Shown piece after piece: positions 1 to 64,000 of a stretch of 64,000 bases of DNA. The position numbers and the translations under genes are program-made. The notes under the pieces are model-generated. The model was not told the DNA's origin and ran no database searches. It worked only from the letters and a program-made list of their open reading frames with translations. Where the stretch lies: assembly GCF_002264395.1 (NCBI RefSeq), contig NZ_NFVA01000035.1:1-64000 (forward strand), given 5' to 3'. Within the stretch, counting starts at the first letter, position 1, and each line of letters starts with the position of its first letter. The stretch comes from Paenibacillus sp. VTT E-133291 (GTDB taxonomy: Bacteria; Bacillota; Bacilli; Paenibacillales; Paenibacillaceae).

Positions 1-291
1 AGTTACAGTAGTCGTATCCGAAGGCTTAGTAACCGGAGTTGCGGTAGATGTATCTTTATTTGGAACCGTTCCTGTTTGAGGCTTGGACACCACGATTGTG
101 CTATTAAAAATAGGGAATCCCTGTAGGTTGGCTTGTTTTAGATATTGTAAAACTTGCTCATAGCTAGTACCTGATTTAATTACTGTTACTTCAGTTGAGG
201 CCGCATTCGCTTCGAGTGGAAGTGAAATACTAAGGGCCATAACAGCTGCTACACTACCACCAATAATTGCTCTTAATCTCTTGTTCTTCAT
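1..291 (-). CDS. Secreted protein, N-terminal part only (gene runs off the window)
   Basis: The ATG at 291 opens a frame that stays open to the window edge, so about 97 residues are visible. The N-terminus is a clear signal peptide: KNKR basic start, a hydrophobic stretch to about residue 27, and an AxA-type cleavage site near EANA-A. A short folded segment follows (EVTVIKSGTSYEQVLQYL), then a Thr/Pro/Ser-rich linker of the kind that separates domains in Gram-positive exoproteins. The functional C-terminal domain lies outside the window. A CAP/SCP-type (YkwD-like) exoprotein is one possibility, but nothing visible proves it. The gene is preceded by an AGGAGATGG-type ribosome binding site. Confidence 0.75.
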   Translation of the reverse strand, partial: MKNKRLRAIIGGSVAAVMALSISLPLEANAASTEVTVIKSGTSYEQVLQYLKQANLQGFPIFNSTIVVSKPQTGTVPNKDTSTATPVTKPSDTTTVT

Positions 292-481
292 TCTGCCATC
301 TCCTCTTTCTTGTGTGTAATATATGTTTCTGCTTAGAGTGACCAGCTACAAATGTTACAAAGTTGTAATTTGTTCCTCAGTCATTGTAGCATAATTCTAT
401 CAGCTGTGCTCTTCTAATTTTTAACATTTAATAGTCTTGACTGTAAGTTTTCTGAGTCTGAATGCATTAGATTTTCACGAT

Positions 482-522
482 AAAAAACAAAAAAAGTCGC
501 CATTCTCGAGAGAATAGCAACT
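482..522 (-). terminator. Rho-independent terminator of the WG-repeat gene
   Basis: Read on the minus strand, a hairpin built on the palindrome ATTCTCGAGAGAAT with flanking paired bases (495-522) is followed by a run of seven T and a second T-rich stretch. It lies 27 bases after the stop codon at 549. Confidence 0.8.
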
Positions 523-548
523 TCTAAGTGCTAATGGATATGAGGGAA

Positions 549-2513
549 CTAGTGAAACGACTGCCAAAAGTCTCCCTCAGTAGAGATAAGTCCCATAATT
601 TCCGCGTATGGAATACGGAAAGTGGGAAAACCCGCAACATAAGGAGCAATCTCATAAGGAGCAAAATAAAGATACAACGCTTCATTATCTACAAAGAAAG
701 GCTGATCCGAGGTAATTCCTTTATACGTATCCGGAAAAACATAAGAGTATTGAGGGTCATTCTCAATCTGCTTTCCGACGATTTTACTTAGCTTCTCCAC
801 ATATCTGCTTCCTGGCTTGAACAGATCACCCAGCTTATAGAACCTTCCATTTCGCAAATTAGTATGGGTATAGATTTTGGTAGGCATACCGTGGGCTGCT
901 CCAAAAGGATATCGATAACCCGTTAATTCCAGCACTAGAAGGTTTTTGCGGAAAAAGGACACTGAAAAATCACCATTGTAACTGAAATCCTGTGTTGCTC
1001 CATTACTACCTGGGTCTTCGACTAGCGAAAGCTTCCGTAATTTATCATTAACCTCTCTAGAAACTTCCGCACTTGCAATTCCCTCAACAACCGGATAGTA
1101 AACCAGATAATCCCTGTTCGGTTTGTACTTCTTCTCTACTACGGAATATGGCGGTCTCAGTGGGATGACTCCATTTTGCCTCCAAATCTGTTTCCCTTGA
1201 CGATCATAATATGCTGTACGTTGATCTATATCTGCTCTAATTAGGCGCCCACTGAGGGTAAGTGTTCCCGTCCCTTGAATAACTGGAGGCTGAGCTGCTC
1301 TTTTTCCAGTTCGATCTATAAAAAAAGTCTCCTTAGCATCATACACAGACGCCAGTCCGTCCTGATAATTATTCACACCAAGCAGGGTATGATTGCTCAG
1401 AATCGCTCCTGTCTCTGCATCAGCGATAATGTAACGTGAGCCTCGATAAGGTTGACTAGGGAATATTGGTGTTCCTATGGCTGCTCTGCCCTCACCAAGC
1501 TGCAGGACTTCATAATATTTCGCAGGGATGATCATTTTTCCTTGTTTATCAATCAGCCCATAGGCGTTGCCATAGTTCTCCGCGGTGTTCACCACTGCAC
1601 GCCCCTCCGAAAAAGGTAAGGCAGAAGTGAATTGTGGCTGAATAGCTACTGTTCCATCAGTGTTTAAGTAACCGTACTTACCGTTCTCAGTCGCTTGATA
1701 GGAGAGCAGCCCATCACCCGGACTCCCTACGAATGGATGATTGTACGTATGCAGAATCTTCCCTTCAGGATCAATGAGTGCGTAATCCCCCTCTTTAATC
1801 TTGACTAAAGCCACACCATTCATGAAATCATTGGCATCCAAATAAATTGCAGGCAAAACCTCTTTGCCTTGCGCATCTACATACCCGTATAGGGATTGAC
1901 CACCCGTTGTGTTTTGTTTCGAAAATAATGCAAGTCCCTCATGTAATGAGTTTAGATAATCATAACGGGCTGGAGTCACCTCTTTACCTTTTTCATCAAT
2001 AAATGTGTACCCTTTCGCATCTGATACTACTGCGCGTCCTTCCGAAAAAGGGGCAATAAACGAGTAAATGGGCTTCACCCGCTCCCGTCCAGAGCTGTCG
2101 ATCAGTCCGCTACTGTTTTTTCGTTGTACAATTGCTAGCCCATTTTTCTGAAAATCCTCAGCATATTCGTATCTAGGTTCAATCTGAACACGACCTTCGT
2201 CGTTAATATATCCCCAAAGCGTACCCTCTTTAAGATTAAAGGGCGCCGGATGCAGCCCAGTATTTCTTAATTCGTCGTCAACCCACTCCGGTAATACATA
2301 CGGCGTCTCATAAGGCTTATTAGAGTAGTCTACACGATATAATCCCGCCTCTGCTGGGATCGTAACGAACAGCTCCTCTTCTGTACGTATGAAATCTTCT
2401 TCTTGCTGCGTAATATATTCGTTCCAGCCAATGCCGTCCCATCTCCATACATCCGCTTGCAACGGACCATTGTCATTCCCTTTCCCCAGCTCATTCAATC
2501 TAATCCTTAACAT
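549..2513 (-). CDS. WG-repeat protein with C-terminal DUF3298-type domain
   Basis: Protein of 654 residues. The start is placed at ATG 2513 because an AAAGGGGAG ribosome binding site sits 7 bases upstream; the frame continues further upstream but without a comparable site. After an N-terminal region of about 150 residues there are roughly seven repeats of the WG type, each with the pattern Y/F-G-x-I/V-D-x-x-G-x-x-x-x-x-P-x-Y followed by F-x-E-G-x-A-x-V. The last ~180 residues resemble the DUF3298 fold found in anti-sigma factors and PdaC-like secreted proteins (the YRYPFGAAHG and RFYKLGDLFKPGS segments). No signal peptide is visible with this start, so a cytoplasmic location is likely. WG repeats are thought to be protein-binding surfaces; the actual role is unknown. 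Confidence 0.8.
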   Translation of the reverse strand: MLRIRLNELGKGNDNGPLQADVWRWDGIGWNEYITQQEEDFIRTEEELFVTIPAEAGLYRVDYSNKPYETPYVLPEWVDDELRNTGLHPAPFNLKEGTLWGYINDEGRVQIEPRYEYAEDFQKNGLAIVQRKNSSGLIDSSGRERVKPIYSFIAPFSEGRAVVSDAKGYTFIDEKGKEVTPARYDYLNSLHEGLALFSKQNTTGGQSLYGYVDAQGKEVLPAIYLDANDFMNGVALVKIKEGDYALIDPEGKILHTYNHPFVGSPGDGLLSYQATENGKYGYLNTDGTVAIQPQFTSALPFSEGRAVVNTAENYGNAYGLIDKQGKMIIPAKYYEVLQLGEGRAAIGTPIFPSQPYRGSRYIIADAETGAILSNHTLLGVNNYQDGLASVYDAKETFFIDRTGKRAAQPPVIQGTGTLTLSGRLIRADIDQRTAYYDRQGKQIWRQNGVIPLRPPYSVVEKKYKPNRDYLVYYPVVEGIASAEVSREVNDKLRKLSLVEDPGSNGATQDFSYNGDFSVSFFRKNLLVLELTGYRYPFGAAHGMPTKIYTHTNLRNGRFYKLGDLFKPGSRYVEKLSKIVGKQIENDPQYSYVFPDTYKGITSDQPFFVDNEALYLYFAPYEIAPYVAGFPTFRIPYAEIMGLISTEGDFWQSFH

Positions 2514-2881
2514 CCAGTCGCTCCCCTTTAACAAAGGCATTTGCCTATAGAATATGGGAGAATGTTGGTTTATGTGATTTTGATCTTTTAGATGTTGATG
2601 AAGTTGAAAACGCATCAAGCGAGTTAGATGTGTCGATACTGGTTGCACGGTGGGTATTAGGCGGGAACAAAAACAATTACACTTCATTTAGCTCAATTCA
2701 GTCGATTATACGGGATTGATACCGTTCATTTACTACATTTCAAACAAAAACGAGTACAGTGTCAGCGTATAATATAGGTTGGTCTTAACCGTGGAAGTCG
2801 GGGTAGGACTATCGGCGGCAGTAGGCGATAATGTTTGTGCGATATTGGTTGTGACAGTGCAAAGCCATTGAAAGAGACATG

Positions 2882-2914
2882 CCAAAAAGCGTTTGCGGTA
2901 ACTAGCAAACGCTT
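2882..2914 (-). terminator. Probable mgl operon terminator
   Basis: Perfect 10-bp arms (AAGCGTTTGC / GCAAACGCTT, 2887-2896 and 2905-2914) with an 8-base loop, followed on the minus strand by a short T run. It lies about 190 bases beyond the mglC stop, so the operon would have a long 3' untranslated region. Confidence 0.6.
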
Positions 2915-2992
2915 CTTCTGTCTTACCCCAGCGAGGTGATAATGAGAACAGAGAGGAACTTTGGAGCTGTAGAAACAAATTGGTCACCTTTG

Positions 2993-3040
2993 TTCTCAGA
3001 TTCCAGCCGCTAACGCGGTATCAATCAAGGAATCTGAGAA
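2993..3040. repeat. Nested inverted repeat downstream of mglC
   Basis: Outer arms TTCTCAGATTCC (2993-3004) and GGAATCTGAGAA (3029-3040) are perfect over 12 bp. Just inside the left arm is a second small hairpin (CCGC/GCGG). There is no T run on either strand, so it is not a simple terminator. It could be an interspersed palindromic repeat unit or an mRNA-stabilising structure. Confidence 0.6.
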
Positions 3041-3101
3041 TAACAGCGATCGTAAGCCCAATATTTCCCGGAGTTAGCCCTTAATCACCCCGCGACCATG
3101 A

Positions 3102-4109
3102 CTACTTCTTCGAAGAGTACTTCCGCATATCAAATGCGACTGCGGCTATAATGATCAAACCTTTGATAATTAACTGATAGTACGGGCTAATGCCGATAAA
3201 GGTCAGACCGTAGTTAATGAGAGTAAAGATGATAACCCCCACTAGAACACCCGGCACAGTACCAATGCCCCCGGTTGTAGATACGCCACCGACTACACAA
3301 GCTGCAATGGCATCAAGTTCATACATGTTACCGTAGTTATTAGTTGCTCCACCTGTTCTAGCAGCTTCCAGAACGCCTGCCAGACCATATAGCGCACCAG
3401 CAATAGCATAGATATAAATCAGGTTCTTGGAAACATCGATACCGGATACTTTAGCCGCCTGCATATTTCCGCCAATAGCGTACATGTTCTTACCCAGCTT
3501 GGTTTTATTGAATACCACCCAAACAATGGCGGCGACCGCCAGGGCTATGAGAACAATGTATGGTACTGAATATTTGCCGCTCCCGATGAAGCCGGACCCG
3601 ATTTTGGTAAAATCAGGACGCAGACCGCCGATTGGCTGGGATTGGTTCGGGTCCATATCGAAGTACAGGGAGTTCAGCCCGTACACGATGAGCATTGTAC
3701 CCAGGGTAGCTATAAATGGCGGAACGTGAAGCTTGGAAACGACAATACCATTGATAAGTCCACAGAGAAGACCAGCAATGATAGCAATTGCTATAGGAAG
3801 GATTACTTCCACTTGCGGAAGATCTGGAAAAAAACGACGGGAATAGTCTGGGATTTGCAGCATCGAAGCGGAGATAACCGCCGTAAAACCAACCACCCGT
3901 CCGGCGGACAAGTCAGTACCTGCCGTAATAAGGATAAAGGCAACCCCAAGCGCGATGATAACGCGTGTAGACGACTGAATCAGTACGTCACGCAAGGTGT
4001 TGATGGACATAAAGTTTGGATCGTATATGATGATCCCCATAATCAGCAGTACCAGCACGATGTAAATCGCGTTTTGAGTCACAAAGGATTGAGCTTTTTT
4101 AACGTTCAT
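3102..4109 (-). CDS. mglC: Galactose/methyl-galactoside ABC transporter permease
   Basis: 335 residues, the length of E. coli MglC (336), with about eight to ten hydrophobic membrane segments. Conserved family stretches are visible: IALGVAFILITAGTDLSAGR near residues 53-72, PPFIATLGTM, and the cytoplasmic-loop region GKNMYAIGGNMQAAKVSGI. It forms the membrane channel of a carbohydrate (CUT2) importer with MglA and MglB. It is the last gene of mglB-mglA-mglC, starting 52 bases after the mglA stop behind an AAGGGGGAT ribosome binding site. Ribose or another sugar cannot be fully excluded as substrate, but the similarity pattern fits MglC better than RbsC. Confidence 0.92.
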   Translation of the reverse strand: MNVKKAQSFVTQNAIYIVLVLLIMGIIIYDPNFMSINTLRDVLIQSSTRVIIALGVAFILITAGTDLSAGRVVGFTAVISASMLQIPDYSRRFFPDLPQVEVILPIAIAIIAGLLCGLINGIVVSKLHVPPFIATLGTMLIVYGLNSLYFDMDPNQSQPIGGLRPDFTKIGSGFIGSGKYSVPYIVLIALAVAAIVWVVFNKTKLGKNMYAIGGNMQAAKVSGIDVSKNLIYIYAIAGALYGLAGVLEAARTGGATNNYGNMYELDAIAACVVGGVSTTGGIGTVPGVLVGVIIFTLINYGLTFIGISPYYQLIIKGLIIIAAVAFDMRKYSSKK

Positions 4110-4161
4110 TTGTAGTGATCCCCCTTAAAATTACGCAAGCATATTCTCCTATCCTTACTCC

Positions 4162-5673
4162 TTAATGCTGTGCAGCGAGACGCATAACTTCGGTTTCCGT
4201 AGCTTGCTCGCCTTCTAATATTCCTGTAAGCCGTCCTTCCGACATGACCATTACACGGTCAGACATTCCGAGCAGCTCCGGCATTTCAGAGGAGATCATA
4301 ATGATACTCTTCCCTTGCTGGGCCAAGTCAGCAATTATGGAGTAAATCTCGAATTTAGCCCCTACGTCGATACCGCGAGTCGGCTCGTCCAGAAGCAGGA
4401 TTTCGGGCTCAGTAAGCAACCATCTGGCGAGCAGCACCTTTTGCTGATTACCACCAGAAAGATTCATGATTAGCGTTTTGGTTGTAGGTGTTTTAGTTCG
4501 TAATTTTTCAATCATTTTATCTACTTCAACTTTTTTCTTCTTGCTATTCAGCAGGAGGTACGGTTTTTGGTAACGATGTAGATTAGCAATCGCACCATTC
4601 TCATGGACAGATAAAACTGGGAAAATTCCTGTTACACGACGTTCTTCGGTAAGCAAAGCCATTCCGTGTTTCTTAGCATCCTTCGGAGAATTGATAGTAA
4701 CCTCCTTGCCTTTAATAGAGATCGTTCCGGATTTCAAGGCTCGCAGACCGAACAACGCCTCAATGACCTCAGTTCTCTGGGCACCTACCAGACCCCCAAT
4801 ACCAAGGACCTCTCCACGTCTTAATTCGAAAGACACATCTTTAAATGATCTTTCCTCAGGGGAGGTTAAGCCTTCCACCTTCATGTATACTTCACCAGGT
4901 ACGTTGAAGCGCTCAGGAAAACGGCTGGTCAAATCACGGCCCACCATTTTGGAAATGATAATATCTGTAGTTAATTCCTCTGCTGGCCAGGTTCCGATTT
5001 TTTTACCGTCACGCATAATAGTAACTTCATCAGAGATTGCAAGAATCTCTTCCATTTTGTGAGATATATAGATAATAGCTACGCCTCTACTTCTGAGATC
5101 CCGTATGATCCGGAATAAATGTTCCACCTCCACACTGGTTAGGGAAGAAGTGGGTTCATCCATTACAATAACTCGGGAGTGAAAAGAGACAGCCTTCGCA
5201 ATTTCAATGGATTGGATTTTGGATACGGAAAGCTTACCCACTAATGTTTCGGGATTCAGATCGATATCCAGATCTTTAAACAAATTTTCCGTGTCAGTGA
5301 ACATTTTCTTATGGTCGATAAACTGAATGGGGCCGATTCCCTTCGTTGGAAAACGTCCTAGCCAGATATTCTCCATAACACTTCGGAACGGCACGGGATG
5401 CAGCTCCTGGTGAATCATCGATATACCGCTTTTTAACGCATCATTTGAACTGCTGATGGAAGCCTTCTCGCCATCCAAAAAGATCTCACCGGCATCCGGT
5501 GAATAAATACCAAAGAGACATTTCATAAGTGTAGACTTACCTGCACCATTCTCGCCCATAAGGGCATGCACCGAACCCGGTCTGACCTTTAAACTAACAT
5601 CATCCAGCGCTTTGACGCCGGGGAATTCTTTCGTAATATTGTTCATTTCCAGCAAAAACTCAGCTTTTTCCAT
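4162..5673 (-). CDS. mglA: Galactose/methyl-galactoside ABC transporter, tandem ATPase
   Basis: 503 residues with two ABC domains, as in all CUT2 ATPases. The first half has Walker A GENGAGKST (about residues 40-48), a degenerate signature (LSVSKIQSIEIAKA) and Walker B VIVMDEPTSSL. The second half has a degenerate Walker A region (GGLVGAQRTEV), the signature LSGGNQQK and Walker B ILLLDEPTRGIDVG. Long stretches match what I know of E. coli MglA (for example HALMGENGAGKSTL and GIDVGAKFEIY). It powers sugar import through MglC. Start ATG 5673 has a GTAGGGGGC ribosome binding site. Confidence 0.94.
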   Translation of the reverse strand: MEKAEFLLEMNNITKEFPGVKALDDVSLKVRPGSVHALMGENGAGKSTLMKCLFGIYSPDAGEIFLDGEKASISSSNDALKSGISMIHQELHPVPFRSVMENIWLGRFPTKGIGPIQFIDHKKMFTDTENLFKDLDIDLNPETLVGKLSVSKIQSIEIAKAVSFHSRVIVMDEPTSSLTSVEVEHLFRIIRDLRSRGVAIIYISHKMEEILAISDEVTIMRDGKKIGTWPAEELTTDIIISKMVGRDLTSRFPERFNVPGEVYMKVEGLTSPEERSFKDVSFELRRGEVLGIGGLVGAQRTEVIEALFGLRALKSGTISIKGKEVTINSPKDAKKHGMALLTEERRVTGIFPVLSVHENGAIANLHRYQKPYLLLNSKKKKVEVDKMIEKLRTKTPTTKTLIMNLSGGNQQKVLLARWLLTEPEILLLDEPTRGIDVGAKFEIYSIIADLAQQGKSIIMISSEMPELLGMSDRVMVMSEGRLTGILEGEQATETEVMRLAAQH

Positions 5674-5756
5674 GTTGTTACGCCCCCTACGCTTTTTTTC
5701 TTTTTTATGAGAGGCACAGCGGTTCCATCCTGTTCCCTGCCTAAAAGAAATACCGA

Positions 5757-5774
5757 GGAGCGGTTATCCGCTCC
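5757..5774 (-). promoter_or_regulatory. Intercistronic stem-loop between mglB and mglA
   Basis: GGAGCGG-TTAT-CCGCTCC forms a perfect 7-bp stem with a four-base loop just after the mglB stop. It has no T run. Such structures commonly protect the binding-protein mRNA from 3' decay or attenuate read-through, so that the binding protein is made in excess over the ATPase and permease. That role is inferred. Confidence 0.65.
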
Positions 5775-5818
5775 CCGTGCTGTCATATGATCATGAGTAA
5801 CTCTGTAGCCGAGGTTAA

Positions 5819-6895
5819 TTACTTAGCGTCAGCTATGTTGTCTTTCGTAATCTTTTTGTAGGAAATCCATACGTATTGGTTATCAGTGATATCAAAACCC
5901 ACATTATCTTTCGTAGGCGTTTCGCCTTTAGCAAGCAGAGCGGCAACTGTGATAGCAGCCTTACCTTGGTTATTCGCATCATTCAGCACCGTTCCAAGCA
6001 TTGTTCCATCTTCCAGCGCTTGAATCGCAGGAGCAGTTGCATCCACACCTACTACCGGCATAAATTTGTCACCTGTAAAGTAACCTGAAGCTTTCAGAGC
6101 TTCGATTGCACCGAGGGCCATATCATCGTTGTTAGCAAGAACAGCTTCAATTTTGTCGCCGTGGGAGCCAAGGAATGCAGCCATTTTTTCTTGTCCTTTT
6201 ACGCGATCCCACATTGCTGTATCTTCAGCCAGTTTCTCCACCTTGATTCCTGCATCTTCGATAGCTTGAATAGAGTAAGTAGTACGAAGCTCAGCATCTT
6301 GGTGTCCTGGTTCGCCTTTTAGCATTACATATTGGAGAACTCCGTCGCCGTTCTTGTCCGCTTCAGGATGCGCTTTCCAGTAGTCAACAATCAGTTGGCC
6401 GGACATTGTACCGGACTCTTCTGCTTTCGCACCTACATAATAAACCTTATCCCATTTCTTCATATCTTCAGGAAGCGGTTCGCGGTTAAGGAATACCACT
6501 GGAATGTTTGCTGTTTTTGCTTTTTCGATAATGACGCCAGCAGCTGTACGGTCAACTGGGTTAATCAGCATTCCGTTATATTTTTTAGTGATGAATAAGT
6601 CAACCTTATCATTTTGTGTTGGTTGTGAATTTTGGCTATCTACGATATCTACTGTAGCGATGCCTTTAGCAGCACTATCGATAGCGTTACGAACACCTGT
6701 CATAAAAGTATCGTCAAATTTGTAAATGGCGACCCCAACTTTAGGCGTTTCTGTTGTAGTGCCCGAGTTCTCAGTCTTTGGAGCGTTAGTTGCCTTGTCT
6801 GCAGCACTATCTGTAGTTTTGTTGTTGCCACCACAGCCTGTCAGAGCAGCACCCAGCAAAGCACTAGCTAATAGAACGGAAGTGATTTTTTTCAT
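5819..6895 (-). CDS. mglB: Galactose/glucose-binding lipoprotein of ABC importer
   Basis: 358 residues. The signal peptide ends in a lipobox (LTGC, Cys at about residue 21), so the protein is a lipid-anchored extracellular receptor. The mature part is a type-1 periplasmic-binding-protein fold: GVAIYKFDDTFM, KKYNGMLINPVDRTAA, VVFLNREP, then AVLANNDDMALGAIEALK and PVVGVDATAPA, all typical of MglB. It delivers galactose-type sugars to MglC/MglA. It is first in the operon, with an AGGAGGTCA ribosome binding site. A cre-like CcpA site lies upstream at 6973-6986. Confidence 0.92.
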   Translation of the reverse strand: MKKITSVLLASALLGAALTGCGGNNKTTDSAADKATNAPKTENSGTTTETPKVGVAIYKFDDTFMTGVRNAIDSAAKGIATVDIVDSQNSQPTQNDKVDLFITKKYNGMLINPVDRTAAGVIIEKAKTANIPVVFLNREPLPEDMKKWDKVYYVGAKAEESGTMSGQLIVDYWKAHPEADKNGDGVLQYVMLKGEPGHQDAELRTTYSIQAIEDAGIKVEKLAEDTAMWDRVKGQEKMAAFLGSHGDKIEAVLANNDDMALGAIEALKASGYFTGDKFMPVVGVDATAPAIQALEDGTMLGTVLNDANNQGKAAITVAALLAKGETPTKDNVGFDITDNQYVWISYKKITKDNIADAK

Positions 6896-6972
6896 AATTC
6901 ATTGACCTCCTATTTATACTTCTTTTTTATTTGCCCCTGATCGTCTCGGGTACATCCATATTATGCAACACC

Positions 6973-6986
6973 TGAAAACGCTTGCG
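6973..6986. promoter_or_regulatory. cre-like CcpA site in the mglB promoter region
   Basis: TGAAAACGCTTGCG agrees with the catabolite-responsive-element consensus (TGWAANCGNTNWCA-like) at most positions, with the last two bases off. It overlaps the area where a weak minus-strand promoter can be drawn (TTCGCA, 18-base spacer, CATAAT). Repression by CcpA would make sense for a galactose importer. Confidence 0.5.
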
Positions 6987-7085
6987 AATATAAAATCCTA
7001 CTCATTACTATAAAAATTCTAATGAACCCAAGAAGAAATATAAGGATGATTTTCATTTAAAATTTATACTTTCTTATCTTCTAAA

Positions 7086-7127
7086 ATAAAAAACGAATAC
7101 CGCCCCATTCAAGGATGGTATCCGTTT
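7086..7127 (-). terminator. Terminator after the sugar-sensing three-gene operon
   Basis: Minus strand: AAACGGATACC pairs with GGTATTCGTTT across a 15-base loop and is followed by a T-rich run. It sits just past the stop at 7144 and separates the sensory operon from mglBAC. Confidence 0.8.
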
Positions 7128-7143
7128 CACGTTAAATCAACAT

Positions 7144-8166
7144 CTATCTAACAAATGGAAATAACAGCTTTTGATTCTCAGGCCACAACATATTGTCCAA
7201 ATCAATTAGCTTTGTTCCTGTATCGACGCGTTCTGGTACATCGATTCCTTCGATCACTTCAACGGCATGTTTTACAGCCAAATACCCGTTGCTAAAAGGA
7301 TTCTGTATCACTGTTGCTTGAACAGTACCGTCCTGCAGCAATTCCATCATGGAAGGAGAGCTATCAAAGGCTACCATTTTAATATTTTGCAGCCCCCGAC
7401 TTTGGATAGCCATTGCAGCCCCTTGTGAAGCAGTTTCATTCAGGCTCGCAATTCCTCGAAGATTCGGATGCTTCAGCAGCATCAGTTGTGTAAGATCTTC
7501 TGCATCCTTAATACTGGAGGTCGTGTATGAAATCTCAACCACCTGTATATTCGGATAACGCGCAGTGTAATTTAAAAATCCCTTCTCCCGCTCCTCCGCG
7601 TCTCTTGCCCCATACTCAATGCCGTTAGAAGACTCCAGCTTCTCACTCTGCGTTGAATTGGTGAAGTTAATAATGCCCACCTCGCCGTAACCTTTTAACA
7701 GCTTGATCAGCCGTTCTGCAGATTTTTGACCCGCCTCATAGCCGTTCGAGCCAATATATGTCCTTACTCTTGCTGAACCTACTTCCGCATCTACGGATAT
7801 CACAGGGATTTTAGAATAAGCAGCCTGATCTACAACCTGAGCAAGCCCCATGTAACTACTTGCAGCTAAAATAATCACGTCTGCTTTTTCTTTAATGGAG
7901 TCCTGCACCATTTTCACCTGTTCTGTGATGTCACTCTCAGAGTCCGGGGCTTTAAAGGTTAATTTAACGTTGAATTCCTGTGCTGCAGCTTCTGCTCCCA
8001 ATTTAACCGTATTCCAGTAATCGCCCCTGTTCATTTTCACAATGAGATGAATATTACGGGTCTTATTTGTATTGATGTAATTGGGTGCTGAATTAAAACA
8101 AGAGGTAACTGTAGTCCATAACACCGCACACATTAACAAAGTTAGCCAAAAACGAAAGGTTTTCAT
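7144..8166 (-). CDS. Membrane-anchored sugar-binding sensor protein (type-1 PBP)
   Basis: 340 residues. The N-terminus is hydrophobic and ends in a lipobox-like VTSC (Cys at about 23), so a lipoprotein is likely. The rest is a type-1 periplasmic binding fold: NIHLIVKMNRGDYWNTVK at the start, KADVIILAASSYMG, IPVISVDAEVGSARVRTYIGS and GIASLNETASQGAA. It is a second sugar receptor, distinct from MglB. Its start codon overlaps the kinase stop by four bases (ATGA), so the two are translationally coupled. Family knowledge: receptors encoded with a YesM/LytS kinase and a YesN regulator (XylFII-LytS-YesN in clostridia) act as sensors that hand ligand information to the kinase, rather than as transporter subunits. 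That role is inferred here; the sugar is unknown. Confidence 0.8.
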   Translation of the reverse strand: MKTFRFWLTLLMCAVLWTTVTSCFNSAPNYINTNKTRNIHLIVKMNRGDYWNTVKLGAEAAAQEFNVKLTFKAPDSESDITEQVKMVQDSIKEKADVIILAASSYMGLAQVVDQAAYSKIPVISVDAEVGSARVRTYIGSNGYEAGQKSAERLIKLLKGYGEVGIINFTNSTQSEKLESSNGIEYGARDAEEREKGFLNYTARYPNIQVVEISYTTSSIKDAEDLTQLMLLKHPNLRGIASLNETASQGAAMAIQSRGLQNIKMVAFDSSPSMMELLQDGTVQATVIQNPFSNGYLAVKHAVEVIEGIDVPERVDTGTKLIDLDNMLWPENQKLLFPFVR

Positions 8167-9992
8167 GACGATGTCTCATCCTCCTTAAGCCCTTCACTGC
8201 CTTCGACTTTTGCTAATGCCGGGAAGATAAAGGTAACCGTAGTGCCTTCTTCAATTTCACTTTCAAAAGAAAGTCCATATTCACGGCCATAGTACAACTC
8301 AATACGCTCGTTCACATTTCTTACGCCTACCCCGGAACCACTCATACTCTTACTGCCGCCTGTCAAAATAACCTTCATAGTCTCCTTGGACATTCCTAAT
8401 CCATTATCACTAATCCGTATGATGACAAGATTGTCCTTCAGTTCTGCTTGGATAGAGATAAAACCTTCATCAGGCATCATTTCTATTCCGTGATACAAGG
8501 CATTCTCTACAATAGGCTGCAAAATCAGCTTAATCGTCTGACACTGCAGTACCTCATCCTGTGCAATGATCTCGTAGCGGAATTTATTTTTAAAACGAAA
8601 GCTCTGAATGACGAGATAATGACGAATATGATCAAGCTCTTCCTGCACGGTAATCATATTATTCCCTTTGCTTAGACTAATCCGGAAAAACTTAGATAAA
8701 GACTGAATCATTGTAACGACCTCCTCCGTCTTACCACGCTCAGCAAGCCGGATCACAGAGTTCAAGGTATTGTACAAAAAGTGTGGATTAATCTGGGATT
8801 GCAGAACTTCAAGCTCACCCTTACGTTTCGTCTCTTGTTCATAAATAATTTGATCCATCAATTGACGAATACGCTGCAGCATGAGGTTAAAGCGTTTAGA
8901 CAACTGTTCTACCTCATAGGCGCCACTTACATCGATTCGAGTATTAAGATCCCCTTCTCCTACCTGCTGAAGTGTCCGTTCCAGCTTACGGATCGGGCGG
9001 GCAATCCGCGCAGACAAAAAGACAGATACGATAATTACACATAAAATAACTACCGCTAAGAACCAGGATAAAAAGGTGTTCAGATCACGCTTGGTGGTCA
9101 CGATCTCGTCATAATAAGCAACACCTACTATTTTCCACCCAGTCTGTTTTAGCGTTCGTACTGTAATAAATCGTTTTTCACCTGTAGATTCATCCAAATA
9201 ACTACGATAAGCATATTCCAATACCGGCTCCACATTCTCATACTTTAAACCAGCATAAATAAGCTGCTGCTGCGGATGATACACGATGTTGCCTAATTGA
9301 TCGAGGATGTAAGCGTATCCTCTTTTACCAAGCTTAACCTGCTTACTCAGCTCATCTATGGTGCGAAAGTTAAAATCCATAAGGAGGATACCCGTTTTTA
9401 GTACTCCCTTCTCCTGATATTGAATGAGTTTACTGATCGACACGACCCAAATATATTGACCTTTAAACAAGTTCTGAATATGTGGAGCCGAATAGGAGAT
9501 CTCAGATGTTCTTTTGGCCGTTGTAAACCAGCTCTGGGTTTCTAACTGTGTGTTGCTGCGCAGTTTCTGTCCTGCTGTACCCACGACGTATTTCCCCTGT
9601 GGTGTAAAAACCGCTGCAGAAACCAGATCCTCTCTACTTCCCATTAACATGGCCATTCTTTCCATCAATAAAGCAGAGTCTACGGAGGGACTATTCGTAA
9701 TTTGATCTTCTGCAGTTTCAAAAATATTTCGCATTCCTTTAACATAAAGCTCCAAATTGTAGTTCACTTGCTCAATAATCTGCTGCATATTCATATTGGC
9801 ATTCTCTTCTGCTGTCTTCGCAAACTTGTTATACAGCATAAGGCTGACAACGACGGCTACAAGAACGGCAACGGATGTAAAAGTGAGCGTAATCGTTACT
9901 TGAATACTACGCAGCTTAGAGGACAATCGACGTTTCCCCCCTTTTGAATGCTGCGGCCGCAGTCGAAAAGAATAGGGCTTTTCTTGCCGCAT
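8163..9992 (-). CDS. Sensor histidine kinase, YesM family
   Basis: 609 residues. Membrane segment 1 at about 33-54, a large extracellular sensor region (Cache-like, about 60-300), membrane segment 2 at about 303-325, a HAMP linker, then the His_kinase module with the phospho-acceptor in NPHFLYNTLN, and a HATPase_c domain with the N box QPIVENALYHG and the G1 box DNGLGM. It phosphorylates the response regulator encoded immediately upstream. It overlaps the downstream binding-protein gene by four bases and starts two bases after the regulator stop, so the three genes form one tight operon. Confidence 0.92.
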   Translation of the reverse strand: MRQEKPYSFRLRPQHSKGGKRRLSSKLRSIQVTITLTFTSVAVLVAVVVSLMLYNKFAKTAEENANMNMQQIIEQVNYNLELYVKGMRNIFETAEDQITNSPSVDSALLMERMAMLMGSREDLVSAAVFTPQGKYVVGTAGQKLRSNTQLETQSWFTTAKRTSEISYSAPHIQNLFKGQYIWVVSISKLIQYQEKGVLKTGILLMDFNFRTIDELSKQVKLGKRGYAYILDQLGNIVYHPQQQLIYAGLKYENVEPVLEYAYRSYLDESTGEKRFITVRTLKQTGWKIVGVAYYDEIVTTKRDLNTFLSWFLAVVILCVIIVSVFLSARIARPIRKLERTLQQVGEGDLNTRIDVSGAYEVEQLSKRFNLMLQRIRQLMDQIIYEQETKRKGELEVLQSQINPHFLYNTLNSVIRLAERGKTEEVVTMIQSLSKFFRISLSKGNNMITVQEELDHIRHYLVIQSFRFKNKFRYEIIAQDEVLQCQTIKLILQPIVENALYHGIEMMPDEGFISIQAELKDNLVIIRISDNGLGMSKETMKVILTGGSKSMSGSGVGVRNVNERIELYYGREYGLSFESEIEEGTTVTFIFPALAKVEGSEGLKEDETSS

Positions 9993-9994
9993 AA

Positions 9995-11647
9995 CTACCC
10001 TCCTCTGGAGCTATTTTTATACTCTTTGGGAGACTGACCATATTTTTTACGGAAGCAGAAGCTGAAATAGTTAGGATCAGCAAAGCCAATTTTCTCGGCG
10101 ATTTCAAAAGCCTTAAGTTCCGTGGAGCGTAAAAGTTCCTTTGCTGCCTCTAATCGGATTTGCAAGAGATAACTAACAAAAGTCATCTTCATTTCCTTCT
10201 TAAAAATACTGCTAAAATAGCCTGTACTGATATGTAAATGCTGACAGACCTTTCCGATAGAAATATCCGATTCCTCATAATGGCTACGGATGTAATCTTT
10301 AGCTTCATCAATGAGCAGCTTATAGCTAGATTGGCGTTCTAAAGCAATGGAGTCCATTAGCCGGCTGCAGATGGTAATAATCCACTGCTTGGCTTCACTC
10401 ATACTATTGAATTTATTCATCTCAGTTAATGAGGAAATGCCAGATCCAACGAACTTAGCAGCATCACTACCGGACTCTTTGGCTACACGCAGGATAGATG
10501 TAATAATCTCCAGCAAAAAAATCTGATAATCCTGAGTAGATACCTGCTCAGCATTCAATCCGCCAAATAACTCCTCCACGACCTCCTTAAGCTCCTGTAC
10601 GGTTCCCATCTTAATCGTTCGGATTAAGGACTGCTGGGTCAATTCATCATAGGCCAAGAGTGTATTCGAACGTGACTCCACATCCTCGATCCAAATGACT
10701 CTGTTATTGCCAAGAATGAGGCGATAATCTAACGCTTGCATGGCATCTCCAAAGGAGTTAAATAGCATAGCAGGCGAGTGACAAACCGTTCCAGAACCAG
10801 CGGTAACCGTTAGCTTAAGAAACCGCTGCACATTGTGGCGGATTTCTTCTAGAATTTCAAAAGTTCTCCCCGTGATTTCAGTTTCTTCTCCTGCATCACA
10901 AATGGAAAGAAGCACTACCTCATCACGATGGATAAACACCCTGCCAAAATTATGCTTATTACATAATTCTTCCGCAATATTCAGCACAGCGAAGAGCTGT
11001 AAATTTCTCTCTCCCGTATCTCGCAAAGAAATTTGCTTACCTCCGGTAAGGTTAACGGTTTCCCGTTCTGGACGAATATAATCCACACTAATTACCGAGG
11101 CTTGGAACCATTTCCCATGTAGATCTATTCCGTATTCCGAACTTTTCTCGTTTATTTCATTCATTCGTAACTTGCGTGAAACTAGTGAAGATAAAAACTG
11201 CTCACGCAGCACAGGCAGACTTTTTCGATAATGCTCACTGAGTACAAAAACATTCTCTTTCTCTGCGATTTCAGCCTCTATAGTACCCCTGACCTTTAGC
11301 AGAACATCAATCAACTCCTGTGAAGAAAACGGTTTCAAAATATATTCATCGATTTGCAGTTTAATCGCCTTCTGTGCATATTCAAATTCATCATACCCTG
11401 TCAAAATAATGATCTTGGTATTAGGATGCCGCTCGCGAATCCATTCCGCCAGCTGCAGCCCGTTCATAAAAGGCATTTGAATATCAGTCACCACTACATC
11501 CGGGAGCAAACGATCTATCGCATCCGCTGCCTCTCGTCCATTCTCCGCCTGTTCTACAATTTCGAAGCCAAAGTGCTCCCAATCAATCTGACTGATGACC
11601 CCTTCCCTTACATCTTCTTCATCTTCAGCAAGAATTAACTTGTACAT
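9995..11647 (-). CDS. Response regulator with AraC-type DNA-binding domain, YesN family
   Basis: 550 residues. Receiver domain at the N-terminus (AEDEEDVREGV; phospho-acceptor Asp55 in VVTDIQMPFMNG; Lys in EYILKPF), a long middle region, and two AraC helix-turn-helix motifs in the last 100 residues (ISIGKVCQHLHISTGYFSS and KAFEIAEKIGFADPNYFS). It is the output partner of the YesM-type kinase. The adjacent mglBAC operon is the obvious candidate target. Start ATG 11647 has an AAAGAGGGA ribosome binding site. First gene of the sensory operon. Confidence 0.93.
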   Translation of the reverse strand: MYKLILAEDEEDVREGVISQIDWEHFGFEIVEQAENGREAADAIDRLLPDVVVTDIQMPFMNGLQLAEWIRERHPNTKIIILTGYDEFEYAQKAIKLQIDEYILKPFSSQELIDVLLKVRGTIEAEIAEKENVFVLSEHYRKSLPVLREQFLSSLVSRKLRMNEINEKSSEYGIDLHGKWFQASVISVDYIRPERETVNLTGGKQISLRDTGERNLQLFAVLNIAEELCNKHNFGRVFIHRDEVVLLSICDAGEETEITGRTFEILEEIRHNVQRFLKLTVTAGSGTVCHSPAMLFNSFGDAMQALDYRLILGNNRVIWIEDVESRSNTLLAYDELTQQSLIRTIKMGTVQELKEVVEELFGGLNAEQVSTQDYQIFLLEIITSILRVAKESGSDAAKFVGSGISSLTEMNKFNSMSEAKQWIITICSRLMDSIALERQSSYKLLIDEAKDYIRSHYEESDISIGKVCQHLHISTGYFSSIFKKEMKMTFVSYLLQIRLEAAKELLRSTELKAFEIAEKIGFADPNYFSFCFRKKYGQSPKEYKNSSRGG

Positions 11648-11745
11648 CTCTCATCCCTCTTTGAAAACGATTTATTTAACTGTCATAAAATTCATTCTAT
11701 ATGATTCAAACTATTCCATCTATGGTTAGTTATTTAGATCGATTT

Positions 11746-11774
11746 ATTATAAATTAAAAGAATTGGTCTATTAA
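11746..11774 (-). promoter_or_regulatory. Predicted promoter of the sensory operon
   Basis: On the minus strand TTAATA (11769-11774) and TATAAT (11746-11751) are separated by 17 bases, about 100 bases upstream of the response regulator start. The remainder of the gap from 11775 to 11940 is AT-rich and I see nothing else in it. Confidence 0.5.
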
Positions 11775-11940
11775 CTGCATAAGGCAGTCAGAGGATTATA
11801 AAATTCAGAGTATAAGAGAGCGGAAATCCGGAATAAAAGCGACATGAAAGTTAGCGTCGTATGGATATAAAAACTGGGTATGAAGATTAGAGGGATTATG
11901 TTCTCGGCTCATATCCTTGATCGTTCCTTATATTTACATA

Positions 11941-11970
11941 AAAAAAACCATCCCGCCGTAGCTGGGATGG
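11941..11970 (-). terminator. Terminator of the purT-GNAT pair
   Basis: Minus strand: CCATCCC and GGGATGG (11948-11954 and 11964-11970) with a nine-base loop, followed by seven T. It lies 22 bases after the GNAT stop. Confidence 0.85.
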
Positions 11971-11992
11971 GGATGATCGGAACCTATAAGTA

Positions 11993-12463
11993 TTATAGCA
12001 ACGCTTTGTTAAAGCGATAGCCTGCTGTCTTTTCGAAACCTAGATGACGATAAAAGGAATGTGCCGGTGCGCGCTCTACGCGGTTACCACTTCTCAAGAA
12101 GAGCTGACAGCAACCTTGCTCACGTGCCCATTCTTCAGCTGCGGCCACAAGTCTTTTACCGAGTCCGTTTCCTCTGAGTTCTTCTGATACGATAAGTGCA
12201 GTAATCTCAGTGATACAATCTGTCTGTTTGTAATACGAGATTACCTGTCTAAGACCGACCATTCCCACAACTTCATTGTTTAGTTCTGCAACAAGCGTGC
12301 ATTGGAGATGGTTATTCTCCATGCTTTCAAGTCTCTCTTTCATCACGCTAAGCGTTGTTGGATAGCCGAATTCACGCAGAAGCGCTGTCACTCTCTCCAG
12401 ATCATTCAAGCCGCATTTGCGAATTTCCAGTACAGGTGCCATGGTACTACTGTTCATCCTCAT
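11993..12463 (-). CDS. GNAT family N-acetyltransferase
   Basis: 156 residues, the usual length for a single GNAT domain. The acetyl-CoA-binding motif A is visible as [21 protein letters not shown] (R-x-x-G-x-G/A), preceded by the beta strand [11 protein letters not shown] and followed by [20 protein letters not shown]. It transfers an acetyl group from acetyl-CoA to an unknown amine substrate. The gene overlaps the end of purT by 17 bases, so translation is probably coupled, but no metabolic link to purine synthesis is evident. Confidence 0.88.
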
Positions 12464-13637
12464 TTACCTCCACTTTTAGCATAGACGCTGCCTGCTTGGC
12501 TACCGTCCGCGCGATTTCCACATTTTCCGCCGCACTTAACGCTACAGCCATCCGCCGCCCTGGACGGACTTCTGGTTTACCAAACACCCGAACCTGAGTC
12601 CTAGGTAGTTCCAAAGCTTCACCAATTCCGGTCACAACAAAAGCTCGTCCTTCTCCTTCAGCCTTCAGCGTAGCTGAGGCACCTGGTGTCAATAATTGTA
12701 CTGACTGGACTGGAAAACCAAGAATAGCTCTGACATGCACTGCAAATTGAGATAAATCCTGCGTGGCCATCGTTACCATCCCCGTATCATGAGGCCTAGG
12801 GGACACTTCACTAAACAATACGCCTCGATCCGTCAAGAAAAGCTCCACTCCAAAAATACCGAAACCTCCGAGCTGATCGGTAACTGCCTTGGCAATAGAC
12901 TGAGCTTCATCAAGAAGTTCCGCCTTCATAAAGTGAGGCTGCCATGATTCGACATAATCCCCATCCTTCTGAATATGCCCAATAGGTGGACAAAATATCG
13001 TGCCAGCCACGGACCGCACCGTCAAAAGTGTAATCTCGCTTTCAAAGGTAACGAATGCCTCTACGATAACACGAGTCCCTTTAGCTCTCGCTCCATCCAA
13101 AGCAGTGTTCCAGCATTCTTCCGCATCCTCCGGTCTTTTGCAAACACTCTGACCTTTGCCGGAAGAACTCATAATCGGCTTGATGACACAAGGAGTACCT
13201 AGTTCTGCAACGGCTTGACGAAGTTCTTCCAGACTATCTGCAAAACGATAATCCGCTGTTGGCAATCCAAGTTCCTCAGCAGCAAGTCGGCGAATGCCTT
13301 CTCTGTCCATGGTTAAACGAGCCGCTCGTGCGGTCGGAACAACGAAGAAACCTTCCTCTTCAAGCTCTTGAAGAGCATGAGTAGCGATTGCTTCAATCTC
13401 CGGAACAATAACATCCGGTTTCTCTGAGCGAATAAGCGTTTTAAGCGCTTCTGCATCCAGCATATCAATAACATGTGAACGATGAGCTACACCCATCGCT
13501 GGTGCATCGCTATAACGGTCTACAGCTACGGTCTCTACGCCAAGACGTTGAGCTTCGATTATGACTTCCTTACCCAGTTCCCCGCTGCCCAGTAGCAGCA
13601 GCTTGCGGCTTTGAGCTGAAAAAGGAGCTCCCCACAT
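12447..13637 (-). CDS. purT: Formate-dependent phosphoribosylglycinamide formyltransferase (GAR transformylase 2)
   Basis: 396 residues. An ATP-grasp enzyme that makes formyl-GAR from GAR, formate and ATP in purine biosynthesis without folate. The N-terminus carries the diagnostic [15 protein letters not shown]; the ATP-grasp core includes [15 protein letters not shown] and [17 protein letters not shown]; the C-terminal part has FGVELFLT and [12 protein letters not shown] chose ATG 13637 because it reproduces the usual E. coli-like N-terminal length; an in-frame TTG four codons upstream directly abuts the AAAGAGG ribosome binding site and is less likely. The gene stands alone, away from other purine genes. 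Confidence 0.93.
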
Positions 13638-13786
13638 TGTCGATTTCAACCTCTTTCGGCAAATTGACTATCTCGTTTCCATAAATTTCTGAAAACAAAA
13701 CAGTTTCATTGTATATTTTCAGGCTTCTTTATTTTCATCCATCATACGCCAGATTGCAAGTGTTCTTCGACAATTTCCTACAAATT

Positions 13787-16700
13787 TCAAAGATTTTTGT
13801 CTAATCTATCAACGAAAGATTGTTCCAAGATAGATAATTGGTGACCTAGTTGACCCCAATGATCTGCGGATTCACCCCCTTTAAGGAGATCTAACATCGC
13901 TTTCTCTTGCTCCGCTAACCCTTCTTGTAGGCGAACTGCAGCAACCTTTAATTCTCTGGCTATGCAATCGACATAATGCGCAAGCAATTTTTTCTTCTGC
14001 TCTGCCGCCGCAACATTAACAGCTTCTTTCACAAGAGGCTCGGCCGCACCTTTGACTTGCTCCCGACCGGCCCCCTCAAAGAAATAGCGAGGAGATTTGA
14101 AATGTCCCCATAAGGTTGACCATTCCACGCCCTGAAGCTGGCATTCCAGCTCACTAGGAGAAGGCCATGCTGCTTCTTCATTCTCCGTCAGATGAAACTC
14201 TTGAGTAGAGAAAAACAGCTCAGTAGCCGCCGCTTCAGCCGCTTCATGAACAAGTCTGCGCCCGGTACTTTCTAGTCGCAGCGTTGTCGCCCATAGCTCT
14301 TGCTCCAATTCACGCTTAGTGGTACGCATCAGCTCTGCACCACACGCAGCGAAGATAGCTTTTAAATTCCCTGCGTCCTCACGTAATAATGAGGGGTGGA
14401 AAGATTCCTGAAAATTTCTGGTGAAGGAGAAGCTAATCCGTTGACAGACATGATAGATCAGCTCCTCACCTTCATGAACAAGATCTCTGCCAGGACGTTC
14501 TTCTGTCTCTAATAGGGAAAGTCTCTTCATAGCTAGCTGACGACGTTCTTGCATTTCTTTTAATCCTGCTTCACGCTCGTTAGCCGCCATGGAAGCGAGA
14601 TTCTGCCACTCTTCCGCCCTGCGGCGAACAGATGCGATGCTCTCTTCCGCGCGCTTAAGTGAAAGCTGAGGAAGTTCATCTCCCGCAAAACTTGATAAGG
14701 CTTGCTCAAAATGATGGAAACGGGAAGCCTCATAGCGATCATAATCATGCTGAGTTTTGCCTTCCAAAGCAAGCAAGCTAGAGAGTGCATAAATTCTCGG
14801 CGAGCGTAAGCCACCTGCACGTAAATTTTGAGCAACATGCTCTCGAACCTCTTCCAGTTCATCTTCGCCTGAAGCAAGATCGGAAGCATTGATAATAAAG
14901 AACATTTTATCAAGTGCAAAGCTATCTTTAATTCGCCCCAGCTGCGCAAGCAGACCTCGGTCTGCTTTTGAAAAGGCGTGATTGTAATAGGTAACAAAAC
15001 AAATCGCGTCTGCATTTTTCATGTAATTAAAGGTTACGCCGGTATGACGAGCATGCAATGAGTCGGCTCCTGGTGTATCCACGAGTACAATTCCGCTTTC
15101 GGTCAATGGACAGGCATAATACAAATCAATCCCCTGCACAAAACAGGCCCGGGTCTCCTCTGCTACAAGGCCCCGGTATTCTTCTAAATCAACAGTTCGC
15201 ACCGTTCCCAGCAAGGGCTCAGCTTCTGCCCAGCCAGCCGCTGCTGCTCTTAGAAATCCAGCGTGTGGCAACGCAGAGGGATGAACTCCCCGTGCTGGCA
15301 AACTTGCCAGAACTGTTGTCCATGAGTTTTGCTGTGGTTCGCCTAGTTGCAGCACACTGAAGGAATGGCAGATGTCATCCCAGAAATCTGCCATGGTCTT
15401 CATTGTGACAACCGCGGTGGCATGGCGGAAGTCACCTTCCGGCGCCAATATGCGGTTGACCGCAGCCGTGGCGGGATGTGGAGACACGGGCAGCACTTCT
15501 TCGCCGAGCAAAGCGTTGGCGAAGGAAGATTTACCCGCGCTGAATGCACCGAACAGCGCAAGGGTAAAACGGCCGCCGGCGAGATCCTCCGCCCGTGCGG
15601 CCAGGCTCCGCGCCGCCGATGCCATCGCTGGCTCGCGGCGCAGCAGCTCTGCCGCAGCCGCCAGCGCGTCAGCGGCTGCCGATAGCCGGCGGCGTCCGCC
15701 CGCCGGCGAAGCCGTACCCGCCGCCCAGCTTGCGGCGGCGGCACTTCCAGCCGCGACGCTTTGCAGCGGCTGGGCCTCCCGCGGTGCGGCGCTCTGCGCA
15801 GCCGCACGCGGGGTGACCCTCACCTCCGGCAGGATGCCGGGGGTGAGGGGCCGGCGCGGCGGCAGCAGCGCCGCGAGCTCACGCGCGCGGGCGTCTGCCG
15901 CGCGGTCCAGCGCAGCTAGCGCGTCAACGGCGCGCGCCTGCCGCGAAAGCGCCTGTTCGCGGCGCTGGAGTTCGGCACGCTGCTCATCCATGAGCGGTGG
16001 CAGCTTCGCTAACAGATCATCGCTCACCGCTAACGTGGCACGGCGGAACTGGCTCTTCATATCAGCCGCAAGTGTGCGGCAGAAATTGAGCAGCGCCTCG
16101 CCGCTATACCCCGTTCCCGGCTTAACTGCAGCCGCCAGCCACTCCTGGCTCACCGCCGGGAACCCTTGCTTCAGAGTCGTCTCTGCCTCCTCCTCCCAGA
16201 GCCCGAGATTCTCCGCCCAATCACGCACCAGCTGAATCAAATGCCATTCCAGCTGGGCGGAAACCTCTCGGGTCAACAGTCCTTGCCAGACTGCCAGTCG
16301 TTTACTTTGTTCCTTCTCCCGCCGTGCAGCCGTAGAGAATAACCCTAACCGAAACGTAGGGCTGGCACTTTCCATATAACTACCCGACGCCTCTCTAACA
16401 TCCGCAGGCATTAGATTAGCATTATTAAGTAAGGTGTCGAGGCCAGTTCGCAAGCTCGCCCGTGACTGCTGAGGCAACCCCTCAAGTCGTTCCTTCTCTT
16501 CTTCGAGTGACTTCAGTTCATTCGTCACTGTCTCTGCATTCGTACCTTCTAGTTCTTCAAGGAGAACTGCTCTTTCCTCCTGCTGATCTTCACGGAATGC
16601 AGTTAGAGAAGAATCCGCTGTATGATGAATGGAACGAGACAGACTATATTGAAGTAGCTGCTCCTTTTGTACCAACAGTTCAGTTATAAGGCTGAGCAGA

Positions 16701-17473
16701 TGATCCCAATGATTAAGAGGATGCTCTTTCTTTTTGAGAGAGGTGAATAGAATTCCCGCACAATGAATCCCCCATTGTTCAAAAGCATTTTCAAGCTGAC
16801 GTTTATATTCCTCAATGGAAATCTCTTGTTCCCTGTGCTTGTCGATCTGATTCACAATCAGATACAAAGGTTTACCCCAGTCACTAAGATTTTTGGCAAA
16901 GGCCAAATTATTCTCTGACTGTACATGGTTATAATCCATTACATAAAATACGACATCAGCTAAATGCAGCGCGGAGCGGGTCGCCGCCTGATGACCATCA
17001 TCCGTCGAATCTACACCAGGTGTATCCAATAGTACGCCATCCTTGCCTAGCAATGGTATCTCATTCCACACTTCAATTGCGGAATATTCACCACCATTCC
17101 GACAGTATTCCTGTAATCTTTCTGGAGTTGTCTCTATAGGAGCAGGATCATTTTTACTTCCTTCAACTCTAGGATAAATAAGCACTCGTGGAACTCCACT
17201 GCGAATAGAGACAATATTCGCACTAGTCGGCACAGGTCCAGAAGGCAGCACTGAACTGCCGCAAAGAAGATTAATCATACTGGATTTCCCTGCCGAAAAA
17301 TGTCCGCAAAAAGCAAGGGTCAGCTCATTCCCACCCTCTTTATGTTGTAAATCTTCATATATACGTTCAGAGCCTTCATCACCCCAGCGATGCATTAATC
17401 CACGCAACTGGAAAAGCAGCGATGCCGTTTCACTTAATGTCTCTTTCTCGATTCTAACCTGTTCCGCTCTCAC
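13787..17473 (-). CDS. Two-headed bacterial dynamin-like GTPase (DynA type)
   Basis: 1228 residues with two complete dynamin modules, as in B. subtilis DynA (about 1190 residues). Head 1: G1 GHFSAGKSS (57-65), G3 DTPG (150-153), G4 NQID (208-211). Head 2: G1 GAFSAGKSS (around 640-648), G3 DTPGAD (around 798), and a G4-like INASD near 860. Each head is followed by long helical stretches. DynA tethers and fuses membranes and protects against pore-forming stress and phage, on the cytosolic side. Start is GTG 17473, with GGAGGTGGAGAG upstream. The joint between the modules (about residues 500-630) is extremely Ala/Arg-rich and GC-rich, unlike the rest of the gene. Confidence 0.92.
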   Translation of the reverse strand: MRAEQVRIEKETLSETASLLFQLRGLMHRWGDEGSERIYEDLQHKEGGNELTLAFCGHFSAGKSSMINLLCGSSVLPSGPVPTSANIVSIRSGVPRVLIYPRVEGSKNDPAPIETTPERLQEYCRNGGEYSAIEVWNEIPLLGKDGVLLDTPGVDSTDDGHQAATRSALHLADVVFYVMDYNHVQSENNLAFAKNLSDWGKPLYLIVNQIDKHREQEISIEEYKRQLENAFEQWGIHCAGILFTSLKKKEHPLNHWDHLLSLITELLVQKEQLLQYSLSRSIHHTADSSLTAFREDQQEERAVLLEELEGTNAETVTNELKSLEEEKERLEGLPQQSRASLRTGLDTLLNNANLMPADVREASGSYMESASPTFRLGLFSTAARREKEQSKRLAVWQGLLTREVSAQLEWHLIQLVRDWAENLGLWEEEAETTLKQGFPAVSQEWLAAAVKPGTGYSGEALLNFCRTLAADMKSQFRRATLAVSDDLLAKLPPLMDEQRAELQRREQALSRQARAVDALAALDRAADARARELAALLPPRRPLTPGILPEVRVTPRAAAQSAAPREAQPLQSVAAGSAAAASWAAGTASPAGGRRRLSAAADALAAAAELLRREPAMASAARSLAARAEDLAGGRFTLALFGAFSAGKSSFANALLGEEVLPVSPHPATAAVNRILAPEGDFRHATAVVTMKTMADFWDDICHSFSVLQLGEPQQNSWTTVLASLPARGVHPSALPHAGFLRAAAAGWAEAEPLLGTVRTVDLEEYRGLVAEETRACFVQGIDLYYACPLTESGIVLVDTPGADSLHARHTGVTFNYMKNADAICFVTYYNHAFSKADRGLLAQLGRIKDSFALDKMFFIINASDLASGEDELEEVREHVAQNLRAGGLRSPRIYALSSLLALEGKTQHDYDRYEASRFHHFEQALSSFAGDELPQLSLKRAEESIASVRRRAEEWQNLASMAANEREAGLKEMQERRQLAMKRLSLLETEERPGRDLVHEGEELIYHVCQRISFSFTRNFQESFHPSLLREDAGNLKAIFAACGAELMRTTKRELEQELWATTLRLESTGRRLVHEAAEAAATELFFSTQEFHLTENEEAAWPSPSELECQLQGVEWSTLWGHFKSPRYFFEGAGREQVKGAAEPLVKEAVNVAAAEQKKKLLAHYVDCIARELKVAAVRLQEGLAEQEKAMLDLLKGGESADHWGQLGHQLSILEQSFVDRLDKNL

Positions 17474-17720
17474 TGACTCTCCACCTCCACTGTTACCATC
17501 TAATCATGCTTTGATCCGTAGACGTTTATGCTTATGCAATGTTTATACAGGTGTAATTTCTTTGATGTCACGCAGAACCTTTTTTTATAAATAATAATTA
17601 CAGTTTATCACCAGTTTGACACAAATTAAATACACACTACTTACAAAATAACCTATCATCTCTTACGAAATGAGGTTATTCAAACATCTTTCTGCTATTA
17701 TCGCTAGAAAAGTCAGAAGC

Positions 17721-17755
17721 AAAAAAGGAGCCAGCCCTAGGGCCGACTCCTTTTA
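17721..17755 (-). terminator. Terminator after the small gene downstream of nth
   Basis: Minus strand: AAAAGGAG and CTCCTTTT flank an inner GCCC-TA-GGGC stem, followed by a T run. It is 12 bases past the stop at 17768. Confidence 0.85.
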
Positions 17756-17767
17756 TCACTTCTAAAT

Positions 17768-18034
17768 TTATGCAGTTTCCGAAACAGGCAACAGAATTTC
17801 GAATACTTTTCCGTGCTGCAGAATAGTCAAACCACGAGATTTATCTCTCATTACAACAACTTCAGGTTTCACTGACATACGCTCAAAATAGTGTTCAGGA
17901 ACGTCACCGGAATGACTGATCGTGATTCCTTCTACTTCTTGCTCTTCGTTCTCTTCGAGTGGGCTTTCCACTACGCGGTCAAAAATATCCGAGAACACTT
18001 CAAAATTATCTGTGTATACAGAAATGCATTTCAT
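17768..18034 (-). CDS. Small conserved-looking hypothetical protein
   Basis: 88 residues from ATG 18034, which begins 25 bases after the nth stop with an AAGAGG ribosome binding site about 11 bases upstream. A TTG-initiated form would overlap the end of nth and is less likely. The protein is acidic in the middle (SPLEENEEQEVEG), with a beta-strand-like start (MKCISVYTDNFEVFSDIFD) and end (GLTILQHGKVFEILLP). I do not recognise the family. Its position after nth, followed by a clear terminator, suggests co-transcription with nth. Confidence 0.7.
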   Translation of the reverse strand: MKCISVYTDNFEVFSDIFDRVVESPLEENEEQEVEGITISHSGDVPEHYFERMSVKPEVVVMRDKSRGLTILQHGKVFEILLPVSETA

Positions 18035-18059
18035 CTCTATCCCATCCTCTTCTTCAACT

Positions 18060-18740
18060 CTAACTTTTTGGCGTATGACCTTTAGCTTTCCTGACAACAG
18101 CTGTTTTCATACGTTTTTTGCCCTCTCGACATACATCAAGGAGCGGGCAAACTTGACATTTTGGGTTCTGTGCCTTGCAGTGATATCGTCCGAAAAAGAT
18201 AAGCCGGTGATGAGTGATCGTCCATTCGTCACGTGGCACAGCCTTCATCAGCTTCTTTTCCACTTCCAGCACAGAATCTTTCCAGCCTGCTAATGCAAGT
18301 CGTTTAGCAACCCTCTCCACATGCGTGTCCACTGCAATGGCAGGAACTCCAAAAGCATTGGATACTACTACATTTGCAGTTTTACGACCTACACCGGGTA
18401 AAGTTACAAGCAAGTCATGAGCCTCAGGCACCTCGCCACCATACTGTTCTATGAGTATAGAGCATAGGCTTTGGATATGCTTAGCTTTGTTACGATAAAG
18501 GCCGATGCGCCGGATATCCCCCTCCAATTCCTCCAGCGGTACAGAAATATAATCGATGGGGGCTTTGTACTTTTGGAACAGGTCCACGGTCACTTTGTTC
18601 ACCGTTGCATCCGTACATTGGGCTGATAACAGTACCGCTATCGTTAATTCAAAAGCGTTACTATGATTTAACTCGCAATGAGCATCAGGGAACAAGTTTC
18701 CAATCGTATCCAAAATGTGGCGGACCTCTGCAACTTTCAT
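18060..18740 (-). CDS. nth: Endonuclease III (DNA glycosylase/AP lyase)
   Basis: 226 residues. It excises oxidised pyrimidines in base-excision repair. The helix-hairpin-helix LPGVGRKTANV contains catalytic Lys120, and Asp138 sits in AIAVDTHVERV. The C-terminal [4Fe-4S] motif C-x6-C-x2-C-x5-C is at Cys188, 195, 198 and 204. The ribosome binding site GGAGGGG lies 6 bases before ATG 18740. In B. subtilis nth follows asnS-dnaD; here it is about 19 kb away from them. Confidence 0.96.
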   Translation of the reverse strand: MKVAEVRHILDTIGNLFPDAHCELNHSNAFELTIAVLLSAQCTDATVNKVTVDLFQKYKAPIDYISVPLEELEGDIRRIGLYRNKAKHIQSLCSILIEQYGGEVPEAHDLLVTLPGVGRKTANVVVSNAFGVPAIAVDTHVERVAKRLALAGWKDSVLEVEKKLMKAVPRDEWTITHHRLIFFGRYHCKAQNPKCQVCPLLDVCREGKKRMKTAVVRKAKGHTPKS

Positions 18741-18887
18741 AGTGTCCCCTCCACGGAGCGATTACGCTCATTAAAACTCACATGAGCGTGTCCTCTCTAA
18801 TGTAAAGAAATATAAGCAAAGTCTGTATTATAACGTATGGTTTCATACATTTCAAGAAAATACAACTCTTATACTTTCTTATATTTC

Positions 18888-18930
18888 AAAAAAAACGTCT
18901 TGACGCAGGCAAAGCTCCTGTGTCAAGACG
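18888..18930 (-). terminator. Terminator of the SLH-protein gene
   Basis: Minus strand: CGTCTTGACACAGG pairs with CCTGCGTCAAGACG (one mismatch) across a seven-base loop, followed by eight T. It lies 30 bases after the stop. Confidence 0.9.
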
Positions 18931-18959
18931 GTGATTCACTCAGAAATCCACCATTGCTA

Positions 18960-21692
18960 CTATTGTTTCACAATTTCAACCACGATATCATTATTGAAAT
19001 ACATTATAATATTATCATTTTCTTTCAGAGATTGCACGGACAATGTCGTATCTCCTTGATGAATATATACATTTGAAGCAAGCGTGAACTGATACTTATC
19101 GTTCAGATTAGCTCTCTTAGTCACCAATGAGTTCGTCGAACTGTCATAGCGAGAGAATGAACGAGTTAACTGTGGTAACACACGAATGACTGTCGCTCCA
19201 TCCGTGTCTTTACGAATCTCCACTCTGTCCGCTGTTGTTAAGTTACTAAGAGCAGTTGTTGTGGCGCCATCACGTATGATTCTAACCCCACCGCTTACAG
19301 TAAAGTTTTGTGCTGCTCCAGCATACTCCTTCACAATTAAGCTATTCGTTGCTGCTCCTACTGAACTAATCTGACCCGTTGTAAGCTTAACTGCCTGAAT
19401 AGCGAGCGGTGTGCTTCCATCAAAAGTCACATTCAGATAATCTCCCGATTTCAAAGCGGTTAGCTTAATGCTCTCACCGGCTTCATTTGTTATTGGGAGC
19501 GCCGCAGTATTAATCTCACTGGTCCCCCCATTCCATTTAATACTTATACGGTTGGTTCCAGAATTAACGGTTGCTGCTTCAACCTGAAGAACGGTCTTTA
19601 CTTTCAATACTGCTATTAGATCCTGACTAGTTGTCAGTGAAGCTGTCACATTACTACCAACAGGAACATCACTTAAGGTTGGATTAGTCTTCCCAAAAAA
19701 ATCAACTAATTGTGGATAAGGCATTGTTATAGTTTGCCCACTGTCCTTAAGCTTCAATACAATTGTTTTAAAAGAAGAATTAACAGCAGACAGGGTTCCT
19801 TCATACTTTGTGACAATTTCCAAAGACAGAGCCCGTTGACCTATTGCCGTTAAATTCACTTTACGGTTCTCAACAAGTTTCGTACCGACATTACTTAAAT
19901 TAGGGAGTACGCCTTCAATCAACAATTTTGTTTTTTCATCCAACTGAACGACATGTGCCTTTTTATCAGTATCCATAACTGTCAATAGTTGCGTTTTATT
20001 ATTATAGTCAATAACCGTCGCTCCACTATACTGCTCAATTTGACGGCTTAACACTTCAATCTTTATGACTTGATCACTGCTGTTCAACGTAAGCTGAATT
20101 TTGTCCCCACCTATTGCATCAGCTATAAGGTCATCAGCCACAGCGCTATTCATATTAGGAATAACAATCACCGGCTTCGTGCCTAACAGTTTAACTTCAC
20201 GTGTTCCGTCCGTTTTTTTATACACAACTGTTGAATTGCTCAGTTCGGTAAGTACACCTTGAACTGTCCGTTCAACACCTTCTGTCACTTCTACAGTACG
20301 TATCACATTTTCCTTAATCGTATATTTAACAGCAGCACCTGTCTTTAAATCTGCTGGCTGCAGCACTGATGATTGCGAGCTGAATAATGAAGTTCCATCT
20401 TCCCATTTAAAGGTTTCCACCGTACCAGCAGCATTTTTAAACGTAATGCTTTTCCCAGTAAGATCTATGCTTTGAACGGTACCTGTTGTCGTTTTGTTAA
20501 CTACCCCTGAAGTCACTTGAACACTGACCACTCTGTGTGATCCACTGTAAGTCTCACGTTGCAAAGTAACTACACTGTCTGCTACCAGGGAAGCAGGTTC
20601 AATTGATGTCCCGTTTGCATCTACAAAGGTAGTCGTTTCATCATAATAATACTCAGTGAACCCAGTAGCTGATTTGAGCCATAGCTTATTACCAGGTGCT
20701 ACCATTGCGAAGCTTCCGGAAAGGCTCTCCACTTGTTGTGTAGGATCAGTCACTTCAACATAGGCTGCGTTATATGTCGCTCCAATAACAGTAACCTTTG
20801 TATAAGGTTGGACATCACTTAGATTTATTCTGCTTTCAGAAGCGCTTGTGTAATAAGCGGTGCTGGCTCCCAGGGTATATGTAGAAGTCTTGCCGTTATT
20901 ATAAACGGATAGTTTCCCATCTGCTAATTGACTGATTGTTCCTGATACTGTGTTGTCGTATTCAACCGTATTGTGTGCTTCCGCACGGCTGAAAAAAGTC
21001 GCCAATTGAGCACGGGTCACAGCCCCTTGTGGATCAAAGCGATTACCGTCAAGACCATTAGCTAATTTCAGATCAACAGCAACGTTGATATACCCTCTTT
21101 TGTTTGCAGACACTTTAGCATCATCCGCAAAGCCTGTCGGCGCACTAGCTGCTACAGCAGCATCTGCACTTTTTCCTAGTGCACGAATTAAGAGTTCAGA
21201 AATCCATTCGCGGGAGGCTTTACGCTCTCCCCAAGAAGTCTTCAGATTATCTGGAGCCATTTCAGTTGCCTTATCAAGTAGGCCTTGTTGAAAGGCCAAC
21301 ACTACATAATCCTTGTAATAATTCGTAACCTTAAAATCATTAGGTAAGGCAACCGTTGAAGAAGTATCCACTTTATCCTGCAACTTCATAAAACGTAATG
21401 CCATAAGCACAGCTTCCTGTTGAGTGACAGAATCCCCAGGGCGGAACAAACCATTATTACCAACTACAATTCCTTGTGATGCTAATTTATAAATATGCTT
21501 TTCAGCCCAAAAGCCTGTCTTCACATCGCTAAAAATGCCAACAGATTGTGTAGTAGTTGTTGCTGCGGTAGCGGCTGTATCTGCAAACACTGCGCTTGCG
21601 CCACTAAAAATCATGGTTCCAGCCATAACAGCCGATACTGCTTTCGTAGAATAAGCCTTCAATAGACGTTTTGACCTTTTTTGCGCGGACAA
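18960..21692 (-). CDS. SLH-domain cell-surface protein
   Basis: 910 residues from TTG 21692, which has AGAGGGG nine bases upstream; an earlier in-frame TTG at 21719 has no such site. A signal peptide (KAVSAVMAGTMIFSGASAVFA) is followed by about three SLH repeats: IFSDVKTGFWAEKHIYKLAS, a second around the NDFKVTNYYKDYV region, and GYINVAVDLKLANGLDGNRF. SLH repeats anchor proteins to pyruvylated secondary wall polymer. The remaining ~650 residues form repeated beta-rich segments of the style G-x-V/I-x-S-I-x-x-x-x-x-x-I-x-V/F-K, probably several small beta-barrel modules. It precedes a GerMN lipoprotein and two amidases on the map, which suggests an envelope cluster. Confidence 0.9.
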   Translation of the reverse strand: MSAQKRSKRLLKAYSTKAVSAVMAGTMIFSGASAVFADTAATAATTTTQSVGIFSDVKTGFWAEKHIYKLASQGIVVGNNGLFRPGDSVTQQEAVLMALRFMKLQDKVDTSSTVALPNDFKVTNYYKDYVVLAFQQGLLDKATEMAPDNLKTSWGERKASREWISELLIRALGKSADAAVAASAPTGFADDAKVSANKRGYINVAVDLKLANGLDGNRFDPQGAVTRAQLATFFSRAEAHNTVEYDNTVSGTISQLADGKLSVYNNGKTSTYTLGASTAYYTSASESRINLSDVQPYTKVTVIGATYNAAYVEVTDPTQQVESLSGSFAMVAPGNKLWLKSATGFTEYYYDETTTFVDANGTSIEPASLVADSVVTLQRETYSGSHRVVSVQVTSGVVNKTTTGTVQSIDLTGKSITFKNAAGTVETFKWEDGTSLFSSQSSVLQPADLKTGAAVKYTIKENVIRTVEVTEGVERTVQGVLTELSNSTVVYKKTDGTREVKLLGTKPVIVIPNMNSAVADDLIADAIGGDKIQLTLNSSDQVIKIEVLSRQIEQYSGATVIDYNNKTQLLTVMDTDKKAHVVQLDEKTKLLIEGVLPNLSNVGTKLVENRKVNLTAIGQRALSLEIVTKYEGTLSAVNSSFKTIVLKLKDSGQTITMPYPQLVDFFGKTNPTLSDVPVGSNVTASLTTSQDLIAVLKVKTVLQVEAATVNSGTNRISIKWNGGTSEINTAALPITNEAGESIKLTALKSGDYLNVTFDGSTPLAIQAVKLTTGQISSVGAATNSLIVKEYAGAAQNFTVSGGVRIIRDGATTTALSNLTTADRVEIRKDTDGATVIRVLPQLTRSFSRYDSSTNSLVTKRANLNDKYQFTLASNVYIHQGDTTLSVQSLKENDNIIMYFNNDIVVEIVKQ

Positions 21693-21779
21693 TAGATTAT
21701 TCCCCTCTCTATGACTCAAATAAATAGTATAGTTTAAAGTTCGTCAGTTAGATGCTTTTATCCTTTGTTGTAATAACAA

Positions 21780-22439
21780 TTAGCTATTATCTCTAGTCAT
21801 AGGATGCATTAGGTCAACATGACCCATCAAGCTTTCAACCTTTTCACCATCCACCAAAACTTCGATGCTTTTTACTTCTTCAAATTGAAAATAGGTTTTG
21901 GCAAGTGATGAAATCGCTAAGGACTCCCCACCAGCACCCAGCTGTGCTTCATCCGGTTTATGAATATCCATTACAATTTGACCATCAACAAACTTTAACG
22001 ATTTCAGTTCAATCTTGCCCCATAACGATACAAGGTCCGTATTCTCGTTGCTCTGCAATGCTTTGAACGTCTCTGTATATTTCTGGGCATCGTCAGAGAA
22101 GCTGATGCTAGTCTTAGCAGGAATCAAATCCATAACTTGTGAATCCGTATAATATGCATCGATACTCTGGCTCTGTTTTTGTTTCTCATCTGCTACTGGC
22201 TTTGCAGTTGCCTGAGTTTCTGTGTTGCTGTTATCTGCTGTCGGTTGCGGAGTGCTAGCCACTTCGTTTCCTGATTCATCGCTTGGAGCCGGTGTACTTT
22301 CTCCCGCACCACTTACAACATTTGAAGGTTCTTGCTCCACACCATTTGCTGGAGCCGCAGTAGGCTTGTCTCCACAGCCAGCAATCACTAGCAGAAGCAG
22401 TGTAGCGATTCCAATTGTACTCCATTTTTGTTTCATCAT
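21780..22439 (-). CDS. GerMN-domain lipoprotein
   Basis: 219 residues. The signal peptide ends with the lipobox VIAGC (Cys at about 22), then comes a Thr/Ser/Pro/Gln-rich linker of about 70 residues, then a globular domain (SIDAYYTDSQVMDLIPAK... to VKSIEVLVDGEKVESLMGHVDL) that fits the GerMN fold known from GerM and from LpqB. GerM-type proteins act at the septum or cell wall, in B. subtilis during engulfment. The start ATG 22439 is preceded by AGAGGAGGC. It lies between the SLH gene and the amidase, on the same strand. Confidence 0.8.
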   Translation of the reverse strand: MMKQKWSTIGIATLLLLVIAGCGDKPTAAPANGVEQEPSNVVSGAGESTPAPSDESGNEVASTPQPTADNSNTETQATAKPVADEKQKQSQSIDAYYTDSQVMDLIPAKTSISFSDDAQKYTETFKALQSNENTDLVSLWGKIELKSLKFVDGQIVMDIHKPDEAQLGAGGESLAISSLAKTYFQFEEVKSIEVLVDGEKVESLMGHVDLMHPMTRDNS

Positions 22440-22553
22440 TAATAAACGCCTCCTCTAGATGAATACGGGCAGACAGGTACCGCAAAACCACTTCTTGCCT
22501 TTTAAAATAAAAGCAGAAAGCTGACTTTGCGGCGCTCGTCTGCCACTGGTCTG

Positions 22554-23993
22554 TTATTTTATACCCAAATATTCCTTAATCCCACTCACTATTGAAGCCG
22601 CAACTTTGTTTTGAAGTGCATCTGTAAAAAGCAATGCCTCATCTTTTTTATTGCTAAGGTATCCCACTTCAAGTAATACTGCAGGCATTTTCGTTTCGCG
22701 GATAACATGGAAATTCCCATAACGTACACCGCGATCGCTAAGTCCTGTAGCTTGAACAAGATATTTATGCATCACGTTCGCCAAAGCTTTACTGGCTTCC
22801 CGTTGATAATACGTTTCTGTTCCACTAGCCGCAGAGGATCCTGAGCTATTGGCGTGTACAGATATGAATATATCAGCTTTTAGATTATTAGCCATAGCTG
22901 CTCTATCCTTGAGCTCCAAGAAAGTATCATTACTACGTGTCAGCACAACGTCAATATTGCTTTCTTTTTTCAGCAATTCAGCTGTCTTAAGTACGATGGC
23001 CAAATTAAAATTCTTCTCGTATTTACCTGTAACACCCACTGCTCCCGAATCTTTAGCTCCATGCCCTGCATCTAATACTACTAGCTTTCTGCCGTTATTC
23101 CCCGGTTGTGTTGTAGTATCATCAGTACTTTCCGCATTTAGATCGATTACAACCAGCTTAGAATCGTCTCCAGTTACGGTAACGTTGTAATTCTTAGCAT
23201 AGTTCAAATCGATTACAAAACGTACTGTATAAGGATTCGTGCTATAAAGGGAGTAACGTACTCCTGATACATCGGGATAATCTTTCACTTCCAAGCTACC
23301 GTTTAGGTCAGGATCAAGGATCTGTCCTGTGCCAAATAGGTCTGAGAAGGTGGCATTAGGTAAATCAACAACTAACCGATTCGGCCCAGTCATCACTGTC
23401 ACTTTTGGTACTGAACTACCCTCCATGGCAATGCTCAAACGATTTTCACTAAAGCTCACACCATTTACCATCGTTAAATTCTTAGAAGGATCTACCGGCG
23501 GTACAACCTCAGATCCACCATTTTCAGTATTTCCACCTGAACTACCGTTATCATTTGAGGATCCTGGGGTAATAAGATACACACTCTTCTTCACGTTGTC
23601 CCACGAGACATTTAATCCAAACTGTTCACTAATGAACCGGATCGGTACAAGTGTCGTATTACTACGAAGGACAGGTGCTGTGGTAAGTGTTACTGTCTTG
23701 TCATCAACGGAGGCTATCTTTTGATTCACAACCAGTTTGATGACCTTTCCTTGCTGTTCAATCGTTACCGTCTTGCTCTTCTGATCCCAACCCACGTTAT
23801 ATCCAAGGCTTTCAGAGATCAACCTTAACGGCACCATGATTGTATCATTCACATTTTCAACCGGGACATTTTGCCCTGCGGTCAGCTCCTTGCCGTCCAG
23901 ATAAATCTTGCTATTTCCGGCAGCAGCATGTCCGTTTTCAGGCAAAACAAATACTAAGAGCAACAAAAACAACATCAAACTGAATTTCTTCAT
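22554..23993 (-). CDS. N-acetylmuramoyl-L-alanine amidase with stalk and AMIN domains
   Basis: 479 residues. Signal peptide; two copper-amine-oxidase-N-type segments (about 28-140, with MVPLRLISESLGYNVGWD and LVPIRFISEQFGLNVSWD); a Gly/Ser/Asn linker; an AMIN-like domain (about 175-287); and a C-terminal Amidase_3 domain. The zinc ligands are visible: His311 in LDAGHG, Glu326, His380 in ISVHANSS, and the catalytic Glu442 in LLEVGYLSN. It cuts the bond between N-acetylmuramic acid and L-alanine in peptidoglycan, outside the cell. The next gene upstream is a paralogue with the same architecture. Confidence 0.94.
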   Translation of the reverse strand: MKKFSLMLFLLLLVFVLPENGHAAAGNSKIYLDGKELTAGQNVPVENVNDTIMVPLRLISESLGYNVGWDQKSKTVTIEQQGKVIKLVVNQKIASVDDKTVTLTTAPVLRSNTTLVPIRFISEQFGLNVSWDNVKKSVYLITPGSSNDNGSSGGNTENGGSEVVPPVDPSKNLTMVNGVSFSENRLSIAMEGSSVPKVTVMTGPNRLVVDLPNATFSDLFGTGQILDPDLNGSLEVKDYPDVSGVRYSLYSTNPYTVRFVIDLNYAKNYNVTVTGDDSKLVVIDLNAESTDDTTTQPGNNGRKLVVLDAGHGAKDSGAVGVTGKYEKNFNLAIVLKTAELLKKESNIDVVLTRSNDTFLELKDRAAMANNLKADIFISVHANSSGSSAASGTETYYQREASKALANVMHKYLVQATGLSDRGVRYGNFHVIRETKMPAVLLEVGYLSNKKDEALLFTDALQNKVAASIVSGIKEYLGIK

Positions 23994-24140
23994 TCTTCAC
24001 CTCTAAATCTAGTATTCGCCTGTGAATGGCGATCGTGATGGCCTGTCTACGTCAACCTCAGACCTCTATTAGACGCTAATAATCTATAAAGGTTGCGAAT
24101 ATATTCCATAAAAATTGAGAAATCTCACCAACATCAAGCA

Positions 24141-25709
24141 TTAAAGGCCTAGATATTCCTTAATACCGGCTACAATTTCCCTCGCTAATTTGTCTTGAAG
24201 CTGCTCATTATACATCCCTGATTCATTTCCTGAATTAGTAAGATACCCCACTTCCAGAAGTACTGCAGGCATACTGGTTTCTCTTGTCACATGCAGACTT
24301 TTCGTTCTTACTCCGTTGTCCTTAAATCCAGTACCTGCAATCAGATGTTTGTGCATGATCTGAGCAAGCGGCAGACTCCCACTACGCGAATAGTACGTTT
24401 CACTGCCATTTATTTTGTCTCTATTCGGATAACCCAGCTCCAGTGAATTTCCATGCACTGAGATAAATAGATTAGCCTTTGCCGCTTCTGCGATATTTAC
24501 TCGATCCTGAAGTCCCAGCGTAATATCTTCAGTTCTAGTAAATACAACGTCAACCAAAGCTTCCTGCATAAGTAGTGTTTGTACTTTACGGATAACTGCC
24601 AGATTGAAGTCTTTTTCCAGCTTACCCGTGAGACTGACTGCTCCTGATTGCGTCCCTCCATGACCCGCGTCGAGAACTACAACTGGCTTTCCTGTCATTC
24701 CACTACCACCTGAGGGGTTCCCTTCACTGCCTGTAACATTCAAATCTAGTGTCACCAGTCCAGTACTTTCATCCGTACTTAATTGATAAGGCTGGCTACC
24801 GATCGTTTGAATCACGAACCTAATAGTAGAAGGACTTACACTGAACAACGCATACCGGATCTCAGAAACTAGAGGGTAACCAGTAACATCCAGCTTGCCT
24901 TGCGGAGTTCCGTTTGTGGTAATACTCGGTAGGCCGCCTACGAAATCAGGAGCAAAAGCTGCACCGGGAAAATCTACAACGATTCGATCTGGACTGCTCA
25001 TTTTTGTGATGCTAGGTTTAAGAGCTCCAGAAACAGCGATGATTAATCGATTCTCAGTAAAGACTGCCCCATTTACAAGCGGACCTGCTGCATTCACACC
25101 AGTGCTTCCTGGTACTGAGGATGATTGTGGTGTCTGAGAGGGTAAAACACTTCCAGCGCTTGTGCCATTATCTATGCCGGGTGTAGTCATTGGAGTTGGA
25201 GAAGGTGTACTTGTTGCTGTTGGACTAGTAACGGTTCCCTCAGATGTAGCCACCGAAGCTTGTCCACCCGTCAAATAGACCGTTTTATCGCTATTATCCC
25301 AGCCAACCTTTAGACCGAACTGCTCACTTACGAAACGGATCGGAACGAGAACTGTACCACCGCTTTGCTTGGGTGCTGCGTTTAAATCAAACGTTACTCC
25401 ATCCGCATCAGCTGTTTTTTTTCCTACAGCCAGCTCAATGCTTTTTCCATCTTGGTGAACCGTTACTTTGCGGGCCTGCTGCTCCCATAATACCTCAAAT
25501 CCAAGATTCTCCACTACCACTCTGACGGGAATCATAACGCTACCATTGACGTTCTCAAGTTTAATTCCTTTTGGTAAAGCAAGCTCTTGATTGTCCATAA
25601 TAATTCTGCCTGAGCTGCTACCAGCCGCGGCAGCTTCACGTCCAGTAAAGGATAGTAATAATAATGGCAGCAACAATAGCAGCAACTTTCGATACCCAAC
25701 TCTTCTCAT
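24141..25709 (-). CDS. N-acetylmuramoyl-L-alanine amidase, paralogue of the neighbouring gene
   Basis: 522 residues with the same architecture as the gene at 22554-23993: signal peptide, two stalk segments (SVMIPVRVVVENLGFEVLWE and LVPIRFVSEQFGLKVGWD), a longer Thr/Ser/Pro linker, an AMIN-like domain and Amidase_3 with LDAGHGG, ISVHGNS and LLEVGYLTN. All four catalytic/metal positions are kept. The HGN in place of HAN and the longer linker show that the two copies have diverged. A tandem duplication followed by specialisation is the simplest explanation. Confidence 0.94.
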   Translation of the reverse strand: MRRVGYRKLLLLLLPLLLLSFTGREAAAAGSSSGRIIMDNQELALPKGIKLENVNGSVMIPVRVVVENLGFEVLWEQQARKVTVHQDGKSIELAVGKKTADADGVTFDLNAAPKQSGGTVLVPIRFVSEQFGLKVGWDNSDKTVYLTGGQASVATSEGTVTSPTATSTPSPTPMTTPGIDNGTSAGSVLPSQTPQSSSVPGSTGVNAAGPLVNGAVFTENRLIIAVSGALKPSITKMSSPDRIVVDFPGAAFAPDFVGGLPSITTNGTPQGKLDVTGYPLVSEIRYALFSVSPSTIRFVIQTIGSQPYQLSTDESTGLVTLDLNVTGSEGNPSGGSGMTGKPVVVLDAGHGGTQSGAVSLTGKLEKDFNLAVIRKVQTLLMQEALVDVVFTRTEDITLGLQDRVNIAEAAKANLFISVHGNSLELGYPNRDKINGSETYYSRSGSLPLAQIMHKHLIAGTGFKDNGVRTKSLHVTRETSMPAVLLEVGYLTNSGNESGMYNEQLQDKLAREIVAGIKEYLGL

Positions 25710-25806
25710 TTTCCCGCTCCTTCTGCAAGTAATAGATCTAGATAAATACTAAGACGACAGAAATCACCAAATGTTTCCTTTATCACCAATCAATATTTCG
25801 ATTATA

Positions 25807-25848
25807 GCAAAAAAACTTCTATTTCCGACACCCGGAAATAGAAGTTTT
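25807..25848 (-). terminator. leuCD terminator, usable in both directions
   Basis: Perfect 15-bp arms AAAACTTCTATTTCC / GGAAATAGAAGTTTT (25812-25826 and 25834-25848), a seven-base loop, and T runs on the minus strand. It lies between the leuD stop and the start of the upstream-positioned amidase gene. Confidence 0.93.
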
Positions 25849-25895
25849 GCGTAATTTTTGTAAAATTTAAGAATGAAACCACTTATATCCTATTA

Positions 25896-26498
25896 TTAAG
25901 AGAATAACTTAGCTGCATGACGCTCTTCATACGCAGCAATTTCATCTGCATGCTGAAGGGTTAATCCGATATCATCCAGACCTTGCAGCAAGAACTGTCG
26001 ACGGTGCTCATCCAGCTCAAAGCTGATGCTCAGTCCATATTCATCATGGAGTGTGTTGCTCTCCAGATCTACAGTCAACTGGTAGCCATCGTGCTGTGCT
26101 GTCCGGTTGAACAGTTCATCCACTTGCTCTTCCGATAGCTTGATTGGCAAAATGCCGTTCTTAAAGCAGTTATTGTAGAAGATATCTGCATAGGAAGGTG
26201 CAATGACAACTTTAAACCCATAATCCATAATCGCCCAAGGTGCATGCTCCCGTGAAGAACCGCATCCAAAGTTAGCACGTGAAATCAAGACAGAAGCACC
26301 TTGATAGCGCGGTTTATTCATTTCAAAAGCTGCGTTATCGTTACCCGCTTCATCAAAACGCCATTCATAGAACAAAAATTGTCCAAATCCCGTCCGTTCA
26401 ATCCGTTTCAAGAACTGCTTTGGGATAATTGCATCCGTATCTACATTCACCCGATCTACTGGTGCAACAATTCCTGTTAATTTTTTAAAAGCATCCAT
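25896..26498 (-). CDS. leuD: 3-isopropylmalate dehydratase small subunit
   Basis: 200 residues, the family's usual length. It has the swivelling-domain signatures [15 protein letters not shown] near residue 19 and the [13 protein letters not shown] loop. With LeuC it isomerises 2-isopropylmalate to 3-isopropylmalate in leucine biosynthesis, in the cytoplasm. It starts 29 bases after the leuC stop. The rest of the leucine pathway (leuA, leuB) is not in this window. Confidence 0.96.
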
Positions 26499-26527
26499 AG
26501 TTTTATCCTCCCGTGTTCTCTCTAGTT

Positions 26528-27952
26528 CTATGAGCTGACAGCTTCCGTCTTATAGTTCCAATCACGTACATCAGTGAAACGGCCTTTTATCGCAGCTGCA
26601 GCAGCCATAGCTGGGGATACCAGATGCGTGCGTCCACCGCGACCTTGCCGTCCTTCAAAGTTACGGTTCGAGGTAGATGCACAGCGTTGCCCAGGTTGCA
26701 GTACATCAGGGTTCATTGCAAGGCACATGCTGCATCCCGCTTCGCGCCATTCAAAACCCGCGTCAGTAAAGACTTTATCAAGCCCTTCCTTCTCAGCCTG
26801 CATTTTAACACGACCAGATCCAGGAACAACAATGGCAGTAACCTTGTCAGAGACCTTATGGCCTTTTGCTACCACAGCTGCTGCTCTCAAATCCTCGATC
26901 CGTCCGTTAGTACAAGAACCGATAAATACATAATCGATTGGAATTTCAGAAATAGGTGTTCCAGGAATCAAATCCATATATTCAAGTGCTTTTTCAGCAG
27001 CTTTGCGTTCATTTTCAGTGGTGAAGTCAGCCGGATTTGGCACGCTAGAGTTGATATCTGTACCCATACCCGGGCTAGTGCCCCAAGTCACTTGTGGAAT
27101 CAATGTCTCCACATCGAATTCAACTACTGTATCATACTGAGCACCTTCGTCACTAACAAGACTCTTCCATCCTTCAACAGCAGCGTCATAAGCTTCCCCT
27201 TGCGGCACATATTGACGTCCACGCAGATAGTTAAAAGTAGTTTCGTCAGGAGCGATCAAGCCTGCTCTTGCTCCGCCTTCGATCGACATGTTGCAGACGG
27301 TCATACGTTCTTCCATCGACAGCTCACGAATAGCTTCACCTGTGTACTCAATTACATAACCTGTGGCAAAATCAGTACCATATTTAGCAATAACACCAAG
27401 GATCATATCCTTTGCTGTTACACCAGGATTGCGTTTACCTGTGAAACGAACTTCCATAGTCTTAGCTTTGGATTGCTGCAAACATTGGGTAGCCATTACA
27501 TGTTCAACTTCACTAGTTCCGATACCAAAAGCCAGCGCACCAAATGCTCCATGTGTGGAGGTATGGCTGTCGCCGCAAACGATAGTTTTACCAGGATGCG
27601 TCAAGCCGATCTCAGGTCCCATTACGTGTACAACGCCTTGATCGATATCATTCAGGTCGAACAATCTAACACCAAAATCAGCACAATTTTTAGAAAGTGT
27701 ATCAATTTGCTGTTTGGAAATTGGATCTTTAATGTTAAAACGATCCTTGGTAGGAACGTTGTGATCCATTGTAGCGAAAGTCAGCTCAGGACGGCGAACC
27801 TTCCGATTACTAAGGCGAAGTCCTTCGAAAGCTTGTGGAGAAGTTACTTCATGAACCAAATGCAGATCGATATAAATAATGCTAGGTTTACCTTCCTCTT
27901 GATGAATAACATGATTATCCCAAATCTTCTCAAACATTGTCTTGTTGCTCAT
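26528..27952 (-). CDS. leuC: 3-isopropylmalate dehydratase large subunit
   Basis: 474 residues, aconitase family. The [4Fe-4S] ligands are visible in FIGSCTNGR (Cys at about 347) and in [13 protein letters not shown] (C-x2-C). Other family stretches are [35 protein letters not shown] and [15 protein letters not shown]. Its AATGAGGTG ribosome binding site is close to ATG 27952. The promoter region to the right carries a perfect LysR-type operator (28068-28082). Confidence 0.96.
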
Positions 27953-28067
27953 AATTTCACCTCATTAATAGAATCGTTCATTGGAAGAGAGCGTGGAGTC
28001 TCTCTTGAATGATCTAAATATAACATCACCGTCTTTATAATTCCAAGATATGATATCTATAGAACTG

Positions 28068-28082
28068 ATAGGTTTAACCTAT
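28068..28082. promoter_or_regulatory. LysR-type operator in the leuC promoter
   Basis: ATAGGTTTAACCTAT is a perfect 7+1+7 palindrome that contains the T-N11-A core of LysR-family operators. It lies at about -41 to -55 relative to a start predicted from a TATAAA-like -10 (28034-28039, minus strand) whose -35 is poor, as expected for an activated promoter. A related box is found in the promoter of the lysR gene at 29750. Confidence 0.65.
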
Positions 28083-28210
28083 AAGATTGAAGACGATTTT
28101 TTTGCTGAGACCCTAGTCAGCCCACTCCTTAGACGAATGTCCTTCATACTATATCGGGTCCTGGTTGTTGAAATGCAGTGCATTTGTTATCTCAGAAGGA
28201 GTTGGAACAA

Positions 28211-29560
28211 TTGAAGTCAAGAACGAGACTTACCGGGCGAGTTATTTTCAAAGGTGATCAAGGGTATGAAACGGCACGCAAGAATTGGGATCCGCATACT
28301 GACAAATTCCCGAAAGTGTTTGTCTTTGCACAAAAAACACAAGATGTTGCGAACGCCATAAAATGGGCTAACGAGAATAAAGTCCCCATCCGTGCAAGAA
28401 GCGGCAGACATTCTTTGGAGGTTAATCTTTCACAAATCACCGGAGGAATTGTCATCGATGTGAGTGAAATGAAGGAAATCAAACTAAATAAAAAATCTGG
28501 AACTGTTGTTGTAGGTACCGGAAATACAGTGGGGAGAATTGCACACACGCTTGCTGGGCGAGGATATATGGCTCCATTCGGCGATAGCCCTACGGTTGGA
28601 ATCGGAGGCATCACCCTAGGCGGGGGTATCGGGCCGCTCCAGCGAACCGTGGGCCTTGTTAGTGATAATCTAATCGGACTCGAAATGGTTGATGCCAAAG
28701 GGAGAATTATTCATGCCAATAAGAATAGTAACTCTGATCTTCTCTGGGCTTCCCGCGGAGGTGGCGGGGGTAATTTCGGAGTTTACACCAGTTACAAATT
28801 CAAAGTACGTCCAGCTCCAGCTTCAGCTACCGTTTTTCGTATCACCTGGCCTTGGAATCAGTTCGAGAAGGTATTCAAAGCTTGGCAACTCTGGGCTCCT
28901 TCCGTGAATACCAAATTGGGCAGTGAATTATCCATTGGTCCGAAAAAAGGCGGTAATGTCACTATGACGGGGCTGTTCCTCGGGTCAAAAGCAGAGGCTT
29001 CCCGCCTCTTAAAGCCCGTTACGAGCATTGGAACGCCTACGAATCAAATCATCCGCTCTTTTCCCTATACAAAAGTAGTGAGTTTTATGTTAGCGCCCGA
29101 TCCAGTGCTAACTCAAAGAGTCAGCAACCAGTTCTCCAGCGGTTTCGTAAGAAAACCCTTCCCGGACAAGGCAATTAAGTCCATGCGTGAATTCTTAGAA
29201 AAAGTGGAGGGAGAGTTCGCAGGTTTCTTTTTCCTCAACTGGGGTGGAGCTGTGAGCCGTAAGTCACCCAAATCAACAGCCTTTTACTGGCGTAAAGCGA
29301 AATTCTATGTTGAGTGGAATAGCTCATGGATCAAGAAATCGGAAGCTGCCAGAAATATATTCCTAGTACGAAATACACGTCGGAAGCTGCAGCCATTTAT
29401 CGTGGGGAGCTACATCAACGTCCCAGACCAGGGAATTAAAAATTCCGGACCCGTATATTATGGAGCGAACTATCCTAGATTACGGAGAGTCAAAGCTAAA
29501 TATGACCCGGGAAATATATTTAACAACCCTCAAAGCATCTCTCCAGCCCGCAAAGTATAG
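28211..29560 (+). CDS. FAD-binding (BBE-type) oxidoreductase, YgaK/CotQ-like
   Basis: 449 residues from TTG 28211, which has AAGGAG nine bases upstream; an earlier GTG at 28178 lacks a site. PCMH-type FAD domain with His in RARSGRHSLE as the probable covalent flavin attachment, then PFGDSPTVGIGGITLGGGIG, and a C-terminal BBE segment ending in YYGANYPRLRRVKAKYDPGNIF. In doubly linked members a Cys precedes the P-x-V-G motif; here it is Ser, so only the His bond is expected. The sequence strongly resembles B. subtilis YgaK and spore-coat protein CotQ (YvdP) as I know them. The substrate is unknown. It sits between leuCD and their probable regulator. Confidence 0.85.
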   Translation: MKSRTRLTGRVIFKGDQGYETARKNWDPHTDKFPKVFVFAQKTQDVANAIKWANENKVPIRARSGRHSLEVNLSQITGGIVIDVSEMKEIKLNKKSGTVVVGTGNTVGRIAHTLAGRGYMAPFGDSPTVGIGGITLGGGIGPLQRTVGLVSDNLIGLEMVDAKGRIIHANKNSNSDLLWASRGGGGGNFGVYTSYKFKVRPAPASATVFRITWPWNQFEKVFKAWQLWAPSVNTKLGSELSIGPKKGGNVTMTGLFLGSKAEASRLLKPVTSIGTPTNQIIRSFPYTKVVSFMLAPDPVLTQRVSNQFSSGFVRKPFPDKAIKSMREFLEKVEGEFAGFFFLNWGGAVSRKSPKSTAFYWRKAKFYVEWNSSWIKKSEAARNIFLVRNTRRKLQPFIVGSYINVPDQGIKNSGPVYYGANYPRLRRVKAKYDPGNIFNNPQSISPARKV

Positions 29561-29589
29561 TAAGACGTAATAGGGTAGCATCGAAATTA

Positions 29590-29651
29590 GACCGGCAAAC
29601 ATAAAGGGCTCCAGCGGATACTGGTAAACCACACCTTCCTATTTGCCGGTC
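29590..29651. repeat. Long-range inverted repeat between the oxidase and lysR
   Basis: GACCGGCAAA (29590-29599) and TTTGCCGGTC (29642-29651) are perfectly complementary across 42 bases, with a small inner CCAG/CTGG hairpin. No T run follows on either strand. Six bases further on is a separate 14-bp perfect palindrome (GTTCGTGCACGAAC, 29657-29670). Confidence 0.55.
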
Positions 29652-29702
29652 AGTGCGTTCGTGCACGAACTTACATTCGAACCTATATAAAACTCCAGTT
29701 TC

Positions 29703-29717
29703 ATAGGTTATACTTAT
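29703..29717. promoter_or_regulatory. LysR-type operator in the lysR promoter
   Basis: ATAGGTTATACTTAT keeps the left arm of the leuC operator exactly and 5 of 7 bases of the right arm, with T-N11-A spacing. An inverted half site AACCTAT lies upstream at 29680-29686. It is 33 bases before the lysR start, a usual place for autoregulation. Confidence 0.55.
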
Positions 29718-29749
29718 AAGTAAAAACAATCTCCCAAAGGAGTTTATAC

Positions 29750-30661
29750 ATGGAACTGAGACAACTACAATATGTACTGCAGATCGCAGCCGAAAAAAAC
29801 TTCTCCCGTGCAGCGGACAAGCTGCACATTGCCCAACCATCACTCAGTCAGCAGCTTTCCAAGCTGGAAAAAGAGCTCGGTGTAATGCTGTTCCAGCGAA
29901 ACACCAGCTCTGTTGAACTGACTTATGCTGGATCTAAATTTGTAGAGCAAGCCCAAATCATCATTGATGGCGTAGAACTGCTGCGACAAGAAATGTCTGA
30001 TATTTCTGAACTGCGTACCGGGCGCGTCGTTGTAGGCAGTATGCCGATCACTGGTGCACATTTACTACCGCATGTGCTTCCGGTTTTTAAACAAAATTAC
30101 CCGGAAGTAGAAATCACACTGCTCGAAGACTCCTCCATGAACCTAGAAAAGCTCACTGCGAGTGGTCAGACTGATTTAAGTCTGCTCTCATTGCCGCTCG
30201 AAATCCCGGCTCTTGCTTACGAAGAACTGGGTGAGGAAAGGATCGATCTTGCAGTTCCACCCGAACACCCGCTAGCTAAACGTAGCTTAGATGGAACTAA
30301 GACCTCTTTGGAAGAACTAAAGGACGAGCCATTTATCGTACTTAAAGAAGGTCAAGGCTTCCGTAAAATGACTATGGATCTTTGCCGAAACGCTGGCTTC
30401 GAGCCAAAAATTGTTTTTGAGAGCAATAACATGGAAACAGTTCAGTCTCTGGTCGCCACTGGAATGGGTGTAACTCTTGTGCCTCATTTTATTGCCCGTG
30501 CACCGCGGAGTGAATTCGTTCCTGTCTACTTACCGCTCACTGATCCTGCCCCTAGCCGAACACTTGTCGTAGCCTATCGACGTGGACGTTATTTATCTAA
30601 AGCCGCTAAGGCTTTTGTTGAAACCTTTAAATCTACGGTATCTGAATTAACCGAAGAATAG
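29750..30661 (+). CDS. LysR-family transcriptional regulator, probable regulator of leuCD
   Basis: 303 residues. N-terminal winged helix (MELRQLQYVLQIAAEKNFSR, then AADKLHIAQPSLSQQLSKLE) and a C-terminal LysR substrate-binding domain (RVVVGSMPITGAHLLPHVLP, SLVATGMGVTLVPHF). The ribosome binding site AAAGGAG is well placed. Operators of matching sequence in its own promoter and in the leuC promoter point to control of leucine synthesis and of itself. The co-inducer is unknown. The last 73 bases overlap a small convergent gene on the other strand. Confidence 0.92.
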   Translation: MELRQLQYVLQIAAEKNFSRAADKLHIAQPSLSQQLSKLEKELGVMLFQRNTSSVELTYAGSKFVEQAQIIIDGVELLRQEMSDISELRTGRVVVGSMPITGAHLLPHVLPVFKQNYPEVEITLLEDSSMNLEKLTASGQTDLSLLSLPLEIPALAYEELGEERIDLAVPPEHPLAKRSLDGTKTSLEELKDEPFIVLKEGQGFRKMTMDLCRNAGFEPKIVFESNNMETVQSLVATGMGVTLVPHFIARAPRSEFVPVYLPLTDPAPSRTLVVAYRRGRYLSKAAKAFVETFKSTVSELTEE

Positions 30662-30840
30662 ACCCGTGGAAGGCTGTTCTGATCATCTGACACCCGAGCC
30701 GCACTTTCATTAACTGGCCTATTATTGTTCGGATTCCCAGTATGATATCCAAAAAATTCCCGAGTCACACTATTCTGGATCTCTGCTTTTTCGTTTAGGT
30801 CTTGATTCTGCATCTGCTCAGGATTGTTGTCTTTCGTCAA
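30589..30840 (-). CDS. Small hydrophilic protein, convergent with and overlapping lysR
   Basis: 83 residues from TTG 30840. The start is supported by an unusually good ribosome binding site, AAAGAGGTGG, about 6 bases upstream. The protein is highly polar and Asn/Gln/Ser-rich (MTKDNNPEQMQNQDLNEK), probably disordered, with no membrane segment and no known motif. The last 24 codons run antisense to the end of lysR. I do not recognise it; small Asn-rich proteins of this kind are often species-restricted or spore-associated. Confidence 0.5.
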   Translation of the reverse strand: MTKDNNPEQMQNQDLNEKAEIQNSVTREFFGYHTGNPNNNRPVNESAARVSDDQNSLPRVYSSVNSDTVDLKVSTKALAALDK

Positions 30841-30949
30841 TTAAATCCACCTCTTTGCAACAGATTATAAGTGTTCCGACCCCTTGCTTAGAGGTTAAAC
30901 AGAATAATCAAAGCTTTCTAATGGGTGAAATAGTTCCTTTGTTTTTCCT

Positions 30950-30978
30950 TTGCAAAGCAACCATCTCCATGGTATTCT
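30950..30978 (+). promoter_or_regulatory. Promoter of the pro operon
   Basis: TTGCAA (30950-30955), a 17-base spacer, and TATTCT (30973-30978), placed just ahead of the T-box leader. Confidence 0.7.
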
Positions 30979-30984
30979 ATTGAA

Positions 30985-31230
30985 AATAAGTGAAACGTGC
31001 AGACGGGACCAGTAAGAATGAGTCAAACCGCGCCTAGAGAGTGAATTCCGACAGGCTGAAAGAATTTACCGCGGTTTTCGTTCCGAATCCTACCCCCGAG
31101 CGGCCTGTGCTAAGCAGGACGGATCCTCCCGTTACGAGAATGAAGTCGGATGATCCCTCATCAATGAAGGTGGTACCGCGGAAGTTTACAAGCTTTCGTC
31201 CTTTGCTAAGTCTAAGGATGGGGGCTTTTT
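30985..31230 (+). promoter_or_regulatory. T-box riboswitch leader, proline type
   Basis: The conserved T-box sequence AAGGTGGTACCGCG is at 31167-31180. Stem I can be drawn with AACCGCG (about 31035) pairing to CGCGGTT (31070s) and an AGTA-type box at the 5' side. The specifier loop on the 3' side contains CCT at 31089-31091, a proline codon followed by A. The intrinsic terminator is GCTTTCGTCCTT / AAGGATGGGGGC (31192-31225) followed by five T. Uncharged tRNA-Pro would favour antitermination and expression of proBAC. Confidence 0.88.
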
Positions 31231-31273
31231 GTCGTTTTCAGCATCTATAAAAATACTGAGGAAGTGAACAGAT

Positions 31274-32377
31274 ATGACGGCACGAATCGTAGTCAAAATA
31301 GGCAGCAGCTCACTGACTGGAACGGAAGGCGGATTGAATCGCGAAGCCGTGTCCTTCTTTACTTCAGAGATTGCCGAATTGAAGAGAAACGGCTGCGAGG
31401 TGTTATTAGTAACCTCCGGTGCTGTAGCCGCAGGCTTTCGCAGTATCGGTTATCCTACACGTCCGAAGCTGCTGCATGAGAAGCAAGCAGCAGCAGCTGT
31501 AGGCCAAGTACTGCTCATGCAGGCGTATCAGGAAGCTTTTGCCGAGCATGGAATAACCACAGCACAAATCCTGCTAACCCGTACCGACTTTTGTAGTCGC
31601 AGAGCGATGAACAACGCTATGATGACGGTAGAAGAGCTGCTTCGTCAAGGAGCGGTGCCCGTATTTAACGAGAATGATACCGTCTCCGTAGATGAGTTGA
31701 AATTCGGCGATAACGATACGTTGTCCGCGCTTGTGGCTAACCTGCTAAAAGCGTCTAGATTGCTCGTCTTAACTGACATGGATGGCTTATATAGTGGAGA
31801 TCCTCGGAAACATCCCGATGCTGTTCGCTATCAGTTCGTAGATGATATTACGCCGGAGATTTATGCGATTGCTGGTGGTGCTGGATCTAGCGTGGGAACA
31901 GGTGGCATGCGTTCAAAAATCGATGCTGCCAAGATCGCTACGCGAGGCGGTGTACCTGTCTTTGTTGGGAGAGCTACCGAACCGGGAGATTTGCAGCTCG
32001 CGGCCGCTGGAACTGGTAGAGGTACTTATTTTGCAACCAAGTTATCGTCACTCCCAGTCAAAAAGCAATGGCTTGGCTTCATGTCCACCCCACTGGGCTC
32101 TCTGTATATAGACGAAGGAGCTGTTGAAGCGCTGCTCCATGGCGGCCATAGTCTGCTGCCTGTCGGCGTCAAGCAGACCGAAGGTAACTTTCATGCAGGT
32201 GATGTCGTAGAGGTTCTAGGTCCAGACTCCAAATTACTTGGACGCGGGATTGTGAATTACGATGATGCTCAGCTGCGCAGTATTCAAGGTTTGCCAAGCG
32301 GTCAGATTGTACCGAAGCTGGGCGAAGTTCACCGGCTGGAGGTCATTCACCGTGACGAATGGATTACCCTGAGGTAA
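31274..32377 (+). CDS. proB: Glutamate 5-kinase
   Basis: 367 residues. An amino-acid-kinase domain (RIVVKIGSSSLTG at residue 4, FNENDTVS, LTDMDGLYSGDP, GTGGMRSKIDAA) followed by a C-terminal PUA domain from about residue 275 (GSLYIDEGAVEALLHGG). It phosphorylates L-glutamate in the first step of proline synthesis and is normally feedback-inhibited by proline. It is the first gene after the T-box, with a GAGGAAGTG ribosome binding site. Confidence 0.96.
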   Translation: MTARIVVKIGSSSLTGTEGGLNREAVSFFTSEIAELKRNGCEVLLVTSGAVAAGFRSIGYPTRPKLLHEKQAAAAVGQVLLMQAYQEAFAEHGITTAQILLTRTDFCSRRAMNNAMMTVEELLRQGAVPVFNENDTVSVDELKFGDNDTLSALVANLLKASRLLVLTDMDGLYSGDPRKHPDAVRYQFVDDITPEIYAIAGGAGSSVGTGGMRSKIDAAKIATRGGVPVFVGRATEPGDLQLAAAGTGRGTYFATKLSSLPVKKQWLGFMSTPLGSLYIDEGAVEALLHGGHSLLPVGVKQTEGNFHAGDVVEVLGPDSKLLGRGIVNYDDAQLRSIQGLPSGQIVPKLGEVHRLEVIHRDEWITLR

Positions 32378-32413
32378 GAAATCTTGTCCATATAAATTTA
32401 AGGAGGAATCGTC

Positions 32414-33661
32414 ATGAGTGAAGTTGTCAATAAAGCAAAATTAGCCAAAGAAACCACCGGAATATTAGCTAGTCTAACAACTGGCCAAAAAAATGAAGCA
32501 CTCCTAATTATGGCTGATGCACTACGCCGTGAAGCTCCCGCCATTATCGAAGCCAACGTGGAGGATCTGGAACGAGGAAGACTTAACGGGACCCCTGAGT
32601 CCATGCTTGACCGTCTCGCGTTAGATGTAAGCCGAATTAACGGCATTGCTGAAGGTCTGCAACAAATCGCAGTATTACCTGATCCTATCGGTGATACACT
32701 AGAAAGCATAGAACGCCCTAACGGCCTTAGCATCCAGAAGCTTCGCGTTCCGCTTGGTGTGATCGGCATTATCTATGAAGCACGTCCAAATGTGACTGTA
32801 GATGCTGCTGGTCTATGTCTCAAGACAGGCAACGCCGTAGTGCTGCGCGGTGGCTCCTCTGCCCTATCCTCCAACCGTAAGATTGTCGAGGTTCTGCACA
32901 GCGCTCTTGCTGAGACCTCAATGCCACCTAATGCCCTTCAGCTGATTGAAGACCCTAATCGTTCTTCGGTAGATGAAATGCTAAAGCTGAACGGACTTTT
33001 GGATGTGATCATTCCACGCGGAGGCAGCTCACTTATTCAAAATGTAGTGCTTAACGCAACAGTACCCGTCATTGAAACGGGAGCAGGCATCTGCCATACC
33101 TATCTCGATGCAAGTGCCTTGCCAGAAATGGCAAAGAACATAAGCTTGAATGCCAAAGCACAGCGACCTTCAGTATGTAATTCTATGGAGACACTGCTCG
33201 TTCATCGGGATTACGCAAATGAGTATCTGCTTTCTTTGGCCGAAGCTTTCCGTGATGTTAATGTTGAATTGCGTGGCTGCCAGGAAACATTATCCTTTGT
33301 CCCATGGGCATTACCTGCAACCTTAGAAGACTATGCCACAGAATATAACGATTATATCTTGAATATCAAAATTGTGAGCAATTTGGACGAAGCCATGTTG
33401 CATGTTGCTAAGTATGGAACAAAACATTCGGAATGTATCGTAACAGAAGATCAAGGAAATGCTGCACGCTTCTTACAAGAAATTGATGCATCGGCTGTTT
33501 ATCACAATGCCTCAACCCGTTTCACAGATGGCTTTGAATTTGGATTCGGTGCAGAGATCGGCATTAGTACACAGAAACTACATGCCCGTGGACCGATGGG
33601 TCTGCCTGCCCTTACTTCAACTAAGTATAAGATTTACGGAACAGGTCAAATTCGGGGTTAG
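32414..33661 (+). CDS. proA: Glutamate-5-semialdehyde dehydrogenase (gamma-glutamyl phosphate reductase)
   Basis: 415 residues, the expected length. It reduces gamma-glutamyl phosphate with NADPH. The active-site Cys lies in IETGAGICHTYLD; other family marks are PLGVIGIIYEARPNVTVDAA, VLRGGSSALSSN and, at the end, RGPMGLPALTSTKYKIYG. It begins 36 bases after proB with an AAGGAGGAATC ribosome binding site. Second gene of proBAC. Confidence 0.96.
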   Translation: MSEVVNKAKLAKETTGILASLTTGQKNEALLIMADALRREAPAIIEANVEDLERGRLNGTPESMLDRLALDVSRINGIAEGLQQIAVLPDPIGDTLESIERPNGLSIQKLRVPLGVIGIIYEARPNVTVDAAGLCLKTGNAVVLRGGSSALSSNRKIVEVLHSALAETSMPPNALQLIEDPNRSSVDEMLKLNGLLDVIIPRGGSSLIQNVVLNATVPVIETGAGICHTYLDASALPEMAKNISLNAKAQRPSVCNSMETLLVHRDYANEYLLSLAEAFRDVNVELRGCQETLSFVPWALPATLEDYATEYNDYILNIKIVSNLDEAMLHVAKYGTKHSECIVTEDQGNAARFLQEIDASAVYHNASTRFTDGFEFGFGAEIGISTQKLHARGPMGLPALTSTKYKIYGTGQIRG

Positions 33662-33710
33662 TGTCCACGCTTCTGTTTTCAATCTCACAACTTTTAGGAG
33701 GATTTTAGCC

Positions 33711-34580
33711 ATGTGTCAGCAACCTTCCATTCCACTTATGAATCATAATATTGTATTTTATGGCGCAGGCTCCATGGCAGAAGCCATCGTTCGCGGGATG
33801 ATTAGCCGCAGTATCGTGAAATCCGATCATGTTATTATGCTTAATCGCAGCAGTAGTGAACGCCTGGCAGAATTAAGAAGCCGATACGGTGTAATGGGTA
33901 CAAATGATCCTGAGCAAAAAATAGATTATCTAAAGAATTCACCAGTAATCGTGTTAGCTATGAAACCAAAAGACGCTGCAGAAGCGCTACGAGGAATAGG
34001 TCCTCTTCTTTCTCCTGATCAGATCATAGTCTCTGTAATCGCTGGATTGTCTATTCGAACGATGCAAGGACTGCTTGGCAAAGAGCAACCTATCGTCCGT
34101 ACAATGCCGAATACTTCCAGTTCCATTGGTCTCGGTGCCACTGGCATAGCCTTCTCCAAAGAAGTTGATGAGAAAGGCCGACGCCTTGCACTCAACATCT
34201 TTGAAGCTGTTGGACTTACAACCGTCATTGATGAAGAACGCATGGAAACCTTGACAGGTATCTCCGGCAGTGGACCTGCCTATATTTATTACATGATGGA
34301 AGCAATGATCGCCGCAGGTATCCGTGGTGGATTGCCGCTTGAACAAAGCACACAGCTAACTGTCCAAACAGTGCTAGGCGCTGCCAGAATGGTACAACAA
34401 ACGGGTGAGGAGCCAGCTGCACTTCGTAAGAAGGTCACATCCCCGAATGGCTCTACACAAGCAGCAATAGAAGTGCTGGAGCACGGAGAATTCTTTGAAA
34501 CTGTCATTGCGGCAGTCAACCGATGTGCCGAACGTTCCCGCGAAATGGGCGCGGCGCTTGAAAAAGAGCTGCATTCGTAA
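33711..34580 (+). CDS. proC: Pyrroline-5-carboxylate reductase
   Basis: 289 residues from ATG 33711, which follows TTTAGGAGG by 8 bases; the open frame extends upstream into proA but without a site. Rossmann motif IVFYGAGSMAEAIVRGM, PNTSSSIGLGATGIA, and the C-terminal signature SGSGPAYIYYMMEAM plus RKKVTSPNGSTQAAI. It catalyses the last step of proline synthesis with NAD(P)H. Third gene of proBAC. Confidence 0.95.
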   Translation: MCQQPSIPLMNHNIVFYGAGSMAEAIVRGMISRSIVKSDHVIMLNRSSSERLAELRSRYGVMGTNDPEQKIDYLKNSPVIVLAMKPKDAAEALRGIGPLLSPDQIIVSVIAGLSIRTMQGLLGKEQPIVRTMPNTSSSIGLGATGIAFSKEVDEKGRRLALNIFEAVGLTTVIDEERMETLTGISGSGPAYIYYMMEAMIAAGIRGGLPLEQSTQLTVQTVLGAARMVQQTGEEPAALRKKVTSPNGSTQAAIEVLEHGEFFETVIAAVNRCAERSREMGAALEKELHS

Positions 34581-34600
34581 CCTAAAATTCCTTATCTTTC

Positions 34601-34649
34601 AAAAAAGATCGCTTCCCAGACCAACTTGGTCAGGAAGCGATCTTTTTTT
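34601..34649 (+). terminator. Bidirectional terminator between proC and the ECF operon
   Basis: AAAAAAGATCGCTTCC pairs with GGAAGCGATCTTTTTTT, and an inner GACCAA/TTGGTC stem extends the hairpin. It serves the plus-strand pro operon and the convergent minus-strand operon that ends at 34660. Confidence 0.93.
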
Positions 34650-34659
34650 GAAGTTAAGG

Positions 34660-35391
34660 CTATGATTTGCCCGATACGACATTTCCATAAGTATCTCGAA
34701 CAATCACTTTAACATTAGCCGGAGCCCCAACAGTCACGTCAAGGTTGTTCCTAGAATTATCAAATAGCAAATCTCTAGGAGTTTCCCCTAAAATGATGTA
34801 TAGCGTATTCCCGACATGCTTAGTCTGAAGCAGTTGTTGCTCTTGTGCTTCTTTTAGCTTCCCTTTATTTGTAGAATAACTTCCAAATACATTCAGCTCG
34901 TGCCCACCCGTTTGATCCACTTTAATCCCGTAAGGCTCGGCAGCTTGGACAATGATGGTACTAACGCCGTCTGGAACGGTTCCCTGCCAATCAGGTAATG
35001 TATAACTTTCCTCCACAGCTGAGACGGTACGGCGAAATTCCTGAGTTAATCCTAAGGAACTAAATCCCGCAAAAATCAGACAACATACAGATATAAACCC
35101 TACGAAAAGAATACTTAACACGTCATAATACATTTTTCCTTTTCCACGAAACCATAAAGTGTATATCACTATTTCCAAACCTAACAATATAAAAATGACC
35201 GGCCACCAAGCAAGCGTCGTCTCAAACACTTCCGCTCCCTTCCACTGCGAGACCATAATTAAAGCCCCCAGAAATAAAAGGCTCAGTCCCATCGATAATG
35301 TCCCTACACGCCAGCGTCTTGATTTATCTTCAGTGACTGGACGCTCGCTTGGAACAATGACTCCCTGCTGTAATTCAGTCGGATTATTCAA
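34660..35391 (-). CDS. LiaI/LiaF-like membrane protein, last gene of the ECF operon
   Basis: 243 residues from a TTG start that overlaps the previous stop (TTGA). Cytosolic N-terminus of about 28 residues, three membrane helices (31-49, 59-80, 90-110), then a soluble C-terminal region of about 130 residues, predicted outside the cell, ending in a beta-rich part (LDVTVGAPANVKVIVRDTYGN). The helix pattern with TTLAWWPVIFILLGLEIVIY resembles the LiaI-LiaF transmembrane region, and the C-terminal strands resemble the LiaF/toast-rack type. LiaF proteins modulate envelope-stress sensing. Function here is inferred from the operon only. Confidence 0.75.
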   Translation of the reverse strand: MNNPTELQQGVIVPSERPVTEDKSRRWRVGTLSMGLSLLFLGALIMVSQWKGAEVFETTLAWWPVIFILLGLEIVIYTLWFRGKGKMYYDVLSILFVGFISVCCLIFAGFSSLGLTQEFRRTVSAVEESYTLPDWQGTVPDGVSTIIVQAAEPYGIKVDQTGGHELNVFGSYSTNKGKLKEAQEQQLLQTKHVGNTLYIILGETPRDLLFDNSRNNLDVTVGAPANVKVIVRDTYGNVVSGKS

Positions 35392-36491
35392 GAATGACCA
35401 CCTGTCCCTTTTCTCCCTTTATTGTTCTTACTTCCCGCCATCAGCTTCAAACCACCGCCAATTAATAGCACAGATACGATAATGGTTCTGAAATATTCAT
35501 TGACTATATACTCCAAATGCCATTCAGGAAATCTGATATCAAGCGCAGGAACTGCGACATTCACTACAATGTAATACAATCCTAGACACAATAATGCAGC
35601 TCCAAGCCACCCTTGATGATTTAAGAATCCTTCGATAACTGGCTTATCCTGCAAGGGCTCCCGACCATGTCGGCTGACAAGCTGTAAGCCATCGAACAAA
35701 CTGTAGAACCAAATGACTGGGATCAGGAAGAAGAGCAATGTTAATCGCAGTAGATCCATGACATAAATACTTCCCAGGAATAGCAGCATGAGCTGTAAAC
35801 CTCTTTTTTGCAGCCCTAGATACATTTGTCCAGCACCTGGAAAAGCAGAAAGCAGCGTTGCCAAAACTTTGCTGCGGCGCCCCTCCTCACGACCCGCCTC
35901 CATCTCTTCGAATAAAGTCCGATCTACCATCTCTTCTCCAGCTTGCTTGCGATGGATTAACTGAACCGCATCAAACATGCAATACAACCAGATAACGGGT
36001 AATACGCCAAACAAGAGAAGAAAAGCGTCACTAGACGTAATTCCAGCCAGGAATAACATCACGGTCATAAAACCGAAGAAAGAAATGAGGAAGGATAACC
36101 CTCGCTGCATCAGCCCCATATGAAAATGACCTAATCCTGGAATGAACGATAATAAGATTACATGGACACGCTCATTATCCGCAGTTTTAACGGGCACCGA
36201 AATAAAATCAACCCTCGATCCATCTGGAGCCATCGCCGGAGCAGGCATCTGCAGCATTTTTACCACCAGATGCACCATAGAAACTGTCCCAATAAGTAGG
36301 AACCCCATCACACCCATTATTAAAATATCCTCAGCGCCTTCAGCCACAGCTATCAAGAATGACATAAATAAGATGCCAAAGCTTAACAGAAGATAAACAA
36401 TGCCTTGTGGACGTTTTCCGATATAATAATGACCTGCTCCAGGAATCAAATTAAGAAAAAAGGCCTTTAAATTACTACGCTGCTGTTGCAT
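35388..36491 (-). CDS. Polytopic membrane protein with three ~100-residue internal repeats
   Basis: 367 residues, about nine hydrophobic segments. The sequence repeats three times at residues ~9, ~110 and ~209: FFLNLIPGAGHYYIGKRPQG, ILLSFIPGLGHFHMGLMQRG and TLLSAFPGAGQMYLGLQKRG, each followed by a hydrophobic helix ending in FG or LG. Repeats 2 and 3 also share a closing motif P-V-I-W-x-Y-x-x-F-D-x-x-Q-L. The N-P-G-x-G-x-x-Y-x-G core resembles TM2-domain proteins, but three in tandem is not an architecture I can name. It starts 18 bases after the anti-sigma stop and overlaps the next gene by 4 bases. Role unknown; probably envelope stress or homeostasis. Confidence 0.75.
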   Translation of the reverse strand: MQQQRSNLKAFFLNLIPGAGHYYIGKRPQGIVYLLLSFGILFMSFLIAVAEGAEDILIMGVMGFLLIGTVSMVHLVVKMLQMPAPAMAPDGSRVDFISVPVKTADNERVHVILLSFIPGLGHFHMGLMQRGLSFLISFFGFMTVMLFLAGITSSDAFLLLFGVLPVIWLYCMFDAVQLIHRKQAGEEMVDRTLFEEMEAGREEGRRSKVLATLLSAFPGAGQMYLGLQKRGLQLMLLFLGSIYVMDLLRLTLLFFLIPVIWFYSLFDGLQLVSRHGREPLQDKPVIEGFLNHQGWLGAALLCLGLYYIVVNVAVPALDIRFPEWHLEYIVNEYFRTIIVSVLLIGGGLKLMAGSKNNKGRKGTGGHS

Positions 36492-36509
36492 GTTTCATTT
36501 CTCCTCTCA

Positions 36510-36998
36510 TCACTTTCTGTTGCCCATTAGCTGATCCAACCATCCGCTAGTTGCCTGTATGACTTGCTCGCTAAATGACGGTAAATTATCTTTTTTAGGG
36601 ATCATAAGCTCCATTTGACCTGTGTGCAGCTTATCAAACATGCCAGAGGACATGATCAACAGCGTAAGTGACGCGGCAACAGCATAATGAAAGATTGTTT
36701 TTTCATACCAGCGATATCGCCGTCCACCTTCTTCAACCGCCACTTGTTCCAATAATGCTGAAGATTCCGCCATTGGTTTAACCCATGCTCCCATAATTCT
36801 CTCTGTAAAAGCAGACGAATTCTCCAATGAAGGCAGTTCCTCTTGTAGCTCATCCAACATTTCCATATATGAAGTAAGACTTTCTTCATCTTCCAGCAGT
36901 AACTGTTCCCAATCTTCTCTCACCGCCTCTTCCATATGACCTTCAATATAAGCTTTTGCTTGTTCCCGTTGGATTGGATCGTCTCCATGCTTCATCAT
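36510..36998 (-). CDS. Anti-sigma factor (zinc-less, single-pass membrane)
   Basis: 162 residues. I chose ATG 36998 because it overlaps the sigma stop by four bases (ATGA) with AAGGAGG ten bases upstream; other in-frame ATGs at 37004 and 37034 are less well spaced. The N-terminal ~90 residues are helical and acidic (QREQAKAYIEGHMEEAVRED), as in anti-sigma domains, but there are no cysteines, so the zinc-binding H-x3-C-x2-C motif is absent. One membrane helix at about 103-121, then a short extracytoplasmic tail. It should hold the ECF sigma factor inactive at the membrane. Confidence 0.82.
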   Translation of the reverse strand: MMKHGDDPIQREQAKAYIEGHMEEAVREDWEQLLLEDEESLTSYMEMLDELQEELPSLENSSAFTERIMGAWVKPMAESSALLEQVAVEEGGRRYRWYEKTIFHYAVAASLTLLIMSSGMFDKLHTGQMELMIPKKDNLPSFSEQVIQATSGWLDQLMGNRK

Positions 36999-37543
36999 AG
37001 CCATTCGTCCTCCTTCCAATGATTTCGAATCCATTGTCTTGCCCTATATAATCTGGACTCTACCGTCTTCAGGCTAATTCCCTGCTCTGCAGCAATCTGA
37101 TCATATTTTTTATGTTCCAGATAATAAGCCACCATAATTTCACGATGAGTTTCAGGCAGGCTATTGATTTCACCCAGCAGCCGATCCATCCGATCACGGC
37201 GTATAACACCTGACAACACATCCTCCTCGTTGGAAGCGGTCTGGCTCAGTACAAGCTCATAGTCAACGGGTAGTTCTCTGAGTCGATCTCGTTTACGCTT
37301 AGCATCTATTGCCTTATTTAAGGCGATCCGTGTAATCCATGACTTCAAGCCTTGATAACGGTAGTCAGGGAGAGATTTGTACATCTGTAAAAAAGCTTCC
37401 TGAGCAGCATCTTCAGCCATCCTGACATCGCGTAATACAGAATAAGTAACTTTGTATATTTGCTGACTGTATGTATTCACAAATTGGCGGAAGGCCTCTT
37501 CGTCTCCTTGGCAAATTCGCTTGATCAATAACTCATCTTCAAT
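36995..37543 (-). CDS. ECF-type RNA polymerase sigma factor, apparent ATT start
   Basis: 182 residues if translation begins at ATT 37543. Sigma region 2 (DEEAFRQFVNTYSQQIYKVT, AEDAAQEAFLQMYKSL, LKSWITRIALNKAIDAKR) and region 4 (LPETHREIMVAYYLEHKKYD, GISLKTVESRLYRARQWI) are complete. An excellent AAGGAGGGG site lies 8 bases before ATT, giving an N-terminus read as M-EDELLIKRICQGDEEAF, the usual ECF length. No ATG, GTG or TTG occurs in frame at a suitable distance; the frame stays open upstream only with non-family sequence. It directs RNA polymerase to a stress regulon, probably including this operon. Confidence 0.88.
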   Translation of the reverse strand: MEDELLIKRICQGDEEAFRQFVNTYSQQIYKVTYSVLRDVRMAEDAAQEAFLQMYKSLPDYRYQGLKSWITRIALNKAIDAKRKRDRLRELPVDYELVLSQTASNEEDVLSGVIRRDRMDRLLGEINSLPETHREIMVAYYLEHKKYDQIAAEQGISLKTVESRLYRARQWIRNHWKEDEWL

Positions 37544-37613
37544 GACTCTCCCCTCCTTCCCACAGCAATAGACGCTCTCAATTATAACTACCCCTGCACT
37601 TTTTTTATAAAAT

Positions 37614-37664
37614 ATTAAAAAGAACCGTACTGACTTTAGCGATGGGCTAAAGCAATACGGTTCT
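37614..37664 (-). terminator. Terminator after dnaD
   Basis: Minus strand: AGAACCGTA pairs with TACGGTTCT around an inner CTTTAGC/GCTAAAG stem, followed by five T. It ends the hbd-ackA-asnS-dnaD transcript and separates it from the ECF operon. Confidence 0.9.
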
Positions 37665-37676
37665 CTCCAAAATGAT

Positions 37677-38426
37677 CTATCTTCCGCCATTGCGGAACTT
37701 TTGTGTATAGTCCTTAACATCCTGAGCGTTCTTGACCCGGTTACGGGCCCATTCCAGCAATATTCGATCAATATAACGGAAATGAACCTTTCCTGCAAAT
37801 ACAGATTCCTTCAGTGCTAACAGAATCAGCTCCTCGGGATACCGGTCTTGATCCACCCAACTAGATATCGTCTCACACTCCATCGGAGATAACGGACGAC
37901 CGAATTCCTTTTCGAAAATACTGAACAGATTCCGGCTTTCCTCTTCAGCTCCAAGTTGAGAAGGAGATGAGGGAGGCGTTCCGAATCCGCCCCCTGAAGC
38001 AGCCCGCGGTGCCGACGTTGCATAGCCACCTGCGTGCTTATCTTGCTCATGTTCTTGAACAACTGTCGCTAGATAAGCACCAAGCTTTCCGTATAACCCT
38101 GAGAAATTGTAGCGTTCATAATGGATGTCTCTTAGCTCATCGTTGTCTCCATCGATGCTAATAAAACCTTCCTTCATAAGCTTCTGCAATTCTCCTGCTA
38201 GAACAGAAATGCTACGGCCTGTTACAACCTGAAGCTCCTCAAGAGAAGGGAAATCAACCCCTTCCACCTGCCTGAAAGAAAGCAGATGTATCAGCAGCAT
38301 CGCTTCACTTCCGCTTAAATTGAGCTTCCGGTAATACTTCAGTAATGCGTAAGGTATGACGGCCATTCCGTTCTCCAGACCGAAGGAGACGCCTTCGCCC
38401 CAGGTACTCCATCCTTTGCCGTCCAT
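37677..38426 (-). CDS. dnaD: DNA replication initiation protein DnaD
   Basis: 249 residues. N-terminal DDBH1 winged-helix domain (about 20-115: IPYALLKYYRKLNLSGSEAM, then LLIHLLSFRQ), a linker rich in Gly/Ser/Pro, then the DDBH2 domain with the YxxxIxxxW motif near the end (HFRYIDRILLEWARN). DnaD acts with DnaB and DnaI to load the DnaC helicase at oriC and at restart sites. It follows asnS by 23 bases with an AAAGGGGGA site, the same order as in B. subtilis. Confidence 0.94.
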   Translation of the reverse strand: MDGKGWSTWGEGVSFGLENGMAVIPYALLKYYRKLNLSGSEAMLLIHLLSFRQVEGVDFPSLEELQVVTGRSISVLAGELQKLMKEGFISIDGDNDELRDIHYERYNFSGLYGKLGAYLATVVQEHEQDKHAGGYATSAPRAASGGGFGTPPSSPSQLGAEEESRNLFSIFEKEFGRPLSPMECETISSWVDQDRYPEELILLALKESVFAGKVHFRYIDRILLEWARNRVKNAQDVKDYTQKFRNGGR

Positions 38427-38449
38427 GAACGTCCCCCTTTAAATATAAA

Positions 38450-39748
38450 TTATGGGTAGAGACGGTACAGTGTACGCGGGAATGGAATAGTCTCACGTAC
38501 ATGGTCAAGACCACAGATCCATGCTACAGTACGCTCAAGTCCAAGTCCAAAACCAGAGTGAGGTACTGATCCGTAAGTACGCAGATCCATGTACCATTTG
38601 TAAGAGTCCATTGACAAGTTATGCTCTTTATAACGCTCTTCAAGCAGTGCAGGATCATCGATCCGCTGAGAACCACCAATAATCTCACCGTAGCCTTCTG
38701 GAGCGATCATATCAGCACACAGCACGACTTCCGGACGATTTGGATCTGGCTTCATGTAGAACGCTTTGAAAGAAGCAGGGTAATGAGTGATAAATACAGG
38801 TTTATCGTATGCTTCTGCGATTGCTGTTTCGTGAGGTGCACCGAAATCATCGCCCCAAGAGATATCTTCAAAGCCTTTATCGTTCAAGAACTTAATTGCA
38901 TCGTCATAAGTAATACGTGGGAATGGGGCTTTAATATTCTCCAGTTTGGAAATATCGCGACCTACCGTTTCCAACTCTGCACGGCAATTCTTCAATACGG
39001 ATTGCACTACGAAGCTAATGAACTCTTCCTGTACTTTCAAGCTTTCTTCGTGATCTGTAAAAGCCATTTCTGGCTCGATCATCCAGAACTCGATTAAGTG
39101 GCGGCGAGTCTTTGATTTCTCCGCACGGAAAGTGGGTCCAAAGGAATAGACACGGCCCAGGGCCATTGCCGCAGCTTCCATATACAACTGTCCGCTTTGT
39201 GTTAGATAGGCATCCTCATCGAAGTACTTCGTGTGGAACAAGTTAGTAGTTCCTTCTGCTGACGTTGGCGTCAGAATCGGAGGATCAACCTTTGTAAATC
39301 CACTCTCGTTGAAGAACTGTTGAATTGCACGAATAATTTCCGCGCGAATTACCAGAACAGCCCGTTGCTTCGAGGCACGTAGCCAGAGGTGACGGTGATC
39401 CATCAAGAAATCTACGCCATGCTCTTTCGGAGTAATTGGATAATTCTCTGTAAGATGCAGGACTTCAATTCCAGTTACAGTCATTTCAAAACCTGATTGA
39501 CTGCGAGGTTCCTCGCGAATAATTCCGGTCACATACAAAGAACTTTCTTGTGTGAGGCTCTTAGCTGCATCCCATACCTCTTCAGGTACTTCAGATTTCA
39601 CTACAACTCCCTGAATATAACCTGTACCATCACGAAGCTGCAGGAACTGAATTTTACCACTGGAGCGCTTGTTGTTTACCCAACAACCGATAACAACACT
39701 CTCTCCAACATGTTCATTCACGTTCTTAATTACACTCTTGTTAGCCAT
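38450..39748 (-). CDS. asnS: Asparagine-tRNA ligase
   Basis: 432 residues. An N-terminal OB-fold anticodon-binding domain ([20 protein letters not shown]) and a class II catalytic domain with motif 2 around [20 protein letters not shown] and motif 3 [13 protein letters not shown]. The [13 protein letters not shown] stretch is typical of AsnRS. It starts 21 bases after the ackA stop, leaving no room for its own leader, so expression depends on the upstream genes or an internal promoter. Confidence 0.96.
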
Positions 39749-39769
39749 GCCTTCAATCTCTCCTCTAAT

Positions 39770-40978
39770 TTAGCCGTTAATTCCTTGCACAATACGGTGT
39801 GTATCACGTGCAATGACAAGTTCTTCGTTTGTCGGAACTACTAGCACTTGTACCTTAGAATCTACCGTAGAGATACGACGTGGATCGCCGGAACGAACTT
39901 TGTTAGCTTCAGCATCCAACTCAATACCCAAGAAAGTAAGGTTATTTAGCAGTTTCTCACGAAGCAATGAAGCATTTTCACCAACACCGGCAGTAAATAT
40001 GATCGCATCTACACCGTTCATCGCAGCCGTATATGAACCGATATACTTGCGCAAGCGGTACTCATACATTTCAAAAGCTAGCGTGGAATTAGGCTCACCT
40101 TTTTCCATACCATCAATAATATCACGCATGTCACTGCTTACGCCCGAAATGGCTAAGAGACCACTATGTTTATTCAACATGGAGTTCACTTCACCTACGG
40201 ACAATTCTTCCTTGTTCATCACGTAAGGGACAATTGCTGGGTCAAGATCACCACTACGAGTACCCATCATCAAACCTTCCAGAGGGGTCATACCCATGGA
40301 AGTATCCACGGACACTCCACCTTGAACTGCAGTTACACTACCGCCGTTACCAATATGACAAGTAATGATCTTCAGATCTTCCAGCGGACGCTCCAAGTAC
40401 TCCGCAGCAGCCTTGCTTACGAAGTCGTGTGATGTACCGTGTGCGCCATAACGACGAACTTTATATTTATTGTACAGTACTCTAGGAATAGCGTACATAT
40501 AAGCTTTTTCAGGCATAGTTTGGTGGAATGCAGTATCGAATACAACAACCTGCGGTACACCCGGCATATTTACTTCAGAAGCCGTAATCCCCATCATTGC
40601 TGCCGGGTTATGCAGTGGTGCAAGGTCAAACAATTGACGAATTTTCGTTTTTGCGTCAGCATCCACAAGAGCGGAGGCCTTGAAGAACTCACCACCATGT
40701 ACTACACGGTGACCTACAGCATCAATTTCTTTAATGGATTCAATAACACCATGCTCTTTGTCTGTAAGACAGGCAATGACTTTACGGATTGCAGTATTAT
40801 GTTCCAGAATTTCGCTTACTTCTGTCACTTCCGCTTTGCCAGTCGGTTTATGATTCAGAATGGAGGAATCCATTCCAATACGTTCAACCAGACCTTTAGC
40901 CAAAACCGATTCATCAGTCATGTTATACAGCTGATATTTCAATGAAGAACTACCTGAGTTAATAACTAGAATATTCAT
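39770..40978 (-). CDS. ackA: Acetate kinase
   Basis: 402 residues, an ASKHA-fold kinase. N-terminal VINSGSSSLKYQLY (residue 4 onward), the ADP/phosphate region ITCHIGNGGSVTAVQGG, DTSMGMTPLEGLMMGTRSGD and FTAGVGENA. It converts acetyl phosphate and ADP to acetate and ATP. The start overlaps the hbd stop by four bases (ATGA), so the two are translationally coupled. Activity on propionyl or butyryl phosphate cannot be judged from sequence alone. Confidence 0.95.
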   Translation of the reverse strand: MNILVINSGSSSLKYQLYNMTDESVLAKGLVERIGMDSSILNHKPTGKAEVTEVSEILEHNTAIRKVIACLTDKEHGVIESIKEIDAVGHRVVHGGEFFKASALVDADAKTKIRQLFDLAPLHNPAAMMGITASEVNMPGVPQVVVFDTAFHQTMPEKAYMYAIPRVLYNKYKVRRYGAHGTSHDFVSKAAAEYLERPLEDLKIITCHIGNGGSVTAVQGGVSVDTSMGMTPLEGLMMGTRSGDLDPAIVPYVMNKEELSVGEVNSMLNKHSGLLAISGVSSDMRDIIDGMEKGEPNSTLAFEMYEYRLRKYIGSYTAAMNGVDAIIFTAGVGENASLLREKLLNNLTFLGIELDAEANKVRSGDPRRISTVDSKVQVLVVPTNEELVIARDTHRIVQGING

Positions 40979-41847
40979 ACACGGTCACCATCCTTGTCGT
41001 ACTTGAAGAAGCCTTCTCCTGATTTCATACCCAGTTGTCCTGCACGTACCATCTTTTTAAGAATAGTAGAAGGACGGTATTTCAGTTCTCCGTATTCACG
41101 GAACATATTTTCGAGTGCAGCAAGTACCGAATCCAGGCCGAATCTGTCAGCCATTTCAAGCGGTCCATATTGGAATTGATAACCAATACGCATAGCATCG
41201 TCAATATCCTGTGCAGAGGCAACGCCTTCTTGCAGCACATGCATAGCTTCATTGATGAACAAGCAAATGAGGCGTGATGTTACAAATCCTGGGGATTCAT
41301 AAATCATTACACCTTTTTTCTCAACAATCTCATCAACAAAGGCTTTTGTATCTTCAAAAGTAGCATCTGAGGTTTTCAGACCGCGTACAATTTCAACAAG
41401 ATCTACTTTAGCTACAGGATATATGAAATGCATACCGATAACGCGTTCCGGATACATTGTAGAACTTGCAAGTTCAGTCAAGCTAAGTGTTGACGTATTG
41501 CTGGCAAGAATAATGTGGTTTGGACATACTTGATCCAGTTGATTCAAAATCTTTTTCTTTTCTTCCAAATCCTCAACGATTGTTTCGATAACCATGTCAC
41601 AAGAGCTAAGCTCCGCGAAATGTGTCACTTTTTGAATGCGGCTAAGAATCAACTTCTTCTCAGCTTGAGTGATCGCCCATTTCTCCAGTTGCTTATCTAG
41701 ACTTGTCTCGATCATTTCGTAAGAGTAGTCCAGTTTCTCTGCGGTTTTCTCCACCAGCAATACATCCAGGCCTTTGGCTGCTAACATTTCAGCAATACCT
41801 TGTCCCATTGTGCCACCGCCGATGACACCTATTTTTTTGAAATTCAT
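40975..41847 (-). CDS. 3-hydroxybutyryl-CoA dehydrogenase
   Basis: 290 residues. N-terminal Rossmann fold with KIGVIGGGTMGQGIAEMLA, and a C-terminal 3HCDH domain (PGFVTSRLICLFINEAMHVL). The catalytic His lies in GMHFIYPV and the partner Glu in VDLVEIV; the usual HFFNP is HFIYP here, a small deviation. It interconverts acetoacetyl-CoA and 3-hydroxybutyryl-CoA (Hbd/MmgB type). It is first in a run with ackA, asnS and dnaD, with an AAAGGATGGAG site upstream. Coupling to acetate kinase suggests overflow or fatty-acid-type carbon metabolism. Confidence 0.9.
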   Translation of the reverse strand: MNFKKIGVIGGGTMGQGIAEMLAAKGLDVLLVEKTAEKLDYSYEMIETSLDKQLEKWAITQAEKKLILSRIQKVTHFAELSSCDMVIETIVEDLEEKKKILNQLDQVCPNHIILASNTSTLSLTELASSTMYPERVIGMHFIYPVAKVDLVEIVRGLKTSDATFEDTKAFVDEIVEKKGVMIYESPGFVTSRLICLFINEAMHVLQEGVASAQDIDDAMRIGYQFQYGPLEMADRFGLDSVLAALENMFREYGELKYRPSTILKKMVRAGQLGMKSGEGFFKYDKDGDRV

Positions 41848-41957
41848 AAAAAAGTCTCCATCCTTTCAGGTATCTATACTTTTGTATTGTACCTTGTCTG
41901 TCGCAAAAATTTATAAAGCCCGACATATAATGATATCTTAGCATGCCTGAAAAGTAA

Positions 41958-41990
41958 AAAAAAATAACCAGCATAAATATTTATGCTGGT
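41958..41990 (-). terminator. Terminator overlapping the stop codon of the FtsH-like gene
   Basis: ACCAGCATAAAT / ATTTATGCTGGT (41967-41990) is a perfect 24-base palindrome followed on the minus strand by a run of nine T interrupted by one A. The TAA stop (41981-41983) lies within the 5' arm of the hairpin. Confidence 0.88.
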
Positions 41991-43483
41991 AAAAGGACGC
42001 TGTCACGAAATTGACATCGAAATTGCTCTCCAGAGAGTACTTCTTCCTTCATTAAAATGTCAAGAGAGTAATCAAATACATTTCGTTGCTTTTCAAGGTG
42101 CTCATGAGTACGAACCATCAGTTCATCCAATATCTTACTATTTTCCTTCATAAGCTCTTCAGTGGTAACCATTTCCAGCTTGGCGATACCCAGCGAAGTT
42201 AAACCTGACTTCATCATCGTTTCCACAATATTCAGCGCCTGATCAAAGTCACCCCGCGAACCTGTGCTTCGTCCGCCATAATACATCTCTTCAGCCGCCG
42301 CTCCACCAAGTGCAATCATAATCTGATCTTCCAAATAATCTTTGGTGTACAAATACTGCTCTTGCTGAGGATTATGCCGCACATAACCAAGGGCTTGCCC
42401 ACGTGGAGTCAATGTAACCTGACTGACGCTTCCGGGACGCAGGAGCTCTGCCATAATGGCATGTCCCAATTCATGAATGGCGACCCGCTTTTTCTCTTCG
42501 TGATTGGTTTCTCGATCCGTTTTTTCACCCATCATTACCTTGTCAATTGCCATCGACAGATGCCGCTGCTCAACTTTCGTCAAGTCCTCACGCATCATAT
42601 AAATCGCAGCCTCATTCATGACACTTTCAAGCTGAGCACCGGAAAAGCCATAGGCTTCTTCTGCGATTTTATCGAGACTCACTTCTTCATGAAGAGGTTT
42701 ATTCTTAGCATGCAATTCCAGAATCGATTTGCGGCCCTTCTTGTCAGGCATGTCCACTTGAATATGACGATCAAACCGTCCAGGACGTAGCAATGCCGAA
42801 TCCAGCATCTCTTTGCGGTTCGTTGCAGCTACCAACAGAATACGCGGTGTCTCATTATTATAAATACCATCCATTTCAGTCAGCAGCTGATTTAAGGTCT
42901 GATCATATTCACGCTGCTGCCCACCTTCACGCTTACCGCCAATTACATCAATTTCGTCTATGAAAATAATAGCGCTTTGCTTGTTCTCTTTAGCGGCACG
43001 GGTACGTGCATCCTTAAACAAATCACGAATACGGCCAGCACCGACACCCACATACATTTCCACAAATTCACTGCCTGATGCAGCTACGAATACTGAGTTT
43101 GTATAATGGGCTGCCGCTCTAGCCATAAGGGTCTTACCTGTTCCTGGAGGGCCTGTAAGCAGAATCCCTTTCAAAGGACGAATCCCAAATTTACTGATTT
43201 CCTCATGCCGGATCAAGAAATCGAGTGCTTCACGGAGCTCCTGCTTTGCATTGTCTTGCCCACCAATTTCTTCAAAAGTGAGTTTTGAAGGTCCTTCCTT
43301 CTTGCGTTTCTTTCCAGCACCGGCGTTCACCGTAAGCCCGCCACGTAAATGAGCAATGATAAGTAGTGCAGTAAGCATCCCAGCTGCTATAACTATAGGG
43401 AATATATTAATACCTAAAAAAGCCATGAAAATAAACAGTACAGGAATAAATCCGATTAAAATTTCTTTAAGGTATTTAGGCAT
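41981..43483 (-). CDS. Short FtsH-like membrane AAA+ metalloprotease
   Basis: 500 residues, shorter than FtsH (about 640). Two closely spaced membrane segments at the N-terminus (about 7-46) lie almost back to back, so the extracytoplasmic FtsH domain of ~70 residues is missing. AAA+ module: Walker A GPPGTGKT (111-118), Walker B IIFIDEIDVIGGKR, SRH ATNRKEMLDSALLRPGRFD. Peptidase: zinc motif HELGH (His337, Glu338, His341), and the third ligand Asp in the RGDFDQAL region. The C-terminus is truncated relative to FtsH. Its start overlaps the previous gene by 8 bases. Probably a second, specialised FtsH-type protease beside a canonical FtsH elsewhere. Confidence 0.88.
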   Translation of the reverse strand: MPKYLKEILIGFIPVLFIFMAFLGINIFPIVIAAGMLTALLIIAHLRGGLTVNAGAGKKRKKEGPSKLTFEEIGGQDNAKQELREALDFLIRHEEISKFGIRPLKGILLTGPPGTGKTLMARAAAHYTNSVFVAASGSEFVEMYVGVGAGRIRDLFKDARTRAAKENKQSAIIFIDEIDVIGGKREGGQQREYDQTLNQLLTEMDGIYNNETPRILLVAATNRKEMLDSALLRPGRFDRHIQVDMPDKKGRKSILELHAKNKPLHEEVSLDKIAEEAYGFSGAQLESVMNEAAIYMMREDLTKVEQRHLSMAIDKVMMGEKTDRETNHEEKKRVAIHELGHAIMAELLRPGSVSQVTLTPRGQALGYVRHNPQQEQYLYTKDYLEDQIMIALGGAAAEEMYYGGRSTGSRGDFDQALNIVETMMKSGLTSLGIAKLEMVTTEELMKENSKILDELMVRTHEHLEKQRNVFDYSLDILMKEEVLSGEQFRCQFRDSVLLPA

Positions 43484-44018
43484 TATTCCATACCCCCAAG
43501 GTCGCAGGTTTGCGTGGTAAAATTATAAATTTGCTTTCTTTCCCGTTACTCAAGCTTACATACACGTTTGTGTCGTCGATTTCAGTTGTTGCTATCACAT
43601 CTTTATAGTCGGTATTCTGCTCTTTCAATCTATCAAGTTCAGCAGGTATAAGAGTATATTTACGGCTCTCCATCGCTTCAGCTACAGAGAACAACGCTTT
43701 ATCCCAGTAATTATCCAATAATTCACTGGAGTTTTGCTCCACATCCAGTTTAAGTTTACGTCCCTCAATCACTGATTTTCCTTCTTTGGAAACATACGAT
43801 ACCAGATCACGTAAATTCGTGCCCGGCTGTAATTCAAGTTTCAAAGTGACCTCATCACGGTTAATACTAATATGTGAAGTATTCACTCCTTCATAGCCTG
43901 ATACTATCTTTTGGAGTGGTTCCTGTAAAGCAAACTGACGATATAAAAAGAATCCTCCGAATAATAGCGTAGCGGACAGTAGAGACGTTATCAGTACAGG
44001 TACAAGACGTAATTTCAA
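43476..44018 (-). CDS. Membrane-anchored protein coupled to the FtsH-like protease
   Basis: 180 residues from TTG 44018, which has AGGAGG seven bases upstream. One N-terminal membrane helix (about 3-26), then a soluble, probably extracytoplasmic region with Lys/Glu-rich helices (VSGYEGVNTSHISINRDEV, EGRKLKLDVEQNSSELLDNY). No catalytic motif is seen and I do not recognise the family. Its stop overlaps the start of the FtsH-like gene by 8 bases, so both proteins are made together. It may supply the outside domain that the protease lacks, or act as its substrate adaptor; both are inference. Confidence 0.8.
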   Translation of the reverse strand: MKLRLVPVLITSLLSATLLFGGFFLYRQFALQEPLQKIVSGYEGVNTSHISINRDEVTLKLELQPGTNLRDLVSYVSKEGKSVIEGRKLKLDVEQNSSELLDNYWDKALFSVAEAMESRKYTLIPAELDRLKEQNTDYKDVIATTEIDDTNVYVSLSNGKESKFIILPRKPATLGVWNNA

Positions 44019-44365
44019 GAAACGTCCTCCTCTCAAAGATGACAAAACGATAAACAGGATGATCCAAAATCACAGCCGTTAATGCTCATCAGAGCCTAAC
44101 GTTCTACTACTACTCTTCTAATTACAAACAGTAGTATATCACAGGTGTATATACGAAAATGATAAAAAGTGTGAATATATTTAAAATTTTATTTTTTAAA
44201 TATTTCCATTTCATTAAAAATATTGATTTATTTCGACAAAAACAGGCCTTTATCTCTAATTAACAGGCCTATTTTCGTATGCGGTTTTGACGACAATATA
44301 TAAAAACTACTCTTATAGTATATCACATTACGTATACTTTTAGTGTATCAATCTAATATGTTATA
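44019..44365. other. AT-rich intergenic region with imperfect direct repeats
   Basis: No gene seen. Two related stretches, about 44106-44145 and 44307-44335, share CTACTCTT and AGTATATCACA. The octamer ACAGGCCT occurs twice (about 44241 and 44263). The promoter of the gene starting at 44018 should lie here, but I cannot choose between several AT-rich candidates. Confidence 0.5.
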
Positions 44366-44398
44366 TAAAAACAAGCGAACCATAAATAGTCCGCTTGT
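44366..44398 (-). terminator. Terminator of the tseB-like gene
   Basis: Minus strand: ACAAGCGGAC pairs with GTTCGCTTGT (one mismatch) across an eight-base loop, followed by a T run, 26 bases after the stop at 44424. Confidence 0.85.
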
Positions 44399-44423
44399 TT
44401 CTCCTAAAGTAATTTTGTTTAAC

Positions 44424-44942
44424 TTAGCGGCTAGGTAAACTGTATCCTTCACCCATTCGAGCCCCATCTGAGAACCGATAAAATTGATAATAATACCGAC
44501 CGCTTTGTTTATAAAAAAGCTGCCAAGCATACTCTCCGTTATACACCCCCGGTAACAACCGTTCAATGCTAATATCCGGGAGATCGGCTTTTATAAGACT
44601 ACGCATTTTTTCTTCAGAGGTCCCTTTACTTAGTTCCTCGGCGAATACTGCGTCGGCGCCTTCGGCAAACTTCCCATCTACAGTAAAGCGTACCCAAACC
44701 ATCAACTCGGTCCCGGATTCATTCTTCCCTGTTAAGACCCAGTAGACTGCATTTTCATCCCACACGGATTTCTGTGCTTTAGTTACCTCTGTTAGACCCG
44801 CGCTGGTTTTGGCGACATCCTTAGCGATATCTCGCTCGTTCCATTGATCTTTCATAATATAAGCATAGAACTGGATGAGTCCGAACAGAAGGAGCAGAAT
44901 CAGAACTGACCCCAGGAGGATCCATTTTTTCCTTTTCTTCAA
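44424..44942 (-). CDS. DUF5590 protein, YpmB/TseB-like cell-wall elongation regulator
   Basis: 172 residues from a TTG start with GGGAG seven bases upstream. A basic N-terminus, one membrane helix (about 8-28), then an extracytoplasmic domain of about 140 residues with a DUF5590/PepSY-like pattern (VYWVLTGKNESGTELMVWV and EYAWQLFYKQSGRYYYQFYR). B. subtilis TseB (YpmB) interacts with PBP2A in cell elongation and is encoded just upstream of aspB-asnS; here it lies about 4.7 kb from asnS with unrelated genes between. Identification rests on this pattern and the neighbourhood. Confidence 0.78.
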   Translation of the reverse strand: MKKRKKWILLGSVLILLLLFGLIQFYAYIMKDQWNERDIAKDVAKTSAGLTEVTKAQKSVWDENAVYWVLTGKNESGTELMVWVRFTVDGKFAEGADAVFAEELSKGTSEEKMRSLIKADLPDISIERLLPGVYNGEYAWQLFYKQSGRYYYQFYRFSDGARMGEGYSLPSR

Positions 44943-45048
44943 GGTACAGCTCCCTTTCTAGTAATATATCTTTTTTGATTATATAACACACCCGTGTGTT
45001 TATCCAAAGTTTCATATCTCTTTCAATGATCTAATGATCAGAAACACA

Positions 45049-45090
45049 AAAGGCTGTAACTTTGCAATTGCAGAAAGTCACAGCCTTTCA
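45049..45090 (-). terminator. Terminator of rex-mtaD
   Basis: Minus strand: AAAGGCTGTGACTTT pairs with AAAGTTACAGCCTTT (one G-T pair), followed by T-rich sequence, just after the mtaD stop. Usable in both directions. Confidence 0.82.
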
Positions 45091-45111
45091 GTTATTTGTT
45101 ATGATCTTAGA

Positions 45112-46413
45112 CTATCGTTTAAGCAGTCCATCAAAGGCTTCTTGCGCCTTACGACGGATGGCTTCCTCATCTAGCGTTACACATTGTCCATGTTTAACAA
45201 CCTGTTTACCATTCACCCATACATGCTCAACATCCTTGGCACTGGCAGAATAAACAGCGTGAGACAACAGATCTGTGTGTGGGAGCAAATGCGGCTGGTC
45301 TATATCAATAGCAATAAAGTCAGCTTTCATACCTACAGCGAGTCTACCCACATCATTTAAAAAGATAGACTTCGCGCCATACTCCGTAGCCATACGTAGA
45401 GCTTCCGGAGCCGGAACAGCCGTAGGATCACCACTTACACCTTTATGGATGAGTGCTGCAAGACGCATTTCTTCAAACATATCCAAATTATTATTACTTG
45501 CCGCTCCATCTGTACCCAGTGACACCTTCACTCCGGCCTTTAGAAGATCCGTAACTCGAGCAACTCCACTAGCCAGCTTAAGATTGCTTCCAGGGTTATG
45601 GGATACACCTACATCATGACGAGCCAGTATCTCGATCTCTTCATCATTCAAATGAACACCATGAGCGATTATAGACGGACGTGTGAACATTCCAAGCTTC
45701 TCTAAATGCGCTACTGGCCGCAGTCCGTAATCCACCACATTCTGCTCCACTTCGCGTTTCGTTTCGGACATATGGGTATGCATCGGTAAATTCAAATCAT
45801 GAGCCGCCTGCACAAACTTAACAAAGAAGTCTGGTGGGCATGTATATGGGGCATGTGGCGAGATCATTGTCGTAATTCTACCTTCAGCCTTACCATGCCA
45901 GTTACGCGCAAAAGAAACCGCTTCCGCAAGCTTCTGATTTTGTACTTCTTCTGGACATAGACCGATTACGCCTCTCATTAGTACGGAACGAATACCTGAT
46001 AATTCGACGACCTCCGCTACTCGGTCCATATGATCATACATATCCAGGAAGGTTGTAGTGCCACCTTTCAGCATTTCAAGTACAGACAAGGAGGTTCCCC
46101 AGTATACATCTTCTCCGGTGAACTTCTCTTCCATCGGCCACATCTTCTCCTGAAGCCACACCTGAAGCGCTAAGTCATCTCCATAACCACGAAGCAATGA
46201 CATTGCGGCATGGCCATGCGTGTTTACCAGACCTGGCATAAACAACAGACGACTGCCATCAACAACTTGCACATCGTCTTCTATTAAAGGCTCTTCTTTT
46301 CCTATGTAAGTGATCAAATCATCTTCAATAGTCATATATCCACTAAGAACCGGCTCATCCGTTCCCGGAGTAAGAAAACGCCCGCCCTTGATAATCGTTT
46401 TATTGCTCTTCAT
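45112..46413 (-). CDS. mtaD: 5-methylthioadenosine/S-adenosylhomocysteine deaminase family amidohydrolase
   Basis: 433 residues from ATG 46413, with AAGGAAG nine bases upstream, overlapping the rex stop by 14 bases. Metal-dependent amidohydrolase: H-x-H in GLVNTHGHAAMSLLRG, SPHAPYTCP, MHTHMSET (third His), and the metal Asp in LGTDGAASNNNLDM. Members of this group deaminate methylthioadenosine, S-adenosylhomocysteine or related adenosines to inosine derivatives. The exact substrate cannot be fixed from sequence; guanine or N-hydroxy-type deaminases are more distant relatives. Confidence 0.88.
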   Translation of the reverse strand: MKSNKTIIKGGRFLTPGTDEPVLSGYMTIEDDLITYIGKEEPLIEDDVQVVDGSRLLFMPGLVNTHGHAAMSLLRGYGDDLALQVWLQEKMWPMEEKFTGEDVYWGTSLSVLEMLKGGTTTFLDMYDHMDRVAEVVELSGIRSVLMRGVIGLCPEEVQNQKLAEAVSFARNWHGKAEGRITTMISPHAPYTCPPDFFVKFVQAAHDLNLPMHTHMSETKREVEQNVVDYGLRPVAHLEKLGMFTRPSIIAHGVHLNDEEIEILARHDVGVSHNPGSNLKLASGVARVTDLLKAGVKVSLGTDGAASNNNLDMFEEMRLAALIHKGVSGDPTAVPAPEALRMATEYGAKSIFLNDVGRLAVGMKADFIAIDIDQPHLLPHTDLLSHAVYSASAKDVEHVWVNGKQVVKHGQCVTLDEEAIRRKAQEAFDGLLKR

Positions 46414-47053
46414 TTCTGCTTTCTTCCTTTCCATCCTTCAAATAATAAGCAAGGCTTTGCAAATCTGTTGTAAAATCAGCAGCATGAACCCGGATATTCG
46501 ATGGTGTTTTTAGAATCACTGGTGCAAAATTTAAAATCGCCTCAATGCCAGACTCAATGAGAATATCCGCTACATTCTGCGCTTCTGAATCAGGTACTGT
46601 AATTATCCCAATTCGAATACCTTGCTCACGAACCGTCTGACCAAGCTCCTCCATCGGTTGAACGGTAAGTGAGTTGATTTTCCGCCCTACCTTAGGCGCA
46701 TAGGAATCAAATATAGCGGTAATCTTCATAGTATCTTTCAAATAAGCATTATAATTAGATAATGCATGTCCAAGGTTACCGGCACCCACTAAAGCCACAT
46801 TCAGTTGTTGATCCAGCTTCAGAATATGACGGATTTTCTCAATAAGATAAGTTACGTCATACCCGATACCTTTTCTGCCGAAATCTCCAAAATAAGCTAA
46901 ATCTTTGCGAATTTGAGCGGGATTCAAATCAAGTTTCTGTCCTAGCTCTTGAGAGGAAACGGTTAATATTTCACGTTTCTGTAGATCATTTAGGAAACGT
47001 AAGTACACAGGAAGTCTGCGAACAACGGCTTCTGATATTTTTTCCGATTTCAT
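46400..47053 (-). CDS. rex: Redox-sensing transcriptional repressor Rex
   Basis: 217 residues. An N-terminal winged helix (about 1-75: KISEAVVRRLPVYLRFLNDL, QLGQKLDLNPAQIRKDLAYFG) and a Rossmann domain with VALVGAGNLGHALSNY. NADH binding releases it from DNA, so it represses fermentation and respiration genes when NAD+/NADH is high. The ribosome binding site is TTAGGAGG. It overlaps mtaD and is not linked here to its usual target genes. I found no clear Rex box (TTGTGAA-N4-6-TTCACAA) in the window. Confidence 0.95.
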   Translation of the reverse strand: MKSEKISEAVVRRLPVYLRFLNDLQKREILTVSSQELGQKLDLNPAQIRKDLAYFGDFGRKGIGYDVTYLIEKIRHILKLDQQLNVALVGAGNLGHALSNYNAYLKDTMKITAIFDSYAPKVGRKINSLTVQPMEELGQTVREQGIRIGIITVPDSEAQNVADILIESGIEAILNFAPVILKTPSNIRVHAADFTTDLQSLAYYLKDGKEESRNEEQ

Positions 47054-47117
47054 AATTTACCTCCTAATGTAAGTAATATTCTTTACTAACCTTATACTAA
47101 TTCGTGTACCTCGTCTC

Positions 47118-47151
47118 AATGAAGAGCGGTATTCTTATACCGCCCTTCATT
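47118..47151. repeat. Near-perfect inverted repeat upstream of rex
   Basis: AATGAAG-a-GCGGTAT and ATACCGC-c-CTTCATT form a 15-bp arm with one A/C mismatch and a very short loop. No T run follows on either strand. It lies 33 bases beyond the dinG stop and about 65 bases ahead of rex, so it could be an atypical terminator for dinG or an operator for rex. Confidence 0.55.
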
Positions 47152-47184
47152 GTAGAGTGATTAATATGATCGATGACGTTCTTT

Positions 47185-50046
47185 TTAAGAAACGCCTCCG
47201 TCTTCCAACCACTCCGCTATACGAGGAACCATTTGATCCGTAAGCATATGCTCCATTTTTGGGCCAGGCAACGAATAGAGGAAATATTTCCCATAGTGAG
47301 ATTCGATCACCCTGGTGTCATACACAATAACAATACCCCGATCTTGCGCTGTCCGCACCAGCCTTCCAAATCCTTGCTTAAAGCGAATAACCGCCTGAGG
47401 AACAGACAACTTCATGAACGGATTCTTTTTCTGGGCTTGTAATAACTCAGACTTCGCTTCCGCTAGGGGATGGTTTGGCGGTTGAAACGGGAGCCTCACG
47501 ATGGCCAAGCATGTTAATGCTTCACCCGGAATATCAACACCCTCCCAAAAACTGCTTGTTCCTAACAGTACAGAGGCTGCACTGTCCTGAAAACGGCGGA
47601 TCAGCTTGCTACGGCTGCCCCCCTCCACGCCTTGACCCAGCACCGTGATCTCTTGTGAGGCTAGAGCCTCTTTCAAAGGATCATAAACCTGGCGTAGCAT
47701 CTTGTAAGATGTAAACAGGACAAGCATCCGCCCGCGTGTTGTAGTCGCTGCTTCTGCTAGTGATTGTACGAGTGTATCAACAAATCGGGCATCGCCCACA
47801 CTGCCCTTCACACTAGGGAAATCCCGTGGAATAACTAACAGCGCCTGCTCCCGATACTTAAAAGGAGAAGGCAGGAGTGATGTCATCAGACCCCCCTCTT
47901 CCGCAGCTTCATTAAGTCCGAGATTATCAATCATAAACTGGAACGATTTATCAACAGAGAGTGTCGCCGAAGTTAGCACGATACTTTTCTTCTTGTCGAA
48001 AAACAGCTCCTTAAGCTGAGTACTGACATCAACAGGAACGGCATACAGCTGTAGCGATTTACTGCGATAATTTCCATTCGCCTCCAGCCAATATACTACA
48101 TTCTCATCGTTTAATCCCATAAAAAACCGTACTTGCTCACGTATTGAAGCTAAATCCTTAAATAAGCCGCTAATATCGGTAACTAGACTATCTGAGGAAG
48201 ATTGACCTTCTTGATCTCGCATTTCATTAAGCATTTTATCACCTTTACGGATAATTTCGCTTAATGTCAGATTCATAGTATTCTCTAAAGCAACCAATTC
48301 ATCCCAATCTTTCGGTTTACGGGTAGGAAGTAGCCGCATGACTAACTGGCCAGCTTCTCCCGCTGCTGCATCGCTGCGTTCCGGCAAGAGGCTGAATAGT
48401 TTATCACTAAGCAGATCCCAGGTTTCTTTTATGGTAAGCAGGTCCGGATAGATTCTATCGATCACTCCGCTCCATTCAGAAGCTTCCTCACTGCCTGATG
48501 ACTGAAGCATTTGGCGAAGCGTAGGAAGTTGGCCATTTCGACTATCCTTATAAAGACGCGATAGTGTATGTGCCACCGTGAAATGCTTCATATGCATGCC
48601 TAAATGCTTGCCAGCCACGTCCTCCAGATGATGGGCCTCATCAATTACAAGATGTTCATAAGCCGGAAGTAGCTGGTGCCCAGCCTTAACATCTGCGAAA
48701 AGCTTAGAGTGGTTCGTAATGACTACGTCTGCAATACCAGCTTCATGCTTTGCCCGATGGTAATAACACTTACGGAACCAAGGACAGGAGCGCCCCAGAC
48801 AAGAATCGGTATCGCTAGCCACCGTCTCCCAGAAATCTCCTCCACGACCGCTTAAGTTGAGCTCTTCGTCATCTCCTGATTCGCTTTGCGTCAGCCAAAC
48901 GATCATCTGAGCCGCAGTAAGCGCATCTTCCCTCGGACTGACAAAGTCTTTTTTATTAATTTTATGTTCGAACTTACGAAGACACAAATAATGCCCTCTG
49001 CCCTTAAAAATTGCAGCTTTAAATGGAAATGGAACTACCTGTGTTAATAAAGGAATATCCCGCTCACGCAATTGATCCTGCAGATTAATAGTATGAGTGC
49101 TGACCATAACTTTTTCATTCGTGCGAACGCTTTGGTATATGGCAGGCAACAAATAACCAAGTGATTTGCCGGTTCCTGTCCCTGCTTCGATCAATAGATG
49201 TTTGTCTTCGGCAAGTGCCGTCATCACCTCATTGATCATAATATCCTGAGCTTCTCGGCTTTCATACTGCGGCAAAGTTTCTTTAAGTCGTTTCGTTACT
49301 TCATCCATATAATCTGTAAAAGATAAATTCTGTAGCGGATTCTCAGCATGCTCGTCTCGAGGTGGAGCTAATTCGTTCCAGTCTCCTACAGCAAGCGCTA
49401 ATTGACGATAAAAAGTCAGATCACCTTCGGGCTGAAGCGTCTCCGCTTCCCGTTCACGCAGCAGACCATCGAAATACCAACCAAGATCACTATCCTCTTC
49501 CGTAAACAGCTCACAGAGTCTCTGGATCGTCAGCAGAGGCAAATCGTAGAGCTCCTCCAGACATTTCAGCAATACAAGAGCAGTTGCGAGTGCATCACTG
49601 TCTGCCTGATGCGGACGCTCATGCGTCACACCAAAATGTGCACTAACTGATCCTAGTTGATAGGATGTGAGGGAAGGAAAGCAGATTTTCAGAAAATCAA
49701 TCGTATCTAAAATCCGTCCTTGAAATGGTAAATACCCACATCGGTCTAAAGCATTTTGCAAAAAATGGAAGTCGAATGCGACATTATGCCCTACAAGCAC
49801 AACATCATCCAAGAGTGGAACAAGCTCCATCATCATCTCATCCAGCTCAGGTGCATCCTTTACATCATCGTCGGTAATCCCCGTTAGACCAGTTATAAAA
49901 GGAGGTATCGGCGTTCCGGGCTTGACGTAGGAACCATATACCCGGGAGATGGACCGGTCTTCTTCTATAATTGCAAGGCCAACCTGGATGATTTCACCCA
50001 CGGATTGGGTTCCCGTTGTTTCAAAATCAAGCACGGCAAATTTCAT
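47185..50046 (-). CDS. dinG: DinG-family ATP-dependent DNA helicase with N-terminal exonuclease domain
   Basis: 953 residues from ATG 50046; a TTG seven codons upstream is the alternative, and the AAAGGGA site is somewhat far from the ATG. N-terminal DEDD 3'-5' exonuclease domain (FAVLDFETTGT, VGHNVAFDFHFL, HQADSDALAT) as in the Bacillus/Staphylococcus type. XPD-like helicase: Walker A EAGTGTGKSLGYLLP, DEAH in HLVIDEAHHLED, motif VI QGFGRLVRTAQD. Four cysteines (one in GHYLCLRKF, then C-x4-C-x5-C in DSCLGRSCPWFRKC) match the [4Fe-4S] ligands of E. coli DinG. Probably handles R-loops and branched DNA. Confidence 0.94.
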   Translation of the reverse strand: MKFAVLDFETTGTQSVGEIIQVGLAIIEEDRSISRVYGSYVKPGTPIPPFITGLTGITDDDVKDAPELDEMMMELVPLLDDVVLVGHNVAFDFHFLQNALDRCGYLPFQGRILDTIDFLKICFPSLTSYQLGSVSAHFGVTHERPHQADSDALATALVLLKCLEELYDLPLLTIQRLCELFTEEDSDLGWYFDGLLREREAETLQPEGDLTFYRQLALAVGDWNELAPPRDEHAENPLQNLSFTDYMDEVTKRLKETLPQYESREAQDIMINEVMTALAEDKHLLIEAGTGTGKSLGYLLPAIYQSVRTNEKVMVSTHTINLQDQLRERDIPLLTQVVPFPFKAAIFKGRGHYLCLRKFEHKINKKDFVSPREDALTAAQMIVWLTQSESGDDEELNLSGRGGDFWETVASDTDSCLGRSCPWFRKCYYHRAKHEAGIADVVITNHSKLFADVKAGHQLLPAYEHLVIDEAHHLEDVAGKHLGMHMKHFTVAHTLSRLYKDSRNGQLPTLRQMLQSSGSEEASEWSGVIDRIYPDLLTIKETWDLLSDKLFSLLPERSDAAAGEAGQLVMRLLPTRKPKDWDELVALENTMNLTLSEIIRKGDKMLNEMRDQEGQSSSDSLVTDISGLFKDLASIREQVRFFMGLNDENVVYWLEANGNYRSKSLQLYAVPVDVSTQLKELFFDKKKSIVLTSATLSVDKSFQFMIDNLGLNEAAEEGGLMTSLLPSPFKYREQALLVIPRDFPSVKGSVGDARFVDTLVQSLAEAATTTRGRMLVLFTSYKMLRQVYDPLKEALASQEITVLGQGVEGGSRSKLIRRFQDSAASVLLGTSSFWEGVDIPGEALTCLAIVRLPFQPPNHPLAEAKSELLQAQKKNPFMKLSVPQAVIRFKQGFGRLVRTAQDRGIVIVYDTRVIESHYGKYFLYSLPGPKMEHMLTDQMVPRIAEWLEDGGVS

Positions 50047-50100
50047 TATAATTCTATTCCCTTTCAATTGAGACTCTTAATCAGCATAACAGAAGTTGCG

Positions 50101-50142
50101 AAAAAAGGCGATGCACACCACTGGTTCAGGGGATGCATCGCT
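50101..50142 (-). terminator. Terminator of the TPR gene upstream of dinG
   Basis: Minus strand: GCGATGCA pairs with TGCATCGC across an 18-base loop, followed by six T. It is 41 bases after the stop at 50183. Confidence 0.8.
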
Positions 50143-50182
50143 TGAATGAAAATGCGGAATAATAAACCGTAAACGTAATAAT

Positions 50183-50824
50183 TTACAATAATGAAACAAG
50201 CTGATTTCCGAAATGAAGCTTACCTCCTCGGCGGCGGCAAACCTCCAAATTCACAGTCGGTTCAGGAAGAGCCGGGTCAAGTTGCAAAGAAAGGCCAAAC
50301 AGCTCCTGTGCTTCATTGAAACGTTCCTGTGAGGCCCGGATACAGCCTAAAGCATTATACACCATGGCTTTGAGCTTGGTTTCCCTTATCAAACCGAGCA
50401 TATGGTTCAGATGACTCCAAGCAGCCTCCCCTTCCCCTTCTTGAAGGTAAGAGATGGCTAAATATAATCGAGCAGCCAGGCTATCCGGATATTGCACAAT
50501 AACTTCCTTAAACTGCTCAATACATTTTCCATACATCAAGAGCTTATAATACCCCTGACCTCTGACAAAAGTATCCATGCACAGCTCGGGTGCTTCCTGC
50601 TCTGGCACTTCCTCTTCGACCACAGTCGTAAAATCTACACTTTCACGAAAGTGGCTTAGCTTCTCTGCAAAGGCCAGCCATTCATCCATGACTTTATCGC
50701 TAAGTCGATGCAGCATATTATAATTGCATAAAAGCTCATTCCGGCGGGCACCCTCCGCTGTAGGGTAATCTGTAACGATCTCCTGAAGCACCTTGTTCAT
50801 TTCAGCAAACAAATGTTGAAACAT
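50183..50824 (-). CDS. TPR-repeat protein
   Basis: 213 residues. A helical N-terminal part of about 85 residues, then three or so tetratricopeptide repeats: QGYYKLLMYGKCIEQFKEVI plus VQYPDSLAARLYLAISYLQE, GEGEAAWSHLNHML, and ALGCIRASQERFNEAQELFG. No membrane segment or signal peptide, so a cytoplasmic protein-interaction scaffold is likely. It stands alone between panD and dinG with its own terminator. Function unknown. Confidence 0.82.
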   Translation of the reverse strand: MFQHLFAEMNKVLQEIVTDYPTAEGARRNELLCNYNMLHRLSDKVMDEWLAFAEKLSHFRESVDFTTVVEEEVPEQEAPELCMDTFVRGQGYYKLLMYGKCIEQFKEVIVQYPDSLAARLYLAISYLQEGEGEAAWSHLNHMLGLIRETKLKAMVYNALGCIRASQERFNEAQELFGLSLQLDPALPEPTVNLEVCRRRGGKLHFGNQLVSLL

Positions 50825-50935
50825 GGGCTATCCCCCCTTACTGAAGATGAAATCAGTTCAGCTTGCCTGACTTCATTTTCTGCGAGATCGGGGTCTTTCA
50901 TCCCTGCCATTCATTACATGGCGTAAGTCCATCCT

Positions 50936-51319
50936 TTAAGCGATTGTAGCATGCAGTTCGTGATCGGCCAGCTTCACGGGTTTGTTGTTCTCATCCACGA
51001 ATACCACTGTTGGCTTATGCGACTCCAATTCTTCTGAGGACAGCATCGCATACGAAATGATAATTACTGTATCTCCCGGCTGAACCAGACGAGCAGCTGC
51101 ACCATTCAGACAGATCACACCACTGCCGCGAGGCCCAGGAATAACATAAGTTTCTAACCGGGAACCATTATTGTTATCGACGATCTGTACTTTTTCATTC
51201 TCAAGAATATCTGCCGCTTCCATTAAGTTCTCATCAATGGTAATACTTCCTACATAATTCAAATTCGCTTCTGTCACCGTCGCGCGGTGAATTTTGGACT
51301 TCATCATATGTCTAAACAA
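50936..51319 (-). CDS. panD: Aspartate 1-decarboxylase proenzyme
   Basis: 127 residues, identical in length to B. subtilis PanD, if translation starts at TTG 51319, nine bases after AGGAGG and overlapping the panC stop by 8 bases. The self-cleavage site is Gly24-Ser25 in [11 protein letters not shown]; Ser25 becomes the pyruvoyl cofactor. The core [20 protein letters not shown] and [14 protein letters not shown] is fully conserved. It makes beta-alanine from aspartate for pantothenate. Third gene of panBCD. Confidence 0.95.
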
Positions 51320-52202
51320 GAGCGGCAACCTCCTTTGGAATAAATACATTATTGTCAATTAAGCGCGTTCTGCCAAACTTCACGGCAAGCGCTATAATCA
51401 TTTCCCCATCTACATCCGTTAATACAACTTCGTTCCGCAAGCCTTCCAGATTAGGAAAGGTCAGGATTTCCGCATAATCAATAACCGCCAAAGGTGAGCT
51501 AGAAATAACGGATGTCAACAAATCCCGAACTTCAGCTATAGTTCTTACCTTTCCTTCTTCGATGGCCTCACGCGTTTCACGCAGGGAACGAGATAACACC
51601 AGAGCCTGGCTACGTTCCTCCGGAGATAGGAATACGTTACGTGAGCTAAGCGCAAGTCCATCTCCTTCACGAACGATAGGGCAAGGAACAATTTCAACAT
51701 TCATATTTAGATCAGACACCATTCGGCGGAGCACTGCTACTTGCTGAGCATCCTTTAGTCCGAAGAAGGCATAATCAGGCTGCACAATATTGAATAGTTT
51801 ATTAACGACTGTCGTTACCCCATTAAAATGTCCTGGACGTGATGCCCCACAGAGTCGAGTGGTAAGCTCAGATACCGAGACTGTAGTCCGGGTAGGCTGC
51901 GGATACATTTCTTCCACACTGGGGATAAATACAATATCGACACCTTCGCGTTCCGCAAGCTCCAAATCACGCTCTTCATCGCGCGGATAGGAATCATAAT
52001 CCTCATTCGGTCCGAACTGCAGCGGGTTCACAAATATGCTCATAACGACCGTGTTGCTCATTTCGCCTGCCCGCCGAAGCAGACTGGCATGTCCTTCATG
52101 CAGGTATCCCATCGTTGGAACAAACCCAATTGGAGTGTGCCCACCTTGTCTCATATATTCCAAAGCTTCGCGCAGTTGCTTAATGCTTCTGACGACTCTC
52201 AT
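51312..52202 (-). CDS. panC: Pantothenate synthetase (pantoate-beta-alanine ligase)
   Basis: 296 residues from ATG 52202, which begins one base after the panB stop with GGGGAAT upstream; the longer frame would overlap panB by 77 bases. Nucleotidyltransferase-fold motifs [17 protein letters not shown] and [29 protein letters not shown], and [12 protein letters not shown]. It joins pantoate and beta-alanine with ATP to give pantothenate (vitamin B5). Second gene of panBCD. Confidence 0.96.
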
Positions 52203-52203
52203 C

Positions 52204-53070
52204 TTATTCCCCATCCTTTCCGGCACCGCCGTATAAAGATTCCAGAACGGTTTCATCTGCTTTAAAAACATGACCTTCATCTGGGTACGAGCGATCCTTC
52301 ACTTCTTTCACATATTGACTGATACCCTCACGAATCAGACTACCCACATCCGCGTAAGTTTTGACAAAACGTTTCTCACGGTAGGGTGAGGCATAACGCA
52401 ACAAATCATGGAAAACCAATACCTGTCCATCACAATAACGACCTGCACCAATCCCAATGGTCGGTATGCTCAGTGCCTCAGAAATCGCTTGTGCTACTTC
52501 TTCAGTCACTAGTTCCAGTACCACTGCAAAAGCACCGGCGGCTTCAAGCGCTTTAGCCTCATCCATCAGACGTTTTGCATCTTTGGCATCCTTACCTTGA
52601 ATACGGTAGCCACCAATCATATTGACCGATTGTGGTGTAAGCCCAATATGTCCGAGCACAGGAACGCCTGCAGCTACAACCGCAGTGACTGTCTCACAAA
52701 TTTCGAGACCACCTTCCATTTTGACGGCATGAGCCCGCCCTTCCTGCATTAGTCTGCGCACACCACGCAGAGTTTCATCTATACTTCCGTGATAGGTCAT
52801 AAATGGCATATCTGCCACAATGAACGTATTCTGTGCACCCCGGGTTACTGAACGAGTGTGATAAACCATATCGTCAATTGTAACAGGTAAAGTTGTATCA
52901 TATCCAAGTACCACGTTTCCTAAGGAGTCACCCACCAGGATAAGGTCGATACCGGCTTCTTCAGCAAGTAATGCCGACGGGTAATCATAAGCGGTCAACA
53001 TACTTAACCGCACCCCATCTGCTTTCATTTTTTTCATTTTCACAATATTAAGTGCTTGTTTGTTTGCCAT
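52204..53070 (-). CDS. panB: 3-methyl-2-oxobutanoate hydroxymethyltransferase (ketopantoate hydroxymethyltransferase)
   Basis: 288 residues. A (beta/alpha)8-barrel enzyme that adds a hydroxymethyl group from methylene-tetrahydrofolate to 2-oxoisovalerate. Conserved stretches: MLTAYDYPSALLAEEAGIDL, LVGDSLGNVVLGYDTT, HIGLTPQSVNMIGGYRIQG and GIGAGRYCDGQVLV. It has an AAAGGAGGA site upstream and heads panBCD behind a structured leader that includes a transcription terminator. Confidence 0.96.
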   Translation of the reverse strand: MANKQALNIVKMKKMKADGVRLSMLTAYDYPSALLAEEAGIDLILVGDSLGNVVLGYDTTLPVTIDDMVYHTRSVTRGAQNTFIVADMPFMTYHGSIDETLRGVRRLMQEGRAHAVKMEGGLEICETVTAVVAAGVPVLGHIGLTPQSVNMIGGYRIQGKDAKDAKRLMDEAKALEAAGAFAVVLELVTEEVAQAISEALSIPTIGIGAGRYCDGQVLVFHDLLRYASPYREKRFVKTYADVGSLIREGISQYVKEVKDRSYPDEGHVFKADETVLESLYGGAGKDGE

Positions 53071-53120
53071 TTCTCTCTTCGTCCTCCTTTTTGAAATTAC
53101 ATCCCCGTAAAAATCGCAAC

Positions 53121-53153
53121 AAAAAAACCCTTTAGCAATAATTTGCTAAAAAG
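53121..53153 (-). terminator. Terminator within the panB leader
   Basis: Minus strand: CCTTTTTAGCAA and TTGCTAAAGGG pair and are followed by seven T. It lies about 50 bases upstream of the panB start and downstream of the predicted panB promoter, which is the position expected for an attenuator. Confidence 0.75.
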
Positions 53154-53267
53154 GTCCGAAGGGCAAAAAAGAGTCACTCGCGATCGTCCCTTCTGTCTCG
53201 GTCCTTACGGCTCAGAGCAGAATCCAACGTAACCGTCTAACGCAGTTATGAAGGTGATTCCAATAAT
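53154..53267 (-). promoter_or_regulatory. Structured 5' leader of panBCD (candidate pan RNA motif)
   Basis: On the minus strand there are two consecutive stem-loops. The first is TAACTG-CGTTAGA-CGGTTA (53230-53248). The second (53192-53221) has TCTG:CAGA with a bulged A, then CTC:GAG, an internal loop, CC:GG and a GTAA tetraloop. A longer-range GAAGGG/CCCTTC pairing (53188-53193 with 53158-53163) follows, then the terminator. Conserved stems with bulged A upstream of panB are the hallmark of the bioinformatically described pan motif. The match here is by eye only. Confidence 0.5.
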
Positions 53268-53273
53268 AAAACC

Positions 53274-53279
53274 ATTATA
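53274..53279 (-). promoter_or_regulatory. Predicted -10 element of the panBCD promoter
   Basis: TATAAT on the minus strand, giving a leader of about 197 bases before the panB start. I see no good -35 at 16-18 bases; the best upstream sequence is weak. Confidence 0.4.
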
Positions 53280-53361
53280 AGTTCATCAAATCAAGAGTAC
53301 AGTTCGCAAAACGATACCGCCTCTGCCCCATAGTATAACAAAAAGGACACGGAAATACACG

Positions 53362-53396
53362 AAAAAAATATGACAGGGGATGACACCCTGCCATAT
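53362..53396 (-). terminator. Terminator after birA
   Basis: Minus strand: ATATGGCAGGG pairs with CCCTGTCATAT (one mismatch) across a seven-base loop and is followed by seven T. It closes the transcript ending with birA. Confidence 0.9.
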
Positions 53397-53416
53397 TGAA
53401 AAGACTCACAAAGGAT

Positions 53417-54217
53417 TTATAAAAGCTCGATTTCACCAGAGCACACGCTAGAAATCTCTCCAGAACTATTTTTAAGTAGTAGTCCACCTAATTCATCCAG
53501 ACCTACTACAACTCCTTCAGAGCGTCCCTGAGGGCTATTCAGAGCGATTTGGCGCCCCAAAGTAACTGACATCGACTCCCACAGCTCTTTGATAGGTTTA
53601 AACCCTTGATTCATGTATAGAATGTAATGCCTCTCCAGCTCATCCATTACAGCTCTTACCAGCTCGGAACGGTCAACAGGGACACCGCCCCGCTGAATTC
53701 GCAGGGAGGTCGCTACTTCTTTCAGATGATCAGGATAATCGTCTTCAGTCATGTTCGCAGAAATTCCAATCCCGGCGATGCAATAATGAAGCTCTCCTTC
53801 TCTTAGAGAAGACTCAAGCAAAATCCCGCATATCTTACGATCGCCCGCAAGCAGATCATTCGGCCATTTAATCCCGGCATCTACTCCGGTTACCTGGCGA
53901 ATGGCCTTACAAACAGCAACTCCAGCAAGCAGTGTTAACTGAGGGGTCTGTAACAGGGGTAAATTCGGCCGCAGTACTATACTCATCCAAATCCCTTTGC
54001 CACGCGGTGAGTACCATTTCCTACCTATTCTGCCTCTACCTCCGGTTTGTTCTTCAGCGATTACGGTTGTTCCCTCTGGCGCACCGCTTTCTGCCAATCG
54101 TTTGGCTTCCTCCTGAGTAGATGCGACAGACTCCAGGAGCTGAACGCTGTCTATCCAATTCGAATCAGAAGCTTCCTGCTTCAATTCAGTTAGAGACAAT
54201 GCCTTATCATAGCTCAT
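53417..54217 (-). CDS. birA: Biotin-[acetyl-CoA-carboxylase] ligase lacking the DNA-binding domain
   Basis: 266 residues from ATG 54217, overlapping the cca stop by 11 bases. Only about 35 residues precede the catalytic domain (LLESVASTQEEAKRLAESGAPEG), which has the biotin/ATP loop GGRGRIGRKW, KWPNDLLAGDRKICG and GIGISANM, and then the SH3-like C-terminal domain. It attaches biotin to the carboxyl-carrier protein. B. subtilis BirA at the same locus has an additional ~60-residue N-terminal winged helix that represses biotin genes; that domain is absent here, so this is a monofunctional group I enzyme. Confidence 0.93.
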   Translation of the reverse strand: MSYDKALSLTELKQEASDSNWIDSVQLLESVASTQEEAKRLAESGAPEGTTVIAEEQTGGRGRIGRKWYSPRGKGIWMSIVLRPNLPLLQTPQLTLLAGVAVCKAIRQVTGVDAGIKWPNDLLAGDRKICGILLESSLREGELHYCIAGIGISANMTEDDYPDHLKEVATSLRIQRGGVPVDRSELVRAVMDELERHYILYMNQGFKPIKELWESMSVTLGRQIALNSPQGRSEGVVVGLDELGGLLLKNSSGEISSVCSGEIELL

Positions 54218-55568
54218 GTCCATCCATCCTTTTTGCTTCAAGCAACAATTCTCGTTTATTGTTTAACAGATCACCCGCAGCAGTCGCTTGCAGCAGAGCA
54301 CTAAGCATATTACCCAGCCAAGGCCCCGGACGTTTCTCAATCGCTTCCGCCAACTCATTCCCTGTAACAGCAAGCTCTGAGAGGCTCTGCAGCGGCATTT
54401 GTGCGATCCACTCTCTTGCAGCTTGTAAATAGATCAGACCATTTACAAGATCTGGCGCCGCTGGAGTAGTGACAGCGCGCGAGTCTTTCGAGCCCGCTGG
54501 CAAGCTCGCAGCGGGAAGGGCTGCTGCTGGCAAGATCGCCAGCAGCGAGAGCCAACCTTCGGCGGCTTCTACGCCGAAGGTCAGCACGGCGGCGATCCAG
54601 CGCCGCCGCAGTAGATCCGTGCCGCCCACTTCCCCCGGCGGCACGGCCTCAAGGGCAGCGGTCCAAGCTTCGCGGACCCGCAGCACCCGGACGACGCTTA
54701 CGCGCGTCGTCCCAGAGAACGTCCATGCCCGCAGCAGCTCGTCGGCCTCCTGGGCCGACTGCTTCAGGGCATGGAGGAGAAGCGCCCACCGCAGGTGGGC
54801 GCTCTCCAGTTCCCCTATCCCGGCCGTTAAGGCGGCAGCTGCCGCCATATCGGTTCCGGTCCAGGGGAACGGGGCTTTGCCGCGCGCTAGCAGCTCGCAG
54901 CGCGCTAGCATAGCAAGGCCGCGCCGAGGATGCGGCCCCTCTATGATGCGGTCCAGCTCCGCGCGGACACGCTCCACAGCAATATGCGCCAGCTTATCTC
55001 GCTGGCGCAGTAGCCCCCTCCACGTGTTCTTAGCGATGGAGAAATCTAACACCGATGCGAAACGAATGCAGCGAAGCATACGAAGCGCATCCTCATCGAA
55101 CCGTTCCTCTGCATCACCCACACAGCGGATCACATGGAGAGCTAGATCCTTCTCGCCTCCGAAGGGATCAATCAAATCTCCACCCAGCCCACAGCATATC
55201 GCGTTAATCGTAAAATCACGACGACGAAGATCTTCCTTCACATCGCTAACAAATTCAACATGGTCCGGACGACGGTGATCGACATAGCCGCTTTCAGTTC
55301 GGTATGTCGTCACCTCAAATCCATGCCCATCCTGAAGCACGGTGACCGTCCCATGCGCTAGCCCTGTTGGAATACTGCGTGCGAAGATGGCAATTACTTC
55401 CTCCGGCACTGCTGAAGTTGTAATATCCATATCATGCACTGGCCTACCCAATAGCTCATCGCGAATGCAGCCTCCGACCCAAAATGCCTCATGGCCGTTT
55501 TGAGTTAGCTCAGAAACTACATTTTCCGCCGCAACAGCCATAGCAGATGGCGCCATTTTCCATTTCAT
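54207..55568 (-). CDS. cca: CCA tRNA nucleotidyltransferase
   Basis: 453 residues from ATG 55568, which has AAGGAG six bases upstream. Class II nucleotidyltransferase head: FWVGGCIRDELLGRPVHDMD (G-G-x-V/I-R-D and D-x-D), the RRRDFTINAI motif B/D region and the DEDALRMLRCIRFAS motif. It adds or repairs the 3' CCA end of tRNAs. The N-terminal ~200 residues are well conserved, while residues ~203-363 are very Ala/Arg/Leu-rich and GC-rich compared with the rest. It overlaps birA and follows bshA by 10 bases. Confidence 0.93.
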   Translation of the reverse strand: MKWKMAPSAMAVAAENVVSELTQNGHEAFWVGGCIRDELLGRPVHDMDITTSAVPEEVIAIFARSIPTGLAHGTVTVLQDGHGFEVTTYRTESGYVDHRRPDHVEFVSDVKEDLRRRDFTINAICCGLGGDLIDPFGGEKDLALHVIRCVGDAEERFDEDALRMLRCIRFASVLDFSIAKNTWRGLLRQRDKLAHIAVERVRAELDRIIEGPHPRRGLAMLARCELLARGKAPFPWTGTDMAAAAALTAGIGELESAHLRWALLLHALKQSAQEADELLRAWTFSGTTRVSVVRVLRVREAWTAALEAVPPGEVGGTDLLRRRWIAAVLTFGVEAAEGWLSLLAILPAAALPAASLPAGSKDSRAVTTPAAPDLVNGLIYLQAAREWIAQMPLQSLSELAVTGNELAEAIEKRPGPWLGNMLSALLQATAAGDLLNNKRELLLEAKRMDGHEL

Positions 55569-55578
55569 TACTAACTCC

Positions 55579-56736
55579 TTACCCCCTGACTGTATCCAGT
55601 CTAGGGACCTTGCGCCCGAGCACACGGTAATATATATCCTCATACTGACTTGTAATCGAATCCTTACAGAAGTCTTTGCAGGCCGTTTCCAGACAAGCCT
55701 GTCTGAACTGCTCCATCATACGATCATCCGAAAGGAGTTTGATTGCATATTTCGCCATATTATCTGTATCCCCAATTGGAGCAATGAATCCTGTCTTGCC
55801 GTGTTCTATGAGCTCTGGAATGCCTCCGGTTTGAGAACCTATAGTCGGAACGCCACATGCCATTGCTTCCAGGGCCACCAGTCCAAAGCTTTCCTTCTCA
55901 GAAGGTAACAGAAGAAGATCAGCCAACGATATAACTTGAGCAATCTCATCCTGTCTTCCTAAGAAGCGGACTTTATCATCCAGACCCATTTCACTGATCT
56001 TAGCTTGAATCTTAGGAAGATCTGGCCCTTCGCCAACAAGCAGCAGACGTGAAGGGATTTCACGATTCACTTTAGCAAAGATATCCACAACATCACTTAC
56101 CCTTTTAACTGGGCGGAAGTTACTGATGTGCATCAGGATCTTCTCCTCAGGGGAAGCAAAATCATCCCGTAAATTCGTAACATCCCGTGGGTAATAGACA
56201 CGATGGTCAACAAAATTATAAGTGAGGTCGATCTCGCGCGTGATATCCAGCACTTCTCGAGTTTCTCTAATGAGATCCTTCGATACAGCTGTTACTGCAT
56301 CACTTTCATTAATCCCAAGACGGATTAGATCCTTTAGAGATTCATCTTGTCCCAGTACCGTGATATCCGTACCATGCAAGGTCGTCACAACTTTTATATC
56401 ATTACCAAGCATCTGCTTAGCAAGGAAAGCACAAACAGCATGCGGAACGGCGTAATGAACATGGAATAAATCCAAATTCTGCATTTTGGCAACCTGAGCC
56501 ATTTTCGTAGCGAGCGCTAAATCATAAGGAGGATATTTGAATACATAATAATCATTAACCTCTACCTCATGGTAAAATATATTTTTCTGGAATTTCCCTA
56601 ACCGAAACGGGATGCTGTGTGTAATAAAATGAACTTCATGTCCCTTTTCGGCCAAGAGCTTTCCTAATTCAGTCGCTACTACGCCTGAGCCGCCAAGAGA
56701 CGGATAACAAGTGATGCCTATTTTCAAACGGTCCAT
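55579..56736 (-). CDS. bshA: N-acetyl-alpha-D-glucosaminyl L-malate synthase
   Basis: 385 residues, a GT4 glycosyltransferase. N-terminal [49 protein letters not shown], and the donor-binding E-x7-E region [21 protein letters not shown]. It couples UDP-GlcNAc and L-malate in the first step of bacillithiol synthesis. It is transcribed with bshB1, mgsA and dapB in the same order as in B. subtilis. Confidence 0.96.
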
Positions 56737-56756
56737 ATTCCGTCCCCTTCTATACC

Positions 56757-57467
56757 TTATATAGTTTGATCCCCTGCAGTAAACAAATCTACTGCATAAG
56801 GCACTTTTGTTGCAAACCCTTCCGCATAGGGAATGAGTCTCCGCTGTCCAAGCAACATGTCTCTGGAACGGACACGTTCAATGTAACCTTCTGTCAGCGG
56901 TGTGGATACAGCATCGGCACCGAGCGGCTTGGTGAACTGGGAGCGATAGCAGGACAACGCCTGTTCTTTCAGCCTATATTGTTTAGTAACATCTACAATA
57001 AGATCCGTACGTCCTAGATCATTTATAAAATAAAAAAACAGCTGTGGAGCCGGAACTGCCGGCTTGTCCGACATGTATTTACGTAGTTTGGCATTAAACA
57101 CAGCTTCCTCTACCAGCTTACTGCACGCAATATGATCGGGATGACGATCTTCCCAATAAGGAGCAAAAACAATCGCAGGAGCAAACCGGCGAATTTCTGC
57201 TGTCACAGCGGCCACATGCTCTTCTGTTATAAACAGCCCTCTGTCAGATAAGCCCAAATTCGTCCGCACAGACACGCCAAGTAGATCAGCAGCTTGCTGT
57301 GCCTCTTCCTTGCGTAGCTCTACAGTACCGTTCGAGGACATTTCCGCAGCTGTTAAATCGCACAGACCTACTTTTAGTCCTGCAGCGGTATGCTTCGCAA
57401 TCGTACCTGCCATTCCGATCTCCGCATCATCCGCATGAGCCCCAAATACAAGAATGTCCAGCTTCAT
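56757..57467 (-). CDS. bshB1: N-acetylglucosaminyl-L-malate N-acetyl hydrolase (bacillithiol deacetylase)
   Basis: 236 residues, LmbE/PIG-L fold. The zinc motif is A-H-A-D-D-A-E-I-G at residues 10-18, with the later [16 protein letters not shown] region supplying the third ligand. It deacetylates GlcNAc-malate to GlcN-malate, the second step of bacillithiol synthesis. The start overlaps the mgsA stop by four bases, and bshA follows 20 bases later. Confidence 0.95.
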
Positions 57468-57886
57468 TCATCAACACCTGGTTTGTATTTATGGACGAGT
57501 TCTCGCCAAGCAAAGTCACCACGATCAATCGCCTTCACAAGCACCTCAGCTGTTGCGATATTCGTTGCTACAGGGATACCATATACGTCACATAGACGAA
57601 GTAAAGCTGTAATATCTGGTTCATGTGGTTGTGCCATTAATGGGTCGCGCAAGAAAATAATAAGATCCAATTCATCTTGGGCTACCATTGCCCCAATTTG
57701 CTGATCTCCACCCAATGGTCCTGACATATAGCGATGAATCTTCAAGCTAGTCACATCCATGATCCGTTGGCCAGTAGTCCCCGTAGAAAATAGTTCATGA
57801 CCTACAAATACATGCTCATAGGCTAATACAAAATTTACGATTTCATCTTTTTTACGATCATGTGCAATAAATGCGATCTTTAACAT
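57464..57886 (-). CDS. mgsA: Methylglyoxal synthase
   Basis: 140 residues, the normal length. The active-site loops [43 protein letters not shown] and [16 protein letters not shown] are all intact, including the catalytic Asp in GGDQQIG. It converts dihydroxyacetone phosphate to methylglyoxal. Placement beside bacillithiol genes makes sense because bacillithiol is used to detoxify methylglyoxal. Confidence 0.96.
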
Positions 57887-57901
57887 GGTGTTCTCCCCTG
57901 T

Positions 57902-58705
57902 CTATTCTATAAAGTGCTCAAATCCATAGATCAAGCCAGTGTATCCCATTACCTTTTGAATACCCATCTTAACGCCTGGCATATAGCCTGCTCGCTCATA
58001 AGAATCATGCCGGATTTTTAAGGATTGTCCGAACCCACCAAAAATCACTTCTTCTTGGGCAAACACACCAGGAAGACGGACACTATGTATCCGGAATCCA
58101 TTATAGTAACCCCCACGCGCACCCTCAATCGTTTCTTCTTCTTTAGGGTTTCCTTGACGAAGCTCTTCCCGTACTTCTGAAATCATCTCTGCTGTTTTGA
58201 CTGCAGTTCCGGATGGAGCATCCAGTTTTTGGTCACCATGATACTCGATAATCTCCAGATGTGGAAAGTATTTTGAAGCTTGAGCCGCAAATCTCATCAA
58301 CAGAATAGCCCCTATGGAGAAGTTCGGAGCAATAAGTCCACCTATCCCCTGGTCTTGACACTGCTTGTCCAGTTCCACAATTTGCTCCGGTGTGAATCCT
58401 GTTGTACCGATAACCGGACGCACTCCATATTTAATGGCTAACACTGTATTCGTATACGCTGATTGCGGTGTAGTGAAATCGACCACAACATCTCCGTTGC
58501 TTCCTGCGAGGGCAGCCTCAAAATCTGAAGTTACAATAATTCCTGAGTCTTCCAGACCTACTAGACGGCCTGCATCTATATCCATCGATGAACGATCTAC
58601 CGCAGCCGCTAGCTCCAACTCTTCGTCTTGCAGCACAAGTTTAACAACCTCTTTACCCATTCTCCCGCCTGCGCCGGATACGATAACTCTGATCTTGTTG
58701 CTCAT
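57902..58705 (-). CDS. dapB: 4-hydroxy-tetrahydrodipicolinate reductase
   Basis: 267 residues. Nucleotide-binding VIVSGAGGRMGKEVVKLVL at the start, VDFTTPQSAYTNT, GTTGFTPEQ and the catalytic EYHGDQKLDAPSGTAVKTAE. It reduces the dihydrodipicolinate precursor with NAD(P)H in lysine and diaminopimelate synthesis, also needed for spore dipicolinate. It lies 15 bases upstream of mgsA on the transcript. Confidence 0.96.
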   Translation of the reverse strand: MSNKIRVIVSGAGGRMGKEVVKLVLQDEELELAAAVDRSSMDIDAGRLVGLEDSGIIVTSDFEAALAGSNGDVVVDFTTPQSAYTNTVLAIKYGVRPVIGTTGFTPEQIVELDKQCQDQGIGGLIAPNFSIGAILLMRFAAQASKYFPHLEIIEYHGDQKLDAPSGTAVKTAEMISEVREELRQGNPKEEETIEGARGGYYNGFRIHSVRLPGVFAQEEVIFGGFGQSLKIRHDSYERAGYMPGVKMGIQKVMGYTGLIYGFEHFIE

Positions 58706-58738
58706 ATCTTTTCATCCTCGCTTTCACTAGTTATATAG

Positions 58739-59260
58739 TTATTGCATATACGATTGTATGGATTTCTGAAGGTCTACCATCAATTCTCGCAAGCCAGAAT
58801 CATCCGGATGTAAAGAAATCACTTCTTTTAAGGCGGCCATAGCCTGTATATGTTCATTCACCCGACTATGTGCGATGGCAAGCCATACATAAGCATCCCC
58901 GTATAATGGATCCAGGGCGATGGCCTCTTTAAGTAGCGTAATCGGATGGTACGGGTTACGAGTTTTGTTTTCTTCATCTTCTATCAACCGCTTAGCTTCC
59001 TGTACATGCATCATAGCTTGAAGATGCTGTAGATGCAGACTATACTCAGGTTTGCTGCCATCTAACTTCATAGCCGCCTGAGCATGAACTAAAGCTTTAT
59101 CTAGCATACCACTGCGGGCATATGTTATGGAACAACGATATCTGACTTCAGCATCAGCAGGACTAGCTGCAATCGCAGCCTCAAAGCAAACAATAGCTTC
59201 CGCAAAGTCACTACGCAATATTGAGCGGTAGGCTTCTCTTACATAATCCCTTTGATCCAT
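58739..59260 (-). CDS. TPR-repeat protein
   Basis: 173 residues from ATG 59260; the open frame extends upstream across mazG but only this ATG has GAGGATGGTGAGG just ahead. Tetratricopeptide repeats are clear: YVREAYRSILRSDFAEAIVC plus FEAAIAASP, YRCSITYARSGMLDKALVHA, and DAYVWLAIAHSRVNEHIQAM. It is predicted cytoplasmic and all-helical. It sits between mazG and dapB; the partner protein is unknown. Confidence 0.85.
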   Translation of the reverse strand: MDQRDYVREAYRSILRSDFAEAIVCFEAAIAASPADAEVRYRCSITYARSGMLDKALVHAQAAMKLDGSKPEYSLHLQHLQAMMHVQEAKRLIEDEENKTRNPYHPITLLKEAIALDPLYGDAYVWLAIAHSRVNEHIQAMAALKEVISLHPDDSGLRELMVDLQKSIQSYMQ

Positions 59261-59319
59261 ATCCTCACCATCCTCACGGCTAAATCCCGTTCGTTTGGTA
59301 CAGCATATGTTATAGAGGC

Positions 59320-59649
59320 CTAATCGGTGTCTTTTGGTGTCCAACGCCCAGCATCTCGGGTATTAAACTTATGCATGACCTTATTATGTGCTTCAGTCAG
59401 ATCAATCCCAAGAGAATTTGCAAAACAAACGGTAATAAACAAAATATCTCCCAGTTCAAGCTCTATAGAATTCTCTGCTTCATCAGATTTCTTCGGCTTC
59501 TCACCGAATTCATGATTGACTTCCCGCGCCAACTCTCCGACTTCCTCGGACATGCGGGCTAACATAGACAGCGGACTGAAGTATCCTTCTTTAAATTGCG
59601 ATATATAAGCGTCTACTTCACGCTGAATGTCACCAAGACTTTTGTCCAT
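59320..59649 (-). CDS. MazG-like nucleotide pyrophosphohydrolase (YpjD type)
   Basis: 109 residues, one MazG domain. The Mg-binding E-E-x-x-E motif is in MSEEVGELAREVNHEFG and the second E-x2-D in IELELGDILFITVCFAN. Such single-domain MazG proteins hydrolyse non-canonical nucleoside triphosphates. In B. subtilis the equivalent gene ypjD is also next to dapB. First gene on this transcript. Confidence 0.93.
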   Translation of the reverse strand: MDKSLGDIQREVDAYISQFKEGYFSPLSMLARMSEEVGELAREVNHEFGEKPKKSDEAENSIELELGDILFITVCFANSLGIDLTEAHNKVMHKFNTRDAGRWTPKDTD

Positions 59650-59817
59650 AAAATGTATCTTAGCCCCCTCTGTATATCTTGCCTTCTGTTTGCCCCTATG
59701 TTATCGTAAAGACGTTTTGAAGACAAATCTTTTTTGAATATTTTAACACCTGCAAGAAAAGGTATACTTATTATAGGAAAAGAAAAACTGCCTTAACAAG
59801 GCCTAACGAGGGATTCC

Positions 59818-60687
59818 ATGAATTCAAACAAGGTAATTTCAATCAGCAAAACAGTTGCCCCTATCATGCTCGGAACCGCAGTATATGCATTCGGACTACT
59901 GTATTTCATCATTCCCAGTCAACTCATGGAAGGCGGCGTAACGGGAATCACACTGCTGCTTAATTATGCCTTTGACATTCCAATCTTTTTAACAACACTG
60001 CTAATCAATCTCCCATTGTTTCTGCTCGGTTGGAAAGTCCTAGGCGGCCGCCAAATTGTATACACAGGTGTAGGAATCGGATCTTTGTCCCTTTTCTTGT
60101 GGATCTTCGAAAGATTGATCTCTGCTGGATGGATTGTTCCTTTCAGTACCGAACATGACTTTATTCTTGCTGCGCTATACGCAGGGGTAACACTCGGAAC
60201 CGGGCTTGGGATTGTGTTCCGTTTTGGTGGCACTACAGGTGGCGTAGACATTGTGGCAAGAATTCTGGGACGGAATTTCGGCTGGAGCATGGGGCAGATT
60301 ATTCTGGCCATCGACATTTTCATTATCGGCTCTTCCATCTTCTATATCCCCAAAGAAAAAATTCTATACACACTCGTTGCTGTGTTCATCGCATCGCGTG
60401 TCATCGATTTTATCCAGGAGGGCGCTTATGCCGCCAAAGCTTTTACAATCATTAGTGATGAGGCACCACAAATTGCTGATCTAATCACTGCTGAACTAGA
60501 ACGAGGGGTAACACTCATTCCTGCAATCGGTGCGTATTCTAAGCAAGCCAAACATATGGTGTATTGTGTAGTTTCAAGGCAGGAAATTCGCCGTCTTAGT
60601 TTACTGGTTAAATCGATTGATCCGCATGCGTTTGTAATTATTAGCGATGTGCACGACGTACAAGGCGAGGGATTCAGAGAAACATAA
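59818..60687 (+). CDS. YitT-family membrane protein with DUF2179 domain
   Basis: 289 residues. About five or six membrane segments in the first 190 residues (VAPIMLGTAVYAFGLLYFII, FGGTTGGVDIVARILGR) and a C-terminal cytosolic DUF2179 domain (AKAFTIISDEAPQIADLIT, VYCVVSRQEIRRLSLLVKSI). This matches the B. subtilis YitT/YpjC family. The function is not established; transport or signalling roles have been suggested. It is the only plus-strand gene in the last 25 kb, flanked by a strong bidirectional terminator. Confidence 0.92.
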   Translation: MNSNKVISISKTVAPIMLGTAVYAFGLLYFIIPSQLMEGGVTGITLLLNYAFDIPIFLTTLLINLPLFLLGWKVLGGRQIVYTGVGIGSLSLFLWIFERLISAGWIVPFSTEHDFILAALYAGVTLGTGLGIVFRFGGTTGGVDIVARILGRNFGWSMGQIILAIDIFIIGSSIFYIPKEKILYTLVAVFIASRVIDFIQEGAYAAKAFTIISDEAPQIADLITAELERGVTLIPAIGAYSKQAKHMVYCVVSRQEIRRLSLLVKSIDPHAFVIISDVHDVQGEGFRET

Positions 60688-60727
60688 ACCAAAAGGAGCG
60701 GGGGACTCTTCCCCGCTCCTTTTGGTT
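60687..60727 (+). terminator. Bidirectional terminator between yitT and ypjB
   Basis: AACCAAAAGGAGCGGGG pairs perfectly with CCCCGCTCCTTTTGGTT across a seven-base loop, with T-rich flanks on both strands. Confidence 0.92.
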
Positions 60728-60741
60728 ATATAAACATTCCA

Positions 60742-61641
60742 CTAAATGGGTTTGAAGTTCTGATTCTCTCCACGGTACTTACGATAACCCGCATAAGCTA
60801 ATACAGCGATAATAAAACCTGCGGCTAGTCCTCCCCAAATCCCAAATTCTTGTGAAGCCAAGGGTACTGACAAAGCCGGCTCATCCTTCTCTTTTCCGAA
60901 CATTACCCGCACAGTATCCTGACCATAAGACACAATTTCAAGCAAACGGGCCCGTTCGATTTTTTGTGAGGAAGAAGAAATGCCTGCGGCATAAGAGAGC
61001 CAGGAATCAAAAGCATTTACAACTTCAGGTTGCCGAGAGACGATCACCGCTGGCCGTATATTTTCGTACCTGCCCTGTAGCCTCTCTACAGCCGTTTTCC
61101 ATCCCGCCAGATCATTTGTAGCACCACTTTGCTCCATCGCATTTAAATCCTCGCGGATTAGCTTATAATACTGAAGCCAAATGGGTTGTCCGGGTTGGTT
61201 TAGACTATTGGCAGCTAACCGTAATTTGGCCGCTGTAGCCTCCAATTGCTGCTGAGATACTTTTGCGCTTGCCACAGCAGCCTTCAGGTCCATAATGACC
61301 CCTGATAAAGCATTAATGCCCTCTACAGAGGTCATTCCTTCAAAAGAAGAGGACACTATGATCCTAGAGATCTCTTCAGTCTCTTGTCGGACCTTCATCA
61401 CATCCCCTTCCAAGACATACCCATACAATGCCTCAGCGGCTTGTTCTAGCAACTGTGCTCCGGTCTTTCCGCTCATCACTGTCAAGCCGTTGCCCGAACT
61501 AACGTCGGCGCTTTGCTTCGAAGCCTTGCCAGAGCCTTCACCAGCATTCCCTTGCGCTGCCGAAGCTTTTTCAACATTCATGCTGGTCAGTAACCAGCAA
61601 AATACTAGAATAACCAACACATAATATCTCCCTCGGAGCAT
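60742..61641 (-). CDS. ypjB: Sporulation protein YpjB
   Basis: 299 residues. Signal peptide or anchor (YYVLVILVFCWLLTSMNVEK), a long helical extracytoplasmic region (about 50-255), and a C-terminal membrane helix (LAAGFIIAVLAYAGYRKYRG) with a short basic tail. This layout and the neighbourhood (ypjA, qcrBC) match YpjB, a sporulation-associated membrane protein of unknown biochemical role. Start ATG 61641 has GAGGGGG-type sequence upstream. Confidence 0.85.
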   Translation of the reverse strand: MLRGRYYVLVILVFCWLLTSMNVEKASAAQGNAGEGSGKASKQSADVSSGNGLTVMSGKTGAQLLEQAAEALYGYVLEGDVMKVRQETEEISRIIVSSSFEGMTSVEGINALSGVIMDLKAAVASAKVSQQQLEATAAKLRLAANSLNQPGQPIWLQYYKLIREDLNAMEQSGATNDLAGWKTAVERLQGRYENIRPAVIVSRQPEVVNAFDSWLSYAAGISSSSQKIERARLLEIVSYGQDTVRVMFGKEKDEPALSVPLASQEFGIWGGLAAGFIIAVLAYAGYRKYRGENQNFKPI

Positions 61642-61795
61642 GAAATACCCCCTCCTACTTAAGAAGAAACGACGTTGTCATCTTTTAAAGACGAGATTCG
61701 TTTCTCGTAAAATTATAAGGATTAAGCATAGTATAAAACTCATACTTCTTATAATTCTAAATGTATGGCAAGGGGACAAGGGTTAGAACTGCTTA

Positions 61796-62437
61796 CTAGA
61801 ACCTATTCTTAAATTGATAGATAGAGTCTACTGGTCTTTGTCTACTACTAAACAACCAAGCAACAATCACACTAAACACTGTAAGCGCCATCGTGAAATA
61901 TTGCACCTGTGTGACATCATCATTCAGTACAGAAGGTAGCCACGGGTATATTCCGTAGGAATAGTCCAGCATATCGTTTGCAAGGGTCCAGAACAGCGCT
62001 AGCGGAATCATTTTGCGGAAAGAAAAGAATCGTGCATAGATCAAAGCTTCTACTGCCATCCCCAAATGAGAGATCACCAGCATCCAATCTTTCCAGACTA
62101 GAATATCTCCTTGATAACCTCCAGCAAAAATCATACTTACTGCCCAAATCCCATACTTCACAGACGTCACAACCGCTAACGCCTCAATAAGCTCCCTTAC
62201 ATTGTTTCCCGTATAGCCTTTTGGAGGAAAGAGCATTAGCAACAGCGCCAAGGTAAAGAACAAGCTCGCGGTTGGACTATCTGGAACAAACGGGAGCAAC
62301 CAAAGCGGAAAGTTAGCCGCCGTGAACTCCAATTGATTGCCATACCATATGTAGCCATAAATGGTACCGAGAAGATTCACAATGAATAACAACCAAATGA
62401 TTCCTCGGTGCTTAAACAGTTTATCAAGAACGGACAT
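61796..62437 (-). CDS. ypjA: DUF1405 membrane protein YpjA
   Basis: 213 residues from ATG 62437, though ATG 62446 is also possible because the GGGAGG site lies between the two preferred distances. About six membrane helices; hallmark stretches NLLGTIYGYIWYGNQL, FVPDSPTASLFFTLALLLML and DMLDYSYGIYPWLPS. The family is linked to spore formers and sits next to qcrABC in B. subtilis. Function unknown. Confidence 0.88.
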   Translation of the reverse strand: MSVLDKLFKHRGIIWLLFIVNLLGTIYGYIWYGNQLEFTAANFPLWLLPFVPDSPTASLFFTLALLLMLFPPKGYTGNNVRELIEALAVVTSVKYGIWAVSMIFAGGYQGDILVWKDWMLVISHLGMAVEALIYARFFSFRKMIPLALFWTLANDMLDYSYGIYPWLPSVLNDDVTQVQYFTMALTVFSVIVAWLFSSRQRPVDSIYQFKNRF

Positions 62438-62485
62438 ACAGATCATTAACCTCCCAAGTAGTGGCAACTTTACATTTAGACATAC

Positions 62486-62516
62486 AAAAACCTGACCGCA
62501 GTTTCGATCAGGTTTT
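62486..62516 (-). terminator. Terminator after qcrC
   Basis: Minus strand: AAAACCTGA and TCAGGTTTT pair across a twelve-base loop and are followed by a T run, just after the qcrC stop. Confidence 0.82.
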
Positions 62517-62530
62517 GCGTTATTATTATT

Positions 62531-63403
62531 TTACTGTTCGCTTTTTTGTTTGGCAAGCCAGTCTGCCAAGGCATCAATGTCTTGATCAGAAAGCCCCGCT
62601 CCCAGAGCAGTATCATACATCTTCGGCATCTGCCCTTGACCCTCTTTTATAATAGTAAGGATTGCTTCTTTATCATGGGTGTCCCCAACGCCGCGAAGTG
62701 AAGGTCCGCCTGCCCCTTTCAAATCCGCTGCATGACAAGAGATGCAAGTAGCTTGCTTAAATAGCCCCATAGCTGGATCATCCTTATCTACAATCGCTAC
62801 TTCCTTCGCCTTAACTGCACTAGAGGTTGGAAGCCCCTTCGCCCTATTCTCTGCCGCCTTCTCTTCCCGTTGAACATCTTCAGGAATTTGACCAGTTTCA
62901 GCCATTTCATGTTTGTATTCAGTCCAAGCGGTATTTGTTAGGTACACAATCGCCGCTAGCGATAAGAACATCAAAGATGAAGCGATCGGTCTACGGTAGA
63001 AGCGACGTTCTCTGCCCGTGTCAAGAAATGGAGCTAAAAGAAGTGAACCAAAAGCTACACCGGTTACTCCTAATGTACCCAGTACGATATAATCACCTGA
63101 AGCATAAGGAAGCTTCAAATACTGATAGAGAAACAAGAAATACCAGTCAGGAATTGGGATAACCGTAGCACTCGCATTCGCTGGAAACCCTAGCGGCGCT
63201 GGCTCTGAAATAGTAAGCACTAATATTCCTACAAGTACAACGACGCCAACCATCCATTCTTTTAGTAGAAAGTTAGGGATAAAGGCTTCCGATTTACCAG
63301 GATAGGCTGAATAGTCTGGAGGTGTGATAAATCCATTGCCTTTACGAACTCTGGTATCACCGACATATACAACCTTTTCCTTAGAATTGTTTCCATGTGC
63401 CAT
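62531..63403 (-). CDS. qcrC: Menaquinol:cytochrome c reductase, cytochrome b/c fusion subunit
   Basis: 290 residues. The N-terminal half is the subunit IV (C-terminal half of cytochrome b) with three membrane helices and the Q-site PDWYFLFLYQYLK. The C-terminal half is a class I cytochrome c on the outside of the membrane: haem motif CISCH at 220-224, axial Met around 259 in GQMPKMYD. It passes electrons from menaquinol to cytochrome c. Second of the visible qcr genes, 26 bases after qcrB. Confidence 0.95.
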   Translation of the reverse strand: MAHGNNSKEKVVYVGDTRVRKGNGFITPPDYSAYPGKSEAFIPNFLLKEWMVGVVVLVGILVLTISEPAPLGFPANASATVIPIPDWYFLFLYQYLKLPYASGDYIVLGTLGVTGVAFGSLLLAPFLDTGRERRFYRRPIASSLMFLSLAAIVYLTNTAWTEYKHEMAETGQIPEDVQREEKAAENRAKGLPTSSAVKAKEVAIVDKDDPAMGLFKQATCISCHAADLKGAGGPSLRGVGDTHDKEAILTIIKEGQGQMPKMYDTALGAGLSDQDIDALADWLAKQKSEQ

Positions 63404-63429
63404 CCATATTCCTCCTCTCTCAGATTAAC

Positions 63430-64000
63430 TTACAACGGTCCAGAAATCCCTTGTCTGCGGATCATAATAAAGTGTCCTACGAGCAGACTAAGAAGCACCG
63501 CTGGGAGGAAGAATACATGTAGTGCGAAGAACCGAGTCAACGTTTCTGCACCAACAATCGTACCGCCTTGCATAAGTTCTTTCAATACGGGTCCCATCAC
63601 TGGAACCGAGTTAGCAATTTCGAGTGTTACCTTAGTCGCAAAGTAAGCTTTATTGTCCCAAGGCAATAAGTAACCCGTTAAACCGAGCCCCAACATTACG
63701 AAGAAGATGAGCATTCCAACTACCCAGTTCATCTCACGTGGAGCTTTATAAGAGCCTGTAAAGAAGACGCGCATCGTATGAAGGAACATCATAACAATGA
63801 CAAGACTAGCACCCCAGTGATGCATTCCGCGAACGATTTGTCCAAAGGCAACACTAGATTGTAAATACTCAACACTTGCATAAGCATTGATAATATCTGG
63901 AACATAATACATCGTTAAGAACATACCCGATAAGATCTGAATCACTGTAATAAAAAAGGTCAGTCCGCCAAAACAATACACAAACGCAGAGAAGTGATGG
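63430..64000 (-). CDS. qcrB: Menaquinol:cytochrome c reductase cytochrome b subunit (5' end outside window)
   Basis: About 190 residues are visible; the frame runs off the right edge with HHFSAFVYCFGGLTFFITVI, which is internal in QcrB, so the start is missing. Haem ligands are seen in RGMHHWGASLV and FLHTMRVFF (first pair side) and in FFALHVFFLP and VGHFIMIRRQG (second). A b6-type cytochrome with four membrane helices, forming the menaquinol oxidation core with QcrC and the Rieske protein QcrA (expected just upstream). Confidence 0.95.
   Translation of the reverse strand, partial: HHFSAFVYCFGGLTFFITVIQILSGMFLTMYYVPDIINAYASVEYLQSSVAFGQIVRGMHHWGASLVIVMMFLHTMRVFFTGSYKAPREMNWVVGMLIFFVMLGLGLTGYLLPWDNKAYFATKVTLEIANSVPVMGPVLKELMQGGTIVGAETLTRFFALHVFFLPAVLLSLLVGHFIMIRRQGISGPL

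Follow-up and report, generated by a model that had tools for sequence, protein, structure and literature searches.

In Bacillus subtilis, small membrane proteins encoded in the sigM-yhdL-yhdK and sigY-yxlC-yxlD-yxlE operons assist the anti-sigma factor. In Streptomyces, the sigR gene starts with GTC in 32 of 34 species and is repressed by IF3, and changing this start to a canonical codon renders the system constitutive, according to the available part of the report (PMC5472188). The available part of a report on Staphylococcus aureus describes AUU and AUA starts that are paired with extended Shine-Dalgarno sequences and give a lower yield in infC, cvfC1 and ccpN (PMC13009471); unlike the gene considered here, these do not encode sigma factors. 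Among the literature matches listed, sigR was the only ECF sigma factor gene with a non-canonical start. The start codon of Listeria SigB is reportedly the subject of one paper. Toastrack/LiaF-type proteins belong to the PSP and Lia membrane stress systems, and an operonically linked sigma factor is mentioned in a related context in the available part of one study (PMC11237479), from the main text of which the terms 'TM2' and 'anti-sigma' are absent.

The locus described here lies in a window of 64,000 nucleotides from Paenibacillus sp. VTT E-133291 (contig NZ_NFVA01000035.1), where a gene for a membrane protein with three tandem repeats is the third gene of a conserved cassette comprising an ECF sigma factor, an anti-sigma-like protein, the repeat protein and, often, a LiaF-like protein. 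The repeat gene (35388..36491, minus strand) starts with ATG and encodes 367 amino acids with eight long helices in the structural model. The original prediction placed three repeats about 100 residues apart, and these repeats are real. The PGxG motif recurs with the right spacing at residues 17, 118 and 218, and none of 1000 shuffles for each pair reached the Smith-Waterman score between repeats 1 and 2 (90, z 10.8), 1 and 3 (76, z 9.1) or 2 and 3 (142, z 20.2). With boundaries defined by a profile, repeat 1 (36246..36482; residues 4-82, NLIPGAGHYYIG) is the most divergent copy, followed by repeat 2 (35946..36179; residues 105-182, PGLGHFHMG) and repeat 3 (35667..35879; residues 205-275, PGAGQMYLG), all on the minus strand. 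The second motif that had been reported, PVIW-x-Y-x-x-FD-x-x-QL, is present in repeats 2 and 3 and absent from repeat 1. All 56 of the three-repeat proteins tested gave three domains with the repeat profile, 50 of them having supplied that profile themselves. The earlier description was thus right about the repeats but overlooked a fourth element, a C-terminal two-helix hairpin (35433..35627, minus strand; about residues 289-353), which is no copy of the repeat and shows no similarity to any of the three (z -0.6, -1.1 and 0.0).

The resemblance to the TM2 domain, which had also been proposed, is supported only in part. At E <= 0.1, TM2 (PF05154) matched 23 of 50 relatives, but the window protein reached only 16.4 bits (21.1 in a genome search) against a cut-off of 27.9, and TM2 was rejected as a family name on this score. 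Pfam DUF6677 (PF20382) matched all 50 relatives at the same threshold and the window protein with 29 bits over two stretches, above its gathering cut-off of 24.3; the single-repeat paralogues described below score under that cut-off. The window protein has in common with DUF6677, a family of unknown function, and with TM2 the PGxG motif ahead of a helical hairpin, and differs from both in its three tandem copies and extra hairpin.

An AlphaFold2 model of the repeat protein built on a 50-row alignment had a mean pLDDT of 84 and a pTM of 0.50, a value that leaves the packing of the repeats unsure. Each modelled repeat consists of a short helix, the PGxG turn, another short helix and two long helices, and the further hairpin closes the protein, giving the eight long helices altogether. 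Because the linker between the long helices of each repeat is about two residues long in the model, one membrane face would be almost loop-free. Long loops 2 and 4 carry a net negative charge (D+E > K+R) and the termini a net positive one, K+R per residue shows no clear difference between the membrane sides, and the N-terminus was assumed to be inside. A Foldseek search with the repeat protein gave no fold match (best E 3.4), which does not by itself establish a new fold. Likewise, a VIA fold comparison gave no match (best Z 5.7, to a designed helical protein), a PDB sequence search no credible match (best E 0.57) and a plasmid search no match, and PHROGs returned one weak match of unknown function (E 5e-4).

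The sigma gene (36995..37543, minus strand) encodes 182 amino acids if read from ATT at 37543-37541. Its short product is of the ECF type, with PF04542, PF08281 and TIGR02937 (sigma-70 regions 2 and 4) above cut-off, and these profiles bear out the earlier assignment of the repeat gene to a sigma-factor operon. The presumed anti-sigma gene (36510..37004, minus strand) probably starts at position 37004 with an ATG that has a Shine-Dalgarno sequence to itself, in an open reading frame whose longest form begins at 37034, and its product has one transmembrane helix, judged by eye, and a short tail. It is presumed to be an anti-sigma factor from its position and its alignment with a zf-HC2 paralogue; no anti-sigma profile matched it and no zf-HC2 match was found at E <= 1. 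The zinc ligands (HxxxCxxC) are lost in this protein and replaced across its clade; many of its homologues retain them, and the paralogue in the same genome passes zf-HC2. Pfam matches to NEL and DUF761 were both under cut-off and were disregarded.

The fourth gene (34660..35391, minus strand) has a TTG start overlapping the stop codon of the repeat gene and encodes a LiaF-like protein of four helices and a short Toastrack-like beta domain. It scored 19.8 bits against PF22570 (LiaF transmembrane domain), below the cut-off of 27; the corresponding neighbour in a paralogous cassette passes with 30.2 bits. Foldseek matched its C-terminal domain to 3PET (7e-4), 4QRK (8e-4) and 4OPW (4e-3) with a probability of 0.99-1.00, at a TM-score of only 0.24-0.28 and an rmsd of about 5 over about 110 columns, and no DUF4097 sequence match was found in the protein. 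A hairpin of about -40 kcal/mol (34600..34655) between this gene and the convergent proC is probably a two-way terminator. At the other end of the cassette, a terminator-like hairpin read from the sequence separates dnaD from the sigma gene (37617..37663, minus strand; GAACCGTA...TACGGTTCTTTTT). A promoter and terminator scan, in which the latter hairpin was absent from the output, gave four sigma-70-like promoters against 6.4 in shuffles.

Among the best 80 of 494 confirmed loci, a set biased towards the nearest relatives, homologues of the sigma and anti-sigma genes lie upstream of the repeat gene in all 80 named loci, the gap between the anti-sigma and repeat genes is under 60 nucleotides in 77, and LiaF-like homologues were found in 45. 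Judged from these neighbourhoods, the sigma, anti-sigma-like and repeat genes travel as one cassette. The original prediction knew of no description of a triple fusion in a sigma-factor operon; the operon stands, but the architecture is not peculiar to this locus, as among the same best 80 of 494 loci the triple repeat occurs in at least ten named genera (Paenibacillus, Bacillus, Neobacillus, Cytobacillus, Mesobacillus, Fredinandcohnia, Lysinibacillus, Halobacillus, Aquibacillus and Brevibacillus). In 37 genomes of the genus, with the repeat protein counted as present at E below 1e-80, it occurred together with the anti-sigma in 19, and the other 18 had neither (Fisher p 6e-11), a pattern that is to be expected if the operon is deleted as a unit and that does not prove contact between the two proteins. 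Outside the genus, 13 genomes had a strong repeat-protein match, nine of them with an anti-sigma match at E <= 0.001; the others are G042, G050, G054 and G057, and in G050 a weak anti-sigma homologue adjoins the repeat gene (L026). A literature search found nothing on DUF6677, multi-TM2 proteins or a TM2/sigma-factor context in Paenibacillus. The cassette context may already be listed in Casas-Pastor 2021, which is said to be the reference ECF classification. The available parts of two further papers contain nothing on the cassette (PMC3171730; PMC8999054), and the latter names ECF234 of Paenibacillus polymyxa.

Two paralogues in the same genome carry the module of the window protein with one repeat each. 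In the first (L002), a sigma factor, a zf-HC2 anti-sigma, a single-repeat protein and a LiaF-TM/Toastrack protein follow one another in the gene order of the window cassette; this locus also has the promoter motif discussed below, and differs from the window in its zf-HC2 anti-sigma and in having CTG at the sigma start position. The second (L003, 178-2163, minus strand) is a 661-residue fusion that joins one repeat to a membrane region and to a Toastrack domain, and a sigma homologue was not found within its 3.5-kb locus. Open reading frames of a length similar to this fusion match the repeat in many genomes of the genus. Single-repeat homologues, including these two, back the earlier suggestion that the protein arose by internal duplication.

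In a phylum sample of 199 genomes including our own, 36 had a repeat-protein match at E <= 1e-5. Thirty of these loci were fetched, three of which encode full three-repeat proteins from the own genome, genus and family; the other 27 comprise one three-repeat, 12 two-repeat and 14 one-repeat proteins. Homologues of the sigma factor (28 of 30), the anti-sigma (22 of 30) and the LiaF-like protein (27 of 30) accompany them, and both loci without a sigma homologue are short and truncated at the end of a contig. A tree of 118 repeats, with only 78 columns and 63 of 115 inner branches under 80, places first repeats (25 of 26, SH-aLRT 98) and second repeats (25 of 26, SH-aLRT 96) in groups of their own and joins third repeats to the final repeats of two-repeat proteins (SH-aLRT 93). 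In a tree of 47 sigma factors, from which four loci with a missing or short sigma were left out, 23 of the 24 that belong to three-repeat cassettes fall into a single clade (SH-aLRT 99), and a larger group with a support of 91 adds to these 23 a further nine whose cassettes encode two repeats and one whose cassette encodes a single repeat. The clade and the repeat groupings together place the triplication before the spread of these genera, and by the two trees sigma factor and repeat architecture were mostly inherited together, the one-, two- and three-copy forms following the sigma phylogeny. Both trees are midpoint-rooted, and an order from one to two to three repeats is the simpler reading of them rather than a proven direction. 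A single repeat within the two-repeat sigma group (L155) suggests a loss, and the three repeats of a distant member of the Bacillota (L154), the first and second of which do not group with those of Bacillales, look like an independent triplication.

The start codon of the sigma gene seems to be AUU (37541..37543, minus strand), placed after an extended Shine-Dalgarno sequence (37546..37560, minus strand; GGAAGGAGGGGAGAG), as its frame contains no ATG, GTG or TTG at the right distance past that sequence and has ATT there. The codon at this position was read in 92 distinct loci out of 109, 11 having been left out for a BLAST alignment that started too far into the gene and six as duplicates; seven rows were moved one or two codons according to a rule. 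It is ATT in 82, ATC in seven, ATA in two and TTG in one. ATT thus accounts for 82 of 91 ATH codons at the position against a share of 47% among the remaining isoleucine codons of these genes (ATT/ATC/ATA 504/361/207), although the 92 rows are mutually related. The gap to the Shine-Dalgarno sequence is 6-9 nucleotides in 85 of 92 loci. In the paralogous one-repeat cassettes (L002 and L172-L191), the equivalent position holds CTG in 17 and TTG in four of 21, and in two-repeat cassettes ATG was seen by eye at the sigma start in six of 12. By a simple rule applied with no control, 90 of 92 loci have a canonical start for the anti-sigma gene past a stretch resembling a Shine-Dalgarno sequence.

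It is very improbable that ATT is here an ordinary isoleucine codon and that translation of the sigma gene starts at a canonical codon upstream or downstream. Such codons do exist nearby, as a TTG lies five codons downstream of ATT in the window, the first canonical codon downstream comes at four or five codons in 14 of 92 loci and at nine in 16, and an ATG or GTG stands immediately before ATT in three (L099, L110 and L116). Against this, 88 of 92 loci have no canonical codon at the position or directly before it, and in 40 of 91 an upstream in-frame stop is followed by no ATG, GTG or TTG before the position, with none for ten or more codons downstream either in 27 of those 40; in these counts, seven of the 92 rows still sit one or two codons away from the correct place, and TTG occupies the position in one of the 27. 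The Shine-Dalgarno spacing, the enrichment of ATT, albeit in related rows, and the CTG and TTG codons of the paralogues likewise argue against it. The proposed promoter -10 element lies about 25 nucleotides ahead of the end of the Shine-Dalgarno sequence, which would make an upstream start unlikely for that transcript. In the same genome, infC (L192) reads as a very similar arrangement ending in ATC, and in addition to this normal infC the genome encodes a second protein with an IF3 N-terminal domain (L193, a 268-residue frame).

Aligned DNA upstream of the sigma genes shows the footprint GTGCAGGGG-N16/17-CGTCTATT, from which an autoregulated ECF promoter is proposed at 37569..37598 (minus strand), with -35 TGCAGGG and -10 CGTCTA. 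CGTC is a known ECF -10 element, although the -35 element differs in the available part of that study (PMC3397946). A search for a standard ECF -35 element (GAAAC/AAC) before the sigma gene gave only scattered matches, and the GCAGGG motif from the alignment was adopted. The strict pattern GCAGGG-N16/17-CGTC occurred in 69 of 100 upstream regions against 0.75 in shuffles; the window is present twice in this set, which makes the count 68 of 99, and some of the 99 regions are second copies of genomes present in two collections. The 31 misses carry TGTAGGG or TGCAGTG-like versions, and a relaxed pattern, composed after these misses had been inspected, fits all 99 regions, with a shuffled expectation of 0.16 for the 31. 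In the phylum set together with L002, the motif fits 15 of 29 regions (0.15 in shuffles), four of the 15 being from the own genome, genus or family, and in the paralogous cassette it was found in all 21 copies (our own and 20 others). A conserved motif of predicted ECF type is thus at the head of the cassette.

Searches for further sites gave no convincing targets outside the cassettes above the reversed-pattern control, in either the own genome or 41 genus genomes. In the own genome, the strict motif gave three sites (the two cassettes and C113, inside an unrelated gene) against two control matches, and the relaxed motif three sites including C213 against seven. In the 41 genus genomes, the strict motif gave 19 sites against seven control matches, of which 12 lie at the sigma gene of the cassette, six elsewhere and one near a contig end of G020 (L130). 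This last is perhaps the same cassette site, and the absence of the cassette from G020 may be an assembly gap. The strict search recovered 12 of 19 known cassettes in the genus genomes and so is of limited sensitivity, and a wider regulon beyond the cassettes may exist. One of the six sites elsewhere, at about 1501 of L131 in another genus genome, lies some 57 bases upstream of an ABC transporter open reading frame, a possible outside target.

We prefer, tentatively and with slightly less than even confidence, to regard the repeat protein as the membrane sensor or co-anti-sigma of a self-contained ECF switch. The anti-sigma, with one transmembrane helix and a short tail, would have no room for a sensor domain and would most likely depend on its multi-hairpin neighbour, which would hold it and sense the state of the membrane. 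A membrane disturbance would release the sigma factor, which would then activate the promoter of its own gene; levels of the repeat protein and the LiaF-like protein would increase and close the loop again. The AUU start would keep the sigma factor scarcer than the anti-sigma, as shown for Streptomyces SigR/RsrA, leaving the loop silent until triggered. It is also possible, if not what we would expect, that the repeat protein, together with the LiaF-like protein, is an effector rather than a regulator, the very product that the sigma factor serves to make, which would stabilize the membrane or handle lipids and be raised under envelope stress. The main argument for this is that the motif searches point to cassette promoters only, so the output may be the operon proteins, and an effector would suit this equally well; a Toastrack/LiaF-type partner, from the PSP/Lia membrane stress systems, also speaks for it on the available part of the source (PMC11237479). 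On the other side, the repeat gene directly follows the anti-sigma gene with little gap or overlap in the 77 loci counted above among the best 80 of 494, and sensing would have to lie outside an anti-sigma that seems to have no sensor domain of its own, two points that an effector could also accommodate.

A protein that serves as both regulator and effector, its abundance reporting membrane capacity and feeding back on the anti-sigma, is unlikely in our view; the promoter motif at the head of the whole cassette would suit it, and nothing direct sets it apart from the regulator or effector accounts. If the sensor or co-anti-sigma role is taken further, the cassettes could represent a three-component type of ECF switch, widespread in the Bacillota and so far undescribed, in which a stack of one to three PGxG hairpins is the sensor holding a sensorless anti-sigma, and in which the number of hairpins, raised by stepwise duplication from one to three, and the AUU or CUG sigma start together determine the level at which a nearly private positive feedback loop is triggered. 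We consider this broader proposal doubtful.

What began as a local oddity has turned out to be a cassette found across the family, with a promoter motif that can be read and a countable series of one, two and three repeats. If the AUU start is true, gene finders limited to ATG, GTG and TTG would tend to mis-start the sigma gene, and the principle of Streptomyces sigR, in which a weak start keeps the sigma factor below its anti-sigma, would recur with another codon in a second phylum. The window cassette resembles sigR-rsrA in its presumed sigma/anti-sigma pair, in the apparent non-canonical sigma start, conserved among loci, and in an extended Shine-Dalgarno sequence. It differs in having ATT, or CTG in the paralogues, in place of GTC, and RsrA is a redox sensor; control by IF3 has been shown for Streptomyces sigR. 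Its LiaF-like partner recalls the LiaI-LiaF-TM and Toastrack proteins of the PSP-Lia systems, but the classical lia operon is governed by a two-component system. The role proposed here for the repeat protein would be comparable to that of the small membrane proteins that help the anti-sigma in sigM-yhdL-yhdK and sigY-yxlC-yxlD-yxlE.
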